A stretch of 64,000 nucleotides of DNA from Bacillus sp. AFS059628 (lineage in GTDB: Bacteria; Bacillota; Bacilli; Bacillales; Bacillaceae_G): contig NZ_NVEC01000028.1 in assembly GCF_002571225.1 (NCBI RefSeq), positions 1 to 64,000 of the forward strand, read 5' to 3'. This document shows, in pieces, positions 1-64,000 of the stretch. The notes beneath the pieces are model-generated. The model was not told where the DNA came from. It saw only the letters and a list, made by a program, of their open reading frames with translations, and did no database searches. The stretch's first letter is position 1, and every line of letters starts with the position of its first letter. The translations under genes and the position numbers were made by a program.

Positions 1-372
1 CATTGCCGCCAGAACCATTGTCACTAGAGCCATTGCCGCCAGAGCCACTGCCACCAGAACCGTTGTCGCCAGAACCATTGTCGCCAGAACCATTGCCACC
101 AGAGCCATTGCCGCCAGAGCCATTGCCACCAGAGCCATTGTCGCCAGAACCATTGCCACCAGAGCCATTGTCGCCAGAACCACTGCCGCCAGAGCCATTG
201 CCGCCAGAACCGCTGCCACCAGAACCGTTACCATCAGAACCGTTACCACCAGAACCGTTGTCGCCAGAACCGTTGTCGCCAGAGTTATTGCCACCAGAGC
301 CGTTGTCGCCAGAGTTATTGCCGCCAGAACCGTTACCGCTCGAGTCATTGCCACCAGAACCACTTCCGTCAG
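1..372. repeat. 15-bp minisatellite inside a coding region
   Basis: About 24 tandem copies of a 15-bp unit, close to ccagaaccattgtcg on the + strand, run from the window edge to about position 372. Most differences between copies are silent or swap Gly/Asp or Asn/Ser in the minus-strand protein. Unit length is a multiple of three, so copy-number change keeps the frame. Confidence 0.9.
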
Positions 373-568
373 AACCACTATCGTCCTGAGAACCATTGTT
401 TCCTGGTGGTTTATTATTATCTTTTGAGTTACCTTCTGCTAAATGATCGTTATTTTGTACAATTGCGTTTGTTACTGGAGAGAAGTTTTCCGTTGCTGCA
501 TTACCGATATTTAAACCACTAAAAAAAGATAAAGAGAGTGTTGATGCTAAAATGAAGATTTTCGTCAT
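1..568 (-). CDS. Secreted Gly/Ser/Asn-rich repeat protein (partial, 3' end off the window)
   Basis: The reading frame runs from an ATG behind a good ribosome site (AGGAGG, 7 bases upstream) off the left edge, giving 189 visible codons. Residues 1-24 look like a signal peptide (MTKIFILASTLSLSFFSGLN, then an IGNA end), so export is likely. A polar linker of about 45 residues follows, then a low-complexity stretch of five-residue units of the type N-G-S-G-G or N-G-S-G-D, with some serine or asparagine swaps. The repeat is coded by a 15-bp minisatellite. No catalytic motif is visible and the C-terminus is missing, so a wall anchor cannot be judged. I do not recognise a family; a flexible surface or linker protein is only a guess. 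Confidence 0.7.
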   Translation of the reverse strand, partial: MTKIFILASTLSLSFFSGLNIGNAATENFSPVTNAIVQNNDHLAEGNSKDNNKPPGNNGSQDDSGSDGSGSGGNDSSGNGSGGNNSGDNGSGGNNSGDNGSGDNGSGGNGSDGNGSGGSGSGGNGSGGSGSGDNGSGGNGSGDNGSGGNGSGGNGSGGNGSGDNGSGDNGSGGSGSGGNGSSDNGSGGN

Positions 569-769
569 TGTTTTCCTCCTAAGAAATTAATATTCCATGT
601 AAAATACATCCCTTTGTAATATTTCATAGGAAAAAGAGTTTTATGCAAAAAAAACTATATATAGAAAAAGGTGGTGTATTTATGAAGAGAGAAAAGGGTT
701 AGTGTAAATTCTTTATAATAGTAGATTGGGGGAACTTTACACTCATTACAGTAGAGGAAGTGACAGCAG

Positions 770-1648
770 ATGAAAGAATATATTGCATTTGATATTGGTG
801 GTACACAAATTAAATATGGGATTGTTTCAGAAACAGGGACGGTATTAAAGCATAAAACAGTTTCAACAGAAATTCATTTGGGTGGGGAACAAATCATTCA
901 AAAACTTATTCTTCTATCCAAACAATTGATGAATGAACATACGGTTTCGGGAATTGGTATTAGTACTGCGGGAATTGTTAATATTCATAAAGGGGTTGTA
1001 ACGGGAGGAGTGGAGCATATTCGGAACTACGCGACTATTCCTATTATTGATAGATTGCAAGAAGTATTACAAGTTCCTGTGTCCATTGAAAATGATGTGA
1101 ATTGTGCAGCTTTGGGAGAGAAATGGAAAGGTATTGGAAACCGAAAAAGAAACTTTATTATGCTTACTCTTGGAACTGGTATTGGAGGAGCAATTTTTAT
1201 AGATGGAGAGTTATATAGAGGGCATTCGTTTAGTGCTGGTGAATGGGGAAATATGTTAATAGAAGGAAAGCCGTTTGAAGAGGTCGCTTCCATTTCAGGG
1301 GTAATTCGTCTTGTGCGAAAATATAAAGGTGAAAGCGATTGGAATGGAAAAAAGATTTTCGAACTGTATGATAAAGGTGATAGAGAAGTTACGCAAGCAG
1401 TTGAGGTTTTCTTTAAACATTTAGCGATTAGAATTAGTAACCTTGCTTATATTTTTAATCCAGAAGTGATTGTTATAGGTGGAGGAATCACTGATAGGGG
1501 AAATCAGTTCTTAAAAGAAGTAAAAGAAGAGGTAGAAAAATATTTAGATAAGGAGATTTATAGTAATTGTGAGATTGAACTTGCACAAAACGGTAATTGT
1601 GCAGGAATGATTGGTTCTATTTACCACTTCTTACATCATCATAAGTAA
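770..1648 (+). CDS. ROK-family sugar kinase
   Basis: The 292-aa protein has the ROK/actin-like ATPase fold signature. A phosphate loop DIGGTQIKYG sits at residues 8-17, a second glycine motif LGTGIGGAIFIDG lies mid-protein, and RGHSFSAGEWGN holds the acidic residue and histidine typical of the sugar site. The cysteine cluster that binds zinc in many ROK glucokinases is absent, as in beta-glucoside-kinase-like members (BglK type), so the substrate is uncertain. No DNA-binding domain precedes the kinase, which argues for an enzyme rather than a NagC/XylR repressor. A TATAAT lies at 714-719 but its -35 is poor. The gene stands alone between the repeat protein and the Ter operon. Confidence 0.85.
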   Translation: MKEYIAFDIGGTQIKYGIVSETGTVLKHKTVSTEIHLGGEQIIQKLILLSKQLMNEHTVSGIGISTAGIVNIHKGVVTGGVEHIRNYATIPIIDRLQEVLQVPVSIENDVNCAALGEKWKGIGNRKRNFIMLTLGTGIGGAIFIDGELYRGHSFSAGEWGNMLIEGKPFEEVASISGVIRLVRKYKGESDWNGKKIFELYDKGDREVTQAVEVFFKHLAIRISNLAYIFNPEVIVIGGGITDRGNQFLKEVKEEVEKYLDKEIYSNCEIELAQNGNCAGMIGSIYHFLHHHK

Positions 1649-1776
1649 ATTATATGAATGTTTTCATATAACTGAGAATTTATCCTTTTTATCACTAGGT
1701 AAATAATGCTACAATATAAGGGAAGAATACAATATTTTCCGCCTTGGAAAATGCTTTGTAGAAAGGAAGAAACTTC

Positions 1777-2373
1777 ATGCCTATTATTTTAGAAAAAGGT
1801 CAAAAGATCGATTTAACGAAAGGACAACCAAAAGTAGCAAAACTACAGGTTGGCTTAGGCTGGGATCCAATTGGGCAATCAGGTGGGTTTCTGTCTTCAT
1901 TATTTGGAAGTAAACCAAATGTAGATTGTGATGCATCTGTTGTTATGTTAGAAGGGGATCGTTTTTTAAACAAAAACGATTTAGTTTACTTCGGAAACAA
2001 GCTTTCTACTTGTGGTAGTATGATTCATTCAGGAGATAATTTAACGGGTGAAGGCGCTGGTGATGACGAAACAATTTTCGTAGAATTACATAAAGTTCCG
2101 AGCCGTATTAATCGTTTAGTATTCGTTGTAAATATTTATGACTGTGTAAATCGTCGTCAAGATTTCGGGATGATTCGTAATGCATATATTCGTATTCAAA
2201 ACCCGCAAACTGGTGAAGAATTAGCACGCTATAATTTATCGGATAATTATGCTGGCAAAACGACTCTAATTGCAGGTGAAATGTATCGCCACGGAAGTGA
2301 ATGGAAGTTTTCAGCTGTTGGAGAAGGCACACAAGATAAAAACTTAAGTGAGATTGTATCACGTTATCAATAA
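1777..2373 (+). CDS. yceC: TerD-family protein, divergent member (YceC-like)
   Basis: First of three tandem TerD-domain proteins (198 aa; B. subtilis YceC is similar in length). TerD domains bind Ca2+ and act in Ter stress systems. The N-terminus LEKGQKIDLTKGQPKVAKLQVGLGWD is typical, and the acidic loop GDNLTGEGAGDDETI is kept. It differs from its two neighbours in that the first acidic patch DFDLD is replaced by NVDCD, and about ten residues rich in Gly/Ser/Phe are inserted before it, so its ion binding may differ. It opens the cluster; in B. subtilis the yceC-H operon belongs to envelope and general stress regulons (SigB, SigW, SigM, SigX). Upstream, TACAAT at 1710-1715 is a possible -10 without a convincing -35. 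Confidence 0.9.
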   Translation: MPIILEKGQKIDLTKGQPKVAKLQVGLGWDPIGQSGGFLSSLFGSKPNVDCDASVVMLEGDRFLNKNDLVYFGNKLSTCGSMIHSGDNLTGEGAGDDETIFVELHKVPSRINRLVFVVNIYDCVNRRQDFGMIRNAYIRIQNPQTGEELARYNLSDNYAGKTTLIAGEMYRHGSEWKFSAVGEGTQDKNLSEIVSRYQ

Positions 2374-2396
2374 AATAAACCGAGGAGGAATTGTGT

Positions 2397-2981
2397 ATGG
2401 CATCAATTTCATTGAAAAAAGGACAAAAGGTAGACTTAACAAAAACGAATCCAGGTCTTTCAAAAGTTCTTGTAGGACTTGGTTGGGATACGAATCGTTA
2501 TGACGGACAAAACGATTTCGATTTAGATGTTAGTATTTTCTTAGTAGGTGCTAACGGTAAAGTTTCAGGTGCAGAGGATTTCGTCTTCTATAATAATCCA
2601 AAAGGTGCGAATGGTGCGGTAGAGCATCTAGGAGATAATCGAACTGGTGAAGGTGAAGGCGATGACGAAGCGATTAAAGTAGATTTGAAAAATGTACCTG
2701 CACATATCGAACGTATTTGTTTCACAATTACAATTTACGATGGAGAAGGTCGTAGCCAAAACTTTGGACAAGTTTCTAACTCCTTCGTACGTATTTTAGA
2801 TGAAGAAAAGAATGCAGAGTTAATTCGTTACGATTTAGGAGAAGATTTCTCTATTGAAACAGCTGTTGTAGTAGGTGAACTATACCGCCATGCAGGTGAC
2901 TGGAAGTTCAATGCAATTGGAAGTGGATTCCAAGGTGGATTAGCGTCTCTATGTAATAACTTTGGTTTAGACGTAGAGTAA
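2397..2981 (+). CDS. yceD: TerD-family calcium-binding stress protein (YceD-like)
   Basis: A 194-aa TerD domain protein. The ATG at 2397 is chosen over an in-frame TTG six bases upstream because GAGGAGGA then has a normal 8-base spacing. Both acidic loops are intact: [10 protein letters not shown] near residue 40 and [15 protein letters not shown] near residue 80. The C-terminal [23 protein letters not shown] is nearly identical to that of the next gene, so the pair are recent-looking paralogues. It is probably co-transcribed with yceC (24 bases apart). A perfect 40-bp palindrome follows its stop. Confidence 0.93.
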
Positions 2982-2988
2982 TAGAGTT

Positions 2989-3028
2989 ATATATCCATCC
3001 GTAAATATATATTTACGGATGGATATAT
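2989..3028. repeat. Perfect 40-bp palindrome between yceD and yceE
   Basis: The 20 bases from 2989 are exactly repeated in reverse complement up to 3028, with no loop bases and a GC-poor centre. It lacks the run of T that an intrinsic terminator would have, so it may be an mRNA-stability or processing hairpin, or a protein site. Confidence 0.9.
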
Positions 3029-3060
3029 TCTTTAAGATTAAAATATAGAGGTGAATATAA

Positions 3061-3639
3061 ATGGCTATTCAGTTACAAAAAGGACAAAAGATTGATTTAG
3101 GTAAGACGAGTCCTGGTTTAACAAAAGCGGTAATTGGTCTTGGCTGGGATATTAAATCTTACGACGGTGGATCAGATTTCGATTTAGATGCATCAGCATT
3201 CCTATTAGATGCGAACGGAAAATGTACAAAGGAAACTGATTTTATCTTCTATAATAATTTACAGTCTCCTTGTGGATCTGTTCTACATACAGGAGATAAC
3301 CGCACAGGTGAAGGGGAAGGTGACGATGAGCAACTTGTTGTGGACTTAAAGAAAGTTCCAGCAGATGTGCACAAAATTGCTATTACAGTTACAATTTATG
3401 ATGCAGAAGGCCGTAGTCAAAACTTTGGACAAGTAGGAAATGCGTTCGTTCGTTTAGCGAATGAAGAAACGAATGAAGAAGTTCTTCGTTTTGATTTAGG
3501 GGAAGATTTCTCCATCGAAACAGCAGTTGTCTTTTGTGAATTATACCGTCATAATGGACAGTGGAAGTTTAATGCAGTAGGAAGCGGATTCCAAGGTGGT
3601 TTAGGTGCGCTTGTAAGAGCGTATGGCTTGGATGCATAG
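3061..3639 (+). CDS. yceE: TerD-family calcium-binding stress protein (YceE-like)
   Basis: A 192-aa TerD domain protein, the same length as B. subtilis YceE. SDFDLDASAF and [15 protein letters not shown] form the two acidic metal loops. The C-terminal [19 protein letters not shown] closes the domain. The ribosome site is AGAGGTGA. It sits between the yceD palindrome and an intrinsic terminator, so its transcript level may differ from that of the flanking operon genes. In Ter systems, TerD proteins are thought to work with TerC at the membrane; the exact role is unresolved. Confidence 0.93.
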   Translation: MAIQLQKGQKIDLGKTSPGLTKAVIGLGWDIKSYDGGSDFDLDASAFLLDANGKCTKETDFIFYNNLQSPCGSVLHTGDNRTGEGEGDDEQLVVDLKKVPADVHKIAITVTIYDAEGRSQNFGQVGNAFVRLANEETNEEVLRFDLGEDFSIETAVVFCELYRHNGQWKFNAVGSGFQGGLGALVRAYGLDA

Positions 3640-3640
3640 G

Positions 3641-3668
3641 AAGGAAACGATATTCGTTTCCTTTTTTT
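3641..3668 (+). terminator. Intrinsic terminator inside the Ter operon (after yceE)
   Basis: The stem AGGAAACG/CGTTTCCT with a short loop is followed by seven T. It would end or reduce transcription before yceF. Confidence 0.8.
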
Positions 3669-3711
3669 GACCTTTCTATAAATCTAGCAAAGAATAGGGG
3701 ATAAAGGTAAG

Positions 3712-4503
3712 ATGAGTATTTTGCAAGGAATCCTTGATACGTATGCTCAGTTTTTCGACTTGGACATGTGGATTAAAGTGTTGCAGGATCCAGTATCTTG
3801 GGGATTAATAGGTACACTTGTTGTACTTGAAGGGTTGTTATCTGCTGATAACGCACTTGTATTAGCGGTAATGGTAAAACACCTTCCGGAAGAAAAACGT
3901 AAAAAAGCATTATTCTATGGACTTATTGGAGCTTATGTATTTCGATTTATCGCAATTGGAATTGGAATGTTCTTAATTAAATTAGCATGGGTAAAAGTGT
4001 TAGGTGCACTTTACTTAGCATGGCTTTCAGTTAAATACTTTATTGATAAACGAAAAGGTAATGCAGAAGAAGAGGAAGCTCATGGTATGAACCAAAACAG
4101 TATTCTCTTCAGAATGTTTGGTGTCTTCTGGGGAACAGTTGCGATGGTTGAATTAATGGATATCGCATTCTCTGTAGATAGCGTACTTGCTGCATTTGGT
4201 GTATCAAACGAAGTTTGGATTCTATTATTAGGTGGAATGCTCGGTATTTTAATGATGCGCGGTATCGCTGGTGTATTCTTAAAGTTGTTAGAACGTATTC
4301 CAGAACTTGAAACGACAGCATATATTTTAATCTTAATTATCGCAGCAAAAATGTTATTGTCTGTTATTCATATTGAAATAAGCCATACAGTGTTCTTCAT
4401 TATTTTAGTTGTAGCATTTGGAGCAACATTTATACTTCACTACATGAAGAATTCTGGACAAGCTAAAGAAGAAGTTGCAGCTACTAAAGAAGACAATAAA
4501 TAA
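3712..4503 (+). CDS. yceF: TerC-family manganese exporter (YceF/MeeF-like)
   Basis: A 263-aa polytopic membrane protein with about seven hydrophobic segments. The TerC acidic transmembrane motifs are present: LEGLLSADNALVLAVMV near residue 40 and VELMDIAFSVDSVLAAFG near residue 145. The B. subtilis orthologue was renamed MeeF because it exports Mn2+ and supports metalation of secreted enzymes; I infer the same role here from family and gene order. The C-terminal tail is charged and cytoplasmic. The start follows AAAGGTAAG. It is flanked by terminators on both sides, so it may have its own promoter as well as readthrough from the TerD genes. Confidence 0.92.
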   Translation: MSILQGILDTYAQFFDLDMWIKVLQDPVSWGLIGTLVVLEGLLSADNALVLAVMVKHLPEEKRKKALFYGLIGAYVFRFIAIGIGMFLIKLAWVKVLGALYLAWLSVKYFIDKRKGNAEEEEAHGMNQNSILFRMFGVFWGTVAMVELMDIAFSVDSVLAAFGVSNEVWILLLGGMLGILMMRGIAGVFLKLLERIPELETTAYILILIIAAKMLLSVIHIEISHTVFFIILVVAFGATFILHYMKNSGQAKEEVAATKEDNK

Positions 4504-4507
4504 TTGA

Positions 4508-4543
4508 AATGGGTTTGCTCGTTTTACGAGCGCCCATTTTTTA
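4508..4543 (+). terminator. Intrinsic terminator after yceF
   Basis: The stem AAATGGG...GCTCG/CGAGC...CCCATTT has a TTTTA loop and a T run. A TATAAT at 4559-4564, just downstream, could restart transcription for yceG. Confidence 0.75.
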
Positions 4544-4610
4544 TAACCAAAAATAGTTTATAATAGAAGAAAGACTTAGAAAAAGTAAATGTTTTTGGAG
4601 GTGAACTGTT

Positions 4611-6242
4611 GTGTTTTCACGTTTTACACTTCAACCATATGCATTAAAAGATGAATCAGATTTAAAGCAATTTGAAACAATTTTAGAAAAACGTCCAAAC
4701 TATGAGCTGACAGAGAATGAGATGAAATTTAGTTATATAGCATGTCGAATCCTTGGCGTTCCTAATGATGTAGATGAATATTTTAATGAGCTGTTTGATT
4801 ATAGTGAAGCGAAAGGAATCGAAGTTTTACACGAACAAAATTTAAACAAAGTGATTGATTCAGAAAAACTTCGTCACATTCAAGAAGTGTTCGGATTACA
4901 TCAAGAAGCACCAAATGGTCTGACAGTAAATAGGCTAGTGGCGCACTTATCTGGGAAACAACTTTTGCCGAAAGTAGATAATCCTGATTTACAACATTAT
5001 ATACATACGACATTTATTTCTGTATTGAAATTATATGAGAAACAACATAATCAATCTTTAAAGACAGAAGGCTTCCGTCGTTTCTTAATTGACATGATTA
5101 AATTAAGCGAAAATTACGTAGCGAAGTGGTTCTCTACGATTAACTATAAGAAACAAATGCCGCGTATCGTTTGGTACGGTGATGCACAGGAAAGCCGTAT
5201 ATATTTCTTATACTTTCTTATTATGCTCGGCTGCGATGTACTTTATTATCATCCAGAAGGAAAAGATGGATTTGAGAATGTTGATGAAGAAGGAAGAACT
5301 TTTATTGTGTCTCATCCAGGTCGCATTTCTCTTGAACCATTTCCAGATCGCCGTCGCGAGCGTGTGGCAACAGTAGCGTATCAAGCTTCAAAAGAAATTG
5401 AGCAAGTACTTCACCACGATAATTCACTGCTGTACAAGCCGTGGCAATTCCGTTCCTATACGCCTGTAGCTCGTACATTAAAAACAACATACGATGAACT
5501 CTTTTTAATTACGAAGGAAAAGGCGTTCGTACGCCCGACATTCTTTGTTGAAAATAAACACATTTATATTCCTTCTTTATTTGCGAAAATATCAGGTGTT
5601 TCAAAAAATGATAAAGAATATTTTCAACGATTAAAGGCTGTTACATCATTTGATAACAGTTTATTAATTAATACATTCCCGTTTACGAAAGAACAAAAAG
5701 CAAATTTCCAATATCATTATCGAGACGCGTTAGACCGCGGGGGGAAATTACATCCAGATTTAATTATGAACAGTCATTGGTGGCCGCATAAACGATTGCC
5801 AGAAGGATTACAACATGGTATTGCAGAGGCAATCATCCATACGTGTGAAAGTGAAATGTGTAAACCAATTGCAAAAGAGACGAAACAAGATGTAGCGCTA
5901 TATGTTTTCGCACAACTTTCTCAAATACCACCGAATATTTTAGAGCAGCTTGAGAAATTTGATTATTCACAAGATGTACCAAAAATTGTTATATTTAATA
6001 ATGAGAAGAGTGGAGAATTGACTCGTTCTGATGCTGTTTTATTACTATTTTTAAATCAAATAGGAGTAGATGTATTCCACTTCAATCCAACAGGAAGAAA
6101 CGATATTGAACCGTATATTGAAGCGGAGGCATTTGATTCACATTGGCTTGAAGAAGTTAATTTCGATCTTGAGTTTCATGGTTCATCAGCCTATAAAAAT
6201 TTATCACAAACAATAAAAGGACTATTTCGTCCATTTTTATAA
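4611..6242 (+). CDS. yceG: YceG-family Ter-system protein
   Basis: A 543-aa soluble protein with a GTG start behind TTGGAGGTG. Length and position match B. subtilis YceG (about 537 aa). The biochemical function is not established; comparative work places the family in Ter-linked stress systems. I see an internal duplication. PRIVWYGDAQESRIYFLYFL...LGCDVLYYHPEGKDGFE (about residues 183-225) resembles PKIVIFNNEKSG...LLLFLNQIGVDVFHFNPTGRNDIE (about residues 462-508). The two copies share a P-[RK]-I-V strand and a D-V-x4-P-x-G-x3-[DF]-E loop. The next gene, yceH, is 18 bases downstream and probably co-transcribed. Confidence 0.88.
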   Translation: MFSRFTLQPYALKDESDLKQFETILEKRPNYELTENEMKFSYIACRILGVPNDVDEYFNELFDYSEAKGIEVLHEQNLNKVIDSEKLRHIQEVFGLHQEAPNGLTVNRLVAHLSGKQLLPKVDNPDLQHYIHTTFISVLKLYEKQHNQSLKTEGFRRFLIDMIKLSENYVAKWFSTINYKKQMPRIVWYGDAQESRIYFLYFLIMLGCDVLYYHPEGKDGFENVDEEGRTFIVSHPGRISLEPFPDRRRERVATVAYQASKEIEQVLHHDNSLLYKPWQFRSYTPVARTLKTTYDELFLITKEKAFVRPTFFVENKHIYIPSLFAKISGVSKNDKEYFQRLKAVTSFDNSLLINTFPFTKEQKANFQYHYRDALDRGGKLHPDLIMNSHWWPHKRLPEGLQHGIAEAIIHTCESEMCKPIAKETKQDVALYVFAQLSQIPPNILEQLEKFDYSQDVPKIVIFNNEKSGELTRSDAVLLLFLNQIGVDVFHFNPTGRNDIEPYIEAEAFDSHWLEEVNFDLEFHGSSAYKNLSQTIKGLFRPFL

Positions 6243-6260
6243 GGAAAGGGAGAATACCAT

Positions 6261-7343
6261 ATGAATAACCCAGTCGTACTAGATTCGAAAACAGAATTAA
6301 ATGAGCAAACAGCACAAGATGTTCGCTTGCAGCTTAGACAAGATGCGGATGTACAACGTATTTATAATGCGGTAGATATTAAAGATCAATTAGAATTAAT
6401 TGAACTTGGAAAAGAACCTTCTATGGAAATTTCACGTTTTGCTGATCAAATTTTACATACAATGTCATTATCAAAAATAGAAGATTCGGGTGAATTATTA
6501 AAACAACTTGGTAAAATTATGGACCGATTTGATAGCAAAGACTTTGCGGAAGAGAAAAGTGGTTTCTTCTCACGTATGTTCAAAAAAGCGGATAAAATGA
6601 TTGAACAAATCTTTAGCAAGTATCAAACGATGGGCCGCGAAATTGATAAAGTATATGTGGAAATTACGAAGTATCAAGATGAAATGAAGAAATCAATTGG
6701 TACGTTAGACGGTTTATATGAGCAAAACTTAAAATATTACTTAGACTTAGAAAAATATGTAGTAGCAGGGGAAATGTTATTAGAGCGTTTAAATACAGAG
6801 CTAGTTCCAATGTATGAAGAGCGTGTACGTAACAATGACCAATTAGCAGGTATTGAATTAGAGTCTCTTAAAAACTCTGTTGAAATTTTAGAACAGCGTA
6901 TTGATGATTTAGAAAAAGCACGTATGGTTGCGTTACTTACAGCACCACAAATTCGTATGATTCAACGTGGTAACAATAAATTAATCGGTAAAATCAATAC
7001 AGCATTTATTACAACAATTCCTATCTTTAAAAATGGTATCATTCAAGCTGTAAATGCGAAGCGTCAAAAGCTTGTTGCAGATTCTATGGCTGAACTGGAT
7101 CGCCGTACAAATGAATTACTTAAGAAAAATGCACAAAATATCGCAACGCAAAGTGTGGAAGTGGCGAGATTATCAGGTTCTTCTAGTATTAAGATGGAAA
7201 CGCTTGAGGAAACTTGGAACATTATTTCAAGAGGTATGCAAGAAACACAACAAATTGAAGAACAAAATAAACGTGAGCGTGAAGAAAGCCGCAAACGTAT
7301 GGCTACATTAACTGAGAACATTAAAAAAGAATTACAAGGGTAA
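6261..7343 (+). CDS. yceH: TelA-like toxic-anion resistance family protein (YceH)
   Basis: A 360-aa, mostly alpha-helical cytoplasmic protein of the TelA/KlaA family; B. subtilis YceH has about 363 aa. The family name comes from plasmid tellurite resistance, but the cellular role in bacilli is envelope-stress related rather than tellurite-specific. Long charged helices with heptad-like spacing (about residues 120-220 and 320-355) suggest coiled coils. The conserved core SLKNSVEILEQRIDDLEKARMVALLTAPQIRMIQRGN is present. It is the last gene of the Ter cluster and ends at a bidirectional terminator. Confidence 0.92.
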   Translation: MNNPVVLDSKTELNEQTAQDVRLQLRQDADVQRIYNAVDIKDQLELIELGKEPSMEISRFADQILHTMSLSKIEDSGELLKQLGKIMDRFDSKDFAEEKSGFFSRMFKKADKMIEQIFSKYQTMGREIDKVYVEITKYQDEMKKSIGTLDGLYEQNLKYYLDLEKYVVAGEMLLERLNTELVPMYEERVRNNDQLAGIELESLKNSVEILEQRIDDLEKARMVALLTAPQIRMIQRGNNKLIGKINTAFITTIPIFKNGIIQAVNAKRQKLVADSMAELDRRTNELLKKNAQNIATQSVEVARLSGSSSIKMETLEETWNIISRGMQETQQIEEQNKREREESRKRMATLTENIKKELQG

Positions 7344-7346
7344 ATG

Positions 7347-7384
7347 AAAAGGCAATGAGGAAGAGTCCTCATTGCCTTTTAGTT
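7347..7384. terminator. Bidirectional terminator, yceH / Ca2+ ATPase
   Basis: A long stem AAAAGGCAATGAGGA/TCCTCATTGCCTTTT with T runs in both directions separates the convergent genes. The ATPase stop codon lies in its edge. Confidence 0.88.
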
Positions 7385-10045
7385 TCTCTTCACTAATTTA
7401 ATAATCTCATTCACAACAAGCGGAATGATACTTAATAAGAGAACAAATCCCCAATCTCGCATCGTTAATGCATGCACACCGAATATATTTGCAAGAGGTG
7501 GGATAGAGATGATACAAACTTGCATTAAAATACCGATAAGAAGAGAGAAGACTAAATATTTATTTGTAAATACCCCAATTGAAAAAATGGATTTCGTTCT
7601 TGAACGCAAGTTAAATGAATGAACGAGCTGAGAAAAACTAAGAACGACAAATGCCATCGTTTGAGCGTGTAATAGAGCATCTTCATCAATTCGTTCTGGG
7701 AAAAGAGGGAATAAATTTGTATCTCCGGTATAGAATTTTGCTCCGGCGATAAAGGCTATTAGTGTTAACAGTCCAATGACAGCCCCATTGAAAATAAGAA
7801 AAGGAACGCTACCACTAAATAAACTTTCTTTCGCATCCCGTGGTTTTTCCTTCATCACATCTGGATCTTCAGGATCAACCCCAAGTGATAATGCAGGCAG
7901 TGTATCCGTAATTAAATTTACCCACAAAATGTGAATAGGGCGTAGTGGTGTTGCCCAGCCGAGTAAAATGGCTAAAAATAAAGCGATAATTTCTCCGAAG
8001 TTACAAGAGAGTAGGAAGAGGATTGATTTTTTTATGTTACGATAAATATTTCTACCTTCCTCAACAGCTTTCACGATAGATGAGAAGTTATCATCTGTTA
8101 ACACGACATCCGCTGCCCCTTTTGCAACGTCTGTTCCTGTAATGCCCATCGCTACGCCAACATCTGCTTGTTTTAAAGATGGAGCGTCATTGACGCCATC
8201 ACCAGTCATAGAAACGATATTTCCTTTCGCGCGTAATGCCTTTACAATTTTCACTTTATGCTCTGGAGAGACTCTGGCGAATACATGTAAGTAATTAATT
8301 TTGCTTGCTAGTTCTGTATCTGAAATGTTGTCTAATTCAGTTCCAATCATAATTTCAGATAATTCTTCAGCAATACCAAGTTCTTTGGCAATCGCAAAGG
8401 CGGTATCTTTATGGTCTCCAGTAATCATAACTGTGCGAATACCGGCTTTTTTACATTCTGTAATGGAATCTTTTACTTCAGTTCGCGGTGGATCAATCAT
8501 ACCGACAAGACCAATAAAGATGAGGTTTTCTTCGAGATGATCTATATTCACATTGCTTGAATTGTATTGTTTAAATGCAAATGAAAGCACTCTTAAAGCT
8601 TCTCGAGACATTGCCCCAGCAGCTTCTAATATTTGATTTTGATCAGCCTCTGTTAGATCCTCTATTTTACCGTTTTTAAATATGTGGGTACATCTAGGTA
8701 AGAGCTTATCGATAGCACCTTTCGTCATGCTATAATAGCTGTCATCGTATGTATGCACGGTTGACATCATTTTACGATCTGAATCGAAAGGCATCTCGTT
8801 AACGCGCTCATGTATCTTTTCTAAATGATCTTTTTGCATGTTAAAAGCGCTTCCAGCAACGAGAAGAGCAATTTCAGTCGGGTCTCCGGTTTGTGATTCG
8901 TTATTGTAAGACGCATCGTTACATAGCACCATATTTTCTAACAATAGACGTTGCGCATCATTATTTGCATTTAAATTTTCTAAATGATCATATGTGTTAT
9001 CACTATAAAAGTGAGTAACGGTCATTTTATTCTGCGTTAACGTACCTGTTTTATCTGAACAAATGATTGTGACAGAGCCGAGAGCTTCAACAGCTGGTAG
9101 TTTTCGAATAATAACGTTTTGTTTAATCATGCGCTGCACACCAATTGCAAGAACGATGGAAACGATAGCTGGCAAGCCTTCTGGAATAGCTGCAACGGCT
9201 AAACTAATAGCAGTCATAAACATTTCTAACGTATCCCGACCTTGGAAAAAGCCGATGAGAAACATAACGATACAAATCGCTACAGCGACAAATCCTAAAT
9301 ATTTTCCGACTTGTGCTAAGCTTTTTTGAAGTGGTGTCATATCATCGTCTGCTTCATGTAAAAGGGTTGCAATCTTACCAATTTGTGATTTCATACCAGT
9401 TTCAACAGCAACACCGACGCCTCTTCCGTATGTTACAAGAGTAGACATAAAGGCCATATTTTTTTGATCGCCAAGTGGTACTTGTTCATCACTTTGCATG
9501 GAAGGGTGGTAGATTGCATCTTTATCAACAGGGACAGATTCACCAGTTAGAGCAGATTCTTCAACTTTTAAATTTGCGGTTTCGATTAGGCGTAAATCGC
9601 ATGGGATATATCGTCCGGCATCGAGCATAACGATATCACCTGGAACGACGTGCTCAGATGGAATTTCTTTTAGTTCACCATTTCGCTTGACGATAGCTTT
9701 AGGTGTCGCCATCTTTTTCAATGCCTCTAAAGCTTGTTCCGCTTTTGATTCTTGGACGACGCCAATAACAGCGTTTAAGACTACAACGAGCGCGATAATG
9801 CTTGCATCAGCCCATTCACCTACAAAGGCTGAAATAAGGGCAGCAATAATAAGGACATATACGAGGACGTCATTAATTTGGGCGAAAATACGCTGCCATA
9901 AAGTGCGTTTTTGTTTTGTAGCTAATTCATTAAAACCATATTGCTTTAAACGTTCATTTACGATTTCATCTGTTAAACCGTGTTGTTCATTTGTTTCTAA
10001 GTCGATTAATGTTTGATCTTTCGTCTTACTGTACCAATTGCTCAT
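7379..10045 (-). CDS. yloB: Cation-transporting P-type ATPase, Ca2+ type (YloB-like)
   Basis: An 888-aa P2-type ATPase close in length to B. subtilis YloB, a SERCA-like Ca2+ pump. It shows the N-terminal cation ATPase domain, the actuator motif TGES, the M4 ion site VAAIPEGLPAIV, the phosphorylation site CSDKTGTLTQNKM, the hinge TGDGVNDAPSLKQADVG, and a C-terminal block of transmembrane helices (about ten in total). M4 PEGLP and the M6 segment HILWVNLITDTLPALSLGVD carry the residues expected for Ca2+. The start follows GGAGGTG. It is monocistronic. Export of Ca2+, possibly during sporulation, is inferred from the YloB literature. Confidence 0.93.
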   Translation of the reverse strand: MSNWYSKTKDQTLIDLETNEQHGLTDEIVNERLKQYGFNELATKQKRTLWQRIFAQINDVLVYVLIIAALISAFVGEWADASIIALVVVLNAVIGVVQESKAEQALEALKKMATPKAIVKRNGELKEIPSEHVVPGDIVMLDAGRYIPCDLRLIETANLKVEESALTGESVPVDKDAIYHPSMQSDEQVPLGDQKNMAFMSTLVTYGRGVGVAVETGMKSQIGKIATLLHEADDDMTPLQKSLAQVGKYLGFVAVAICIVMFLIGFFQGRDTLEMFMTAISLAVAAIPEGLPAIVSIVLAIGVQRMIKQNVIIRKLPAVEALGSVTIICSDKTGTLTQNKMTVTHFYSDNTYDHLENLNANNDAQRLLLENMVLCNDASYNNESQTGDPTEIALLVAGSAFNMQKDHLEKIHERVNEMPFDSDRKMMSTVHTYDDSYYSMTKGAIDKLLPRCTHIFKNGKIEDLTEADQNQILEAAGAMSREALRVLSFAFKQYNSSNVNIDHLEENLIFIGLVGMIDPPRTEVKDSITECKKAGIRTVMITGDHKDTAFAIAKELGIAEELSEIMIGTELDNISDTELASKINYLHVFARVSPEHKVKIVKALRAKGNIVSMTGDGVNDAPSLKQADVGVAMGITGTDVAKGAADVVLTDDNFSSIVKAVEEGRNIYRNIKKSILFLLSCNFGEIIALFLAILLGWATPLRPIHILWVNLITDTLPALSLGVDPEDPDVMKEKPRDAKESLFSGSVPFLIFNGAVIGLLTLIAFIAGAKFYTGDTNLFPLFPERIDEDALLHAQTMAFVVLSFSQLVHSFNLRSRTKSIFSIGVFTNKYLVFSLLIGILMQVCIISIPPLANIFGVHALTMRDWGFVLLLSIIPLVVNEIIKLVKRN

Positions 10046-10208
10046 AAGTAAGCACCTCCAGTAAAAACAGTTAGCAATGGTAGTGTTGCTATTATTTGTG
10101 AGTAGTATGTATGGAGAAAAAAATCTAAGGTGAGGTTCTACTTCTATTGTACAATATTTTACAGTTGGTTGAGAGAAAGAGAAGAGTTGTCATGAATTTG
10201 TTGGAAAT

Positions 10209-10237
10209 AAAAAAGAGCCTCATAAGGAGGCTTTTTA
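10209..10237 (-). terminator. Terminator of yfkK
   Basis: Read on the minus strand, AGCCTCC-TTATG-AGGCT is followed by a T run. It abuts the yfkK stop. Confidence 0.8.
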
Positions 10238-10459
10238 CTTTTTAATTAATGTACCTAATTCTTCTGTAATAGCTTGCATTTCACTAATACTGAATGTTTC
10301 ACGTTTCATAACATGCTCATAAATGTCACGTAAGTCTTCGTACATCTCTTCATTAAAGCTAGCAGCTCTCATCGCTCCAGCATTAACCATACGTAATTTT
10401 TCTTTAATAGCTTCGACCATATATTCAACGTTTTCTTCTGACTTTACGGATAAATCCAC
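10235..10459 (-). CDS. yfkK: DUF1128 family protein (YfkK-like)
   Basis: A 74-aa acidic, helical protein that matches the YfkK/DUF1128 family in length and in the block [33 protein letters not shown]. The function is unknown. The start codon is GTG behind AAGGGGGAC. It is divergent from the tyrosine phosphatase yfkJ, as in B. subtilis, where yfkK and yfkJ are neighbours. Confidence 0.88.
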
Positions 10460-10633
10460 CGAAGTGTCCCCCTTTAAAATAACATAAGGCTATCTTAACA
10501 TTTTTTATCATTTTCGTTAATGAATCTTTTCAATCCTATTAAATTAGTAGGGATTTCCTTTATATTTAATAATTGGTTGTTTATACTATAAGTATATATT
10601 AAGAAATGCACCAAGAAGGGAAGAAACAAAAAT

Positions 10634-11098
10634 ATGGTTCAAGTATTGTTTGTCTGTCTTGGGAACATCTGCCGTTCTCCAATGGCAGAAGCGATTTTTC
10701 GAGATCTTGTCGTAAAAGAGGGACTCGAAGAGAAAATTGTCATTGATTCTGCAGGAACTGGAGATTGGCATGTTGGCCATCCGCCACATAAAGGAACACA
10801 AAAAATTTTAAAAGAAAATGCAGTCACTTTTGAAGGAATTAAAGCAAGGCAGGTAGAAAAAGAAGACTTAACAAAGTTTGATTATATTATTGCCATGGAC
10901 AACAAGAATATAGCAGATTTAAAAAGTTTAGGTAAAACTGGAGGCTATATTGGTAGGCTGTCCGATTTTGTTCCAGACGGTGGCTGGACAGACGTTCCCG
11001 ACCCTTACTATACAGGGAATTTCCAAGAAGTATATGACCTTGTAACAGAAGGGTGTGCAAAGCTATTAGCTTTCATTCGAAATGAACAAGGAATATGA
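10634..11098 (+). CDS. yfkJ: Low-molecular-weight protein-tyrosine phosphatase (YfkJ-like)
   Basis: A 154-aa LMW-PTP. The catalytic P-loop is VCLGNICRSPMAEA, with nucleophile Cys8 and Arg14 in the C-x5-R-S pattern, and the general acid Asp lies in the VPDPYYTG loop near residue 120. The enzyme hydrolyses phosphotyrosine; B. subtilis YfkJ has this activity and is linked to stress resistance. It is followed by a YtxH protein and a YihY membrane protein in the same direction with short gaps, so the three probably form one unit. Confidence 0.95.
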   Translation: MVQVLFVCLGNICRSPMAEAIFRDLVVKEGLEEKIVIDSAGTGDWHVGHPPHKGTQKILKENAVTFEGIKARQVEKEDLTKFDYIIAMDNKNIADLKSLGKTGGYIGRLSDFVPDGGWTDVPDPYYTGNFQEVYDLVTEGCAKLLAFIRNEQGI

Positions 11099-11151
11099 GG
11101 AAGCTTAGAAAGAAATACTTTCTAACATAAGAAATGAAAGGGTGAAGGAAT

Positions 11152-11667
11152 ATGGCAAAGAAAAATAATATTGCTCGAAACATTGCGATTGGTGTAGCTG
11201 CAGGTGTAGCTGTATCTATGTTGAAAAAAGAAAACCGTGAAAAAGTAAAAAATACTGCAGAAAAAGCAAAAACAAAAATGATTGAAATTGGTGAAAATGC
11301 AAAGATCAAAGAAAAAGTGCAAACTGTTACAGATAAAGGACGCGAACTTGCTGATTTAAATGTAGTGAAAGCGAAAGTTGCAGAAATTAAAAAATTGACG
11401 CCATCTGTTGTAGAGACGTTAAAAGAAACGAAAGAAATTTTTAGTAAGAAAAAAGTTGAACCAGCAGAGAAGCCAGAAACGATTGAAATTCAAGCTGTAT
11501 CTCCAAAAGTAGATGAACTGAAAGCAGAAGAAGAGCCAGTAGTTGCTGAAGATGGCGGTATGAAAGAAGCGCGTGAACTATTTATGAAAGACTCTAATGT
11601 AGAGGAAAAAAAAACTGAAGCGTACATTGAGTTGAAGCAAGATAAAGAAGAGAAGAAAAGCGTTTAA
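11152..11667 (+). CDS. YtxH-domain stress-type protein
   Basis: A 171-aa, very lysine- and glutamate-rich protein. Residues 5-24 form one hydrophobic helix (IARNIAIGVAAGVAVSML), followed by repeated K/E/A helices typical of YtxH-like or apolipoprotein-like coiled proteins. No enzyme motif is seen. It lies 53 bases after yfkJ and 6 bases before the YihY gene, in the place taken by yfkI in B. subtilis, although sequence identity to YfkI cannot be judged here. It is likely membrane-associated and stress-related by analogy. Confidence 0.75.
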   Translation: MAKKNNIARNIAIGVAAGVAVSMLKKENREKVKNTAEKAKTKMIEIGENAKIKEKVQTVTDKGRELADLNVVKAKVAEIKKLTPSVVETLKETKEIFSKKKVEPAEKPETIEIQAVSPKVDELKAEEEPVVAEDGGMKEARELFMKDSNVEEKKTEAYIELKQDKEEKKSV

Positions 11668-11673
11668 ACATAT

Positions 11674-12543
11674 ATGAGAAAAATTTTAGAAAAGGTGAGA
11701 AGAAATCGTACTTATTCGTTTGGTAAAGATTTGTATGACCGGACGATGCGCGATGATGTAGCGGGCTTGGCAGCACAGCTCGCTTATTTCTTCTTGCTTG
11801 CGATTTTTCCTGGGCTTGTTTTCTTAATTACGCTTCTTGGATTTATTCCCATTCAAACAGAGGATGTGCTTAGTTTATTAGAAGTTTATGTACCAGATGA
11901 TGCAATGAACTTAATCGAGGTAAATGTAGATAAAGTTGTAAATCAGCAAAATGGTGGTTTATTATCATTTGGTTTATTATCCATGTTATGGTTTGCCTCA
12001 AATGGTGTTAATGCGGTTATGAATGCTTTTAACCGCGCCTATGACGTGAAGGAAACACGTTCTTTTATTACAACAAGAGCGTTATCAATTGTGTTTACAT
12101 TAGCTATCATTTTTATGATTGTCTTCGCGTTAATTGTCCCGGTATTCGGACAAGTTATTGGAGCAGCGGTGTTTAAAGCACTCGGTTTATCAGAAAGTTT
12201 TTCTTTCGTATGGAGCATTACACGATTAGTAGCGAGTTTCTTTGTACTATTTGCCTTGTTTAGTTTCTTATATACATTTGCACCAGATCGAAAGTTAAAA
12301 AGAAGAGAAGTCATTTCAGGAGCGTTATTTGCTACTGTAGGGTGGATTGTGGTATCGTACTCATTTGCTTATTATGTAGATAAGTTTGCTAATTACGCTA
12401 ATACATATGGTGGTCTCGGTGGTATCATTATTTTAATGTTATGGTTTTATTTGACTGGATGGGTAATTTTACTTGGCGGTGAAATTAATGGTTTACTCCA
12501 TCATTATAGGACGAGTGACAATAATTCCCGTAATGAAAAGTGA
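11674..12543 (+). CDS. yfkH: YihY/UPF0761 family membrane protein (YfkH-like)
   Basis: A 289-aa protein with about six transmembrane helices. The family core is visible: DDVAGLAAQLAYFFLLAIFPGLVFLITLLGFI near the N-terminus, LSMLWFASNGVNAVMNAFNRAYDV in the middle, and YGGLGGIIILMLWFYLTGWVILLGGEIN at the end. The family was once mislabelled ribonuclease BN; its true function is unknown. The start lies 6 bases from the YtxH stop, so the genes are co-transcribed. Confidence 0.9.
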   Translation: MRKILEKVRRNRTYSFGKDLYDRTMRDDVAGLAAQLAYFFLLAIFPGLVFLITLLGFIPIQTEDVLSLLEVYVPDDAMNLIEVNVDKVVNQQNGGLLSFGLLSMLWFASNGVNAVMNAFNRAYDVKETRSFITTRALSIVFTLAIIFMIVFALIVPVFGQVIGAAVFKALGLSESFSFVWSITRLVASFFVLFALFSFLYTFAPDRKLKRREVISGALFATVGWIVVSYSFAYYVDKFANYANTYGGLGGIIILMLWFYLTGWVILLGGEINGLLHHYRTSDNNSRNEK

Positions 12544-12583
12544 GCTCTTGTTCCATAATAATAGGGAACAGGGGGGATATGTC

Positions 12584-12697
12584 ATGAGTAATAATAAAAA
12601 GAATCACAACAACAAAAATAACAATAAACAAAAGAGCAGTTCGCATCCAAAGCATAAAACGAGTGGTAGTGCGAACGGGCATAATAGCTACCATTAA
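12584..12697 (+). CDS. Small Asn/Lys/His-rich protein, 37 aa
   Basis: The ATG sits behind a strong GGGGGGAT site and opens a 37-residue frame, MSNNKKNHNNKNNNKQKSSS, then HPKHKTSGSANGHNSYH. An earlier in-frame start inside yfkH is unlikely because it has no ribosome site. The composition is extremely hydrophilic and basic, like some minor spore proteins, but I cannot place it in a SASP family. It lies 40 bases after yfkH and ends at a terminator, so it may share the yfkJ transcript. Confidence 0.6.
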   Translation: MSNNKKNHNNKNNNKQKSSSHPKHKTSGSANGHNSYH

Positions 12698-12735
12698 AAA
12701 AGACGGGTCCTCTATGAGGGGCCCGTTTTATTTGT
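12698..12735. terminator. Bidirectional terminator
   Basis: The stem GACGGGTCCTC/GAGGGGCCCGT has A/T runs on both sides and separates the small protein gene from the convergent metal ATPase. Confidence 0.85.
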
Positions 12736-14653
12736 TTCCTTTTAATAATCGTAAGCCATTTAAAATGACTAGAATCGTACTTCCTTCATGCCCGATAACA
12801 CCGAATGGAAGAGCTAAAAATTGCATGAAGTTTGAACAAATCAGCATTGCAATTACAGCTAGTGAAAAGATTACGTTTTGCTTTACAATACGATTCATTC
12901 GTTTTGATAAGCGGATCGCTTGAGAAAGTCGAGATAATTCGTTTTTCATAAGTACAACGTCTGCAGTTTCTAAAGCTACGTCTGTTCCTTCCCCCATTGC
13001 TACACCAATGCTAGCGGTAGCGAGTGCAGGGGCATCATTTATACCATCTCCGACCATTGCTACTGTCCCGTATTTTTTCTTTAGCTTTTTAATCGTTTCA
13101 ACTTTTGTTTCTGGTAAGCATGATGCGTAATATTCTTTTATATTACTTTCAGAGGCAATAGCTTTTGCCGTTTCTTCATTATCTCCAGTAATCATAATTG
13201 CCTCGACACCGATGCTTTGTAATTCACGAATAGCAGCTATTGTTTCTTGGCGAAGTGTATCTTTTAAAGCGATGAGCCCAAGAATGCCTTCCTCATCACT
13301 AATATAAACGACAGTTTTACCTTCCTTTTCAAGTGAGGCAGAAATGCCATTATGAAATGTCTTTGTTTCTTCACCGATAAAGTCAGCTTTACCTATTTTA
13401 TAAGCTTTGTTTTCAAGTATTCCTTTTAGACCAAAACCAGTTACATCTTCAACATTTTCTGGTTTTTGTAATGTAATGTCATGTGCATGTTGTGCATATT
13501 TAACGATAGATTCCGCTAAAGGATGTGTAGAGTGACTTTCAATTGCTGCTGTAATAGAAAGTACTTCTTTTTCTTTCATATTTTCTCGAACATATACATC
13601 TGTTACGGTAGGTTTTCCTTCTGTTAATGTTCCTGTTTTATCAAAGGCAATCGCTTTTACAGAAGCGAGGCGTTCTAAATGTATGCCACCTTTAAAGAGA
13701 ATACCGTTTCTTGCTCCATTAGAAATTGCAGATAATGTTGCTGGTGTAATGGCAGCAACGAGTGCACAAGGAGATGCGACTACAAGTAAGATCATAGCGC
13801 GATAAAATGTTTCATTCCAGCTCCAATCCAGTAAGAAATGAGGGACGAACATCATAAGTGCAACAACGAGTAGTACACCTTTTACATATGTTCCTTCAAA
13901 CTTTTCAATGAATAGTTGTGATGGTGATTTTTCACTTTGTGCACTTTGAACGAGACGAATAATCTTTTGGAATAATGTTTGATCGCTTGGCTTCGTAATT
14001 TTAACTTCGATAGCACCGCGTAAATTTACAGTACCAGCAAATACTTCATCCCCATGTTTTTTTTCATTTGGAATAGGTTCACCAGTAATCGCTGCCTCAT
14101 CGATATTTGTTTCACCGCTATAAATCGTACCGTCAGCAGGAACACGTTCACCTGGCTTAATTAAAATAATGTCGTTAATTTGTAATCGTCCAACAGGAAC
14201 ACGTTCTTCAGTTCCATTTGAAATACGTAATGCTTCTTCAGGTTGTAGATCAAGAAGTGCTGAAATTTCTTTTTGACTTTTACTTAATGTATAAGATTCC
14301 ATCGCACCGCTTAGTGCGAAGATGAAGATTAAAACCGCGCCTTCTGCCCAGTAGCCAATGAGTGCGGCACCTATAGCAGCAAAGAGCATAAGCATTTCGA
14401 CATTTAGCTCTTTCTCTTCAATTGTATCTTCAATACCTTCTTTTGCTTTTGCATATCCACCAACTATATAAGCAAGGATATAGCAAGTAATGCCTACATT
14501 CATTGCATCGTTCTTTGTAAATAACCAACCAGCTAAAATGAAAATACCAGATGCGATTGCAAATATAAGTTCATAATGTTTTTTTAACATATCCCATAAA
14601 GAGGGATGAGAAATAGACTTTTGCACTTGTAATGTTTTTACTTCTGAGTTCAT
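12728..14653 (-). CDS. pfeT: P1B-4-type metal-exporting ATPase (PfeT/ZosA-like)
   Basis: A 641-aa heavy-metal P-type ATPase with no N-terminal CxxC metal domain and an SPC motif (VVASPCALVAAITPA) in place of CPC. This combination defines the P1B-4 group. Other signatures are TGEPIPN, phosphorylation DKTGTLTEGKPTV, the STHPLAES His-Pro motif and GDGINDAPALA. The B. subtilis member (YkvW, first ZosA, now PfeT, about 637 aa) exports Fe2+ and is under PerR/Fur control. A PerR-like box lies over the promoter here, which supports the same assignment. FrvA of Listeria is related. Co2+ or Zn2+ as the main substrate cannot be excluded from sequence. Confidence 0.88.
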   Translation of the reverse strand: MNSEVKTLQVQKSISHPSLWDMLKKHYELIFAIASGIFILAGWLFTKNDAMNVGITCYILAYIVGGYAKAKEGIEDTIEEKELNVEMLMLFAAIGAALIGYWAEGAVLIFIFALSGAMESYTLSKSQKEISALLDLQPEEALRISNGTEERVPVGRLQINDIILIKPGERVPADGTIYSGETNIDEAAITGEPIPNEKKHGDEVFAGTVNLRGAIEVKITKPSDQTLFQKIIRLVQSAQSEKSPSQLFIEKFEGTYVKGVLLVVALMMFVPHFLLDWSWNETFYRAMILLVVASPCALVAAITPATLSAISNGARNGILFKGGIHLERLASVKAIAFDKTGTLTEGKPTVTDVYVRENMKEKEVLSITAAIESHSTHPLAESIVKYAQHAHDITLQKPENVEDVTGFGLKGILENKAYKIGKADFIGEETKTFHNGISASLEKEGKTVVYISDEEGILGLIALKDTLRQETIAAIRELQSIGVEAIMITGDNEETAKAIASESNIKEYYASCLPETKVETIKKLKKKYGTVAMVGDGINDAPALATASIGVAMGEGTDVALETADVVLMKNELSRLSQAIRLSKRMNRIVKQNVIFSLAVIAMLICSNFMQFLALPFGVIGHEGSTILVILNGLRLLKGNK

Positions 14654-14719
14654 TACTACTCGCTCCTTCCAAATTCTTATTGAGAAAAATAATCAAAATC
14701 GAAACCCCTATAAAACGAC

Positions 14720-14746
14720 GAAAGCTGCCATCCATAATGGATAGCA
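14720..14746 (-). other. Leader hairpin of the pfeT mRNA
   Basis: An 11-bp stem (GCTGCCATCCA/TGGATAGCAGC on the + strand, one mismatch, TAA loop) lies about 70 bases upstream of the start codon, within the predicted 5' leader. No long T run follows on the minus strand. Its role is unknown. Confidence 0.55.
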
Positions 14747-14782
14747 GCATTTCTGTTGAATCTGTTTTTAACAGTTATTATT

Positions 14783-14797
14783 TTGTAATTATTCTAT
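14783..14797. promoter_or_regulatory. PerR-like box and extended -10 promoter of pfeT
   Basis: TTGTAATTATTCTAT matches 11 of the 14 defined bases of the PerR box TTATAATnATTATAA. On the minus strand an extended -10, TGCTATACT, lies immediately upstream (about 14800-14808). The box would therefore cover the transcription start and fit peroxide- or iron-responsive repression. Confidence 0.6.
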
Positions 14798-14923
14798 AGT
14801 ATAGCATATGTTTTCGTTGGATGATATGTTTTTGTTTACGTATAAACTGAAAACTTGTGTTTTCTCAATTCCTTTGGTATATATGAATACTGTTCATAAA
14901 AAGATCGGAAAGGAAGACAACAA

Positions 14924-15844
14924 GTGAAGACAGAGAAATTTTTTACCCATCCGATTGGCGTATTTATTGCTGCAATAGTAGCGACCTTTTTATGGGGAAG
15001 TGCATTCCCTTTTATTAAATTAAGTTATGCTGAACTTGGAATTCAGCCACAAGAAGTTGGGGAGCAAATATTATTTGCTGGCTATCGTTTCTTTTTATCT
15101 GGGGTTATGCTTTTATTCTTCTTTAAAGCGTTAGGAAAAGATATGAGCTTCAAAAAAGGAACAGGGAAGCAGTTAGTACAAATTGGTTTATTTCAAACAT
15201 TTCTTCAATATATATGTTTTTATATTGGGATGAGTTATAGCTCTGGTATTGAAGGAGCTATCATTTCAGGGACATCATCATTCTTTCAAATTTTACTCGC
15301 GCACTTCTTATATAAAGACGATGCGCTCAATATGAGAAAAGTAATTGGAGTATCTATCGGTTTTTGTGGTGTCATTTTAGTAAATGTACCGAGTGATGGC
15401 AGTTTGTCATTCCATTTCGGAATCGGTAGCTTATTACTTCTTAGTGCAGCAATGTTATACTCATATGGGAATATATTGGCGAAAGAAGGTAGTAAAACAT
15501 TAGATGTTGGCTATATGACAGCATACCAAATGATTTTTGGTTCTATCGGGCTATTATGTATAGGGGCTTTGCAAGTTGGAGTCATGCCATTTACATTTAG
15601 TGTACATGCAATACTTATGCTTATCTACTTATCTTTCTTATCCGCAGCAGGATTTTGCATTTGGAATACAATTATGAAGTACAACAAAGTTGGAAAAGTA
15701 TCAATGTATATGTTCTTTATACCTGTATTTGGTGTGTTATTATCGAGCATGATTTTAGGAGAAGCAATTCATTCATTTGTACTATTCGGTTTAGCATGTG
15801 TAGCCGCGGGAATTATCGTCGTGAATCGGACGCCAGCTAAGTAA
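14924..15844 (+). CDS. DMT/EamA-family transporter
   Basis: A 306-aa protein with ten predicted helices arranged as two EamA repeats. The first repeat has FLWGSAFPFIKLSYAELG, and the second ends in MSMYMFFIPVFGVLLSSMILGEAI, the usual C-terminal EamA pattern. The GTG start is preceded by GGAAAGGAAG. Family members export amino acids, metabolites or drugs; the substrate cannot be read from sequence. It is monocistronic and ends at a strong hairpin. Confidence 0.88.
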   Translation: MKTEKFFTHPIGVFIAAIVATFLWGSAFPFIKLSYAELGIQPQEVGEQILFAGYRFFLSGVMLLFFFKALGKDMSFKKGTGKQLVQIGLFQTFLQYICFYIGMSYSSGIEGAIISGTSSFFQILLAHFLYKDDALNMRKVIGVSIGFCGVILVNVPSDGSLSFHFGIGSLLLLSAAMLYSYGNILAKEGSKTLDVGYMTAYQMIFGSIGLLCIGALQVGVMPFTFSVHAILMLIYLSFLSAAGFCIWNTIMKYNKVGKVSMYMFFIPVFGVLLSSMILGEAIHSFVLFGLACVAAGIIVVNRTPAK

Positions 15845-15888
15845 AAAATAGAGCAAGAAAAACAAGTAGCATAGAAAGAGAAGACGAT

Positions 15889-15922
15889 TAAAAAAGAAGA
15901 ACAGTACAGTTCTTCTTTTTTT
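15889..15922 (+). terminator. Terminator after the EamA gene
   Basis: AAAGAAGAAC-AGTAC-AGTTCTTC hairpin followed by a T run. Confidence 0.85.
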
Positions 15923-15994
15923 ACAGAGAAAAAGGATAATAGACTAGGTGTAACGAAAAAAGATACAAAAAGCATTTATTGGGGAGAACATGTT

Positions 15995-16675
15995 ATGAAT
16001 CTACTTTATATGGTGTTAATTGGACAAATCATTCTTTTTTTAATTGGTGCAATGTACGCAATAGGACAGACGAAAAAAACAAGAAATAACATGCCGTTAC
16101 CTTTAGCGGTGCGTCTTATTCTTAGTTTTTCTTTAACAGCAAGTGCAATTTGGATATGGTTACAAGATCCGTCAGTAGAGTATAGTACGTGGGTTGCACT
16201 AGGTATGACGTTATCAACTGTAGGAGATTTATTTATGGCAGGTTTAATTCCAATTGGTCACAGGTTAATTGGAGGGATGATTACTTTTGCTCTTGCTCAT
16301 TGTTTTTATGTAAAAGCATTTTTGCAAACAGGCATTTCATGGAATGGTTTTTGGATTGGTTTACTCGTATACGGACTCTTTCTCATTATAGGATGGTTCT
16401 TCTTTATCCGAAATGATAAACAAGATAAATTGTTTACGACAGGAGCGCTAATTTACGGATTGTGGGTTGGAGGAATGGCTTGCTTTGCATTCGCCTTATA
16501 CTATGAGAATACAGGAATATGGTGGATACCGGCTTTTGGTGGTTTACTATTTGTGATTTCTGATTTTATTATTGGCGTGACAGATATTGGAGGGCGCAAA
16601 TTAAAGTATGAACCACTTTGGATTTGGTTTACATATGTAGCGGCTCAAATGTGTATTGTATATGTGGGAATATAA
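15995..16675 (+). CDS. YhhN family protein, putative lysoplasmalogenase
   Basis: A 226-aa protein with about eight transmembrane helices. It has the YhhN/TMEM86 acidic and histidine motifs STVGDLFMAGLIPI and ALAHCFYVKAFL, and a conserved VISDFIIGV segment near the end. Vertebrate TMEM86B hydrolyses the vinyl-ether bond of lysoplasmalogen. Bacilli are not known for abundant plasmalogens, so the bacterial substrate is uncertain. The gene stands alone between two terminators. Confidence 0.82.
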   Translation: MNLLYMVLIGQIILFLIGAMYAIGQTKKTRNNMPLPLAVRLILSFSLTASAIWIWLQDPSVEYSTWVALGMTLSTVGDLFMAGLIPIGHRLIGGMITFALAHCFYVKAFLQTGISWNGFWIGLLVYGLFLIIGWFFFIRNDKQDKLFTTGALIYGLWVGGMACFAFALYYENTGIWWIPAFGGLLFVISDFIIGVTDIGGRKLKYEPLWIWFTYVAAQMCIVYVGI

Positions 16676-16726
16676 AAAGATATTCTTTGAATAGTGAATA
16701 GGCTATTCGAAGAGTATCTTTTTACT
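16674..16726 (+). terminator. Terminator after the YhhN gene
   Basis: An imperfect stem of GATATTCTT/GAGTATC plus GAATAG/CTATTC is followed by TTTTTACT. Confidence 0.7.
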
Positions 16727-16930
16727 ATTTTGCTTCAGCCGAATTTTGAGATGGTAGTTTTACTATCCATACATAGTAAAAAAATATATAGATTATGGTA
16801 TATAAAATAAGAAATTTAGGAGTAGTTTATTTTGAAATTTTTAATATTAGAATTATGCGATTCAGAATTTTATGGAAATTATACAACTGAAGTCTTTATA
16901 ATAAAAGTAAAAAGATGATGAGATGGTGGA

Positions 16931-17467
16931 ATGATGCAAAAGAAAAAACGTTTGCGTGAATTCTTTGGAACAATTGCAATTGCATGTTTGTTGGTGTTTT
17001 TGGCGAAAATATTCGTATTTTTTCCTACGACTGTAAAAGGAGCGTCCATGAAGCCGACGTTACAAGATGGGGATAAGGTGATTGTAAATAAGTTGGCAAA
17101 GCAATTTGAAAGTTATGGGAGAGAAGATATTATTGTTGTAAAGACGGATAATTTTTATGTGAAAAGGGTTATTGGTTTGCCTGGCGATGTCATTGAGGTC
17201 AGAAACGATCAATTATATGTGAATCATGAAGTGATAGAGGAAGCGTATTTGTATAGTAATAGAAAACAAGCTGAAAAAAAACTTATGAATTTAACAGAGG
17301 ACTTTGGACCGATTACAGTTCCTAAAAATAAAATTTTTGTTATGGGAGATAATCGCTTAATAAGTAGAGATAGTAGAAATGGTTTAGGACTTATTGATAA
17401 AGCAGATGTATTAGGAGAATTAGCGGCAATTTATTATCCATTTGAACACATGAAAATAATGAATTAA
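16931..17467 (+). CDS. Signal peptidase I (type I, SipS/SipT-like)
   Basis: A 178-aa membrane-anchored serine protease. One N-terminal transmembrane helix (residues 12-32) precedes the catalytic Ser39 in GASMKPTL and the general base Lys78 in FYVKRVIGLPGD. The later boxes MGDNRLISRDSRNGLG are intact. The Ser/Lys dyad and small size mark the prokaryotic P-type rather than the ER-type SipW. It removes signal peptides at the outer face of the membrane. Bacilli carry several paralogues, so no specific sip symbol is given. The 255 bases upstream are AT-rich and hold no other gene. Confidence 0.92.
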   Translation: MMQKKKRLREFFGTIAIACLLVFLAKIFVFFPTTVKGASMKPTLQDGDKVIVNKLAKQFESYGREDIIVVKTDNFYVKRVIGLPGDVIEVRNDQLYVNHEVIEEAYLYSNRKQAEKKLMNLTEDFGPITVPKNKIFVMGDNRLISRDSRNGLGLIDKADVLGELAAIYYPFEHMKIMN

Positions 17468-17470
17468 AGT

Positions 17471-17503
17471 AAAAAAACCAAGCAAATTTGCTTGGTTTTT
17501 TAT
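17471..17503. terminator. Bidirectional terminator
   Basis: AAAAAACCAAGCAAA/TTTGCTTGGTTTTTT is a perfect stem with A/T tails, between convergent genes. Confidence 0.9.
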
Positions 17504-17504
17504 A

Positions 17505-20267
17505 TTAAATCGTTGGCGACTCATTAAATTCATAGACGTTTTCATTGTTTTTGTTCGTGCTTAAAACGAATTTGTGCTGCAATAGTTGTAGTTTAAAGAA
17601 TGCTAACGGATCGTGGTAAGTTTCTGGGTTGCTTCTTAACGTTGCTAATGTTTGCTCGTCCTCTTGTATTTCAAGTTGGGCAGCTTCGACATTTTGTTTC
17701 AATATGCTAAGTGGATCTTTAAAGAACATCATGATATCTCGTTCTAATGCACCTTCAAATACTTCAAATTGAAGGAAGAATTGTTTTGAGATTGTTTGAG
17801 CAATTTCCGTATAATCTTCCGTTTCAATATATTGTTTATATTTGTTTGCGAGCATAGATTGATTTTTTTGCATGTTACCAAATAGTTTTCCCGCACTCTT
17901 TAAGAAAAATTGTGTCGGTGTAAAGCGCAATAAAATATTGATGTTCGATACTGTAATTCTATTTGTCATACGTACCACATCTCGATTCCAATCATCTAGT
18001 AATTTGAAATCGCAAGGAAGTTTCATACGTTCTTCTTTATATAATTTATTAAACGTTTCGCTCATTTCATCTAAATAAGATTGAGCTTGAATAAATTCAT
18101 TATGCGCTGTTTCAATCCACTCTTGAATAAAACCAGTAAATTTAGGAAGAAGCACTTGCTGTACATGTTTTTGGATTCGTTCGTTCATCGCAGCATTTAA
18201 TTCTTCATGCACTAATTTGAAATCACTATCTTCTTGAACAAGGTCAGAACAGCTCTGTAATAATTCTGGGATTTGAGAGTGGATGTCTCGTGTGATTTCT
18301 TCTTTCGTTAAAAGATAAGATTCTGTAATAGAACGAATTTTATCTTTTTCAAGTGCAGTAAGATTGTTAATAAATCCGTTTAGTTTTACTGAGATATGTT
18401 TATTCCAGCGTACTGATTTCACTAATGTATTTTCTAATTCGACACGTTCATTTACAAGGTATGCGATTGTCTTTTGAGTAAACCATATTAGTTTTTCTAT
18501 ACGTTCTTGCTCTATGTCGCGCCCTGCTAGATTAGAAAGAATAGACTCTGTCACATCTCCGAGTTGTTGACTACTCTCTTGTGAAGGAGAGTATGGGAAG
18601 AACTGTGCATTTGGGAAATGGACTTTCATCTTACTCATTAGTTTTTCATTATTGTTCGCACTATTTGTGTGTAATACGAAATGAATTTGTAAGTTTGGTA
18701 CTTGCTCACGTAAATAAAGCAATGTATCAAGCTCTTCACCGTGTAATGGTGAAGCCGAATTTAATACGTAAATAAGGCTATCCGCTGCTTGTAAGTATTC
18801 AAAATATGCACTATTTGTATCCACTTGCCCTTGAACAGATGGCGTAACAAGGAATGCAAACTTATTTTTTCTTAAAAATCTACTTGGTAACTTAATTTCT
18901 ATACATTTTTTCTCAAGTTCTGACTCGGAAGGTGTAGCCATTATTTGATGGAATTCATCAAAATTCGGTATATTGTGTACATCTAACGCAGTGAATTCTG
19001 TTATTTCAGTGTGGCTATCATCTTTAAATAGAATAGGAGTTGTTACAGTCTCAGTTAAGATGTTCTCTCCTAATATTGAATTGACGAATGATGATTTATC
19101 ATGGTCACTAGTTCCTGCTATTAGCAATTGTGTAACATTTAAATCACATAGTTCATGAACGAGTAAGGTAAATTGATGACTTAAATCTACATCATTTTTT
19201 TCAGCCCATACAGCAATTGTTTGGAATAAATGAGAAACGGTTTCCATATTTACATTTGTTTCAGCTGTTGAATTAGAGAGGAGGGCTCCTGCACTTTTTA
19301 CGAGTAATGACTCTAACGTTGTAGGTGAGACTTCATTCCACGCTAATACTGCAGCAGAGACAAATAGGGCATCTTTTGCTTTCGTTAAACTAAACCAATT
19401 TGTTAATAAGTCTGGTACAAGGCCTTGCATTTCATGCATGAAATGTTCACCAGTAATTAATTCAAAGTACGTATCTTGGTAGCGTTCAACAATTTCATGC
19501 CAATCGTCATTGTTGTCTGTTTCAATATGTAAGAATAAATGATTTATTGTTTGAATCCAAGATAGATGTAATGTTTCATTTTGATAGCTGTTCCAAAGAG
19601 CAATAACAAGTTCTTTAAATTGGACTTGATCAATTGTATATAGAGCTTTTAAAGATTCATAGAAATATTCTGGTTTAATTTGTTTCGTAAATCCTTGATT
19701 CACATAATTGATTAAAGTGTCGAACCAGTGTAATGATTTTGTTCGAATTCCTTCTTGAACGGCAAGTTCAATGGCATTATTCCAATCTGCTTGTTTTTCA
19801 TAGAATGAGCGAGCAATGGAAGTAATATTTGGATAGTCGGGTTGGAATGCAACAGCCTCACTAATCGTCTTAAATGCTAGACCTAAACGATCTTGTTCGA
19901 TGTAAAGAGAAAGAAGTTGTAAGGAAACTTCCATTGTAAGAGTTGTATCTTCCGTTTGGATAGATTGATATATTTCTTCTGCCTTTGGCAAGAATCCTAG
20001 TTCAAAATAAGAATCTGCAATGTTTTTGGTTGCCCAAAGTGCCAGTTCGTTATTTACTTTCTCCCATTTAAATATTGCTGCTTCAAAGTCTTTATTTTGG
20101 TAATACAATTCACCTTGAGCAAAGCGGATATTAGAAATGTTGGAGAATTCATTGGTAGATTCATTTATATATGCTTCACCGAGTACTTCTGATACTGGAG
20201 TAGAAGTTTCTTCTGTTAAAAATGTTTTATAGTAAACTTTTTGGATAAATTGATTTTCAATGGTCAT
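17505..20267 (-). CDS. TPR protein with a degenerate dynamin-like GTPase domain
   Basis: A 920-aa protein. Residues 45-170 read as TPR-like helical pairs (ALWATKNIADSYFELGFLPKAEEIY), and helices continue to about 370. A dynamin-like G domain seems to cover 378-590: G1-like LLIAGTSDHDKSSFVNSILG (385-393), TTPILF (G2-like, 409), FLVTPSVQG where DxPG is expected (474), AADSLIYVLNSASPLHGEEL, and VLHTNS where NKxD is expected. The Walker A glycine before lysine is Asp390 and the G3 and G4 motifs are changed, so GTP hydrolysis is doubtful. Residues 590-920 are long helices, as in dynamin stalks. No transmembrane segment is evident. I do not recognise a named orthologue. It is monocistronic with AGGGGGAAC as ribosome site. 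Confidence 0.7.
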   Translation of the reverse strand: MTIENQFIQKVYYKTFLTEETSTPVSEVLGEAYINESTNEFSNISNIRFAQGELYYQNKDFEAAIFKWEKVNNELALWATKNIADSYFELGFLPKAEEIYQSIQTEDTTLTMEVSLQLLSLYIEQDRLGLAFKTISEAVAFQPDYPNITSIARSFYEKQADWNNAIELAVQEGIRTKSLHWFDTLINYVNQGFTKQIKPEYFYESLKALYTIDQVQFKELVIALWNSYQNETLHLSWIQTINHLFLHIETDNNDDWHEIVERYQDTYFELITGEHFMHEMQGLVPDLLTNWFSLTKAKDALFVSAAVLAWNEVSPTTLESLLVKSAGALLSNSTAETNVNMETVSHLFQTIAVWAEKNDVDLSHQFTLLVHELCDLNVTQLLIAGTSDHDKSSFVNSILGENILTETVTTPILFKDDSHTEITEFTALDVHNIPNFDEFHQIMATPSESELEKKCIEIKLPSRFLRKNKFAFLVTPSVQGQVDTNSAYFEYLQAADSLIYVLNSASPLHGEELDTLLYLREQVPNLQIHFVLHTNSANNNEKLMSKMKVHFPNAQFFPYSPSQESSQQLGDVTESILSNLAGRDIEQERIEKLIWFTQKTIAYLVNERVELENTLVKSVRWNKHISVKLNGFINNLTALEKDKIRSITESYLLTKEEITRDIHSQIPELLQSCSDLVQEDSDFKLVHEELNAAMNERIQKHVQQVLLPKFTGFIQEWIETAHNEFIQAQSYLDEMSETFNKLYKEERMKLPCDFKLLDDWNRDVVRMTNRITVSNINILLRFTPTQFFLKSAGKLFGNMQKNQSMLANKYKQYIETEDYTEIAQTISKQFFLQFEVFEGALERDIMMFFKDPLSILKQNVEAAQLEIQEDEQTLATLRSNPETYHDPLAFFKLQLLQHKFVLSTNKNNENVYEFNESPTI

Positions 20268-20741
20268 GTTCGTTCCCCCTGTATAATTTAGAAAAATGAT
20301 GTTGTATGTAAAGGGTGCATGTTCTTTTAATAGGTAGAAGTTGCATTATATCGACCAAACTATGTTTTTGCTAGGTATATCATTTTTCCTGAGAGTTAAA
20401 CCGTTGCGAAAAGTAACTTTCCTTTATTGTAACAAAAAAACAAGCATATGAATTTTTATTTTTTAATCCTGCTATTTGTGGATAGTAAGACTAGCACTTT
20501 AAAAATCGGTAAATACAAGGGAAGTGGGTGAAGTATGGGCGCATGATTGATGTGTGCTAAAGATTAGTGAGAATGAATAAATCTCTACTGATTAATTGTT
20601 TACTTTCTTCTCGCTAAAGGGATGGATAGAAGTAGAGTTCATTATAAAAACAATGTATAGTGAATACGTATACCATGTTTGTCTGAAAGATAGAAAGGGC
20701 ACAATGTGGAATAACGATTGTGCATAGGATGTGTCTTCCGA
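20268..20741. other. 474-bp intergenic region without a clear gene
   Basis: The region is AT-rich. TACAAT on the minus strand, near 20430, could be the -10 of the TPR/dynamin-like gene. No open frame with a ribosome site longer than a few codons was found and no hairpin terminator is needed, since the flanking genes diverge. Confidence 0.5.
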
Positions 20742-21338
20742 ATGGAACAACATATTGGCGAGTTAATCGCGCATTATGGGTATTTTGGAATTATTATAGC
20801 TTTAGCTGGTGGGATTGTTGGATTACCAATACCAGACGAGTTTTTATTGACCTTCGTTGGTTATAACATTTCAAAAGGTGTTATGTCAGGAACTGCTGCG
20901 TTTTTAAGTGGGATGGCTGGTGCGATGTTAGGTATTACATTAAGTTACATACTAGGTTTAAAACTTGGACTCCCTGTTTTAAAGAAATATGGACCAAAAA
21001 TTAGAATTAAAGAACATCACATTGAAAAAACACATATTTTATTTGAAAAATATGGACCATTTCTTTTAATGATTGGTTACTTTATCCCAGGAGTACGTCA
21101 TTTAACAGCATATTTTGCAGGGATGTCGAATTTAACGCTTTGGCGTTTTTGTTTATACGCTTACGGTGGTGCACTTATTTGGATAAGTATTTTTATTGGA
21201 CTCGGCTGGAAGTTAGGAGAGAAGTGGCGTTTCGTTGAGTATAGTTTACATCATTATGGAATATGGGTTTTATCCATTTCGGTAGTTGTTACATGTGTCG
21301 TATGGTTTTACATAAAGAAAAAGAAAAACCGCTACTAG
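20742..21338 (+). CDS. DedA-family membrane protein
   Basis: A 198-aa DedA/SNARE-associated (PF09335-type) protein. The start MEQHIGELIAHYGYFGI is the usual DedA N-terminus, so ATG 20742 is preferred over a TTG eight codons upstream with no ribosome site at proper distance. The family motifs GGIVGLPIPDEFLL and FIPGVRHLTAYFAGMSNL are clear, with the Arg/Gly loop needed for function. DedA proteins include undecaprenyl-phosphate and phosphatidylethanolamine flippases (UptA, PetA in bacilli); which lipid this one moves is unknown. Confidence 0.88.
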   Translation: MEQHIGELIAHYGYFGIIIALAGGIVGLPIPDEFLLTFVGYNISKGVMSGTAAFLSGMAGAMLGITLSYILGLKLGLPVLKKYGPKIRIKEHHIEKTHILFEKYGPFLLMIGYFIPGVRHLTAYFAGMSNLTLWRFCLYAYGGALIWISIFIGLGWKLGEKWRFVEYSLHHYGIWVLSISVVVTCVVWFYIKKKKNRY

Positions 21339-21349
21339 CGGTTTTTTTA
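21324..21349. terminator. Bidirectional terminator
   Basis: AAAAACCGCTA/TAGCGGTTTTT perfect stem between DedA and the convergent EamA gene. Confidence 0.9.
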
Positions 21350-21775
21350 GCTGAAAGCGATAAATAGTACACCAGCTGTAATAAAGACAACACCAATGCC
21401 AGTCATAAAGTTTAACTTCTCACCGAGTATGATCATCGCGAGAATGATAGAAAATACGACGCTTAATTTATCAACAGGAGCCACTTGTGAAACTTTCCCT
21501 GTTTTGAGGGCAAGAAAGTAAAATAGCCATGACGAAGCACCTGCAACTCCACTTAATGTGATAAAGAGCAGTGCTTTTTTATTTAGCAGTACGTCACCAA
21601 TATTTTGAAATTTACCTTGTATAATGATAACGCCTACCATAAATAATGCCATAATAATAGAACGAACCGTTGTCGCGACGTTGGCATCGATTCCATCTAA
21701 ACCAATCTTTCCAAAAATAGATACAAGGGCAGCAGCAATTGCTGATAATAGTGCGAATAAGAGCCACGAACTCAT
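21347..21775 (-). CDS. Half-size EamA/DMT transporter
   Basis: A 142-aa protein with about five helices, equal to one EamA repeat, so it would act as a dimer. It starts MSSWLLFALLSAIAAALVSIFGKIGLDG, contains ANVATTVRSIIMALFM, and ends VVFSIILAMIILGEKLNFMTGIGVVFITAGVLFIAF, the classic EamA end. The ribosome site is TTGGAGGA. The substrate is unknown. The length is complete for this subfamily, so it is not a truncation of a ten-helix gene. Confidence 0.88.
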   Translation of the reverse strand: MSSWLLFALLSAIAAALVSIFGKIGLDGIDANVATTVRSIIMALFMVGVIIIQGKFQNIGDVLLNKKALLFITLSGVAGASSWLFYFLALKTGKVSQVAPVDKLSVVFSIILAMIILGEKLNFMTGIGVVFITAGVLFIAFS

Positions 21776-21837
21776 AGTAAAATTCCTCCAATCTTACATT
21801 ATTATACATGAAAATCATTCTCATGTATTAATAACGA

Positions 21838-21879
21838 AATAATCCCCACCTTATATTTTTAATAAGGTGGGGATTATTA
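21838..21879. terminator. Terminator downstream of the BH0509-like gene
   Basis: Perfect 16-bp arms (AATAATCCCCACCTTA and its complement) lie around a T-rich loop; this would stop minus-strand transcription before the half-size transporter. Confidence 0.88.
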
Positions 21880-21881
21880 TA

Positions 21882-22028
21882 CTACTCTGCAATTTCTTCA
21901 TATAGAAAGTACGTTACATTATAAATATGTTCTACTTCATCATCCGTCATAAACAATAATTCGTCACGTTCAATCCCTTTTTTCTTTTCAATAAACTCAA
22001 TCATGTTTTTGCGTTCTTCTCTTTTCAT
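21882..22028 (-). CDS. BH0509-type small acidic protein, 48 aa
   Basis: Translation gives MKREERKNMIEFIEKKKGIE, then RDELLFMTDDEVEHIYNVTYFLYEEIAE, preceded by GAGAGGAG. The pattern E-R-x-x-M-I-E-F-I then F-M-T-D-[DE]-E-V-E-x-I-Y is that of the short BH0509 family found across bacilli. The function is unknown. The N-terminal helix is charged and the C-terminal half is acidic. It is monocistronic, with a strong terminator downstream. Confidence 0.75.
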   Translation of the reverse strand: MKREERKNMIEFIEKKKGIERDELLFMTDDEVEHIYNVTYFLYEEIAE

Positions 22029-22148
22029 CAATTTTATTTCTCCTCTCAATCTGTTTTAATACAGTTTATTTAAGTTACTGTTATTATATAACAGAATCTT
22101 TAGAAAGTTCTACCTATTTTATTGTTTTTTTCAGAAGAACTTTTCGAC

Positions 22149-22181
22149 AAAACAAGCCCACCTAAAGGGGGCTTGTTTTAT
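22149..22181. terminator. Terminator after the PNPOx-like gene
   Basis: ACAAGCCC-loop-GGGCTTGT stem with A run upstream and T run downstream. Confidence 0.8.
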
Positions 22182-22182
22182 T

Positions 22183-22599
22183 TTATAGTCGTAAAAACTC
22201 GGGCTCCGTCGTACCAGCACCATCGATGTAATAAATTGTGTCAGGATTGATTTTTATTAATACGTAATTAGGGTCTTCAGGACCGAGCAACCAACGTTTT
22301 AAGCTATTATTCCAAAACTTGTTTTTTAATGTGGAGTCTTCCTCGATAGAGGCTAAGCCTTCCATTTCAATATAATCTTCATCTAATTTTTTTCCTTCAC
22401 GGCCAAGTAGTACATGTACATTTGGATTGTTTTCAATATCTGTTATCTTTTTTGATTTTCGATCTGTTGCAACATATAGTACAAAATCCTCATGGAAAAA
22501 CATCATAAAGGCACTATGTGGCTTATCGTTACGTACTGTAGATAATACACCAGTGCGTTGGCCTTGAATAATGGTTGCGATTTTTTCTTTTAAATGCAT
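22183..22599 (-). CDS. Pyridoxamine 5'-phosphate oxidase-like general stress protein (YdaG/GSP26-like)
   Basis: A 138-aa split-barrel flavin-binding protein. RTGVLSTVRNDKPHSAFMMFFHEDFVLYVATDRKSKKITDIENNPNVHVLLG is the PNPOx-like core, and the C-terminal YVLIKINPDTIYYIDG strand closes the barrel. Length and order resemble B. subtilis YdaG (general stress protein 26, SigB regulon). The reaction is unknown; such proteins bind FMN or F420. I looked for a SigB promoter and found none that is convincing. It is monocistronic. Confidence 0.83.
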   Translation of the reverse strand: MHLKEKIATIIQGQRTGVLSTVRNDKPHSAFMMFFHEDFVLYVATDRKSKKITDIENNPNVHVLLGREGKKLDEDYIEMEGLASIEEDSTLKNKFWNNSLKRWLLGPEDPNYVLIKINPDTIYYIDGAGTTEPEFLRL

Positions 22600-22774
22600 G
22601 TTTTTAACCTCTTTTCATAATTTGTAATTTTCCTCGTCTAAATAAAATGAAGTATCTTTCATACTCTTTTCATCAACACGATTTTTTAAACGTAATTGTG
22701 ATGAAATTGGACAAGTTAGGAGAAGAATAATAATAATATCGAGGAGAAATACATACGATGGAAGGATGAAAAGC

Positions 22775-23830
22775 ATGTTTAATAAAATTTTTCTTATAGT
22801 AGCGCTAATCGGGGTACCACTTTCTGTACTTGGAAAAACGCTTCATTGGCCTCAAACAATTATGTTCGCTGTATATTGCATTACGATTATCGCACTAGCG
22901 GGTTTTATGGGGAGAGCGACAGAAAGTTTGGCGATTGTATCGGGGCCTAGAATAGGCGGATTATTAAATGCTACTTTCGGTAATGCTGTTGAACTAATCA
23001 TTTCGATTTTTGCACTTCAGGCAGGATTAATTGAAGTTGTGTTAGCTTCTTTAACGGGTTCTGTACTTGGAAATTTATTATTAGTAGGAGGGCTTTCCTT
23101 TTTTGTAGGGGGGCTTAAATATAAAAGACAAAGTTTTAATGTATATGATGCAAGGCATAATTCGGCTTTATTAATCTTTGCTGTAGTAGTAGCTTTTGTT
23201 ATCCCAGAGATTTTTTCAATGAAGATGGATGCTGGAAAGACGTATCAATTAAGTATTGGTGTTTCAATTATTATGATTATTATGTACCTTGCTGCATTGC
23301 TATTTAAGTTAGTTACACACCGCGGTGTATATCAGCATAAAAGTGATGAAGTCGCTCATGAGGAAGAACCAGAGTGGTCAAAAGGGAAAGCACTACTCAT
23401 TTTAGCAATAGCGACAATTGCGGTAGCGTATGTGTCAGAGGCGCTCGTGCATACATTTGAGACAGTTGCAAAATCATTTGGTTGGTCAGAATTGTTTATA
23501 GGTGTTATTATCGTTGCAATTGTTGGGAATGCAGCAGAACATGCATCTGCAATTATTATGGCGTATAAAAATAAAGTAAATATTGCAGTTGAGATTGCGA
23601 TAGGTTCTACATTACAAATTGCCATGTTTGTTGCTCCTGTATTAGTACTGCTTTCTATGTTTTTCACGCAAAGAATGCCTTTAGTATTTACAATACCAGA
23701 ACTTGTTTCTATGATTACAGCTGTTTTCTTAACGATTGCGATTTCAAATGATGGAGATACAAACTGGTTTGAAGGCGGTACTTTATTAGCTGCGTATGTC
23801 ATTATGGGAATTGGTTTTTATTTATTATGA
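22775..23830 (+). CDS. chaA: Ca2+/H+ antiporter (CAX family, ChaA/YfkE-like)
   Basis: A 351-aa protein, exactly the length of B. subtilis ChaA (YfkE), which fits an ATG at 22775 with GGAAGG 9 bases upstream; an in-frame ATG three codons earlier touches that site. Eleven transmembrane helices are predicted, with the two CAX alpha-repeats: RIGGLLNATFGNAVELIISIFAL near residue 65 and IIVAIVGNAAEHASAIIMAYKNKVNIAVEIAIGSTLQIAMF near residue 250. Each carries the conserved Glu and Asn for ion exchange. An acidic cytosolic loop, DEVAHEEEPEW, lies between the halves. It exports Ca2+ in exchange for H+. yfkD follows, as in B. subtilis. Confidence 0.95.
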   Translation: MFNKIFLIVALIGVPLSVLGKTLHWPQTIMFAVYCITIIALAGFMGRATESLAIVSGPRIGGLLNATFGNAVELIISIFALQAGLIEVVLASLTGSVLGNLLLVGGLSFFVGGLKYKRQSFNVYDARHNSALLIFAVVVAFVIPEIFSMKMDAGKTYQLSIGVSIIMIIMYLAALLFKLVTHRGVYQHKSDEVAHEEEPEWSKGKALLILAIATIAVAYVSEALVHTFETVAKSFGWSELFIGVIIVAIVGNAAEHASAIIMAYKNKVNIAVEIAIGSTLQIAMFVAPVLVLLSMFFTQRMPLVFTIPELVSMITAVFLTIAISNDGDTNWFEGGTLLAAYVIMGIGFYLL

Positions 23831-23911
23831 AAAATAGGCATAACAATTGTGCTCAGAGAAAACAATAAACGAAGTAGTATATATACCTTTATGTAGGAAG
23901 GAGCCAGACAG

Positions 23912-24709
23912 GTGAAACGAGTATACAGCATATGTCTTTCAACTATGGTCTCGTTTATTTTATTATTTCCTAACAGTGGCTTTGCAAAGACAACAGTAGA
24001 AACAAAAATGCCTTCATCTGTTTTAAATATTTCTAAAGACAATACGTTTCCAAATGATGCGCAAGATTTACCGCGTTTACAGCCGAGTAAGTTTGCTCAA
24101 GAATTATTAAAAACAGCAAATATTAAAATTGAAAATCCGGACTTAATTCGAATGTTTAATGAAACAACAATTTCGAATGCGCCACTTGCGGTAGGGTACC
24201 GAGCAAAGATTTATTTAGGGCAATGGGCTTTACATTATGAATCGATTGATACATCGGTTAATTGGGAATATAAACAAGTAAATCGCAATGTGTACGATAA
24301 TCGCGGAGGAGATCGCCTATATCCACTACGCTATAAGCAAGAAACACAAAAGACGGTTGAAGGCGATTTAACAGCAGATATGAAAGATGCTGCAGATGTG
24401 AAGAAAATGATGCTTCTCAAAGCACTTGAAAAAGTACAATTGCCGCTTTCATTTAAAACGACTATTGGTTATGGTACAGGGCATGAGCGTGTGTATAATA
24501 TTAGTCCGAGTCAACTTGGATATTTATATGCTTATACACCAGCAGTAAATGAAAAAGGAAAAGTAACATTTGGAGAAGTATACCTCGTATTAAAAGGAAA
24601 TCAAAAAAGGCTTGTTGTAAAAAATATTACTTCTCAAGGAATTGGAGCCGCTATCCCAATTCATGATCATTTATATTTTAAATTCATTTCTTCTTCTCAT
24701 TCACAATAA
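23912..24709 (+). CDS. yfkD: YfkD-like secreted protein
   Basis: A 265-aa protein with a GTG start after GGAAGGAG. Residues 1-25 form a signal peptide (RVYSICLSTMVSFILLFPNS, then GFAK). The mature part matches YfkD in length and position behind chaA. The function is unknown. Its place after a Ca2+/H+ antiporter suggests a linked envelope role, but no motif proves this. There are 81 bases between the genes and no terminator, so they are probably co-transcribed. Confidence 0.85.
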   Translation: MKRVYSICLSTMVSFILLFPNSGFAKTTVETKMPSSVLNISKDNTFPNDAQDLPRLQPSKFAQELLKTANIKIENPDLIRMFNETTISNAPLAVGYRAKIYLGQWALHYESIDTSVNWEYKQVNRNVYDNRGGDRLYPLRYKQETQKTVEGDLTADMKDAADVKKMMLLKALEKVQLPLSFKTTIGYGTGHERVYNISPSQLGYLYAYTPAVNEKGKVTFGEVYLVLKGNQKRLVVKNITSQGIGAAIPIHDHLYFKFISSSHSQ

Positions 24710-24711
24710 GA

Positions 24712-24746
24712 TAAAAAACGTCAGCTTATAAGCTGACGTTTTTTTA
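24712..24746. terminator. Bidirectional terminator
   Basis: AAAAAACGTCAGCTTAT/ATAAGCTGACGTTTTTT perfect stem between yfkD and yfkAB. Confidence 0.92.
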
Positions 24747-25871
24747 TAATGTAATATTTGCTGTTTTTGATAAGAAATCTTCGGTTGGATAGTAGCTGTT
24801 TTTTACAAGAATATTCGGTCCAAGACATTTTACTGCAGGACAATGACAGCTTAATGATTTTGCTGTTTTTGAAGCGCTCCATTTTTCATACGCTTCTTGT
24901 AACGTATTTGTTTGAATGTTACCTAGAAGTGGAACATCACCAAAGTCCGTTACAATAATATTTCCATCAAAAATATTTACATTTAAACGAGAACGGCCAT
25001 CTGGATCGTTACGAACAGTTACATTTTTACTCTCTTGTAATTTTTTAAATGTGGCAATGTCTCGCTCATCATCGCTACAAGCATAGAAAGGTAAAGTTCC
25101 AAATAACATCCATACATTTTCATCGCGAATTTCTAGTAAATGCTCAATTGCATCACGAATCTCAGCTTTTGTTAAAATCTCTAGATTACTCGCGAAGTCA
25201 CTTGGATACATTGGGTGAACCTCATGACGTTTACATCCCATTTCATCAACGATTTGACGATGAATATGCTCAATGTGTGGTAGAGTTCGTTTATTCAACA
25301 TCGTTTCGGCTGATACGAGTACACCTGCATCTGATAGAGCTTTACTATTTGTGATCATACGTTCAAATAATTTTGCACGCTGTTCATACGTAGGTTTACG
25401 CTCCATCATTGCAAATCCGCCTTCAACGAAGTCGTCAATTGTTCCCCAGTTATGAGATATATGCAATACGTCTAAATAGGGAATAATTTGTTCGTAACGT
25501 GCTAAATCTATAGTTAAGTTTGAGTTGATTTGAGTGCGAACACCTCGTTCGTGGGCGTATTTTAAGAGTGGTGTTACATAGTTGTCGACGGATTTTTTTG
25601 AAAGCATAGGTTCTCCGCCAGTAATACTTAAAGAACGTAAATGAGGAATCTCATCTAATCGTTTTAATAAAAGATCCATCGGAAGCGGATTCGGGTCTTT
25701 CGGCTGTAACGTGTAACCAACAGCGCAATGCTCACAGCGCATATTGCATAACGTCGTTGTTGTAAACTCAACATTTGTTAATAGTAGTTTGCCGTACTCT
25801 TCAAGGTCCATATACGCTTCCCATGGATCGTAAGAAGGAGTAATCGGCTTCATTTTTTGTGATATCGTCAT
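24744..25871 (-). CDS. yfkAB: Radical SAM protein with C-terminal CxCx4C motif (YfkAB)
   Basis: A 375-aa radical SAM enzyme. The cluster motif is C-N-M-R-C-E-H-C at Cys42, Cys46 and Cys49, followed by SITGGEPMLS. The C-terminus has CHCPAVKC, a CxCx4C that defines the YfkAB subfamily and may hold a second metal site. Some B. subtilis annotations split this gene into yfkA and yfkB; here it is one frame. The product and reaction are unknown. The ribosome site is AAAGGAG. It is monocistronic. Confidence 0.92.
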   Translation of the reverse strand: MTISQKMKPITPSYDPWEAYMDLEEYGKLLLTNVEFTTTTLCNMRCEHCAVGYTLQPKDPNPLPMDLLLKRLDEIPHLRSLSITGGEPMLSKKSVDNYVTPLLKYAHERGVRTQINSNLTIDLARYEQIIPYLDVLHISHNWGTIDDFVEGGFAMMERKPTYEQRAKLFERMITNSKALSDAGVLVSAETMLNKRTLPHIEHIHRQIVDEMGCKRHEVHPMYPSDFASNLEILTKAEIRDAIEHLLEIRDENVWMLFGTLPFYACSDDERDIATFKKLQESKNVTVRNDPDGRSRLNVNIFDGNIIVTDFGDVPLLGNIQTNTLQEAYEKWSASKTAKSLSCHCPAVKCLGPNILVKNSYYPTEDFLSKTANITL

Positions 25872-26083
25872 ATGAAATACTCCTTTGACTATTGAAATAA
25901 CAATTTGTCCATCCTCTATAATAGAAGAATATGCGCTTTTTATAAAGTGAAACTTTTTTTGAAAAAAGAGAGAGGGCTTACATTTAAATGGATGACTGTG
26001 ACAATATTGATGAATTTACATACCCATAGCAATCATTTTTGCGGTATAATAAAAGCAACTCGAATTAAAAGGAGAGTGCCTTC

Positions 26084-26266
26084 ATGGGAAAAGCAATTCA
26101 AGATAAAGACACACAATTAGTATATTTAAAAGAACGTTTAAATATGTTCATTGAAGTAATTGATACAATTGAACCTGAAGAAGTAGAATTAGAAGATGTA
26201 GATCGTCTTCTTGCAATGCTAGATGAATTAGAATTAAAATGTGAGCAATTTAAAAAAGACGAATAA
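26084..26266 (+). CDS. SE1561-type small acidic protein, 60 aa
   Basis: The sequence KDTQLVYLKERLNMFIEVID, followed by an E/D-rich EPEEVELEDVDRLLAMLDELELKCEQFKKDE, fits the SE1561 family of short proteins shared by bacilli and staphylococci. It is probably one helical hairpin. TATAAT at 26047-26052 is a likely -10. The function is unknown. It is monocistronic. Confidence 0.75.
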   Translation: MGKAIQDKDTQLVYLKERLNMFIEVIDTIEPEEVELEDVDRLLAMLDELELKCEQFKKDE

Positions 26267-26272
26267 TATATT

Positions 26273-26309
26273 AAAAAGGCTGCCAATTCCAATTTGGTAG
26301 CCTTTTTCT
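26273..26309 (+). terminator. Terminator after the SE1561-like gene
   Basis: AAAAAGGCTGCCAA/TTGGTAGCCTTTTT stem with T run. Confidence 0.85.
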
Positions 26310-26472
26310 GTGCGGATAATAGAAGGACGATAGAAAAAGAGGTATAATCAAGTTGTGAAAAATTTCATGTATGCTTGAATAGCGTGAAACAAATAAAAAG
26401 CTGCAGAGCATAATAGTGGAAATTTCAGCTCATAACGTTTTGGTAGCGTTCACAATTGAGGGGGAAGTAACA

Positions 26473-27993
26473 ATGGAAAAGCTTCAAGAAAGCATGTATC
26501 AACTAATTGTTGAAACGTCAACGAACTTACCGAAAGATGTTCGTCGTGCGATTCAACAAGCGAAAGAGCGAGAAAATGCAGGGACTCGTTCTGCGATGGC
26601 ACTTGGCACAATTACAAATAATATTAAAATGGCTGATGATAACATCTCGCCAATTTGCCAAGATACAGGGATGCCAACGTTTAAAATTTATACACCAGTT
26701 GGTGTGAATCAATTAAAGTTGAAGGAAGCTATCTATAATGCGCTTGAGCGGGCGACAAAAGATGGTAAACTTCGTCCAAATTCTGTTGATTCTCTTTTTG
26801 GAGACAACAGTGGAAATAATTTAGGACCAGGTACACCGGTTATTAAGTTTGAACAATGGGAAAAAAATTATATTGATGCACGTTTAATCCTAAAGGGTGG
26901 TGGCTGTGAGAATAAAAATATTCAGTATAGCTTACCGTGTGAACTAGAAGGACTTGGACGAGCTGGCCGTGATTTAGAAGGGATTCGTAAATGTCTTCTT
27001 CATGCGGTATATCAAGCACAAGGTCAAGGATGTAGTGCAGGTGTAATTGGTGTTGGTATCGGGGGAGACCGCACATCAGGTTACGAATTAGCAAAAAATC
27101 AATTATTCCGTACATTGGATGATGTCAATCCAATCCCAGAGTTACAACAACTTGAAGAGTACGTATTAGAAAATGCGAATAAGCTTGGTATTGGTACGAT
27201 GGGATTTGGCGGAGAAACAACTTTACTTGGCTGTAAAATTGGCGTGTATAACCGTCTGCCAGCTAGTTTCTACGTATCTGTGGCGTATAATTGCTGGGCA
27301 TACCGTCGCCTTGGTGTAACAATCCATCCTGAAACAGGTGAAATTATGGATTGGTTATATCAAGAAGGTGAAGATACACTGGAGCAAGAAGTACAAGAAA
27401 AAACAGAGCAGCGTGAAATTGTATTACAAGCGCCAATTACAGAAGAGCAAATTCGTGAACTTCGCGTTGGTGATGTTGTAACAATTAATGGCATGATGTA
27501 TACAGGTCGTGACGCAATTCATAAGCATTTAATGGATAACGATTGTCCAGTAGATTTAAATGGACAAATTATTTACCACTGTGGTCCAGTTGTTGTGAAA
27601 GATGAAAATGACAATTGGCAAATTAAAGCGGCAGGTCCAACGACAAGTATTCGTGAAGAACCGTACCAAGGTGATATTATGAAGAAATTCGGTATTAGAG
27701 CTGTCATTGGAAAAGGCGGCATGGGTGCGAAAACATTAGCAGCTTTAGAAGAACACGGTGGTGTATATTTAAACGCAATCGGTGGTGCAGCGCAATATTA
27801 TGCTGAATGTATTAAAGAAGTGAAAGATGTTGATTTCTTACAATTTGGTATTCCAGAGGCAATGTGGCATTTACGTATCGATGGATTTAAAGCAGTTGTA
27901 ACAATGGATTCTCACGGTAATAGCTTACATGCAGATGTTGATAAAACATCACTTGAAAAATTAGCTAGCTTTAAAGAGCCAGTATTTAAGTAA
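26473..27993 (+). CDS. fumA: Fumarate hydratase, class I ([4Fe-4S])
   Basis: A 506-aa two-domain class I fumarase. The alpha part carries ISPICQDTGMPTF with cluster ligand Cys62, followed by the Cys-rich KGGGCENKNIQYSLPCE and QGCSAGVIGVGIGGDR. The beta part has RVGDVVTINGMMYTGRDAIHKHLMD, IYHCGPVV and GKGGMGAKTLAALEEHGGVYLNAIGGAA. It interconverts fumarate and malate in the TCA cycle. The family is oxygen-sensitive, unlike the class II enzyme (CitG) of B. subtilis. The ATG after GGGGGAAG is chosen; a longer in-frame start has no ribosome site. TATAAT at 26343-26348 is a possible -10. It is monocistronic. Confidence 0.94.
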   Translation: MEKLQESMYQLIVETSTNLPKDVRRAIQQAKERENAGTRSAMALGTITNNIKMADDNISPICQDTGMPTFKIYTPVGVNQLKLKEAIYNALERATKDGKLRPNSVDSLFGDNSGNNLGPGTPVIKFEQWEKNYIDARLILKGGGCENKNIQYSLPCELEGLGRAGRDLEGIRKCLLHAVYQAQGQGCSAGVIGVGIGGDRTSGYELAKNQLFRTLDDVNPIPELQQLEEYVLENANKLGIGTMGFGGETTLLGCKIGVYNRLPASFYVSVAYNCWAYRRLGVTIHPETGEIMDWLYQEGEDTLEQEVQEKTEQREIVLQAPITEEQIRELRVGDVVTINGMMYTGRDAIHKHLMDNDCPVDLNGQIIYHCGPVVVKDENDNWQIKAAGPTTSIREEPYQGDIMKKFGIRAVIGKGGMGAKTLAALEEHGGVYLNAIGGAAQYYAECIKEVKDVDFLQFGIPEAMWHLRIDGFKAVVTMDSHGNSLHADVDKTSLEKLASFKEPVFK

Positions 27994-27995
27994 AC

Positions 27996-28033
27996 AAAAA
28001 TGCATCTCGAGCGATTCGAGATGCATTTTTTTG
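27996..28033 (+). terminator. Terminator after fumA
   Basis: AAAAATGCATCTCGA/TCGAGATGCATTTTT stem with further T. Confidence 0.92.
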
Positions 28034-28119
28034 GTATATATAGAAAAACATGTTCAGCATGAAAGAATGCGTAGCAACAGAAACTACGAGTACGATTATA
28101 TATGGAAAGGAGACTATTT

Positions 28120-28902
28120 ATGAAACATAAATGGTTATATATCGGTCTCATTTTTTCAATTATGATGGCACTTGTTCCAGTTTCGGCACTAGCTTATACA
28201 AATACTCCACATAACTGGGGAATCCCGCGCCCTAAAAATGAAACAGTACCAGATGCAGGAAAGTTATATACAGATTTGCTACAGAAAAATGGTGGTTTTT
28301 ATTTAGGGGATACGAAGAAAAAGGATATTTATTTAACATTTGATAATGGTTATGAGAATGGATACACAGGAAAAATCTTAGACGTATTAAAAGAAAAAAA
28401 AGTACCAGCAACTTTCTTTGTAACGGGGCATTACATTAAAACACAAAAAGATTTATTGTTAAGAATGAAAGATGAAGGACACATTATTGGAAACCATTCG
28501 TGGAGCCATCCTGATTTCACAGCGGTAAATGATGAGAAACTTCGTCAAGAATTAACGAGTGTAACGGAAGAAATTAAGAAAGTAACCGGGCAAAAAGAAG
28601 TGAAATATGTACGTCCTCCGCGCGGCGTATTTAGTGAAAGAACGTTAGCTCTTACGAAAGAAATGGGCTACTATAATGTATTTTGGTCACTTGCATTTTT
28701 GGATTGGAAAGTGGATGAGCAAAGAGGGTGGCAATATGCCCATAATAATGTTATGACGATGATTCATCCAGGATCTATTTTATTACTTCATGCAATATCA
28801 AAAGATAATGCAGAAGCACTTGCGAAAATCATTGATGATTTGCGCGAGAAAGGGTATCATTTTAAAAGTCTAGATGACTTAGTAAAAAGCAATCAACCGT
28901 AA
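28120..28902 (+). CDS. pdaA: Peptidoglycan delta-lactam deacetylase PdaA
   Basis: A 260-aa protein with a cleavable signal peptide (residues 1-24) and a NodB polysaccharide-deacetylase domain. Motif 1 is LTFDNGYENG, with DN in place of the usual DD as in PdaA proteins. Motif 2 is GNHSWSHPD (metal His residues), and motif 3 is RPPRGVFS. Motif 5 is ILLLHAIS. PdaA removes the acetyl group from muramic acid before delta-lactam formation in spore cortex, needed for germination. It is next to yfjP and yfjO as in B. subtilis (yfjS = pdaA). No clear SigG promoter was found upstream. Confidence 0.94.
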   Translation: MKHKWLYIGLIFSIMMALVPVSALAYTNTPHNWGIPRPKNETVPDAGKLYTDLLQKNGGFYLGDTKKKDIYLTFDNGYENGYTGKILDVLKEKKVPATFFVTGHYIKTQKDLLLRMKDEGHIIGNHSWSHPDFTAVNDEKLRQELTSVTEEIKKVTGQKEVKYVRPPRGVFSERTLALTKEMGYYNVFWSLAFLDWKVDEQRGWQYAHNNVMTMIHPGSILLLHAISKDNAEALAKIIDDLREKGYHFKSLDDLVKSNQP

Positions 28903-28924
28903 GCATGTATGCTTGCGGTTTTCT
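28895..28924 (+). terminator. Terminator overlapping the pdaA stop
   Basis: ACCGTAAGCA-TGTA-TGCTTGCGGT stem followed by TTT. Confidence 0.7.
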
Positions 28925-28961
28925 CATGCTATAATGATGTGTAAAAAGGATGGGGAAACGT

Positions 28962-29825
28962 ATGTGGAGCGAACATGTTACGTTAGAGTATCCGTATCAT
29001 TTCGAAGAAGTATTAAAACGTTTATCTTTTGATCCTCTTAACGTCATTCAATTAGATGAGAAAGTTATTTATGTCCCGATTTGTATAGACGAGGAACAGA
29101 TTGTTGTTCGCCTGCAAGGGATTGGTACTGTTCAAAATCCACAGTTTTGGATTTCTAGTCAGACAGGAGATCCAGAGAAAGTCATGAAACGAATGAGGGC
29201 CATTTTTCATTGGAATGAACCGTTTCAAGATATACAAAATCATTTTTTAAACACATCATTACGTCCACTATTTGAAACATATGCTTATACTCCAATTATT
29301 TTAGAATTTGATTATTTTGCTTGCCTTCTTCGCTGTATCATTCATCAACAAATAAATTTGAAATTTGCTACTGTGTTAACAGAACAGTTTGTGAAACGAT
29401 ATGGGACAGAAAAGAACGGCGTATTCTTTTTCCCAACTCCAGAAAGAGTAGCAAACATTTCAATAGAGGAATTGAGAGAGCAGAAGTTTAGTCAGCGAAA
29501 AGCTGAATATATAGTAGGATTAGGTAGAAGTATTGTCAGCGGTACATTAAATTTAGCGAGTATAGAAACCAGGGCGGAAGAAGAGGTTTCAGCACAACTG
29601 TTACCAATTAGGGGGATTGGTACATGGACAGTGCAAAATTTTTTAATGTTTGGGCTTGGACGGAAAAATATGTTTCCGAAAGCGGACATTGGGATTCAGC
29701 GTGCAGTACAAGGTGTATTTCAATTAGATGATAAACCTGATGATGCATTTTTAGAAAAAGTGAAACAAGAGTGTGAACCATACTGCAGTTATGCAGCGTT
29801 ATATTTATGGAAAAGTATAGAGTAG
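28962..29825 (+). CDS. yfjP: DNA-3-methyladenine glycosylase family protein (YfjP/AlkA-like)
   Basis: At 287 aa it equals B. subtilis YfjP if ATG 28962 is used; the ribosome site GGATGGGG then has proper spacing, while the ATG four codons earlier overlaps it. The helix-hairpin-helix motif is [21 protein letters not shown], and the catalytic Asp lies in [12 protein letters not shown]. The enzyme excises alkylated purines in base-excision repair. The downstream methyltransferase starts 10 bases after the stop, so the two are an operon. Confidence 0.9.
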
Positions 29826-29835
29826 AGGTGTAATA

Positions 29836-31215
29836 ATGATACAAAAGCAACATGAGAGTAAGTTGGAAGTTGGTCAAACGTTTCCTGTGACAATTAAACG
29901 TCTTGGGATTAACGGAGAAGGCGTTGGTTATTTTAAGAGACAAGTTGTTTTCATTCCAGGGGCATTACCAGGAGAAGAAGTTGTTGCTGAAACAACGAAA
30001 ATTCAGCGTGGTTTCGCTGAAGCGAAAGTGAAAAAAGTTCGTAAAGCTTCACCACATCGTGTGAAAGCACCATGTCCGGTATATGAAGAGTGCGGCGGTT
30101 GCCAATTGCAACATTTAGATTATAAAGAACAACTAAATCAAAAGCGTGATATCGTTGTACAAGCATTCCAGAAGTATATGAACAACGGTTTGGAAGAGAA
30201 AATTCGTCCGACGCTTGGCATGGAAAATCCATGGCATTATCGTAATAAGAGTCAACTACAAGTGGGGCGTAAAGACGAAAAGGTTATTACAGGGCTGTAT
30301 AAACAAAACTCACATCAGTTAATTGATATTGCTCATTGTATGATTCAACATAAAGCAACGAATGAAGCGACAAAAGTTGTAAGACGTATATTAGAAAAGT
30401 TAAATGTTTCTATTTATAATGAGAAAAAGCAAAAAGGTTTAGTACGTACAATTGTGACACGTACTGCAGTGCAAACAGGGGAAGTACAAGTTACACTTAT
30501 TACAACAAAAGAAGAATTGCCAAATAAAGAGCAATTTATCGCAGAAGTACAAAAACAGATGCCAGCTGTTAAATCAATTATGCAAAATGTAAACTGGCGT
30601 AAAACATCTGTTATTTTCGGTGATAAAACATTTAAATTAGCTGGAAAAGAAGTAATTCAAGAAACGCTTGGTGATTTATCATTTGAATTATCAGCACGTG
30701 CATTCTTCCAGTTGAATCCAGAACAAACGGTTGTTTTATACAATGAAGCGAAAAAAGCTGCTGCTTTAACAGGCAATGAGAAAATTGTAGATGCGTATTG
30801 TGGCGTTGGTACAATCGGACTTTGGCTTGCAAATGATGCAGCGGAAGTACGTGGTATGGATGTAATTCCAGAAGCGATTGCAGATGCAAGAAAAAATGCG
30901 AAGCGTCACGGATTTACAAATACGAAATATGAAGCAGGTAAAGCTGAACAATGGTTACCGAAATGGGTAAAAGAAGGATGGCGTCCAGATGTAATTGTTG
31001 TCGATCCACCACGTACAGGTTGCGATGATAAATTACTGGAAACAATTTTAAAAGTGAAGCCAAAACAAGTTGTTTACGTGTCTTGTAATCCTTCTTCATT
31101 AGCTCGTGATGTACAAGCATTAATGAAGAGCTATGAAGTGGAATATATACAACCAGTTGATATGTTCCCGCATACAGCTCATGTAGAAAATGTAGTGAAG
31201 CTTGTTAGAAAGTAA
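29836..31215 (+). CDS. yfjO: 23S rRNA (uracil-5-)-methyltransferase family, RumA/RlmD type (YfjO-like)
   Basis: A 459-aa protein. An N-terminal TRAM RNA-binding domain ([37 protein letters not shown]) is followed by an iron-sulphur cysteine cluster [10 protein letters not shown], then the methyltransferase fold. SAM is bound at [15 protein letters not shown]; the catalytic loop is VDPPRTGCD, and the nucleophile and base lie in [12 protein letters not shown]. subtilis has two paralogues: YefA (RlmCD, m5U747 and m5U1939) and YfjO. By gene order this is YfjO; the exact uridine target is not proven. Confidence 0.92.
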
Positions 31216-31225
31216 AGTATATTCA

Positions 31226-31254
31226 TATTCCCTCACGGTTCGAGGGAATATTTT
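31226..31254 (+). terminator. Terminator after yfjO
   Basis: ATATTCCCTC-ACGGTTC-GAGGGAATAT stem with TTTT. Confidence 0.82.
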
Positions 31255-31271
31255 CTATGAAGGAGAATGAA

Positions 31272-32009
31272 ATGTACAATTATAAATTAACGATTCAGTA
31301 TGACGGTGCACGTTTTAAAGGATGGCAACGTCTCGGTAATAACGATAATACGATTCAAGGGAAAATTGAAAGTGTCATCTCTGAAATGGTCGGAAAAGAA
31401 ATTGAAATTATCGGTTGTAGTAGAACAGACGCTGGTGTACATGCATTGAATCAAGTTGCTAACTTTCAAAGTGATGAGAAGTTAGTGGAACATAAAGTCA
31501 AAAAATATTTAAATCAATATTTACCTAATGATATTAGTATTACGAATGTAGAAGAAGTACATGATCGCTTCCATGCTCGTTACAATTCTAAAGCAAAAAC
31601 ATATCTGTATAAAATTTGGAATGAAGAGCACACAAATCCATTTATGCGTAAATATAGCATGCATGTGAATAAAAAATTAAATGTGAAAAGCATGAAAGAA
31701 GCTGCGAAACATTTAGTTGGTTCACATGACTTTACTGCCTTTTCAAATGCAAAATCAAAGAAAAAGTCTATGGTGCGAGAAGTATATACACTTGAAGTGA
31801 TGGGAGAAGCAGGATTTGTACAAATTAGAGTAAGTGGTAACGGATTCCTTCATAACATGGTCCGAAAAATTGTTGGAGCATTAATTGAAGTTGGATTAGG
31901 ACAATTAGATGCAGAAGCAATTCCACACATTTTAGAGGCGAAACAACGCAATCAAATTAATTGCCTTGCTGAGGCGAGTGGTTTGTATTTGGAGAATGTT
32001 GAGTTTTAA
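31272..32009 (+). CDS. truA: tRNA pseudouridine synthase A (TruA)
   Basis: A 245-aa TruA enzyme making pseudouridine at positions 38-40 of tRNA. Catalytic Asp53 lies in CSRTDAGVHA. The KTYLYKIWNEEHTNPF and GNGFLHNMVRKIVGALIEVG blocks complete the fold. The start at 31272 follows GAAGGAGAA; the in-frame ATG at 31257 overlaps that site and is rejected. The cereus group usually has another truA copy in the ribosomal protein cluster, so this is likely the second paralogue. Confidence 0.93.
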   Translation: MYNYKLTIQYDGARFKGWQRLGNNDNTIQGKIESVISEMVGKEIEIIGCSRTDAGVHALNQVANFQSDEKLVEHKVKKYLNQYLPNDISITNVEEVHDRFHARYNSKAKTYLYKIWNEEHTNPFMRKYSMHVNKKLNVKSMKEAAKHLVGSHDFTAFSNAKSKKKSMVREVYTLEVMGEAGFVQIRVSGNGFLHNMVRKIVGALIEVGLGQLDAEAIPHILEAKQRNQINCLAEASGLYLENVEF

Positions 32010-32016
32010 TAGTAAT

Positions 32017-32050
32017 AAAAAAATCGAGCTGTGTAGGCTCGATTTTTTTT
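32017..32050. terminator. Bidirectional terminator
   Basis: AAAAAATCGAGC-loop-GCTCGATTTTTT stem between convergent genes. Confidence 0.9.
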
Positions 32051-32255
32051 ATGGTTTGGAGTTAAGAAGATCTTTCTTCATACGTATCTTCAAATTCCAA
32101 AAACCAGCAAGCATAATAGCTGCAAAAGAGCCGCTAATTGTTGCTAATAGTTTTGCATAAGGATAGGCGTTTATATCAACTAGTAACATCATACATACAA
32201 TGGTAGGGAAGAAGGCTAAGTATTGTAATAATTTTAATTTGTTATCATTACTCAT
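32049..32255 (-). CDS. Small two-helix membrane protein, 68 aa
   Basis: Two hydrophobic helices (about residues 11-27 and 33-52) are joined by a short loop, with a basic tail KIRMKKDL, so the C-terminus is probably inside. The ribosome site GAAAGGAA is good. No family is recognised. It is monocistronic and of unknown function. Confidence 0.65.
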   Translation of the reverse strand: MSNDNKLKLLQYLAFFPTIVCMMLLVDINAYPYAKLLATISGSFAAIMLAGFWNLKIRMKKDLLNSKP

Positions 32256-32356
32256 ATATATCGTTCCTTTCTAGTATGTTATATGTTTATTATAGCATAT
32301 TTTACCAAATGTTTATTTGTACTTTAAAGCAGATTTCTGCTATATGAATAAGCAAT

Positions 32357-32393
32357 AAAAGTCGAATAGGTGAGAGTTAGTAATCGACTCATT
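32357..32393 (-). terminator. Possible terminator of the sigma-54 regulator gene
   Basis: AGTCGA/TCGACT arms with a long loop and TTTTATT on the minus strand; weak. Confidence 0.35.
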
Positions 32394-32404
32394 CAAGTTT
32401 CATT

Positions 32405-33808
32405 TCATATGTGTAAATGCAGTTTTTTAATTCGATATTGTAAGTTTTGCCTACTTAACCCCAAAAACTTTGCAGCTTGTGAAATATTACCGTGATACTC
32501 TTTCAGAATTTGAGTGATATAGTTTTTTTCCATTTCTTCTATTGTGTGTTTTAACGTTTTAGGTGTATCAGTATCGTTATTAGTTAGGAGAGGTTGCATA
32601 TTGAATTCCTTTTTTATTCGTTCGCGAAAGCGAGTGGGAAGATGAAACGCTGTAATGATGTTTTCATCTTCAACTAAATTCATTGAACCTTCAATGATAT
32701 GTTCCAATTCTCTTACGTTTCCAGGCCAATCATATACATACAAAAATTCTCTTACATGCACATCTACATCTGTTACACTAAGTCCAAATTGAATGTTGTA
32801 TTTTTCGATAAAGTGCTGAACAAGAGCCGGAATATCCTCTTTTCGTTCACGTAAAGGCGGAAGATATAAAGTAACGACGCTTAATCGATAATATAAGTCT
32901 TCTCGTAATCGATTGTGTGTAATAGCTTCAAGAGGGTCTTCATTAATAGTTGCTATAATACGAACATCAATTTCTTTTTCTTGTGTGCCTCCGATTCTTC
33001 GTATTGTTTTTTCTTGTATAGCTCGCAGTAACTTCGCTTGAAGTGCTGTACTTAATGAGTTGATCTCATCTAATAACAAAGTTCCTCCGTTCGCTTCTTC
33101 AAATAAACCAGCTTTATCGATAGCTCCTGTAAATGCACCTCGGTTCGTACCAAATAATAAGCTTTCCATGAGTGTATCAGGTATAGCGGCACAGTTTTGT
33201 GAAATAAATGGTTTGCCTGAACGCTGACTTTCGTTATGGATACTTTGTGCAAATAGTTCTTTACCGGTCCCTGTTTCCCCTACGATAAGTATGGAGGAGG
33301 ATGTACGAATGACTCTTTTAGCTTCTGTAATGATGGATTGAATAGCACTAGAATCACCGATTATGTGATCAAAGGTAAACTTATTATTTTGTTTTCGAGA
33401 AAGGCTTGTTTTCATTGTTTGTTTGGAATGGTTAATCTCTGTTGAAATTTCAATAGCGCCTTTAATTTTTCCGTTTTCTATTATAGGAAAAGTATTATTA
33501 ATCGTTGTAATTTCTTGCCCTTTATTGTTAAAATACGTTTGTTTTATATTTTTGTTTGTTTTTCCTAATTTTAATGCCTCTATAAGAGTACTATTTTTAT
33601 TTTCTTCAAATGCAAATACTTCTAAAGGACTTTTATATAATACATCTGAGCGTTCCATTGATTCAATTTCCATCATTTTGCGGTTGTAGATAATCGTTTT
33701 ACTTTCCTCATTAATAATATGAATCCCGATATCGAGCTCATTGAGTAAAGTTTCATATAGCATATTCATTTCAATGATCTGTTTTAAATTAATTTCTTCT
33801 GTACGCAT
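32405..33808 (-). CDS. Sigma-54-dependent transcriptional activator (PAS - AAA+ - Fis HTH)
   Basis: A 467-aa enhancer-binding protein. An N-terminal PAS-like sensor (residues 12-125, NMLYETLLNELDIGIHIINEESKTIIYN) is followed by the AAA+ domain. That domain has Walker A GETGTGKE, the sigma-54 contact loop GAFTGA, Walker B GGTLLLDEI and the arginine region LREDLYYRL. The Fis-type helix-turn-helix closes the protein (YHGNISQAAKFLGLSRQNLQYRIKKL). It is divergent from the lipoyl-like protein, permease and M20 genes, which have a -24/-12 promoter. It therefore most likely activates them in response to a small ligand, as RocR and BkdR do for amino acids. Confidence 0.93.
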   Translation of the reverse strand: MRTEEINLKQIIEMNMLYETLLNELDIGIHIINEESKTIIYNRKMMEIESMERSDVLYKSPLEVFAFEENKNSTLIEALKLGKTNKNIKQTYFNNKGQEITTINNTFPIIENGKIKGAIEISTEINHSKQTMKTSLSRKQNNKFTFDHIIGDSSAIQSIITEAKRVIRTSSSILIVGETGTGKELFAQSIHNESQRSGKPFISQNCAAIPDTLMESLLFGTNRGAFTGAIDKAGLFEEANGGTLLLDEINSLSTALQAKLLRAIQEKTIRRIGGTQEKEIDVRIIATINEDPLEAITHNRLREDLYYRLSVVTLYLPPLRERKEDIPALVQHFIEKYNIQFGLSVTDVDVHVREFLYVYDWPGNVRELEHIIEGSMNLVEDENIITAFHLPTRFRERIKKEFNMQPLLTNNDTDTPKTLKHTIEEMEKNYITQILKEYHGNISQAAKFLGLSRQNLQYRIKKLHLHI

Positions 33809-33878
33809 AGATTACCTTCTCCTCATTTCACCCTATGAAGACTGACTTTTTATAATTTTATTAAAATTCTTATAAAAT

Positions 33879-33937
33879 CGCAAAATTTTTTTGCTATTTT
33901 TCTTTTAAAACTTCTTACATGATAGAAAAATTTTGCG
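33879..33937. promoter_or_regulatory. 12-bp inverted repeat, candidate enhancer sites for the sigma-54 activator
   Basis: CGCAAAATTTTT at 33879-33890 and its exact complement AAAAATTTTGCG at 33926-33937 face each other 47 bases apart, about 55-110 bases upstream of the -24 element. The left copy is itself near-palindromic (GCAAAA-TTT-TTTTGC). The spacing is close to an integral number of helical turns. Confidence 0.6.
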
Positions 33938-33988
33938 GTTATGAAGATTTTTTTGTTAGGAACCTTCATTTTAAGTAGGAATTGAAGA

Positions 33989-34005
33989 TTGGTACGCATT
34001 TTGCA
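33989..34005 (+). promoter_or_regulatory. Sigma-54 (-24/-12) promoter
   Basis: TTGGTACGCATTTTGCA has the invariant GG and GC exactly 12 bases apart and matches TGGCAC-N5-TTGCA closely. It drives the lipoyl-like gene, which starts 78 bases downstream. Confidence 0.88.
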
Positions 34006-34082
34006 TAAATAAGAGTTGAAATCTCTAAAGGAGGGATATGCAACGTTTCAGTACCAATTAATAAGAAGGAGGAGTTTATAAA

Positions 34083-34337
34083 GTGAAGACGGTTATAGAA
34101 GGCGTGTATAGTCCTTGTTACGGGAAAGTAGAGAAGTTATTTGTTACGGAAAGTTCCTACGTATACGAATGGGAGAAATTAGCGTTAATTGAAACAATAG
34201 ATAAACAGAAAGTAGAAATTAAGGTAGGAATCAGTGGGTATATCGAATCATTAGAAGTAGTAGAAGGACAAGCCATCGCTGATCAAAAGCTATTAATAAC
34301 AGTGAGGGATGATCTTTTAATAACAGGTAGTGATTAA
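34083..34337 (+). CDS. Free-standing biotin/lipoyl-like domain protein, 84 aa
   Basis: The whole protein is one biotinyl/lipoyl-type barrel. It opens GVYSPCYGKVEKLFV, reaches a hairpin ETIDKQKVEIKVGISG and closes GYIESLEVVEGQAIADQKLLITV. The hairpin aligns with the lipoyl pattern ETDKVxVEI, with an Ile inserted in E-T-I-D-K but the modifiable lysine kept. The domain is not fused to an enzyme and no 2-oxoacid dehydrogenase or carboxylase gene lies nearby. It is the first gene after the sigma-54 promoter and has an AAGGAGGAG site. Whether it is lipoylated, biotinylated or unmodified cannot be told. Confidence 0.75.
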   Translation: MKTVIEGVYSPCYGKVEKLFVTESSYVYEWEKLALIETIDKQKVEIKVGISGYIESLEVVEGQAIADQKLLITVRDDLLITGSD

Positions 34338-34436
34338 TACTATGTATTTTGCTCTTTTCAATAATTATTTTTCGTATAAATAATTTTAAAAACGCTTACA
34401 TGAAATGGGTTTCCAAAGGGAAAAGGGGGGATTTGT

Positions 34437-35858
34437 ATGATGGATCAAAACCAAGGATTAAAAAGGGAATTGAAAAGCAGACACATATTTATGATTGCAC
34501 TTGGAGGAGTTATTGGTACCGGACTTTTTTTAGGATCGGGGTATACAATTCATGAAGCTGGGCCTGGAGGAGCGATTGTAGCTTATCTTGTTGGAGGATT
34601 TGTTATGTATTTAACGATGCTCTGTCTCGGAGAATTAGCTGTTGCGATGCCTGATGCAGGATCTTATCAAACGTATGCTACGAAGCATATTTCCCCTGCA
34701 GCGGGTTATGTAGTCGGATGGATGTCGTGGCTAAACTGGTCGGCTACAATAGGTATTGAACTAATTGCAGTTAGTATTTTAATGAAACGATGGTTTCCTG
34801 ATGTACCGTCTTGGATTTGGTGCGTAGTGTTTGCGGCATTACTTTTTGCTATTAATGCGTTATCTTCAAGAAGTTTTGCAGAAGTTGAATTTTGGTTTGC
34901 AAGTATTAAAGTCATTACAATCATTGCATTTATTATTTTGGGCGGGGCAGCAATGTTTGGTTTTCTAGATATGAAAGGAAATGAACCAGCACCAATGTTT
35001 TCTAGCTTTACTGATTATGGTGGGTTGTTTCCAAATGGATTATCCGCTATTTTAATTACGATGATTGCTGTTAATTTTTCCTTCCAAGGAACAGAGCTGG
35101 TTGGTATTGCAGCTGGGGAGAGTGAAAATCCAGAAAAAACAATCCCGAAGGCAATTAATAATACAGTTTGGCGTATACTTGTGTTCTTTGTATTATCTAT
35201 TTTCATTCTTGCAGGATTATTCCCATGGCAACAAGCAGGAGTGATAGAAAGTCCATTCGTAGTTGTATTTGATAAAATTGGTATTCCTTATGCAGCCGAT
35301 ATTATCAATTTCGTTATTATTACAGCAGTATTATCCGTTGCGAATTCAGGATTATATGCAACTTCTCGTATGCTATGGTCTATGTCTAATCAAGGAATGA
35401 TTAGTCCGATTTTTGGTAAGTTATCTAAAAATGGTGTTCCTATTTATGCGTTGATTGTAAGTACAATTGTAGGTTGTCTTTCATTACTATCAGGTATTTA
35501 TGCGGAAGATACAGTTTATTTATGGCTACTTTCTATTGCCGGGTTCGGAGCGATATTAGTTTGGGCATCTATTGCTCTATCTAACTTATTAGCTAGAAGG
35601 TCATATGTGAAGCAGGGCGGAGATGTGAAAGACTTGAAATTTAAAACACCGCTGTATCCGTTCGTACCACTGCTTGCGTTAGTATTAAATGTAACGGTAA
35701 TTGTTGGTATGGCCTTTATTCCAGAACAAAGAATGGCATTGTATTGTGGTATTCCCTTTATGATTGTTTGTTTACTGTTTTACCGTGCGACAAGAAATAA
35801 GGGGAGTAACTTAGAGCATATTGAAAAGACAAATACAACAGAAATAGAGAGTTTATAA
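34437..35858 (+). CDS. APC-family amino-acid permease
   Basis: A 473-aa transporter with twelve predicted helices. The APC signature is at the N-terminus: SRHIFMIALGGVIGTGLFLGSG, then GPGGAIVAYLVGGFVMYLTMLCLGELAVAMPDAGSYQTYA. Its closest look is to the proline/GABA/histidine AAT subfamily. It is the second gene of the sigma-54 unit, so it probably imports the amino acid or acyl-amino acid sensed by the divergent activator. It is followed by a terminator before the M20 gene. Confidence 0.9.
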   Translation: MMDQNQGLKRELKSRHIFMIALGGVIGTGLFLGSGYTIHEAGPGGAIVAYLVGGFVMYLTMLCLGELAVAMPDAGSYQTYATKHISPAAGYVVGWMSWLNWSATIGIELIAVSILMKRWFPDVPSWIWCVVFAALLFAINALSSRSFAEVEFWFASIKVITIIAFIILGGAAMFGFLDMKGNEPAPMFSSFTDYGGLFPNGLSAILITMIAVNFSFQGTELVGIAAGESENPEKTIPKAINNTVWRILVFFVLSIFILAGLFPWQQAGVIESPFVVVFDKIGIPYAADIINFVIITAVLSVANSGLYATSRMLWSMSNQGMISPIFGKLSKNGVPIYALIVSTIVGCLSLLSGIYAEDTVYLWLLSIAGFGAILVWASIALSNLLARRSYVKQGGDVKDLKFKTPLYPFVPLLALVLNVTVIVGMAFIPEQRMALYCGIPFMIVCLLFYRATRNKGSNLEHIEKTNTTEIESL

Positions 35859-35871
35859 TAGTGATTAGTTT

Positions 35872-35907
35872 GGAGACTGTAAAATTGTAAACAGTCTCTT
35901 TTTTTGT
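35872..35907 (+). terminator. Terminator between permease and M20 gene
   Basis: GAGACTGT/ACAGTCTC arms with an A-rich loop, followed by seven T. Readthrough or a separate promoter is needed for the M20 gene. Confidence 0.8.
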
Positions 35908-35953
35908 GAAAATAAAGCTGGGAACATACTACGTATGCAAAGGGGAATTAGCG

Positions 35954-37228
35954 ATGAATGAAGAAGTTTCACAGCTATTAGAACAGATTGATCTACGAAA
36001 AGATGAGTTACTAGACCTTACAAAAACATTAATTCGTTTTGACACACCAGCACCGCCGGCGAGAAATACAAATGAGGCGCAAGAATTTGTTGCACAGTTT
36101 CTAAGAAAACGAAATTTTAGTGTTGATAAATGGGATGTATATCCAAATGACCCGAACGTTGTTGGGATAAAAAAAGGGATAGAAAGTGACACACATAAAA
36201 GTCTTATTATTAATGGGCATATGGATGTAGCGGAAATATCAGCAGATGGGGCGTGGGAAACGAATCCGTTTGAGCCATTTATAAGAGATGGTTGGTTAGT
36301 TGGACGTGGTGCGGCAGATATGAAAGGGGGACTAGCTGGGGCATTATTTGCTATTCAGCTTTTACAAGAAGCAGGCATTGAATTGCCTGGAGATTTAATC
36401 TTTCAATCCGTAATCGGGGAAGAAGTTGGAGAGGCAGGTACGCTTCAATGTTGCAAAAGAGGTTATGATGCTGATTTTGCAGTCGTAGTGGATACGAGTG
36501 ATTTACATATGCAAGGACAGGGCGGCGTAATTACTGGATGGATTACTGTGAAAAGCCCCCAAACGTTCCATGATGCAACACGCAGACAAATGATTCATGC
36601 TGGAGGACGTTTATTCGGAGCGAGTGCGATTGAAAAAATGATGAAAATTGTACAAAGTTTACAAGAATTAGAGCGTCATTGGGCGGTTATGAAAACATAT
36701 GAAGGTTATCCATCTGGAACAACAACAATTAATCCAGCTGTTATTGAGGGCGGACGACATGCAGCGTTTATTGCGGATGAGTGCCGATTATGGATCACGG
36801 TGCACTTTTATCCAAATGAAACACATGAACAAATAATAAAAGAAATTGAAGAGTATATTGGGAAAGTAGCGGCTGCCGATCCGTGGTTAAGTGAAAATCC
36901 ACCACAATTTAAGTGGGGTGGAGAATCAATGATTGTGGATCGTGGCGAAATTTTTCCTTCTTTAGAAATAGATAGTGAACACGCAGCTGTAAAAACGCTT
37001 AGCTCAGTACACGAGTCAATTTTATCTAAAAATGCAATTTTAGATATGTCTGCAACGGTAACGGACGGTGGTTGGTTTAGTGAATTTCATATTCCGGCTG
37101 TTATTTACGGACCAGGTACATTAGAAGAAGCTCATTCAATAAATGAGAAAGTTGAAGTAGAACAGTTAATTGAATTTACAAAAGTAATAACAGCATTTAT
37201 ATATGAATGGTGTCATACGAAAAAATAG
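35954..37228 (+). CDS. M20-family metallopeptidase / acyl-amino-acid deacylase (ArgE/DapE type)
   Basis: A 424-aa enzyme; the ATG after AGGGGAATT is preferred over a GTG 16 codons upstream with no ribosome site. Metal and catalytic residues are in INGHMDVAEI (His and Asp), GRGAADMKGGLAGAL (bridging Asp), GEEVGEAGT (catalytic Glu-Glu) and the final PGTLEEAHSINEKV His. Such enzymes remove an acyl group from N-acyl amino acids or split dipeptides. Its place behind an amino-acid permease under a sigma-54 activator suggests it frees the imported amino acid from a conjugate. The substrate is not known. Confidence 0.88.
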   Translation: MNEEVSQLLEQIDLRKDELLDLTKTLIRFDTPAPPARNTNEAQEFVAQFLRKRNFSVDKWDVYPNDPNVVGIKKGIESDTHKSLIINGHMDVAEISADGAWETNPFEPFIRDGWLVGRGAADMKGGLAGALFAIQLLQEAGIELPGDLIFQSVIGEEVGEAGTLQCCKRGYDADFAVVVDTSDLHMQGQGGVITGWITVKSPQTFHDATRRQMIHAGGRLFGASAIEKMMKIVQSLQELERHWAVMKTYEGYPSGTTTINPAVIEGGRHAAFIADECRLWITVHFYPNETHEQIIKEIEEYIGKVAAADPWLSENPPQFKWGGESMIVDRGEIFPSLEIDSEHAAVKTLSSVHESILSKNAILDMSATVTDGGWFSEFHIPAVIYGPGTLEEAHSINEKVEVEQLIEFTKVITAFIYEWCHTKK

Positions 37229-37240
37229 ATTAGTATGTTG

Positions 37241-37276
37241 AAATCGTACAGGTATGTATACTTGTACGATTTTTTA
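37241..37276 (+). terminator. Terminator after the M20 gene
   Basis: AAATCGTACA-loop-TGTACGATTT stem with T run. Confidence 0.85.
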
Positions 37277-37278
37277 GT

Positions 37279-37324
37279 GAACTATTTCAGAGTTGAATAA
37301 AAACAACTGAAATAGTTCTTTATT
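37279..37324. terminator. Second inverted repeat, terminator of the XRE-DUF1232 gene
   Basis: GAACTATTTCAG-AGTTG and CAACT-GAAATAGTTC form a long stem with an A-rich loop; T-rich flanks are present for minus-strand termination. Confidence 0.75.
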
Positions 37325-37327
37325 TTT

Positions 37328-37981
37328 CTATGTCTTTCGTTTGAGTTCGATTAATTTCTCTTTTGCTAATTCAACAGCAATTGCATCATCTAAATAGCCA
37401 ATTGGAAAGAGGTAATCGGGAATAATATCTGTCGATAAAATGAAATACAGTAATGCACCTCCAAGAACTGCACGCTCTTCTCTTGGATTAGTTTCATTGC
37501 AAAATTGTTGATACATATCCGTTAATTGTTCAATGAAAGGACCAGCACTATCAATTTGTTCTAATTTGCTCGCGAAACTTTCATGGATACGTTTTTCACC
37601 TTCTGCTGTTTGAGCATATCGTTCATAGCTTTCAAGTTCTTGTTTTACGCGAGTTGTTGTGTAGTCGAAATCGAATAAGTTAGAGGATTGCAGCGTTTGT
37701 TGAATTGTATCAAGAGATGTGTACATATCCGTCTTTTCCTTATTAATGTGAGGAGAATCAGGATACATTTCATCAAAAAACAATTGAGGTGGAACTTGCA
37801 GACATTCTGCAAATTTTTGTAGATGCTTTTGCTTTGGCGGTTGTTTACCATTCATAATTCTTGAAATTGTTGCGGGATCAATATTCGTCAGCATTCCGAG
37901 TTGGCGCATAGATAAGGCACGTTCTTTTAAAAGTTTTTTTATTAATCTACTAAGCCGCTCATTTGGATTTTCTTTAGGCAT
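37328..37981 (-). CDS. XRE-type HTH regulator fused to a DUF1232 (YkvA) membrane domain
   Basis: A 217-aa protein starting MPKENPNERLS behind AAAAGGAGTG; a longer frame exists but lacks a ribosome site. Residues 8-65 form a Cro/CI helix-turn-helix (SMRQLGMLTNIDPATISRIMNGKQPPKQKHLQKFAECL). A helical linker follows. The C-terminus has the DUF1232 core GGALLYFILSTDIIPDYLFPIGYLDDAIAVELAKEKL, which is membrane-associated in YkvA proteins. The fusion suggests a DNA-binding protein tethered to or sensing the membrane. It is divergent from ytaF. Confidence 0.82.
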   Translation of the reverse strand: MPKENPNERLSRLIKKLLKERALSMRQLGMLTNIDPATISRIMNGKQPPKQKHLQKFAECLQVPPQLFFDEMYPDSPHINKEKTDMYTSLDTIQQTLQSSNLFDFDYTTTRVKQELESYERYAQTAEGEKRIHESFASKLEQIDSAGPFIEQLTDMYQQFCNETNPREERAVLGGALLYFILSTDIIPDYLFPIGYLDDAIAVELAKEKLIELKRKT

Positions 37982-38110
37982 AGTGAAGGCACTCCTTTTT
38001 ATTGTTGAAAAAATGTTGAGCATTTATTACATGTATATGAAACAGACAGGCACAGTTGCTCAACATTTTCATAAGATGCATGGAAAAGTGTGAAAAAGGG
38101 GTGGCTGTTT

Positions 38111-38722
38111 ATGAGTACGGCAGGTCTATTTTCAATTTTTTTAATCGGGATTGCTTCTAATTTAGATAATGCAGGTGTCGGGATTGCATATGGCATTCGT
38201 AAAATTCGAATTTCATGGCTTAACAATTTTATCATCGCATTTTTTGGTTTTTTATTTACTTTATTAGCTGGCTTTTTTGGAAACTGGATTGCGTTATTTA
38301 TATCAGAGTTTACTGCAAACTTGATTGGAGCAATCGTTTTAGGGGTAATCGGGGTTTTTATTTTGTGCCAGCCTTTCTTGGGGCAAAGAAATACCGTAAG
38401 CTCTAACGATGGTAGTGTACTTATGGGAATTTTACGTGATCCAGAAAAAGCAGATTTTGATGGTTCTAAAACAATTAGTTTTTCAGAAGCAATTGTTTTA
38501 GGGATTGCATTATCTATTAATAATATTGCGGGTGGATTTGATGCTGGGGTAACAAACTTGAATCTGTGGCTTACAGCAACTATTTCTGGGGTGTTTAGTT
38601 TTATTTGTATTAGTGGTTTTGCGTATGTAGGGAAACGATTTTTAGCAGCATACTTAGGGAAATGGGCTACTGTTATTGCGGGAGTTTTATTAATTCTTAT
38701 CGGGATTGATCAGTTGTTGTAA
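38111..38722 (+). CDS. ytaF: Sporulation membrane protein YtaF (MntP/TerC-like fold)
   Basis: A 203-aa protein with six predicted helices in two related halves: IGIASNLDNAGVGIAYGIR at the start and LGIALSINNIAGGFDAGVTN later, each with a conserved Asn/Asp-Asn pair as in MntP cation exporters. The ATG after AAGGGGTGG is chosen. YtaF is listed as a sporulation protein in B. subtilis; transport of a metal is a family-based guess. A small forespore-type gene follows. Confidence 0.85.
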   Translation: MSTAGLFSIFLIGIASNLDNAGVGIAYGIRKIRISWLNNFIIAFFGFLFTLLAGFFGNWIALFISEFTANLIGAIVLGVIGVFILCQPFLGQRNTVSSNDGSVLMGILRDPEKADFDGSKTISFSEAIVLGIALSINNIAGGFDAGVTNLNLWLTATISGVFSFICISGFAYVGKRFLAAYLGKWATVIAGVLLILIGIDQLL

Positions 38723-38773
38723 GGAGAACAGAAAACAATGTTCGAGTATTTCCTTGGAAATACGGCAAAGGAT

Positions 38774-38804
38774 TGCATATGTCGACGTACTTTTCCCCAT
38801 ACTA
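38774..38804 (+). promoter_or_regulatory. SigG (forespore) promoter candidate
   Basis: TGCATA at 38774-38779 and CATACTA at 38798-38804 with an 18-bp spacer match the SigG consensus (TGnATA, 17-18 bp, CATACTA) at every defined position. It lies 34 bases before the next start codon. Confidence 0.75.
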
Positions 38805-38837
38805 ATACGGATTTCTTTTAACGAAAGGGGGATCCGT

Positions 38838-38996
38838 ATGGGACGCGGAAAAGCATTTGATCATAAGAAAAAAGGGCATGACCATCAACCGCCTAAAGGT
38901 GCGTTCATTCATAAAGATGTAAATGAACATACTTTAGAAGAGGAAGAACTACCAGTAAATATTGAGACGTATAAAAATAGTTTGAAAAAACATTAA
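38838..38996 (+). CDS. Small charged protein, 52 aa, probable forespore gene
   Basis: Translation gives MGRGKAFDHKKKGHDHQPPK, then GAFIHKDVNEHTLEEEELPVNIETYKNSLKKH. The ribosome site AAAGGGGG is strong. The first half is basic and His-rich, the second acidic. No family is recognised. The SigG-type promoter directly upstream suggests synthesis in the forespore, so it may be a minor spore protein. Confidence 0.75.
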   Translation: MGRGKAFDHKKKGHDHQPPKGAFIHKDVNEHTLEEEELPVNIETYKNSLKKH

Positions 38997-39021
38997 AAGC
39001 ACCTACATAGGTGCTTTTTTA
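38995..39021. terminator. Bidirectional terminator
   Basis: AAAAGCACCTA-CA-TAGGTGCTTTT stem with T run. Confidence 0.88.
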
Positions 39022-39360
39022 CCGTATATCTTCAATTAGTTGTTCAGATTCTTCGTGCATGCTGTATTCACTTAACACTTGAATGCAAAGCCACTTTAAT
39101 TCTTCAATCGTATGTTCAAGTTCTTCCGGAAGTACATGATGAATGTCTTCAAGTCCCATTCCGAAATGAATAAGTTCAAGTACTTGATCATCGATGTTCC
39201 GATCCATTAATAGTTCAAGTACTTCTAAATTGAATATGTATCGGTGAGCTTCATCGAGTGAAACCACTTTTAACTTTAAGCTTTCTACAATACTCAATAT
39301 AAAGAGAAGAATTGTTTTTTCAAGAACAGGCTGTTTTTCCATCTGAAATATTAGTTTCAT
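39019..39360 (-). CDS. Hypothetical helical protein, 113 aa (possibly DUF3969)
   Basis: A mostly helical protein, KTILLFILSIVESLKLKVVSLDEAHRYIFNLEVLELL followed by acidic helices and GLEDIHHVLPEELEHTIEELK. The pattern of an aliphatic helix, a short EA-x-R/H-Y-I-F turn and a long acidic C-terminus recalls DUF3969, but the match is from memory and uncertain. The GGAGGTGTG site precedes the start. No function can be given. It is monocistronic. Confidence 0.6.
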   Translation of the reverse strand: MKLIFQMEKQPVLEKTILLFILSIVESLKLKVVSLDEAHRYIFNLEVLELLMDRNIDDQVLELIHFGMGLEDIHHVLPEELEHTIEELKWLCIQVLSEYSMHEESEQLIEDIR

Positions 39361-39421
39361 CCTTCACACCTCCACATATAGCGCTAGGTTGTACTATACT
39401 ATTCAGGGTGGGGGAGCAAAT

Positions 39422-39460
39422 ATGCATGATATAGAGAAACTTTCAGCACTGTTTTTGTAG
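39422..39460 (+). CDS. Possible 12-aa micro-ORF
   Basis: ATG behind GGTGGGGGAG (ideal spacing) opens MHDIEKLSALFL and a stop. A TATACT-like -10 lies about 25 bases upstream. It may be a small peptide or the remains of a longer gene. Confidence 0.3.
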   Translation: MHDIEKLSALFL

Positions 39461-39499
39461 GGGATTGGTAGCTGATAAAGTTAAGGTTTTTATGGAATG

Positions 39500-39528
39500 A
39501 AAAAATCCTGCTAGTATAGCAGGATAAC
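39500..39528 (-). terminator. Terminator of glsA
   Basis: TATCCTGCTA-TACTAGCAGGAT with TTTTTT on the minus strand. Confidence 0.82.
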
Positions 39529-39534
39529 TCTCAA

Positions 39535-40464
39535 TTAAAAAATGCTCCAACCTTCTTGAGCAGAAAGAAGTTCAAGAATTTTAAAACCAGCGATACTATT
39601 TCCGTTTGCATCTAAAGCTGGGCCGAAAATACCGATTCCCATTTCGCCTTTTACGCAGCCGAAAATACCACCAGCTACACCACTTTTTGCAGGAATACCA
39701 ACGCGAATCGCAAATTCGCCAGACTCGTTATACATACCGCATGTGACCATAAATGTTTTACAGATTTTTGTAATATGTTTAGGGATAATTTGTTTTTTCT
39801 TATATGGATCATAGCCATCCATCGCAAAAATTAAGCCGATACGTGCTAAATCGATACAGTTTACTTCAACTGCACATTGACGAGTGTATAAATCCATAAG
39901 TTCTTCGATGTCACAATCGATAATGCCGTTTTGTTTCATATAGTAGCAAAGTGAACGGTTTAAGTAAGCTGTCTCTAATTCTGAATTGGCAACTTTAGAA
40001 GAATAATTAATAGTAGGATTATCTGTTATTTCACGTACGAAATGAAGGATGCGCTCCATTTTTTCTTCATTATCTTTTCCTGCTAACATGCTTGTAATAG
40101 CTAGTGCCCCTGCATTAATCATTGGATTAAGTGGTTTAGAAGGACTTGTCGTTTCTAACTTAATAATAGAATTAAATGGATCACCAGTTGGTTCCATTCC
40201 AACTTTAGAAAATACATATTCTTCACCACGATCTAAAAGTGCAAGTGCAAGTGTAATTACTTTTGAAATACTTTGAAGAGTAAATAGTGTTTGTGAGTTG
40301 CCAGCATGGATGTATTCTGTTTCTTTATGGAAAATGGCAATCCCTAAATCATCTGGATTCGCATTTCCTAGTTCGGGGATATAAGTAGCAAGTTTTCCTT
40401 TTTTTGTATATGGTTTTACTTGTTCTAACAACTGTTGTAAGTTGTTTGTTTCAATGCACTGCAT
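39535..40464 (-). CDS. glsA: Glutaminase A
   Basis: A 309-aa serine-dependent beta-lactamase-fold glutaminase (B. subtilis YbgJ/YlaM type). The catalytic Ser-x-x-Lys is in [43 protein letters not shown] and the tyrosine region [11 protein letters not shown] are conserved. The C-terminal [16 protein letters not shown] closes the site. It converts glutamine to glutamate and ammonia. The start follows TAGGAGCG. It is divergent from the PTS gene. Confidence 0.94.
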
Positions 40465-40790
40465 AGTACCAACGCTCCTATTTCGAATTAACTAAGTTTA
40501 CTTTTCCCGATATGCTCGGAAATAAATAATAACATGAAAAAGTGGAATGATAAAACGAAAGTTATATGTGCTATAATAAGGTCTTTCGTTTCAAGTATTC
40601 TGTATTTTAAAAAGGAGAAATTTCCTTTTATATAACAGTTTGGAAATAGGAGATTTATCCATAAAAAATTCAAAAATAAAAACTACACATCTATACAACT
40701 ATATGTTATTATGGTTATGTAAATAGAAAGCGTTTTCTAAGGCGTACTTATAATGATAACGATTTCATAAATTTGATAGGGGGAATTAAA
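40465..40790. promoter_or_regulatory. Divergent glsA / nagP regulatory region with cre site
   Basis: TAGAAAGCGTTTTCTA at 40724-40739 is a near-palindromic catabolite-responsive element (CcpA site). It lies 52 bases before the PTS start codon, where it could block or control transcription. A weak frame of 61 codons on the minus strand (40488-40673) has no support. No other gene is seen in these 326 bases. Confidence 0.75.
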
Positions 40791-42293
40791 ATGTTGCAGT
40801 TTTTACAACGTATTGGTAAAGCGTTAATGCTTCCAATTGCCGTACTACCAGCAGCAGGATTATTGCTTCGTTTAGGGCAACCAGATGTATTTGATATTCC
40901 TGTTATGGCACAGGCCGGTGCAGCAGTTTTTGATAATTTAGCACTTATTTTTGCAATTGGTATTGCAATCGGTCTTTCAGTTGATGGTAGTGGTGCAGCA
41001 GGTCTTGCAGGTGCAATTGGCTATCTTGTTATGAAAAATAGTATTGATGCACTTAGCAAAGGGTATTCTACTGCTGAATTACAAGATAAATTAGGCAAAG
41101 TCCAAGATTTAATAGGCAATAGCGCTAATGTAGATCCATCTAAGCTTGCAGATACAATGACACAAGTATCTAAGGCAGCCGAATTATCGACTAAAGTGGA
41201 TATGAAAGTTTTAGGTGGTATTATTGTCGGCGTTATAGCAGGACTTCTTTATAATAAATTCCATAAAATTAAACTTCCAGAATGGTTAGGGTTCTTTGCT
41301 GGAAAACGCTTCGTTCCGATTGTTACATCGGTTGTGATGCTAATATTAGGAATTCTATTTGCGCAAATTTGGCCAACAATTCAAAATGGCATTGATGCAT
41401 TAGCTCATGGAATTGTTAATTTAGGTGCAATTGGTTCAGGATTGTTTGGTTTATTAAACCGTCTATTAATCCCAATTGGTTTACACCACGTAATGAACAC
41501 ATATTTCTGGTTCGTATTTGGGGACTTTACAAATGCAGCAGGTAATGTTGTGAATGGTGATATTGCTCGTTTCCTTGCGGGTGATAAAACAGCAGGTATG
41601 TTCATGACAGGTTTCTTCCCAGTTATGATGTTCGGTTTACCAGCAGCATGTTTCGCAATGATTGCGGCTGCTAAACCAGAAAAACGTAAGATGGTTACAG
41701 GTATGTTAGGTGGTCTAGCATTAACTTCATTCTTAACTGGTATTACAGAACCAATTGAATTCTCATTCATGTTTTTATCACCAGTATTATATGGTATTCA
41801 TGCTGTATTAACAGGTCTTTCTTTATTTATTACAACATCACTTGGTATACACGATGGTTTCTCATTTAGTGCCGGTGCAATCGATTATGCTTTAAACTTC
41901 GGTATTGCAACAAAACCATTGTTACTAGCAGGGATCGGTTTAATTTACGCAGCAATTTACTTTGTAGTATTCTACTTCTTAATTAAGAAGTTCAACCTAA
42001 AAACTCCTGGTCGTGAAGATGAAGAGGAAGTAGCTGAAGGCGAAGAAGCTCCAGTTGCAGGTTCAATTGGTGAAACTTACGTAGCAGCTTTAGGTGGAAA
42101 AGAAAACTTAACAGTTATTGATAACTGTGCAACACGTCTACGCTTACAAGTGAAAGATGCTGGTCAAGTAAACGAAGCAGCATTAAAACGTGCTGGTGCG
42201 AAGGGTGTTATGAAATTAAGTAACACGAGTGTTCAAGTTATCGTAGGTACAAATGTTGAATCTGTTGCCGATGATATGAAAAAACACGTATAA
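40791..42293 (+). CDS. nagP: PTS sugar permease EIICB, N-acetylglucosamine type
   Basis: A 500-aa membrane permease. The N-terminal EIIC (MLQFLQRIGKALMLPIAVLPAAGLLLRLGQ) has about ten helices and contains the GITEPIEFSFMFL substrate loop. The C-terminal EIIB carries the phosphorylated Cys in TVIDNCATRLRLQV. The segment GIHDGFSFSAGAIDYALNFGIATKP is nearer to GlcNAc permeases (NagE/NagP) than to glucose PtsG. There is no EIIA domain, so it would depend on another EIIA. The start follows AGGGGGGAA. The cre site upstream fits CcpA control. Glucose cannot be excluded as substrate. Confidence 0.85.
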   Translation: MLQFLQRIGKALMLPIAVLPAAGLLLRLGQPDVFDIPVMAQAGAAVFDNLALIFAIGIAIGLSVDGSGAAGLAGAIGYLVMKNSIDALSKGYSTAELQDKLGKVQDLIGNSANVDPSKLADTMTQVSKAAELSTKVDMKVLGGIIVGVIAGLLYNKFHKIKLPEWLGFFAGKRFVPIVTSVVMLILGILFAQIWPTIQNGIDALAHGIVNLGAIGSGLFGLLNRLLIPIGLHHVMNTYFWFVFGDFTNAAGNVVNGDIARFLAGDKTAGMFMTGFFPVMMFGLPAACFAMIAAAKPEKRKMVTGMLGGLALTSFLTGITEPIEFSFMFLSPVLYGIHAVLTGLSLFITTSLGIHDGFSFSAGAIDYALNFGIATKPLLLAGIGLIYAAIYFVVFYFLIKKFNLKTPGREDEEEVAEGEEAPVAGSIGETYVAALGGKENLTVIDNCATRLRLQVKDAGQVNEAALKRAGAKGVMKLSNTSVQVIVGTNVESVADDMKKHV

Positions 42294-42303
42294 ATAATTA
42301 GAT

Positions 42304-42361
42304 AAGTGGATATCCAAAAAGATTGATAATATCAGTTTTTAGGGGATATCCTCTTTTTTTT
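42304..42361 (+). terminator. Terminator after nagP
   Basis: GGATATCC/GGATATCC outer arms and AAAAAGATTGAT/ATCAGTTTTT inner arms are followed by a long T run. Confidence 0.85.
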
Positions 42362-42546
42362 ATGTTAAAAATTTAACAGCAATCTTACCTTTGTAAATTT
42401 TCTTTTTCTTTTTTATGCATATAGGTTGGTAATATGTGCAGTGCGTGATAAAGTAGGGATGACATAGAATAGATTATCCATAATCTGCTAAAATAAATCT
42501 TTAGTAGAGGAAGTAAATTATTGGTGAATAAGGGGAAAAAGCAATC

Positions 42547-43791
42547 ATGGATCAGGAAAAAAATAATGCGAATGGGAAATCACGTCGGCCGATTGTATAC
42601 ATAAAAAGAACAATCATTCTCGTCCTACTATTTTCACTTGTATATTTCATGTATACAAAAATTGTTGCGCATAATAAGAAAGAAGAAACTTTAAAAGCAG
42701 CGGCAGAAATGAAGAAACAAGAAGAGCTAAAAAAGAAAGAAGAAGAAAGAAAGAAGCAAGAAGCACAAAAACAAAAAGAGCAGGAAGAACAAGTGAAGCA
42801 AGCACAAGCTTTGGAAAAGCCTGCTGAGGGACCACCTCAAGAAATTAATGAAAACGCTCAATTAGATCAATATTTACAAAACGCAGGATTTAGCGGGACA
42901 GCTGTTATTGTGAAGAATGGAAAAGTTCTTTTGAATAAAGGGTACGGTATGGCGAACAAAGAGAAACAAGTACCGAATAATTCAGAGACAACTTTTTATA
43001 TTGGTTCTATTTCAAAGGCATTTGTAGCGACTGCTATTATGCAATTAAAAGATCAAAATAAATTAAACGTAGAGGATACGATTGCAAAGTATATTCCAGA
43101 TTTCCCTCAAGGTAATGGGGTCCAGTTAAAACATTTACTAACACATACATCAGGAATTCCAGAGTATGAGCAGGGAACAGAGGATATTTCGCATGAAGAA
43201 CTGATAAAACGAATAGGAAACCAAAAGCGTGTTGGGGGTCCAGGGGAGAAATGGAAGTATTCGGATTCGAACTACTCTATACTTGCTTACATTGCCGAGA
43301 AAGTAAGTGGCCAACCGTTAGAAGAATATATTAAGCAGCATATTTTTGCACCTGCTGGTATGAAACATTCTGGTTTTGGTAGAGAGTTAGAACAAACAAG
43401 ATTCCCATCAACGGGTTATAAAATAGTAAATAACAATATGACAACACCTAATATTCCAAGTATGTCACAATTATATGGTTGTGGTGATATATATACAAGC
43501 GCACATGATTTATATTTATTTAATGAAGCACTTTTCTCTGGAAAGTTAATTTCAAAAGAGAGTTATGATCAAATGTTTACAGGTGGAAAAAAAGATTACG
43601 GATTTGGTTGGTATGTAGACCCGGGAAGTTATTCGAATCACGGTGTCATGCCAGGATGGAATTGTTTAAATGGATTTAGTAAAAACGGAAGTGTGTATGT
43701 CGTTTTATTATCTAACATTCAAAATAACATTAAATCATTTGGTAAAGTGAATAACGACATTTATACGATGTTGCGAAATATTGAAGTGTAA
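42547..43791 (+). CDS. Membrane-anchored serine beta-lactamase-family hydrolase
   Basis: A 414-aa protein. Residues 20-36 form a transmembrane anchor, and residues 44-90 form a lysine/glutamate/glutamine coiled stretch. The rest is a class C beta-lactamase/DD-peptidase domain outside the membrane. The catalytic SxxK is IGSISKAFVATAIMQL; the second motif is YSDSNYS, with Asp at the usual Asn of YSN; the third is HGVMPGW. Such enzymes cut or edit peptidoglycan peptides or D-amino-acid esters. It is probably not a resistance beta-lactamase. It is monocistronic and ends at a terminator just before the glycan cluster. Confidence 0.88.
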   Translation: MDQEKNNANGKSRRPIVYIKRTIILVLLFSLVYFMYTKIVAHNKKEETLKAAAEMKKQEELKKKEEERKKQEAQKQKEQEEQVKQAQALEKPAEGPPQEINENAQLDQYLQNAGFSGTAVIVKNGKVLLNKGYGMANKEKQVPNNSETTFYIGSISKAFVATAIMQLKDQNKLNVEDTIAKYIPDFPQGNGVQLKHLLTHTSGIPEYEQGTEDISHEELIKRIGNQKRVGGPGEKWKYSDSNYSILAYIAEKVSGQPLEEYIKQHIFAPAGMKHSGFGRELEQTRFPSTGYKIVNNNMTTPNIPSMSQLYGCGDIYTSAHDLYLFNEALFSGKLISKESYDQMFTGGKKDYGFGWYVDPGSYSNHGVMPGWNCLNGFSKNGSVYVVLLSNIQNNIKSFGKVNNDIYTMLRNIEV

Positions 43792-43820
43792 GAGACTATC
43801 CTATTGGATAGTCTTTTTTG
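43792..43820 (+). terminator. Terminator after the serine hydrolase gene
   Basis: AGACTATCC-TATT-GGATAGTCT stem followed by TTTTTT. Confidence 0.9.
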
Positions 43821-43868
43821 TTTGATTAGAAAACATTGTTTCCTTGAAAAATGTATGTCTTACCTATC

Positions 43869-43896
43869 ACAAAAAAAGCCTGCTTTGTATACATTA
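43869..43896 (+). promoter_or_regulatory. Mother-cell (SigK/SigE-like) promoter candidate
   Basis: AC at 43869-43870, a 17-bp spacer and TATACATTA at 43888-43896 resemble the SigK pattern AC-N16-CATAnnnTA with one change in the -10. It lies 50 bases before the glycan cluster. Confidence 0.35.
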
Positions 43897-43946
43897 AGAT
43901 GTATGGATGTATTTTTATAATCTTAAAATAATAGGAGGAGAAATAT

Positions 43947-44348
43947 ATGTGTCTGTTCGGTAAGTATTGGAAAAAGTTATCGAGATTGTTTAATAGGCAA
44001 TTAGATTATTTTTTAGATAATAAGTTATTACCTGCTGTGGAAAGACTTTTATTTTCACAAAACTTCGCGAGATTTATTCAAAGAAACTCTAAGCAAGCTA
44101 CGGAAGAAGTTATTGAATCAAGTAGATTTCAATCTATTATTTGTAACATTTTAAAAGAATGTAATACATCACCTTTTAAAGAAATTGCAGAGCAGTATTT
44201 GGGTAAAAACGTAGAAATTACTGTGACAGTTGGACAGTTAACAGGTGTGATTGTAGCAGTTGGTGATGATTTCTTAACATTGCAAGAAGGAATAGGAACA
44301 GAAGTTTTATTACCATTTACAAGTATTATATCAATTAAAGAAGCGTAA
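43947..44348 (+). CDS. Small protein with C-terminal Sm-like (DUF2642-type) domain
   Basis: A 133-aa protein, first gene of the glycan cluster, with ribosome site GGAGGAG. Residues 1-75 are basic helices (KYWKKLSRLFNRQLDYFLDNKLLPAVERLLF). Residues 80-133 form a beta-rich barrel, EQYLGKNVEITVTVGQLTGVIVAVGDDFLTLQEGIGTEVLLPFTSIISI, like the DUF2642 domain of some Bacillus spore-coat proteins. Function unknown; the assignment rests on pattern only. The next gene has a related domain. Confidence 0.65.
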   Translation: MCLFGKYWKKLSRLFNRQLDYFLDNKLLPAVERLLFSQNFARFIQRNSKQATEEVIESSRFQSIICNILKECNTSPFKEIAEQYLGKNVEITVTVGQLTGVIVAVGDDFLTLQEGIGTEVLLPFTSIISIKEA

Positions 44349-44364
44349 GAAAGGAGAGTTATAT

Positions 44365-44559
44365 ATGTTATTTACTGATGAATTACGTAACCATGTTGGT
44401 GAACTAGTACAAGTTGTGACAGCTGTAGAAATCATTGCAGGCGTTCTTTTATCTGTGACGGATGGGGCAGTAATTGTTCGTACTTCTCCTTCTTATGGAC
44501 CACCAGAAGATGTAGTTGTACGTATTCCTATTATTGCTTATGTTCGCTTGGAAGGGTAA
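44365..44559 (+). CDS. Small Sm-like (DUF2642-type) protein, 64 aa
   Basis: The protein is a single short barrel, LRNHVGELVQVVTAVEIIAGVLLSVTDGAVIV..VVVRIPIIAYVRLEG. It shares a V-G-x-x-V-x-V-x-T, G-V-L/I-x-x-V-x-D/G and V-L/V-x-P/I-x-I pattern with the C-terminus of the preceding gene. Sixteen bases separate them, and GAAAGGAGAG precedes the start. The glycosyltransferase gene begins 14 bases after the stop. A coat or scaffold role is only an inference. Confidence 0.65.
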   Translation: MLFTDELRNHVGELVQVVTAVEIIAGVLLSVTDGAVIVRTSPSYGPPEDVVVRIPIIAYVRLEG

Positions 44560-44572
44560 GAGTGATACAAGT

Positions 44573-46117
44573 ATGAGAGTGTCAGTTGTGATTCCAGTGC
44601 ATAATGAAGCAAGTACTTTATCAAAAGTTTTAGTAGAAGTAAGGAAGTTGGAACCATATGAAATTATCATAGTAGATAATGGATCGACAGATGGTACGAA
44701 AGAAATAGCGCTACAGCATAATTGTCGTGTGATTTATTATAGATATTCTCTTGGTAATGATGTGGGACGGGCAATTGGTGCTAGAGAAGCAAAAGGTGAA
44801 ATTGTTTTATTTTTAGATGGCGATATCGTCATGAAAAGTGAAGAATTATACAATTTTATTAAAGGAATAGAGCAAGGACATGAGATTGTTTTAAATAATT
44901 TAACATGGTCCGTTTATTTGAAGATGAGACCGCATTATACGACGGTTGGAAAATATATGTTAAACCGTTATTTGAACAAAAAAGAGTTTGTTGTAGGATC
45001 TTTAATTGCGATACCACATGCGATAAGTCGTGAAGTGATTGAAAAACTAGGGTGGTGGAATTTAGCGGACCCAGCACTATTTCAAGCGATGGCGATGTCT
45101 AGAGGAGTAGATATTTCTGATATGGCTTCAGTTGATGTCATTTACACAAATAAAGTTCGTCCTGTCCATACGGGTACATCACCTGGCTCTCCTTATCCGA
45201 AAGCGACTAGTCGTATTATGGGTGATCATTTGCGAGCTTTACAATACGTAATCGAAACATACGGTAATCGCGGTGGTTTTTCAGAGGGCAATAAAGATAG
45301 GGAGTTTGTAGGAAAGTATAAACCAGTTGTATTACAAAAGAAAAAAGCGAAATATAGTGCCATTATCCCAGTATCAGAAGAGAAAACAACTATAAGGTCT
45401 GTTATACAAGAAGTGAAAAAAGCAGGTGTAGATGAAATTATAGTTGTTGCGAATGGAGCTGCCGTAAAGACCATTAAACAAGTAAAGCTAGAGAATGTTA
45501 TTGTTGTTGAGTTGGAGGAAGCGCTTGGGCATAATGTAGCACGGGCGATAGGGGCCATGTATGCTACGGCAGATATTTGTTTATTTGTTGATAGTGATTT
45601 TGTTATTCCGGCAACAAATTTAATTCTATTTTTGCGCGCTATTGAAGATGGAAGTGATGTGGCATTAAATGATTTACAGTGTTTATTAGATATGTTTCAT
45701 CCAGCAGATCCAATTAGCATGGGAAAATATTTTGTGAATTTGATAGCGAAGCGACCAGATTTATGGAATAACTCATTAACAGCAGTACCACACGCTATCC
45801 ATAAAAAAGTAATAGAGAAAATTGGTTATGATTCTCTTGTGATTCCTCCATTAGCTCAGATGAAAGCTATTTTAGAAGGATTCTCTATTACACCAGTAGA
45901 GTTAGTAGATGTTATAAAAACAAATCGAGTACGTCCAGAGCAACACGAATTTGTAAATGGGCGTATTTCAGCATTTGATCGTATTTTCGGTGATCAAATT
46001 GAGGCGATTGCGTATTTATTACAATGTACGGACGAACGCGGTGGCTTTACGGATGGAGATAGAGATAGAGATATCATTCAACAATTGAGAAGGGAAGAAG
46101 AGAATACAAATGAATAG
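44573..46117 (+). CDS. Double-module family 2 glycosyltransferase (GT2-GT2)
   Basis: The 514-aa protein holds two copies of a ~250-aa GT-A module. Module 1 starts [20 protein letters not shown] and has the metal motif LFLDGDIV (Asp82-Asp84). Module 2 starts near residue 262 with [20 protein letters not shown] and has LFVDSDFV. Both end with a G-D-x-[IL]-x-[AG] helix and an R-G-G-F/Y-x-[DE]-G block ([19 protein letters not shown]). No transmembrane helix is seen, so it acts in the cytoplasm. The sugar donor is unknown. Module 1 has DGD but module 2 has DSD and altered VARAIG, so activity may differ. The next gene overlaps by 8 bases. Confidence 0.88.
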
Positions 46118-47351
46118 TAGTAAAGTAGCTATTATTGGCTTAGGGTATGTTGGCCTTCCTTTAGCAGTCCATTTTGCAGAGAGAGGGCATACAGTACTTG
46201 GGTTAGATAAAGATATTAGAAAAATAGAATCAATTATAAAAGGAGAAAGTTATATTCCGGATGTTTCTTCTAAAGAGTTACAAAGTTTATTGATGAAAAA
46301 AAAATTAATGGTGAACACACCGGATCAAGGCATTGCTGATTTTCAAAATAGTGATTATGTTATTGTTACTGTCCCGACTCCAATTAATGAACAAAGAGAA
46401 CCAGACTTAAGTGCCCTCATTTCAGCCTCACATTATATACAACAAAACCTTCAAAAAGGACAAACCTTCATTTTTGAAAGCTCCACATATCCAGGTACAC
46501 TCGAGGAAGTTATCATTCCTATTATTTCTCAAACAGGGAAAAAGGTAGGAGAAGATTTCTATATCGGATATTCCCCTGAGAGAATTGATCCGGCTAATAG
46601 TCACTATTCTGTTCAAACGATTCCAAAAGTTATTAGTGGACAAACAGAAAAGTGTAAACAAAAAGTTCAGGAGTTGTATAGCACTACATTTGATGTAGTG
46701 GTTCCAGTTAGTTCTCCGAAAGTAGCGGAAATGTGTAAGTTATTTGAAAATATTCAGCGCCTAGTCAATATTTCCTTAGTAAATGAGTTAAACACACTAT
46801 GTGAAAGTTTAGGAATTGATTTTTATGAGGCGCTTGAAGCCGCATCTACAAAACCGTTTGGATTTACCCCATATTGGCCAGGACCAGGAATAGGAGGACA
46901 TTGTATTCCAGTCGATCCTTTATATTTCCAATGGAGAATAAAAAGGAATGGGGAAATTAGTCAATTAATTGAAGCGGCACATGTAATTAATGAAGAAATG
47001 CCAAAGAAAATAGTCCGGAAAGTAAAAGGCATGGTGCAATCACCTGCATCAGTTTTAATTGTAGGAATTGCGTATAAGAAAGATGTAAATGATTTGAGAG
47101 AATCACCGGCTTTACCAATTATTGAATTGTTACTAAAAGAAGGATATGAAATCGAATATCACGATCCATATATTTCTTCTGCAAAGTTTGAAGATAAGGT
47201 GTACCAATCTGTTTCTTTGGATGAACAAGTCGTTAAACAAGCGGGTTGTATTTTAATTTTAACGGATCACTCTAATATCGATTGGAAGCTTTTTAAAGGA
47301 ATGAAGCGAGTAATAGATACACGTGGAATTATAAAGAAGGTGAGTGTATGA
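46110..47351 (+). CDS. UDP-sugar 6-dehydrogenase (UDP-GlcNAc/UDP-Glc dehydrogenase family)
   Basis: A 413-aa NAD-dependent dehydrogenase that oxidises a nucleotide-sugar C6 alcohol to the acid. NAD is bound at [38 protein letters not shown] and [13 protein letters not shown] are typical of the WbpA/VipA-like UDP-HexNAc group. The active Cys is in [19 protein letters not shown], and the C-terminal [19 protein letters not shown] domain completes it. Its start lies inside the end of the preceding glycosyltransferase gene, and it overlaps the next gene by 4 bases, so translation is coupled. Confidence 0.92.
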
Positions 47352-48313
47352 GTAAGAAATGTTTAATTACAGGTGGAGCAGGGTTTATTGGTTCACATTT
47401 AGCTGAAGAGTTGGTGAAAAGAGGGTATGGAGTTACGATCGTTGATAACTTCTATAAAGGGAAAAATAAATATCATGATGAGTTAATGAAAGAAATTCGA
47501 GTTATTCCAATAAGTGTTTTAGATAAAAATTCTATTTATGAATTAGTAAACCAACATGATGTAGTGTTTCATTTAGCAGCAATTTTAGGCGTGAAAACGA
47601 CAATGGAAAAGAGTATCGAGCTTATTGAAACAAATTTTGATGGAACGAGAAACATTTTACAAGCAGCGCTAAAAGAAAAGAAAAAAGTAGTCTTTGCTTC
47701 TACTTCAGAAGTATATGGTAAGGCAAAGCCACCCTTCTCTGAAGAGGGAGATCGATTATACGGGGCAACTTCTAAAATACGCTGGAGTTATGCAGTGTGC
47801 AAAACATTAGAAGAAACATTATGTTTAGGATACGCATTAGAAGGTTTACCGGTAACGATTGTTCGTTATTTTAATATTTATGGTCCAAGAGCGAAAGATG
47901 GTCCGTATGCAGGGGTAATCCCGCGATTTATTAGTGCGGCTTTGCAAGGAGAAGACATTCTCGTATATGGAGATGGAGAGCAGACACGTTGTTTTACGTA
48001 TGTAAGTGATGCGGTAGAGGCAACGATTCGAGCGATGGATGAAAAGGTAAATGGTGAAATTATTAACATAGGTTCTGAGAATGAAAAGAGTATAAAAGAA
48101 GTAGCAGAAGTAATTAAAAAACTAACGAAATCTTCTTCGAAAATTGTCCAAGTTCCTTTCGAAGAGGTATACCCACATGGCTTTGAAGAAATTCCAAATA
48201 GAAGACCGGATGTTGCGAAATTAAGAGAACTTGTTCAGTTTCAAGCAGAAGTAACGTGGGAAGAAGGATTGAAAGAAACTATTAAGTGGTTCCGTGAAGA
48301 AAATAATGGCTAA
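47348..48313 (+). CDS. NAD-dependent sugar epimerase/dehydratase (GalE-like SDR)
   Basis: A 321-aa extended short-chain dehydrogenase. The Rossmann glycine motif is [16 protein letters not shown], the serine motif ASTSEVYG and the catalytic Tyr-x3-Lys [31 protein letters not shown] and the [17 protein letters not shown] binding motif point to a UDP-hexose or UDP-hexuronate epimerase. Together with the dehydrogenase, it could turn UDP-GlcNAc or UDP-Glc into an epimerised uronic acid donor for the flanking glycosyltransferases. The pair resembles B. subtilis YtcA-YtcB near spore-coat cot genes. Confidence 0.9.
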
Positions 48314-49853
48314 ATCACTATCGGTTATTATACCTGTATGTAATGAAGCTGAAACGATTTCAGATGTTATCCAATCGGCAAAAGGATTAAATCCATTAGA
48401 GATTATTGTAGTAGCAAACGGTTGTAACGATGGTACAGAAGAGGTTGCTGATCGTTTAGGGTGTAAAGTAATCAAGCATACGGAGCTACTAGGGAACGAT
48501 GTTGGCCGTGCGGTTGGCGCAAAACACGCGATAGGTGATGTATTACTATTTATAGATGGTGATTTTGCTATTCAAACTTCAAAATTACAATTATTCCTGA
48601 ATCCGATTTTACATGGTCAGGCCGACGTCGTTTTAAATAATTTGGATGCACTATTTTTAAAAAGGCAAAAACCCAATTCTATTACAGTATGGCGCCAAAT
48701 ATTAAATGCAATGTTAGAGCGTGAAGAATTAAAAATTGATTCCTTATTAGATGTACCTCATGCATTGACGAAAGAAGTCGTTCAAAGTATTGGATATGAA
48801 AGCTTTGTTAATCCTATTGTCGCTCATTTACGCCTAGTTCAAAGCGAATGGAGAATTAGTCGGCATTGTGCAATTGACGTTATTACACCGAATAAATTTC
48901 GGCCGACCGAGCATGCTTCGTATGGCACAGGTCTTTCGCAATCTGAAAAACGGATGATAGGTGATCATATAGAAGCTGTAGCGGAGCGAATAGTAGGTAG
49001 CGATGAACGCGGCGGATATTATGATGGAAATAGGAAAAGAGATAGTGTCTATCATACTTTAGATTTCGAAGATCTTTATCAAGGATGGGGCGTTACATCT
49101 AAATTGTATAAAGGAAAGCAATTATCAGTCATTATTCCTGTACAAGATGAAGAGAAAACAATTGGAAATGTTATAGATGAACTTCGAAAAATTGAACCTG
49201 TTGAAATTATCGTTGTAGTAAATGGCTCGTCTGATCAAACCGCAACGATTGCAAAAGAAAAGGGAGCAACAACAATTATATATAAAGAAGCACTTGGAAA
49301 CGATGTAGGGCGTTCACTTGGAACTTACTTTGCAAAAGGGGAAATTGTGTTGTTTATAGACGGTGATTTTGTTATCCCGGCTAGGGAACTATATCCTTTC
49401 GCAAAAGCTATTGCAGATGGAATGGATGTCGCATTAAATGATTTAAATCATTATTTAGATTTAAGAGTACCGCTTCATCTTGTAACTGCGTTTAAATATG
49501 CGTTAAATTTAGCTTGTGATAGAAAAGATTTAGGGGTAGGTTCTCTTATTGCTGTACCGAATGCGTTTAGCCGTAAATGCTTGAAAGAAATCGGTTATAG
49601 ATCTTTACTATCACCTTGTGTAGCTCAAGTGAAAGCGATTCTGTTAGGCTTCGAAATTGCATGTGTAAGTCGTGTAGAGGTCGATCAGATGAACCGTATT
49701 CGTCCCAGTGAACATTTTGCAAAAATAGGTCATCCCCCAGCTGTTTTGCGAATTATAGGTGATCATATAGAAGGATTAGAGCAATTAATTGTATTAGAAG
49801 GTAATCGTGGCGGATTCTATGATGGGAATAGAAAAAGAGATGTTTTAGAGTAG
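48306..49853 (+). CDS. Second double-module family 2 glycosyltransferase (GT2-GT2)
   Basis: A 515-aa protein with two ~250-aa GT-A modules like those in the first glycosyltransferase of the cluster. Module 1: SVIIPVCNEAETISDVIQSA, LFIDGDFA. Module 2 from about residue 273: SVIIPVQDEEKTIGNVIDEL, LFIDGDFV. Each ends DERGGYYDGNRKRD or GNRGGFYDGNRKRD. Both modules keep DGD, LGNDVGR and an R-P-x-E-H motif, so both look active. The start overlaps the epimerase by 8 bases, the same overlap as between the first transferase and the dehydrogenase. The four modules form one paralogous family. Confidence 0.88.
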   Translation: MAKSLSVIIPVCNEAETISDVIQSAKGLNPLEIIVVANGCNDGTEEVADRLGCKVIKHTELLGNDVGRAVGAKHAIGDVLLFIDGDFAIQTSKLQLFLNPILHGQADVVLNNLDALFLKRQKPNSITVWRQILNAMLEREELKIDSLLDVPHALTKEVVQSIGYESFVNPIVAHLRLVQSEWRISRHCAIDVITPNKFRPTEHASYGTGLSQSEKRMIGDHIEAVAERIVGSDERGGYYDGNRKRDSVYHTLDFEDLYQGWGVTSKLYKGKQLSVIIPVQDEEKTIGNVIDELRKIEPVEIIVVVNGSSDQTATIAKEKGATTIIYKEALGNDVGRSLGTYFAKGEIVLFIDGDFVIPARELYPFAKAIADGMDVALNDLNHYLDLRVPLHLVTAFKYALNLACDRKDLGVGSLIAVPNAFSRKCLKEIGYRSLLSPCVAQVKAILLGFEIACVSRVEVDQMNRIRPSEHFAKIGHPPAVLRIIGDHIEGLEQLIVLEGNRGGFYDGNRKRDVLE

Positions 49854-49857
49854 TAAC

Positions 49858-49889
49858 AAAAAAGTGTACAACATATGTACACTTTTTTG
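49858..49889 (+). terminator. Terminator of the glycan cluster
   Basis: AAAAAAGTGTACA-loop-TGTACACTTTTTT perfect stem. Confidence 0.9.
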
Positions 49890-50191
49890 TTCTGTTATAA
49901 AAACTATAACAGATTAGGAGATAAGAGTATTACAGCTCTACAATGGGTATTGTTCTTATATTACAAAATAGGACTCGTATATAATAATACCAAAAAAATA
50001 CAATTAAGGAAAGGGTTAATTATAAAGACTTTTAAGTGAAGTTAACACTATACATATAGTAGTTTGCTCAACATTTCACAAACATGTCACAACTGTTTCG
50101 TTCACTTTCGTAAAAAAGTAGTATTCTAAGTGTGTAAGCTGTTATATAAAAAATCTTAGTCCTGTACTAATCAAAAATGGAGGAGATTAGG
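49890..50191 (+). promoter_or_regulatory. pflB upstream region with tandem TTGTGA sites
   Basis: TCACAA occurs at 50076-50081 and again at 50087-50092, exactly 11 bases apart (TTGTGA on the minus strand). Each is a half site of Rex (TTGTGAA) or Fnr/Crp-type boxes. A SigB-like GTATTA-N12-GGGTAT lies at 49927-49950. No gene is seen here. Anaerobic or redox control of pflBA fits the content, but the regulator is not proven. Confidence 0.5.
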
Positions 50192-52441
50192 ATGACTCAA
50201 GTATTAGAAAATGTTAAAAACGCATGGGAAAACTTTAAAGGTGAAAAATGGAAAGCAGAGATTGATGTTCGCGATTTCATTTTAAATAATGTAAACGTTT
50301 ACGAAGGAGATGAATCTTTCTTAGCGGGAGCAACTGAAGCAACGAAACAACTTTGGGATCAAGTAATGGATTTAACAACAAAAGAACGTGAAAACGGTGG
50401 CGTTCTTGATATGGATACAAAAATCGTTTCTTCTATTACATCACATGAACCAGGATATTTAAATAAAGATATTGAAAAAGTAGTCGGTTTCCAAACTGAT
50501 AAACCATTTAAACGTTCTTTACAACCATATGGTGGTATTCGTATGGCGGAACAAGCTTGTGAATCTTACGGATATGAAATGGATAAAGAACTTAGTCGTA
50601 TTTTTAGAGATTGGAGAAAAACTCATAACCAAGGTGTGTTCGATGCTTATACACCAGAAATGAGAGCTGCTCGTAAATCAGGTGTTATTACTGGCCTTCC
50701 AGATGCATACGGACGTGGACGTATTATCGGTGACTACCGTCGTGTAGCGTTATATGGGGTAGATCATTTAATTGAAGCGAAAAAATCTGATTTAAATTTA
50801 ACTGGCGGTGTAATGAGCGAAGAGACAATGCGTTTACGCGAAGAGTTATCTGAGCAAATGCGTGCACTTCAAGAGTTAAAACAAATGGCTGCTTCTCATG
50901 GTTTTGATATTTCTAAGCCAGCAACAAACACGCAAGAAGCATTCCAATGGTTATACTTTGCATATCTTGCAGCAATTAAAGAGCAAAACGGAGCTGCAAT
51001 GAGTCTTGGACGTACTTCTACATTCTTAGATATTTATATTGAAAGAGATTTAGCAAATGGTACTTTAACAGAAGAAGAAGTACAAGAAATTGTGGATCAC
51101 TTCATTATGAAATTACGTCTTGTGAAATTTGCAAGAACACCTGATTATAATGAATTATTCTCTGGTGACCCAACTTGGGTAACTGAGTCTATCGGTGGTA
51201 TGGCATTAGATGGTCGTCCATTAGTAACAAAGAACTCATTCCGTTTCTTGCATACATTAGATAATTTAGGACCAGCTCCAGAACCAAACTTAACAGTTCT
51301 TTGGTCTAAACAATTACCACAAAACTTTAAAAACTACTGTGCGAAAATGTCTATTAAAACATCAGCAATTCAATATGAAAATGATGACATTATGCGTGCT
51401 GACTACGGCGATGACTACGGAATTGCTTGCTGTGTATCTGCAATGAGAATTGGTAAACAAATGCAATTCTTCGGCGCACGTGCAAACTTAGCAAAAGCAT
51501 TACTATATGCGATTAACGGTGGTAAAGATGAAAAATCTAAAGCACAAGTTGGTCCTGAGTACGCACCGATTACTTCTGAAGTATTAGATTATGAAGAAGT
51601 TATGCATAAGTTTGATATGACAATGGAATGGTTAGCAGGCCTGTATTTAAACACATTAAATGTTATTCATTACATGCATGATAAATATAGCTACGAACGT
51701 ATTGAAATGGCACTTCATGATACAAATGTTCTTCGTACAATGGCAACAGGTATCGCGGGTCTATCTGTAGTAGCAGACTCTTTAAGTGCAATTAAACACG
51801 CAAAAGTAAAACCAATTCGCGATGAAAACGGAATCGCAGTTGACTTTGAAATCGAAGGAGATTTCCCTAAATACGGTAACAATGATGATCGTGTAGATGA
51901 AATCGCTGTAAATCTTGTAAAAACATTTATGAATAAACTTCGTAAACATAAAACATATAGAAATTCTGTTCATACAATGTCAATCTTAACAATCACATCT
52001 AACGTTGTATACGGTAAGAAAACTGGTAACACTCCAGATGGTCGCCGTACTGGAGAACCATTTGCACCAGGTGCGAACCCAATGCATGGACGTGATACAA
52101 AAGGTGCATTAGCTTCATTATTATCTGTAGCTAAATTACCATATGAAGATGCGCAAGATGGTATTTCTAATACATTCTCTATTATTCCAAAAGCACTTGG
52201 TAAAGAAGATGATGTACAAGTACGTAACTTAGTATCAATGCTTGATGGTTATGCAGTAAAAGAAGGACATCACTTAAATATTAACGTATTTAACCGTGAA
52301 ACATTAATGGATGCAATGGAACATCCTGAAAAATATCCACAATTAACAATTCGCGTATCTGGTTACGCTGTAAACTTTATTAAATTAACTCGTGAACAAC
52401 AAATCGATGTAATTAACCGTACAATGCATGAAAGCATGTAA
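50192..52441 (+). CDS. pflB: Formate C-acetyltransferase (pyruvate formate-lyase)
   Basis: A 749-aa glycyl-radical enzyme that splits pyruvate with CoA to acetyl-CoA and formate in anaerobic metabolism. The glycyl-radical site is in [14 protein letters not shown] near the C-terminus, and the adjacent catalytic cysteines are in [14 protein letters not shown]. Length and ends are complete. The start follows GGAGGAGATTAGG. Its activase, pflA, is 71 bases downstream beyond a hairpin. Confidence 0.96.
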
Positions 52442-52450
52442 GTGAAAAAA

Positions 52451-52483
52451 GTGTCCCTCTGTATTTTATAAATAGCAGAGGGA
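52451..52483 (+). other. Hairpin between pflB and pflA
   Basis: TCCCTCTG-loop-CAGAGGGA stem without a T run; a possible mRNA processing or attenuation site that could set pflB above pflA. Confidence 0.6.
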
Positions 52484-52512
52484 GGCTGTTTCAATAAAGG
52501 AGGAAGTATAAC

Positions 52513-53244
52513 ATGGTAAAAGGAAGAATTCATTCTGTAGAGTCTTGTGGTACTGTTGATGGCCCAGGAATTCGTTATGTCATATTTACACAAGGGTGTT
52601 TATTACGTTGTCAATATTGTCATAATGCTGATACGTGGGAGATTGGTAAAGGAAAAGAAATAACAGTCGAAGAAGTAATGCAGGATGTGACATGTTACCT
52701 TCCTTTTATTGAAGCTTCCGGAGGCGGTATAACAGTTAGTGGTGGGGAACCATTATTACAGCTAGATTTTTTAATTGAATTATTTAAGAAATGTAAGGAA
52801 GTTGGAATTCATACAACAATTGACTCTTCGGGTGGTTGTTATTCTGAAGAACCAGAATTCCAAAATAAGCTAGATATTTTAATGGAGTACACAGATTTAG
52901 TTTTATTAGATTTGAAACATATTGATTCAAAGAAACATCGTAAATTAACAGGAAAACCAAATGAACATATTTTACAATTTGCTCGTTACTTATCGGATAA
53001 AAATAAACCGATTTGGGTACGACACGTATTAGTTCCTGGTATTACTGATAATGAAGAGGATCTACAAAAACTATCTAGTTTTATTCAAAGCCTGTCTAAT
53101 GTTCAGAAAGTTGAAGTGTTACCATACCATAAGCTTGGTGTATATAAATGGGAAGCACTTGGGCATAAGTATCCACTAGCGAATGTAGAACCACCTACTG
53201 AAAAAAATGTAGAAGAAGCAAGACATATTTTACAAGCAGTCTAA
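52513..53244 (+). CDS. pflA: Pyruvate formate-lyase activating enzyme
   Basis: A 243-aa radical SAM enzyme. The cluster motif C-L-L-R-C-Q-Y-C (Cys29, Cys33, Cys36) is followed by HNADTW, and the SAM glycine motif is [14 protein letters not shown]. It abstracts hydrogen from the PflB glycine to install the radical. The ribosome site is AAAGGAGGAAG. It forms an operon with pflB and ends at a hairpin. Confidence 0.95.
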
Positions 53245-53272
53245 TCCAAATATTGGATTAGACTTTTTTCTT
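53241..53272 (+). terminator. Terminator after pflA
   Basis: CTAATCCAA-TA-TTGGATTAG stem followed by ACTTTTTTC. Confidence 0.85.
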
Positions 53273-53656
53273 TCTGTACAATAAAACCTAGAGTATATAT
53301 AAAGAAAAGAGTATACTGAAAATAGAATATCCATATTTTTGTAAGGAATAAGTGGAGAAATTTACATAATTGTAAAGGGAAATCAAAATAGTAAAAAGAA
53401 TTAAGAAGTAAAAGAGTGAGTATCATGAAATAGAGAACATTTGTAAGTTATTGCGAAAGCTCTTATAGGAAAGTATAATGTAAAGATATGAGCACAGATA
53501 GGATTAAGGGGTCAATCTTATATGCTTTGCATATCCACGACAGGTACATAGCTGAAAGAGAAATATTAGAGTCTGTTTATGTAATTTTTAAGGAAAATGT
53601 TTTTCCTATTGTCGTATATGCAATATGGAGAAACAATAAGCTAGGAGTGGATTTGT
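53273..53656 (+). promoter_or_regulatory. ugtP promoter and long leader
   Basis: TTGCGA at 53451-53456 and TATAAT at 53474-53479 with a 17-bp spacer form a good SigA promoter. The predicted start near 53486 leaves a leader of about 170 bases, with an ATATGC-TTT-GCATAT hairpin near 53519. A 71-codon frame begins at 53488, without a well-placed ribosome site, and overlaps the ugtP start. The bases between 53273 and 53450 are AT-rich, with no gene seen. Confidence 0.6.
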
Positions 53657-54823
53657 TTGATAAAAAACCCCAAGGTTTTAATATTAACTGCACATTACGG
53701 TAACGGTCATGTGCAAGTAGCGAAAACATTAGAACAAACATTTCGCCAAAAAGGAATTAAAGATGTAATTGTATGCGATTTGTTCGGAGAATCACATCCA
53801 GTTATAACTGATATTACAAAATATTTATATTTAAAAAGTTATACAATAGGAAAAGAATTATACCGCTTGTTTTATTATGGTGTAGAAAAAATTTATGATA
53901 AAAAAATAGCATCTTGGTATGCGAATTTTGGAAGAAAACGTTTGAAATTACTTTTACAAGCAGAGAAACCGGATATTGTTATTAATACCTTTCCGATTAT
54001 AGCTGTACCAGAATTGAAAAAGCAAACAGGTATTTCAATTCCTGTGTATAACGTATTAACAGATTTTTGTGTGCACAAAATATGGATTCATCGGGAAGTA
54101 GATCGTTATTTTGTAGCAACTGATCATGTGAAAAAAGTTATGGTTGATATTGGTGTGCCTGCGGAGCAAATTGTTGAAACTGGAATTCCGATTCGTAATA
54201 GTTTTGAGTTAAAGATCAATCCAGACATTATATATAATAAATATCAGTTATGTAAGAATAAAAAGATTTTACTAATTGTAGCAGGTGCTCATGGGGTATT
54301 AGGGAGTGTAAAAGAACTATGCCAATCATTTATGTCAGTACCTGATTTACAAGTAGTTGTTGTTTGTGGGAAAAATGAAGCATTAAAACAGGATTTATTA
54401 GGATTACAGGAAAACAATCCTGATGCATTAAAAGTATTCGGTTATGTTGAAAATATTGATGAATTATTCCGTGTTACTTCTTGTATGATTACGAAGCCAG
54501 GCGGTATCACGCTAAGTGAAGCGGCAGCATTGCAAGTACCTGTCATTTTATATAAACCTGTTCCAGGGCAAGAAAATGAAAATGCGATGTACTTTGAAAG
54601 AAAAGGAGCGGCAGTTGTCATTCGTGATGATAGTGAGGTTTTTGCAAAGACAGAGGCGTTATTACAAGATGATATGAAGCTTCTTCAAATGAAAGAAGCG
54701 ATGAAAAGCATTTATCGTCCGGAGCCAGCTGGCCATATTGTGGATACAATTTTGGCAGAAAATCATGTAAAGCCGAATCATATACCTATTAAATCACCTG
54801 CTCTTGCACAATCATTTACTTAA
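53657..54823 (+). CDS. ugtP: Processive diacylglycerol beta-glucosyltransferase UgtP
   Basis: A 388-aa GT28-type enzyme (MGDG synthase family) with a TTG start after TAGGAGTGG. The acceptor motif is [16 protein letters not shown] near the N-terminus, and the UDP-sugar site is [38 protein letters not shown] is also conserved. It adds glucose from UDP-glucose to diacylglycerol, making glycolipids that anchor lipoteichoic acid. In B. subtilis it also couples cell size to nutrient state. It is a peripheral membrane protein and is monocistronic. Confidence 0.95.
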
Positions 54824-54827
54824 TATG

Positions 54828-54862
54828 AAACCCTCTTTGGAATATTTAAAGAGGGTTTTTTA
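54828..54862 (+). terminator. Terminator after ugtP
   Basis: AAACCCTCTTT-loop-AAAGAGGGTTT with T run. Confidence 0.88.
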
Positions 54863-54882
54863 TTGTGTTCTGAGAGAAAGAC

Positions 54883-55077
54883 TTATCCACATGGAGATTG
54901 CGCTTTCATTAAACAGTAAAGTCGGAATATTAACAACTATATCCACATTGTCCACAATTTTTAGAAAAATATCCACAATTCTAACATTTTCTATGCGTTA
55001 CAACATACAAACTTGTGAAGGGTTTGTGTAATTTATTCACAATTCTATCAATTATGTGGATAACGTTATCCACATAA
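54883..55077. promoter_or_regulatory. DnaA-box cluster (seven boxes in 195 bp)
   Basis: Exact TTATCCACA occurs at 54883-54891 (+), 55055-55063 (-) and 55066-55074 (+). TTATTCACA, a good TTATnCACA match, is at 55033-55041. One-mismatch boxes lie at 54939-54947, 54948-54956 and 54969-54977. The last two exact boxes form a perfect 26-bp palindrome. The region is AT-rich and noncoding. The density is far above chance, so DnaA binding is very likely. No dnaA or dnaN is near, so this is not the main origin as seen here. Confidence 0.85.
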
Positions 55078-55111
55078 AAAAGGTTCCTTATTTATAAGGA
55101 ACCTTTTTTCT
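55076..55111. terminator. Terminator, likely bidirectional
   Basis: AAAAAAGGTTCCTTA-TTTA-TAAGGAACCTTTTTT stem directly after the DnaA boxes. Confidence 0.85.
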
Positions 55112-55138
55112 ACTCTATCACGTAGAAAAATATGTAAT

Positions 55139-55182
55139 GAGAATGAATAATTAGGGGGGAGAACTTCTAATTATTCATTCTC
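55139..55182. repeat. 15-bp perfect inverted repeat downstream of yfhE
   Basis: GAGAATGAATAATTA and its exact complement flank a 14-base loop containing GGGGGG. No T run follows. Confidence 0.7.
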
Positions 55183-55185
55183 ACT

Positions 55186-55305
55186 TTAAATACTTTTCGA
55201 GCGATAACCCGCTGCGCGATCTGCTTTACGAAACTCTCGTTGGTAGAGAACTTCTTGTGTACTAGATAAAGCATTTTTTACTTTGTCACGTTTCTTTCTA
55301 TCCAT
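55186..55305 (-). CDS. yfhE: YfhE family small protein, 39 aa
   Basis: Translation gives MDRKKRDKVKNALSSTQEVL, then YQREFRKADRAAGYRSKSI, behind GAGGTGAT. The L-S-S/A-x-Q-E-V-L-Y-x-x-E-F-x-x-A-D-R-A-A-G-Y pattern is the YfhE family. The function is unknown. In B. subtilis yfhE stands next to yfhF and recX; here a GNAT gene, a tRNA-like element and an amidohydrolase lie between yfhE and yfhF. Confidence 0.8.
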   Translation of the reverse strand: MDRKKRDKVKNALSSTQEVLYQREFRKADRAAGYRSKSI

Positions 55306-55415
55306 TACAAATCACCTCGTGTCCTAAAGTCACTATCTATCGTTTCCAAAGACATCGGGTGATATACGTATAGGTCAAAATGTTAATGGTTAATTATCTT
55401 TTCTAAAAATTTAGA

Positions 55416-55973
55416 TTATGCTTCTTTTAAGTGATGAGCATCTTGGAACGTTGTATCTCGCATTGTAGCAAGTGTATATTGATCTTTTGGAATTTCATAT
55501 AAGTTATATACTTCTTCATTCGCGTTAATTTCATCATAAACGGCTTTTCTTGTTTCGTTTGCTAGATTTACGTATTGTAATTTTTCTGCAGCTTTAATAG
55601 AACGAATATTTATTTTGCGAATACGCATAAAGATCGTTTCAATATCTAATTCATAGAAAAGTTCACTAAAAAATGAATCTTTTGCCAATTTATTATAACC
55701 TTTTCCATGATATGGTTTGCCAAGCCATGTTCCAAGGAATCCGGCTTTTTCTTGCACATCAAATAAAGTAATTGTTCCGATAGGGTTACCCCATTCATCT
55801 AAAATTGTGCGTGAAATTAATTCCCCACGCTCTTCAGCTTCAATCGTTTGTTTCGTTAAAAATAAATATTCCTCATAAGAATAAGCCTTTTGACGCACAA
55901 AAGGGAAGACAGCTGGATCCACCATTAACTCGTATAGAACGTGGCTGTCGTGTAAGTCGCGTTTTTTTAACAT
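55416..55973 (-). CDS. GNAT-family N-acetyltransferase (RimJ/RimL-like)
   Basis: A 185-aa protein of the GNAT fold. The acetyl-CoA segment is FLGTWLGKPYHGKGYNKLAKDSFFSELF, preceded by the strand GNPIGTITLFDV and followed by the MRIRKINIRSIKAAEKLQYV motif (N-x-x-S-x-x-x-x-E-K-L), typical of RimJ-type protein or amino-acid acetyltransferases. The acceptor is unknown. The ribosome site is GAGGAGG. It is absent from the matching B. subtilis yfhE-yfhF interval, so it is accessory. Confidence 0.85.
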   Translation of the reverse strand: MLKKRDLHDSHVLYELMVDPAVFPFVRQKAYSYEEYLFLTKQTIEAEERGELISRTILDEWGNPIGTITLFDVQEKAGFLGTWLGKPYHGKGYNKLAKDSFFSELFYELDIETIFMRIRKINIRSIKAAEKLQYVNLANETRKAVYDEINANEEVYNLYEIPKDQYTLATMRDTTFQDAHHLKEA

Positions 55974-56013
55974 ACTAACTCCTCCTCACACGAGGGTAGC
56001 ATGACGAAAAAAC

Positions 56014-56070
56014 ACCCCACCCTCGAAATTTTTATATCAATCTTTAAAAAATTTCGGGGTGGGAATCGAA
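56014..56070. repeat. Inverted repeat joining the GNAT terminator and the tRNA-like 3' end
   Basis: CCCACCC-T-CGAAATTTTT (56021-56038) faces AAAAATTTCGGGGTGGG. The right arm is also the T-arm and 3' acceptor strand of the tRNA-like element, so folding of one excludes the other. Confidence 0.6.
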
Positions 56071-56122
56071 CCCACTAGAACCAGTTTCTAACGCTGGTGG
56101 CGCACCATTTGCCTTCCCCATT
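56051..56122 (-). ncRNA. tRNA-like element (pseudo-tRNA)
   Basis: On the minus strand a D-arm GGC-AAATGGTGC-GCC, an anticodon-like arm ACCAG-CGTTAGAAA-CTGGT with a 9-base loop, a TCTA variable region and a canonical T-arm GTGGG-TTCGATT-CCCAC follow in tRNA order. The acceptor pairs only over about four of seven positions (AATGGGG with CCCGAAA), no CCA is encoded, and a T run follows the 3' strand. It is therefore no ordinary tRNA. A pseudo-tRNA (tRNA-Other) is reported from B. cereus, but its CCA anticodon is not obvious here, so identity is not claimed. Confidence 0.55.
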
Positions 56123-56214
56123 CATCAATTTGAAAATGATAATCACGACACAAATTGATTATGGTTTCATTCAGTTTATAATCGTATAATACTTTATCTA
56201 GTCAAAAAAATAAA

Positions 56215-57345
56215 CTAGTTTTTTTTATTTTTTTTGTAAATTATTTTTCCATCAATCATGGTTAGTACAGGCTTGGCTAAATAATGGAAAGGATGATGGG
56301 TCCATAACACGAGATCAGCGTCTTTTCCAACCTCAATGCTTCCAATTCTATCCTCTAAACGTAAATTTCGTGCTGGAAAAATAGTGATTCCTTCTAGTGC
56401 AGTTTTTTCGTCTAATCCTTCCCTTACCGCGACAGCAGCACAAACATTTAAATATTGAATGGGTGTATAAGGGTGATCTGTTGTGATGGAAACTTCCACT
56501 CCATTTTTGGATAATATATGGTAAGTATCCCATGTTTTGTTTTTGAGTTCTATTTTAGAACGGCGTGTAAGCGTGGGGCCAACTGAAACCTTCAAATTGT
56601 GTTTCGAAAGTTCTTCAACAATAAAGTGTCCTTCTGTACAATGTTCAATACGTAAATCGAGATTAAATTCTGTTGCAAAGCGTAGAGCAGAACTAATATC
56701 ATCTGCTCGGTGAGCGTGGATACGTACGGGTATTTCGCGACGTAATGCTTTTAAGATAGGAAGCATTCGAAAATCAGCTTCATGCCCGTAGTGCTGTGCT
56801 TCATAGAATGATTCCCGAAGTAATCCCATAATTCCCATACGTGTTATGGATTCTTTTGTTCCATTACTATGGACCTTTTTAGGATTTTCTCCAAAGGCAA
56901 TCTTTAAGCCTGCAGGTTCTTGAATAATCATATGATCAATACAAGTTCCAGCTGTTTTTATTACACAAGTCGTACCACCAATAATGTTTTGACTTCCTGG
57001 CATAACGTGAACAGTTGTGATGCCATTTTGTACAGCATCTTGAAATGCAATATCAAAAGGGTGGATTCCGTCCAAAGAACGGATATGTGGTGTTGAAACT
57101 TCAGATGTTTCATTTGCATCATTGCCAGCCCAACCAGTGCCTTCATCATAGAGACCAAGATGAGTATGGACATCAATAAATCCGGGTAAAAGATGAAGAG
57201 CACGCGCGTCTATAACTGTCATATCTTGAGTAGATTGAATGGTAGGCTTGACCTCGGCAATTCGTTCTCCTATAACGAGTACATCCCCTTGAAATTTTTG
57301 GGATGTAATAGGATAGACAATGGCTTGTTTGAGCAATATTTTCAT
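56215..57345 (-). CDS. Metal-dependent amidohydrolase (imidazolonepropionase-like)
   Basis: A 376-aa TIM-barrel amidohydrolase. The metal site HTH is in PGFIDVHTHLGLYDEGTGWAGND. A later His pair lies in VRIHAHRADDI and RIEHCTEG, and the catalytic Asp is in ITTDHPYTP. The C-terminal GSIEVGKDADLVLWTHHPF strand is the usual composite domain. The substrate is unknown; family relatives cut cyclic amides or isoaspartyl peptides. The start follows GAGGTACCT. It is monocistronic. It interrupts the conserved yfh order. Confidence 0.85.
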   Translation of the reverse strand: MKILLKQAIVYPITSQKFQGDVLVIGERIAEVKPTIQSTQDMTVIDARALHLLPGFIDVHTHLGLYDEGTGWAGNDANETSEVSTPHIRSLDGIHPFDIAFQDAVQNGITTVHVMPGSQNIIGGTTCVIKTAGTCIDHMIIQEPAGLKIAFGENPKKVHSNGTKESITRMGIMGLLRESFYEAQHYGHEADFRMLPILKALRREIPVRIHAHRADDISSALRFATEFNLDLRIEHCTEGHFIVEELSKHNLKVSVGPTLTRRSKIELKNKTWDTYHILSKNGVEVSITTDHPYTPIQYLNVCAAVAVREGLDEKTALEGITIFPARNLRLEDRIGSIEVGKDADLVLWTHHPFHYLAKPVLTMIDGKIIYKKNKKN

Positions 57346-57484
57346 AGGTACCTCATTTCTGTTACTTTATAATGTTAATGGAATTTAGGGGAAAGTAACT
57401 GAAAGATTATTTGTGTAATAATGCTCCGGATTCTAGAAAATAAAAGTTTTGAAAGGGCCCCTGTAAAACTGTGTTTTAGAAGTA

Positions 57485-58390
57485 CTACATTGTATGCGAA
57501 AGTATATTTTGTAATGCATGGTCTACTGCCGGAAATGTGTATTGATACCCATGCTCAATTGCTTTACTAGGTAATACATGTTGTCCTTCTAATACAAGTA
57601 TGCTCATCTCACCAAGTAAAGCGTGAAGCATAAAGGAAGGGACAGGTAACCAATGAGGTTTTTTCATTATAGCTGCAATGGTTTCTCCAAATTCCTTCAT
57701 TCTTATAGGTAAGGGAGCTGTGAGATTAAGAGGTCCATCAATTTCTTCTTTTTGTATGATGAAATCAATCAGGCGAACGACATCATCTATATGAATCCAT
57801 GATAACCATTGGTTTCCAGATCCAATTGTACCGCCGATATAGAATTGATAGGGGAGTAGCATTTTTGGAAGAGCTCCTCCATCTGCACTTAATACGACTC
57901 CAAATCTTGCGTATACTGTTCGCATTCCGAGAGAACGAGCTTTAGATGCTTCTTGTTCCCATGAACATACTGTATTTGCTAAAAAGTCATCTCCAGGAGT
58001 CTCATGTTGTTCTGTAAAAGATTCTGTTTCAGACGTTCCATAGTATCCAATAGCGCTTGCGTTAATAAATGTGTGCGGTTTTATGTTGAGTGTCTGCAAT
58101 TGTTTAATGAGTCCTTTTGTCGTTTGAATTCTACTGTTTAAAATGGCTTTCTTTTGTTTCTTTGTCCATCTACTATTAATAGATTCTCCAGCTAGATTAA
58201 TAACTACATCGATAGAAGAGAGGGGGAAGGTTTGTAAATTTGGTGTCCATTGTACGTATTGAAGGTTAGGGTCGGAAGTTTCAGTAGTTTTGTTTCGAGT
58301 GAGAATGTAAACCGTATGTCCTTTTTGAATGAAAAAAGTAGAAAGGTATTTACCGATAAAGCCGGTACCACCAGAAATTGCGATTTTCAC
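57485..58390 (-). CDS. yfhF: TIGR01777-type NAD(P)-dependent epimerase (YfhF-like)
   Basis: A 301-aa SDR39U1 protein. A GTG start (GTGAAAATCGCAATTTCTGG) behind GAGGAGGAAA is preferred to a longer frame. NADPH is bound at ISGGTGFIGKYLSTFF, INLAGESINSRWTKKQKKAILNSR is the family hallmark, and NASAIGYYGTSE carries the active Tyr. The C-terminal HALLGEMSILVLEGQHVLPSKA is the DUF1731 tail. The substrate is unknown. It is divergent from recX as in B. subtilis. Confidence 0.92.
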   Translation of the reverse strand: MKIAISGGTGFIGKYLSTFFIQKGHTVYILTRNKTTETSDPNLQYVQWTPNLQTFPLSSIDVVINLAGESINSRWTKKQKKAILNSRIQTTKGLIKQLQTLNIKPHTFINASAIGYYGTSETESFTEQHETPGDDFLANTVCSWEQEASKARSLGMRTVYARFGVVLSADGGALPKMLLPYQFYIGGTIGSGNQWLSWIHIDDVVRLIDFIIQKEEIDGPLNLTAPLPIRMKEFGETIAAIMKKPHWLPVPSFMLHALLGEMSILVLEGQHVLPSKAIEHGYQYTFPAVDHALQNILSHTM

Positions 58391-58471
58391 AAGTATTTCC
58401 TCCTCATTATATATATTCTTAAAAAGCAAAAACGTTCCTCGACTATGTTAAAATAATAGAGAGGTGAGAGT

Positions 58472-59284
58472 ATGGCTGTCATTACAAAAATAGAAGTACA
58501 AAAACGATCGAAAGAACGATTTAATATTTATATTGATAAAGGTCAAGGTGAAGAGTACGGGTTTAGTGTGAATGAAGTAATCTTAATAAAACACGGATTA
58601 CAAAAGGGCTTAGAAATTGATGAAATAGCATTAGGAAATATTTTGTACAATGAAGAGGTACAAAAAGCATATTTACAAGCAATCTCCTATTTATCCTATC
58701 AAATGAGAACGAAACAAGAAATAGAAGATTTTTTACGAAAAAAAGAAGTGGGACAGGCCATCATCTCTGAAGTCGTTTCGAAATTATTACATGACCGATA
58801 TATTAATGATAAAGAGTATGCTATTTTATATACGAGAACGCAAAGCAATGTGAATCGAAAAGGTCCCACTGTTATTAAAAGAGAGTTGTTAAATAAAGGT
58901 GTTCAGGATCTAATTATTACACATAGTTTACAAGAATATCCGAAGGAAAAGCAAATTGAGAATGCTTTAATTCTTATAGAAAAGAAGAAAAAATCTTATC
59001 AAAAGCATTCCTTTTTACAAATGAAGCTAAAGTTAGACGAAATGCTTGTTCGTAAAGGATATTCTAGAGATGTGATTCAAATTTGTTTGGAAGAATTGAA
59101 AGACGAAAAAGATGACGAAAAGCAACAAGAAGCGTTACACTATCATGGGAATAAATATTATGAGAAATATAAGAAGTATGATGGATGGACATTCGAAAAT
59201 AAGATGAAACAAGCGTTATATCGCAAAGGATTCTCTATCGATGAAATAGAGGTATTTTTGCAAATGAAACGCGAAGAGGGATGA
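58472..59284 (+). CDS. recX: Recombination regulator RecX
   Basis: A 270-aa helical protein made of three-helix repeats that wrap RecA filaments and modulate them. Repeats are seen in AISYLSYQMRTKQEIEDFLRKKEVGQAIISEVVSKLLHDRYINDKEYAILYTR and again in LKLDEMLVRKGYSRDVIQICLEEL and MKQALYRKGFSIDEIEVFLQ. Length fits the long Firmicute RecX (B. subtilis 264 aa). The start follows AGAGGTGAG. yfhH follows by 10 bases, so they are co-transcribed. Confidence 0.94.
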   Translation: MAVITKIEVQKRSKERFNIYIDKGQGEEYGFSVNEVILIKHGLQKGLEIDEIALGNILYNEEVQKAYLQAISYLSYQMRTKQEIEDFLRKKEVGQAIISEVVSKLLHDRYINDKEYAILYTRTQSNVNRKGPTVIKRELLNKGVQDLIITHSLQEYPKEKQIENALILIEKKKKSYQKHSFLQMKLKLDEMLVRKGYSRDVIQICLEELKDEKDDEKQQEALHYHGNKYYEKYKKYDGWTFENKMKQALYRKGFSIDEIEVFLQMKREEG

Positions 59285-59294
59285 GGAGAATAAG

Positions 59295-59612
59295 ATGAAT
59301 ATGCCAAAGCGCTACAGTGAAATGACACCATATGAGCTAAGGGAAGAAATTGGGCTTTTGAAAGAGCAAGCGATAAAAGCTGAGCAACTTGGAATTGTAA
59401 ATGAGTTCGATGTATTAATGCGAAAGATAGCAATGGCACGCGCTTATATGACTGACATAAACAAATTCCATATCGGTGAGACGTATGAATTAGTAGAAGA
59501 ACCTGGTATATTATTTGAAATTACGTATTTCAATGGGGTATTTGCTTGGGGACATAAGCAAAATGATAATGAAGAGATTGGAATACCGATTTCTTTATTA
59601 CAAGAAAAATAA
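59295..59612 (+). CDS. yfhH: YfhH family protein (DUF1811)
   Basis: A 105-aa protein. The N-terminal helix pair RYSEMTPYELREEIGLLKEQAIKAEQLGIVNEFDVLMRKIAMARAYM and a C-terminal SH3-like barrel (GETYELVEEPGILFEITYFNGVFAWGHK) are the DUF1811 arrangement; B. subtilis YfhH has 104 aa. The function is unknown. It is co-transcribed with recX and ends at a hairpin. Confidence 0.92.
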   Translation: MNMPKRYSEMTPYELREEIGLLKEQAIKAEQLGIVNEFDVLMRKIAMARAYMTDINKFHIGETYELVEEPGILFEITYFNGVFAWGHKQNDNEEIGIPISLLQEK

Positions 59613-59644
59613 AAACCAGAGAGCGAATATCTCTCTGGTTTTCA
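59611..59644 (+). terminator. Terminator of recX-yfhH
   Basis: AAAACCAGAGAG-loop-CTCTCTGGTTTT stem. Confidence 0.85.
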
Positions 59645-59676
59645 TCTTTGGTAGGCGTTACAGGAGATAGGAGATT

Positions 59677-59829
59677 CTAAAATTGGCGTTTTTTACATTC
59701 ATTCGCCAATATAATGAGAGACTGGGTTTGTTGCGTCTGTCCGTTAACTTGCGCTTTTGCATGTTTCGGACGAGTCCACGTATGGTTGAATAATTCAGAA
59801 CGACTATCTAAGCGATCACGGTAGCTCAT
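59677..59829 (-). CDS. YpzG-like small protein, 50 aa
   Basis: Translation gives MSYRDRLDSRSELFNHTWTR, then PKHAKAQVNGQTQQTQSLIILANECKKRQF, behind GAGGTGAT. The R/N-P-K-H-A/S-x-A/S-Q-V-N-G-Q-T-Q-x-T core is that of YpzG-type small proteins of bacilli. It lies before sspK in the same direction and may share its late sporulation transcript (37 bases apart). Function unknown. Confidence 0.7.
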   Translation of the reverse strand: MSYRDRLDSRSELFNHTWTRPKHAKAQVNGQTQQTQSLIILANECKKRQF

Positions 59830-59866
59830 CTTTATCACCTCGTGTAGGAAGTTGATTTACTTTGTA

Positions 59867-60025
59867 CTATTCTTCCTGCTGATTTGCAGCACGCATACGT
59901 TCTTGTGGGTGCGTGTTAATTGTGCCGTTAGGTCGTTTCGAAGCGAAGCGTGATTTCGCTTTCGGTTGACCGTCGATTTTGCTGTTGTTTTTTGACTCAG
60001 ACCAAAATTCGGCTTGTTTACCCAT
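59867..60025 (-). CDS. sspK: Small acid-soluble spore protein K
   Basis: A 52-aa protein, [20 protein letters not shown], then [32 protein letters not shown]. The A/S-K-R[14 protein letters not shown] core is diagnostic of SspK, a minor SASP of the forespore core. The ribosome site is GAGGAGGGC. A SigG-type promoter lies 50 bases upstream. It is next to yfhJ as in B. subtilis. Confidence 0.92.
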
Positions 60026-60077
60026 TGCGAACGCCCTCCTCATCATCAGTTGATACCTCTTGAAGAAGTATCAATTA

Positions 60078-60107
60078 TAGAATGTGCAAAATAGAAGAAA
60101 CTATCCT
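60078..60107 (-). promoter_or_regulatory. SigG promoter candidate of sspK
   Basis: On the minus strand AGGATA (60102-60107), a 17-bp spacer and CATTCTA (60078-60084) fit the SigG pattern with one change at the first -35 base. Confidence 0.65.
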
Positions 60108-60146
60108 TTAGAAATGAAGGGATAATTAGGTAAAGGAGATTAGAAT

Positions 60147-60413
60147 ATGAATGATATTTATGAAGCGTTAACGAAAGAACTGTTGGAAAAAAATGATAAA
60201 CTTTCTTATGCACAAGCTCGTGCGTGGGTTGAATTATTGTGGGAAGATTTTCAAACGACTTATGCAAAGTCAGGTCGTTACCAAGGAGAGCAAATGACTG
60301 AACAAGTGGTGCGATCATGGATTAATAATCATGGAGTACGCCTTCATGAAATGCGTACAAATAATCCGAAATATAGTCATTTAATCAATCAAGAAGATCA
60401 TTTAAAACATTAA
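60147..60413 (+). CDS. yfhJ: YfhJ (WVELL-type) small protein, 88 aa
   Basis: The family motif W-V-E-L-L is present in SYAQARAWVELLWEDFQTTYAKSGRYQGEQMTEQVVRSWINNHGVRLHEM; length and place match B. subtilis YfhJ. It is a soluble helical protein of unknown function. The start follows AAAGGAGAT. It is divergent from sspK. Confidence 0.88.
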   Translation: MNDIYEALTKELLEKNDKLSYAQARAWVELLWEDFQTTYAKSGRYQGEQMTEQVVRSWINNHGVRLHEMRTNNPKYSHLINQEDHLKH

Positions 60414-60440
60414 AAAAAGCGACTTAAGTCGCTTTTTTTA
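60412..60440. terminator. Bidirectional terminator
   Basis: AAAAAAAGCGACTT/AAGTCGCTTTTTTT perfect stem. Confidence 0.92.
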
Positions 60441-61418
60441 ATGTGGAAGTAACTCCAGTTTTTTTCGAAGTTTTTCTTCACTAAAAATCCATCCTGTATA
60501 GGAACTAATAATATTTAAATTATGATCGAGTTGAACGATCGCAACGAATGGATAATAATCTTTACTACGATAGCGCAAATCAATGAATCGAACCTCGTAA
60601 TAATGATCATAATCGAAAATGTCCCAGCGATACACAGGGGAGAAAGATAAAAATGCTGAGATGTTTTCATCTTGTTTAGCAGCGCGCATAATAGTATTGT
60701 CTGGGAACGGTACCCGGTCGAATTTATCATATACCATGATGTTACCGCGATGCCATCTAGCAACGTAGTAATAATTGGTTGTAACGATTGCTAAATGATA
60801 ATGATAAAATCGATAAGAAGGAGAAATAATTATCTTCTCAACATTTTTGAAACGTTTTTGTACAACGCTTCTTATATTTCTATGCATCATAATCCGTCCG
60901 ATATAGTAAACAACCATCAATATATACGCTGCTAAGGCAGTATATCCTTTATGGGAACCTACGAGCATACAAGCAATTGCGAGTATATGGATGAAGAAAA
61001 TGACAGTATCGAATGTATTAATGATACCGAGTGCTACCCATTTTTTTGTGAAGGGCCGTAATGCTTGTGTACCGTAGGCATTGAAAATATCTACAAAGAC
61101 ATGAAGAAAGACGGCAATAAATGACCAAAGTAGTAGATGCAAATATGGAGCGTCTGAAAAGAAGGCGAAAGAGATGCCACTTATAAGGAATGACCAAAGA
61201 ATCACTGCAGGAATGGAATGAGTAATACCGCGATGATTTCTAATATATTTAGCGTTATTACGCAATTTTAAAACTGTATCGATATCAGGAATATTGGAAC
61301 CAGCAATTGTAGCGAGCATAACTGCTTGTGGCCCAATATCACTTTGTGCTATGGCTGGATCTAACATGGCCAAACTGCCTAGAGTAACGCCCATAACAAG
61401 GTGAGTGGCTGTGTCCAT
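60438..61418 (-). CDS. yfhP: Metal-dependent hydrolase, membrane type (YfhP/YdjM-like)
   Basis: A 326-aa protein with four to five transmembrane helices in the N-terminal two thirds and a soluble C-terminal domain. Metal-binding histidines and aspartates appear in MDTATHLVMG, GSNIPDIDTVLK, NHRGITHSIPA and HVFVDIFNAYGTQAL, the LexA-regulated YdjM family pattern. Length equals B. subtilis YfhP (about 327 aa). The substrate is unknown, perhaps a lipid. The start follows GGAGGTGG. Confidence 0.9.
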   Translation of the reverse strand: MDTATHLVMGVTLGSLAMLDPAIAQSDIGPQAVMLATIAGSNIPDIDTVLKLRNNAKYIRNHRGITHSIPAVILWSFLISGISFAFFSDAPYLHLLLWSFIAVFLHVFVDIFNAYGTQALRPFTKKWVALGIINTFDTVIFFIHILAIACMLVGSHKGYTALAAYILMVVYYIGRIMMHRNIRSVVQKRFKNVEKIIISPSYRFYHYHLAIVTTNYYYVARWHRGNIMVYDKFDRVPFPDNTIMRAAKQDENISAFLSFSPVYRWDIFDYDHYYEVRFIDLRYRSKDYYPFVAIVQLDHNLNIISSYTGWIFSEEKLRKKLELLPH

Positions 61419-61567
61419 AGAAATCCACCTCCGTTTTTTATTAATGTAACTCTTTTTATTCGATACCTCAAGTCCTTTGCCTTCTATTTCCTATGTCATC
61501 TTACTTAAATTTTTTCCTAAATTCTTTATAATAGTACTTATATGCAAAAAAATGAGGGGGATCAAGT

Positions 61568-62665
61568 TTGACACTTGAAATATTAAATAATTTTAACATA
61601 GAGCAGTTTCAAAATGATTTAATTGGTTGGTTTGAAAAAGAGCAACGCGACTTACCGTGGCGTAAAAATAAAGATCCATACCGTGTTTGGGTTTCAGAAA
61701 TTATGTTGCAGCAAACTAGAGTGGAAGCTGTAAAACCATATTACGCGAATTTTATGGGGAAGTTTCCTACTCTAGAAGCTTTGGCAAATGCTGATGATGA
61801 AGAAGTGTTAAAAGCATGGGAAGGTTTAGGTTATTATTCTAGAGCACGAAACTTACATGCGGCCGTAAAGGAAGTAAAAGAAGTATACGGCGGAATTGTA
61901 CCGAATGATGTAAAGAAAATTGAAAAGTTAAAGGGAGTCGGACCATATACAAAAGGTGCTATTTTAAGTATCGCATATGGTATACCAGAGCCGGCAGTTG
62001 ACGGAAATGTTATGCGTGTATTATCCCGTATTTTATCAGTATGGGATGACATTGCAAAACCGAAAACTAGAAAAGTGTTTGAAGAGATTGTGCGTGAAAT
62101 TATTTCGGCTAAAAATCCATCTTATTTTAATCAAGGTTTAATGGAGTTAGGCGCACTAATTTGTATTCCAAAAAATCCAGCATGCTTACTTTGTCCTGTA
62201 CGTGAGCATTGCAGGGGATATGCTGAAGGTGTTCAAAAGGAATTACCAGTCAAAAGTAAAGCAAAGGCTCCTACGATGGTACCGCTTGTTGCAGGAGTGC
62301 TTCAAACGGAAGATGGTCGTTACGTCATTAATAAACGTCCAAGTACCGGTTTATTAGCTAATATGTGGGAGTTTCCGAATGTTGAACTTGGCGAAGGGAT
62401 TCGTAATCAGAAGGAACAGCTTATAGATTATATGAACGAAAAATTTGAGCTTTCAATTTCTATTGAAGAATACGCAATGAATGTACAACATACGTTTACC
62501 CATCGCACTTGGGATATATTTGTATTTTACGGAAAAGTAACTGGTGATATTGTTGAAACAGATACATTGAAATTTGTATCGAAAGAAGCTTTTGAACAGT
62601 TGCCTTTCTCGAAATCACATCGTACGATTTATGAAAGTTGTGTTGAAAAAATTACAATGCAATAA
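61568..62665 (+). CDS. mutY: A/G-specific adenine glycosylase MutY
   Basis: A 365-aa base-excision repair enzyme that removes adenine paired with 8-oxoG. The catalytic Glu is in [18 protein letters not shown], the helix-hairpin-helix is [14 protein letters not shown], and the catalytic Asp is in [11 protein letters not shown]. The [4Fe-4S] cysteines follow as C-x6-C-x2-C-x5-C in [17 protein letters not shown]. The C-terminal MutT-like domain reads the lesion. The start codon is TTG behind GAGGGGGAT. A TATAAT is at 61527-61532 with a weak -35. Confidence 0.95.
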
Positions 62666-62667
62666 AT

Positions 62668-62702
62668 AAAAAGTGTTCCCTAGATTGGGAACACTTTTTT
62701 AA
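62668..62702. terminator. Bidirectional terminator
   Basis: AAAAAGTGTTCCC-loop-GGGAACACTTTTT stem. Confidence 0.9.
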
Positions 62703-62923
62703 TCGTAAGAAATTTTTGTCCCATGAGTCCAACTAGCCTCACCTTCTTGTAAGCCGCCTCTTGTTTCAATTTCTTTTACAATTTCTTTATAGATACTTTG
62801 ACCTTCTGCATTTAAATACGGAAGAATCTGTTGTAATGAATGATGAAAATAAGCCAATTCATCTTCTTTCCACTCATTTTTTGAAACCATCGTTAGTTCA
62901 GTCATATCGCGTCCTATATACAT
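62699..62923 (-). CDS. yfhS: YfhS-like small protein, 74 aa
   Basis: The frame MYIGRDMTELTMVSKNEWKE..YFHHSLQQILPYLNAEGQSIYKEIVKEIETRGG begins at an ATG after GGAGGTGG; a longer upstream frame has no ribosome site. The length matches B. subtilis YfhS (74 aa), and it lies between mutY and sspE as there. It is helical; the function is unknown and a sporulation link is possible. Confidence 0.85.
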   Translation of the reverse strand: MYIGRDMTELTMVSKNEWKEDELAYFHHSLQQILPYLNAEGQSIYKEIVKEIETRGGLQEGEASWTHGTKISYD

Positions 62924-63046
62924 ATTTCCACCTCCATTTCCTATAGTTTGAATGAGTGATAAGAGATATATACGGAGATTAAAAAAGAAAATCACGGATA
63001 GCTTCTAAGTAAATTGGTTACATTATTGGTTGTGGAGGTGAGAAAG

Positions 63047-63328
63047 ATGAATAAAAAACAACAAGGTTATAACAAGGCAACTTCTGGTGCTAGCATTCAA
63101 AGTACAAATGCTAGTTATGGTACAGAGTTTTCAACTGAAACAGATGTGCAAGCAGTAAAACAAGCAAATGCACAATCAGAAGCAAAGAAAGCACAAGCTT
63201 CTGGTGCACAAAGTGCAAACGCTAGTTATGGTACTGAATTTGCAACTGAAACAGATGTGCATGCTGTGAAAAAACAAAATGCACAATCAGCTGCAAAACA
63301 ATCACAATCTTCTAGTTCAAATCAGTAA
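63047..63328 (+). CDS. sspE: Gamma-type small acid-soluble spore protein SspE
   Basis: A 93-aa protein rich in Gln, Ala and Ser with two near-identical halves: [30 protein letters not shown] and [30 protein letters not shown]. The ATGTEF-like T-E-F-[SA]-T-E-T-D block contains the GPR cleavage site, so it is an amino-acid store degraded on germination. The start follows GGAGGTGAG. A CATTATT at 63021-63027 is a possible SigG -10, but no good -35 is placed. Confidence 0.96.
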
Positions 63329-63333
63329 TGAAA

Positions 63334-63371
63334 GAAAAACACTTCTCTAATTCGGGAGAAGTGTTTTCTTT
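63334..63371 (+). terminator. Terminator after sspE
   Basis: AAAAACACTTCTC-loop-GGAGAAGTGTTTT stem followed by CTTTG. Confidence 0.85.
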
Positions 63372-63516
63372 GTGCTTTGGTCATGGTAATGAAAATAAAG
63401 CGAACGACATAACTTCTAATAAGTCAACAAATGTAGTCAAAGGAGAAGGAAGTTAAAGATTAGAAATATGTAATGAGGAATAATAACTGATCAATAAATC
63501 TAAAAGGGGGTAAGTA

Positions 63517-63777
63517 ATGAACGACTTTGATAAGTTGGTGGGAGAGCAATTAGAAACGATGGATGAGTTGTTGAAGTTACAAGCTCATCTAGAGAAGTAT
63601 CAGCAAATTGAAATGAGCGAAAAGGATACGTGCGATAAAAAGGAATTACATTTTATACGCCAAGAAATATATAGAACAGAAGTAGCACTCAAGTTATTAC
63701 ATGAGAAGTTTGAAGAGCAAACAAATAGTGTAATTCAATCTTTTGAAACTGAAAAAATGATTTCAAATTTAGGATAA
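63517..63777 (+). CDS. ygaB: YgaB-like helical protein, 86 aa
   Basis: The sequence MNDFDKLVGEQLETMDELLKLQAHLEKYQQIE..ELHFIRQEIYRTEVALKLLHEKFEEQTN is two long amphipathic helices with a heptad pattern, probably a coiled-coil hairpin. Length and position after sspE match B. subtilis YgaB. The function is unknown. The start follows AAGGGGGT. Confidence 0.85.
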   Translation: MNDFDKLVGEQLETMDELLKLQAHLEKYQQIEMSEKDTCDKKELHFIRQEIYRTEVALKLLHEKFEEQTNSVIQSFETEKMISNLG

Positions 63778-63800
63778 GGCATGCCGTTGTCTTCAAGTGA

Positions 63801-63842
63801 AAGGTCCTTCTTTACATGGAAATAAGGAAGGGCTTTTTTTAT
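63801..63842 (+). terminator. Terminator after ygaB
   Basis: GTCCTTCTTT/AAGGAAGGGC stem followed by TTTTTTT. Confidence 0.75.
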
Positions 63843-64000
63843 TCTCATTTCCTTGTTTGTAAATAAAACACTCGCCTCCTAAGAAGATTAAAGATATCGT
63901 ATTCAGTGTGAGAAATGGAGTCTTGTCGCTTTAGTTTTAAAATTTCGACAAAAAAGTTATAATAGAAAAAAAGTGAATGCAGTTCAAAGGGCATTTGCAG
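63843..64000. other. Right edge, intergenic
   Basis: AT-rich sequence with a TATAAT near 63959 and TTTCGACA upstream, a likely promoter for a gene beyond the window (in B. subtilis the next gene is ygaC/ntdP). No gene starts inside the window. Confidence 0.5.

Follow-up and report, generated by a model that had tools for sequence, protein, structure and literature searches.

What would a dense group of DnaA boxes, lying outside the replication origin and between the 3' ends of two convergent genes, do for a Bacillus cell? The question is raised by the gap between ugtP and yfhE in the 64-kb stretch of DNA analysed here (the window), where seven DnaA boxes occur within 192 bp (54883-55074). A first-pass annotation had read this array as a non-oriC cluster for DnaA titration or initiation control, and had seen in the neighbouring cell-size gene ugtP a link between growth and replication. 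The former remains the best reading, with the boxes conserved; the growth link is not supported.

The array and its surroundings

All seven boxes listed earlier were recovered, three being exact copies of TTATCCACA and four having one mismatch (Table 1), and two of the exact copies do face each other in a perfect palindrome of 26 bp. Offsets from box to box are 56, 9, 21, 64, 22 and 11 bp. At up to one mismatch, TTATCCACA has 36 matches in the 64-kb window; 100 shuffles averaged 21.77 (sd 4.92), and every one of them stayed below 36. With TTATNCACA at the same threshold, the densest 200 bp of the window hold seven boxes; the maximum in 300 first-order Markov sequences of 64 kb was five per 200 bp, reached in three of them, and the rest of the window has no 191-bp stretch with more than three boxes. 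The seven-box cluster is real and beyond chance, and it has what characterizes the non-oriC clusters of Bacillus, namely several DnaA boxes in about 300 bp, above the chance level.

The array sits between the 3' ends of convergent genes, with yfhE and a gene for a GNAT acetyltransferase approaching from the right; the latter has matches at E<=1e-50 in 306 of 397 genomes of the order. The ugtP-yfhE gap contains only short ORFs (75, 38 and 30 aa), none of which scored above a family cut-off in Pfam (best E 0.048), and no Rfam family reached its gathering score between 53300 and 56300. A tRNA-like Rfam match on the minus strand at 56056-56118 fell just under its gathering score (27 vs 29 bits). 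Transcription affects the activity of the E. coli loci DARS1, DARS2 and datA, according to a section heading of PMC5010248, so a sheltered site between convergent 3' ends would make sense.

Table 1. Features in and around the array (window coordinates)
Feature	Position	Strand	Basis or remark
ugtP (diglucosyl diacylglycerol synthase), left neighbour	53657..54823	+	NF010135, 740.7 bits vs cut-off 500
Terminator-like hairpin of ugtP	54827..54859	+	terminator scan, fold
DnaA box 1, TTATCCACA, exact	54883..54891	+	box scan
AATATTAACA, just left of box 2	54926..54935	+	kept in all six ugtP-side arrays compared, window included
DnaA box 2, ATATCCACA, one mismatch	54939..54947	+	box scan
DnaA box 3, TTGTCCACA, one mismatch, directly abuts box 2	54948..54956	+	box scan
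DnaA box 4, ATATCCACA, one mismatch	54969..54977	+	box scan
DnaA box 5, TTATTCACA, one mismatch	55033..55041	+	box scan
Perfect 26-bp palindrome formed by boxes 6 and 7	55052..55077		exact symmetry
DnaA box 6, TTATCCACA, exact, sole reversed box	55055..55063	-	box scan
DnaA box 7, TTATCCACA, exact	55066..55074	+	box scan
Terminator-like hairpin in the array-yfhE gap	55078..55107		fold; absent from the terminator scan's list
yfhE, right neighbour, convergent with ugtP	55186..55305	-	PF14152
GNAT acetyltransferase gene, the more constant neighbour of the array	55416..55973	-	PF13302

Conservation of the boxes and their spacing

Conservation was assessed in relatives with 64-76% UgtP identity and outwards, as no UgtP more than 76% identical to that of the window was present in the genomes searched. 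UgtP was sought at E<=1e-130 and E<=1e-150, and genomes without a listed match may still carry it. In the family of G152, UgtP was found at E<=1e-150 in 6 of 19 genomes. Box clusters lie downstream of ugtP in all six, and in five of them the order, orientation and spacing of the boxes are kept despite diverged spacers. In these five (L135, L136, L137, L115 and L116) the offsets are 21-22 bp for boxes 3-4, 64-65 for boxes 4-5, 20-22 for boxes 5-6 and 11 for boxes 6-7 (10 in L135), the window having 21, 64, 22 and 11 bp; box 3 of L136 carries two mismatches, and box 2 of L115 and L116 is under the threshold. The exception is L117 (in G298), which keeps the offset of 22 for boxes 5-6 and has 21 for the last pair. 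Lack of conservation, named by the first-pass annotation as grounds for giving up its reading, is thus not what was found, as relatives show the boxes again in like orientation and spacing. In five of the six ugtP-side relatives the palindrome is lost while both boxes stay (2 of the 9 positions differ between boxes 6 and 7); two identical boxes 6 and 7 are kept in L117, with its wider spacing, and in two further arrays, L145 and L146.

In an alignment of eight arrays, which takes in the pattern-found and 98% alike L145 and L146, 39 of the 45 invariant columns fall in boxes, though boxes make up only 53 of the 142 gap-free columns. None of 141 circular shifts reached 39 invariant box columns, the largest value being 37. 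Spacers are 31-51% identical for most pairs of arrays, and between families they are 31-39% identical, with boxes at 79-89%; compared with the other seven arrays, the window is identical in 35-48% of spacer columns and in 83-89% of box columns.

Is this architecture tied to ugtP? An exact pattern for boxes 5-7 gave one match each in 4 of the 19 genomes of G152's family and in 11 of 397 genomes of the order, eight of these 11 outside that family; the pattern misses G323 and G298, both of which have arrays, and its reversed control gave no match. Six of the eight extra-family matches (L145, L146 and L149-L152) adjoin the same GNAT gene, their other flank being occupied by a gene that we take, from its translation, to be transporter-like, amidase-like or acetyltransferase-like. 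L148 adjoins a presumably amidase-like gene, again judged by translation, with GNAT about 1.3 kb beyond, and L147 lies downstream of what we assume, on the same grounds, to be tsaD (gcp). Outside G152's family, therefore, the array beside GNAT has other genes in the place of ugtP. Because the left-hand neighbours differ elsewhere and the array lies between convergent 3' ends, and so is not a ugtP promoter, the proposed link to ugtP is unsupported, and its nearness to this cell-size gene looks incidental. The link was dropped, arrays of the same layout also adjoining tsaD/gcp.

The exact 20-mer of the palindrome was found in 108 stretches of genome contigs, none titled Bacillus, among them Exiguobacterium oriC and isolated pairs. 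The plasmid collection gave no match. In Exiguobacterium it lies near dnaA in 15 of 24 loci (L014, L015, L025 and L047 included among the 24); the remaining nine have 4-6 boxes at up to one mismatch in 520 bp, and no DnaA, DnaN or TsaD match. In the Streptomyces and cyanobacterial loci (such as L005, L084 and L024) the 20-mer is mostly an isolated pair, often within a longer symmetry, and may be the operator of another protein. A Calothrix plasmid record of 25.8 kb (L060 and L093) carries it three times, 199 bp apart, near one end and once near the start, possibly as repeats of a plasmid origin.

Two gene neighbourhoods and their chromosomal place

R1, a model that describes boxes 2-7 by sequence alone, was trained on two GNAT-side arrays and six from the ugtP side. 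Run with stricter filters and at E<=1e-3, it found matches in 235 of 299 genomes of the order, three of the 235 having supplied training arrays; the other 64 gave no match. Among the matches listed, 90 were classified by tblastn, with TsaD as neighbour in 46, GNAT/YfhE in 35, DnaA/DnaN in none, and none of these in nine, of which four are no more than 0.7 kb from a contig end and another, in G201, is 9.5 kb from its GNAT gene. These 90 comprise 30 loci returned and 60 fetched nearly consecutively from the matches listed, with G165 and G298:C3 skipped (GNAT side, already in hand); G298:C14 was added by hand out of order, and leaving it out the TsaD side accounts for 45 of 89. Since R1 contains no TsaD-side array, the tsaD locus was found independently.

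Loci chosen by gene agree with this picture. Of the 30 TsaD loci returned from 61 genomes, 26 have at least six boxes in 230 bp in the 1.5 kb downstream of the gene, and none has them in an equal 1.5-kb upstream control. On the GNAT side, 20 of 40 loci have such a group within 6 kb downstream and the other 20 have none, two loci being limited by contig ends; the upstream control, at 1.5 kb shorter than the downstream search, gave 0 of 40. This set consists of 38 loci, about every third of the matches from the 31st on, and the hand-picked G188 and G163, both positive, so that without them the count is 18 of 38. Only seven of the 30 GNAT loci most similar to that of the window have at least six boxes (in 220 bp) within 1.5 kb downstream. 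These two GNAT-side counts indicate that the copy there is often absent or moved.

Many arrays at both loci follow a common scheme, with boxes at about 0, 12, 54, 63, 85, 99 and 142, a reversed box at about 164 and often a last one at about 175. A 9-bp tandem is common to 24 of 26 TsaD-side and 19 of 20 GNAT-side arrays, and the best-shared offset in any of 500 randomisations was common to no more than 15 and 13 arrays, respectively, with the reservation that related genomes are not independent and shared offsets partly reflect descent. The window array has the common layout (a 9-bp tandem, then about 22, 22 to the reversed box, and 11), with a first spacer about 13-14 bp and a box 4-5 spacer about 8 bp longer than in the scheme. 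The ugtP-side relatives G152, G089, G323, G330 and G298 also carry 8-12 boxes at 20 to about 230 bp from where tsaD ends; G322 has its densest stretch of boxes 1.2 kb from this gene.

TsaD-side arrays could be placed relative to dnaA in 16 genomes and GNAT-side arrays in 10. Every one is on the dnaN side, the former at distances of 221-836 kb (median 286), the latter at 449-1140 kb (median 584). The placement is not independent evidence, because gene order near oriC is itself conserved. Only genomes with array and dnaA on the same contig were used; set aside were G161 (other contig), G267 (521 kb, neighbourhood unclassified), G222, G287, G065, the 417-kb match of G313, the GNAT-side array of G345, and G172, whose match at the far end of a dnaA-started contig may be oriC. 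The coordinates used for the TsaD-side arrays of G188, G152, G345 and G069, and for the GNAT-side array of G188, are accurate to about 1 kb. As the window has no DnaA or DnaN match and GNAT-side arrays are distant from dnaA in the 10 relatives, the array lies outside oriC. Identity with oriC itself was rejected, also by the absence of dnaA/dnaN neighbours among the 90 classified arrays and by the layout: Bacillales origins likewise have many DnaA boxes, but in mixed orientations and with other spacings in the nine dnaA loci examined.

It was shown previously that the eight strongest DnaA regions of B. subtilis in vitro are two at oriC, ywcI-vpr, gcp-ydiF, trmE-jag, ywlC-ywlB, yqeG-sda and yydA (PMC4447404). 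The gcp-ydiF region (region 4 in Table 1 of that paper), placed 628 kb from oriC on the dnaN side and flanked by the 3' ends of its two genes, contains 10 sites; its Kd for ATP-DnaA is 0.15 uM, and at 55 nM its recovery was 16-fold higher with the ATP form of DnaA than with the ADP form (PMC4447404). The tsaD-side site corresponds to this cluster. With the window array the cluster shares the grouping of boxes, the convergent 3' ends and, judging by relatives, the dnaN side, and TsaD-side arrays of the order match R1. The window array differs in lying at yfhE/GNAT and in having seven boxes, the B. subtilis cluster being known here from its published description. None of the 20 strongest B. subtilis regions in Table 1 of PMC4447404 is named as adjoining yfhE, and among titles and abstract beginnings of the open-licence papers retrieved none described either array as common across the order. 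The yfhE-side array thus seems to be a so far unreported case of the non-oriC clusters of Bacillus, sharing its layout with the gcp/tsaD side.

How the array may act

Our preferred explanation, to which we give a probability of about 0.68, is that this is a non-oriC array of the gcp/tsaD-side layout that cooperatively binds ATP-DnaA in a defined complex, leaves less DnaA for oriC and thereby holds initiation back. It builds on what was observed, i.e. the boxes, their recurring order, orientation and spacing, the two gene neighbourhoods and the position between convergent genes. DnaA binding, preference for ATP-DnaA and an effect on initiation would be expected here by analogy with B. subtilis, where deletion of six non-oriC clusters caused early initiation and restoring one partially corrected it (Okumura 2012, as cited in PMC5295017 and PMC13220808). 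Cooperative loading of ATP-DnaA would run along boxes 1-5, which all face one way, and the reversed box 6 together with box 7 would close the array. The array could then take ATP-DnaA from oriC, and more of it once the fork has doubled the site; lying a few hundred kb from oriC on the dnaN side, as in relatives, it would be copied soon after initiation and from then on hold more DnaA. Recurrence of order, direction and spacing at two neighbourhoods suggests that the array probably helps to set the timing of replication initiation.

Reviews see the B. subtilis clusters as holders of free DnaA (PMC5295017, PMC11019786, PMC13220808), and the array could be such a passive sink, whose boxes only bind and lower free DnaA, with number and affinity counting and spacing merely inherited. 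Box number does vary, from 6 to 13 among the classified arrays. Order, orientation and offsets, however, are kept over largely diverged spacers, and beyond randomisations at both loci, which is more constancy than a sink seems to need, although descent explains part of it; we regard a mere sink as rather unlikely. That geometry is kept over such spacers favours a defined complex over box number alone, with descent as a possible part of the cause, and we infer that geometry matters besides the number of boxes.

Other readings fare worse. The array might primarily serve another protein, form a hairpin in RNA or help to organise the chromosome, its DnaA boxes being secondary; the possible operator in Streptomyces and cyanobacteria and the folding of the array strand, far better than that of shuffles (z -6.4), would fit, but the folding resides largely in the terminator-like hairpins, Rfam matches are all sub-threshold, and five of the six ugtP-side relatives keep both boxes where the palindrome is broken, so that we consider this very unlikely. 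DnaA does act on transcription at some regions (PMC4447404), but control of ugtP, yfhE or the GNAT gene from this site is less likely still, as the array follows the 3' ends of both neighbours and is flanked by terminator-like hairpins, promoter-like sites are at chance level (17 vs 15.6), and the left neighbour varies between families. We put least trust in a DARS-like site converting ADP-DnaA to ATP-DnaA. The array resembles E. coli DARS1 in being non-coding, outside oriC and in possessing an inverted box pair, but its core (-> 13 bp <- 2 bp ->) differs from that of DARS1 (-> 5 bp <- 3 bp <-), and the DARS arrangement, with boxes I and II head-to-head and III facing as II, is not that of the window. 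In E. coli, datA likewise restrains initiation through DnaA boxes in non-coding DNA away from oriC (PMC5295017); it requires IHF, which B. subtilis is without (PMC13220808), and the E. coli stretch taken as datA has a box spacing unlike that of the window.

Returning to the defined ATP-DnaA complex, a bolder form of it may be put forward tentatively, as possible rather than probable. The yfhE- and tsaD-side arrays might be to Bacillales what the DnaA-control loci are to E. coli, namely a platform of fixed geometry on which a specific ATP-DnaA oligomer would change the activity of DnaA and not only its free amount, its place on the dnaN side making it a post-initiation timer.

Bacillus limits initiation without Hda, SeqA, IHF, datA or DARS. 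According to a 2026 review, regulators balancing DnaA-ADP and DnaA-ATP in B. subtilis are not yet known to exist (PMC13220808). Clusters known from one species become, with the present comparison, two arrays across many genomes of the order, and it is their shared geometry, not ugtP, that is the point of interest. An array whose geometry recurs at two neighbourhoods offers concrete DNA in which changes of spacing may separate a passive sink from a structured complex.
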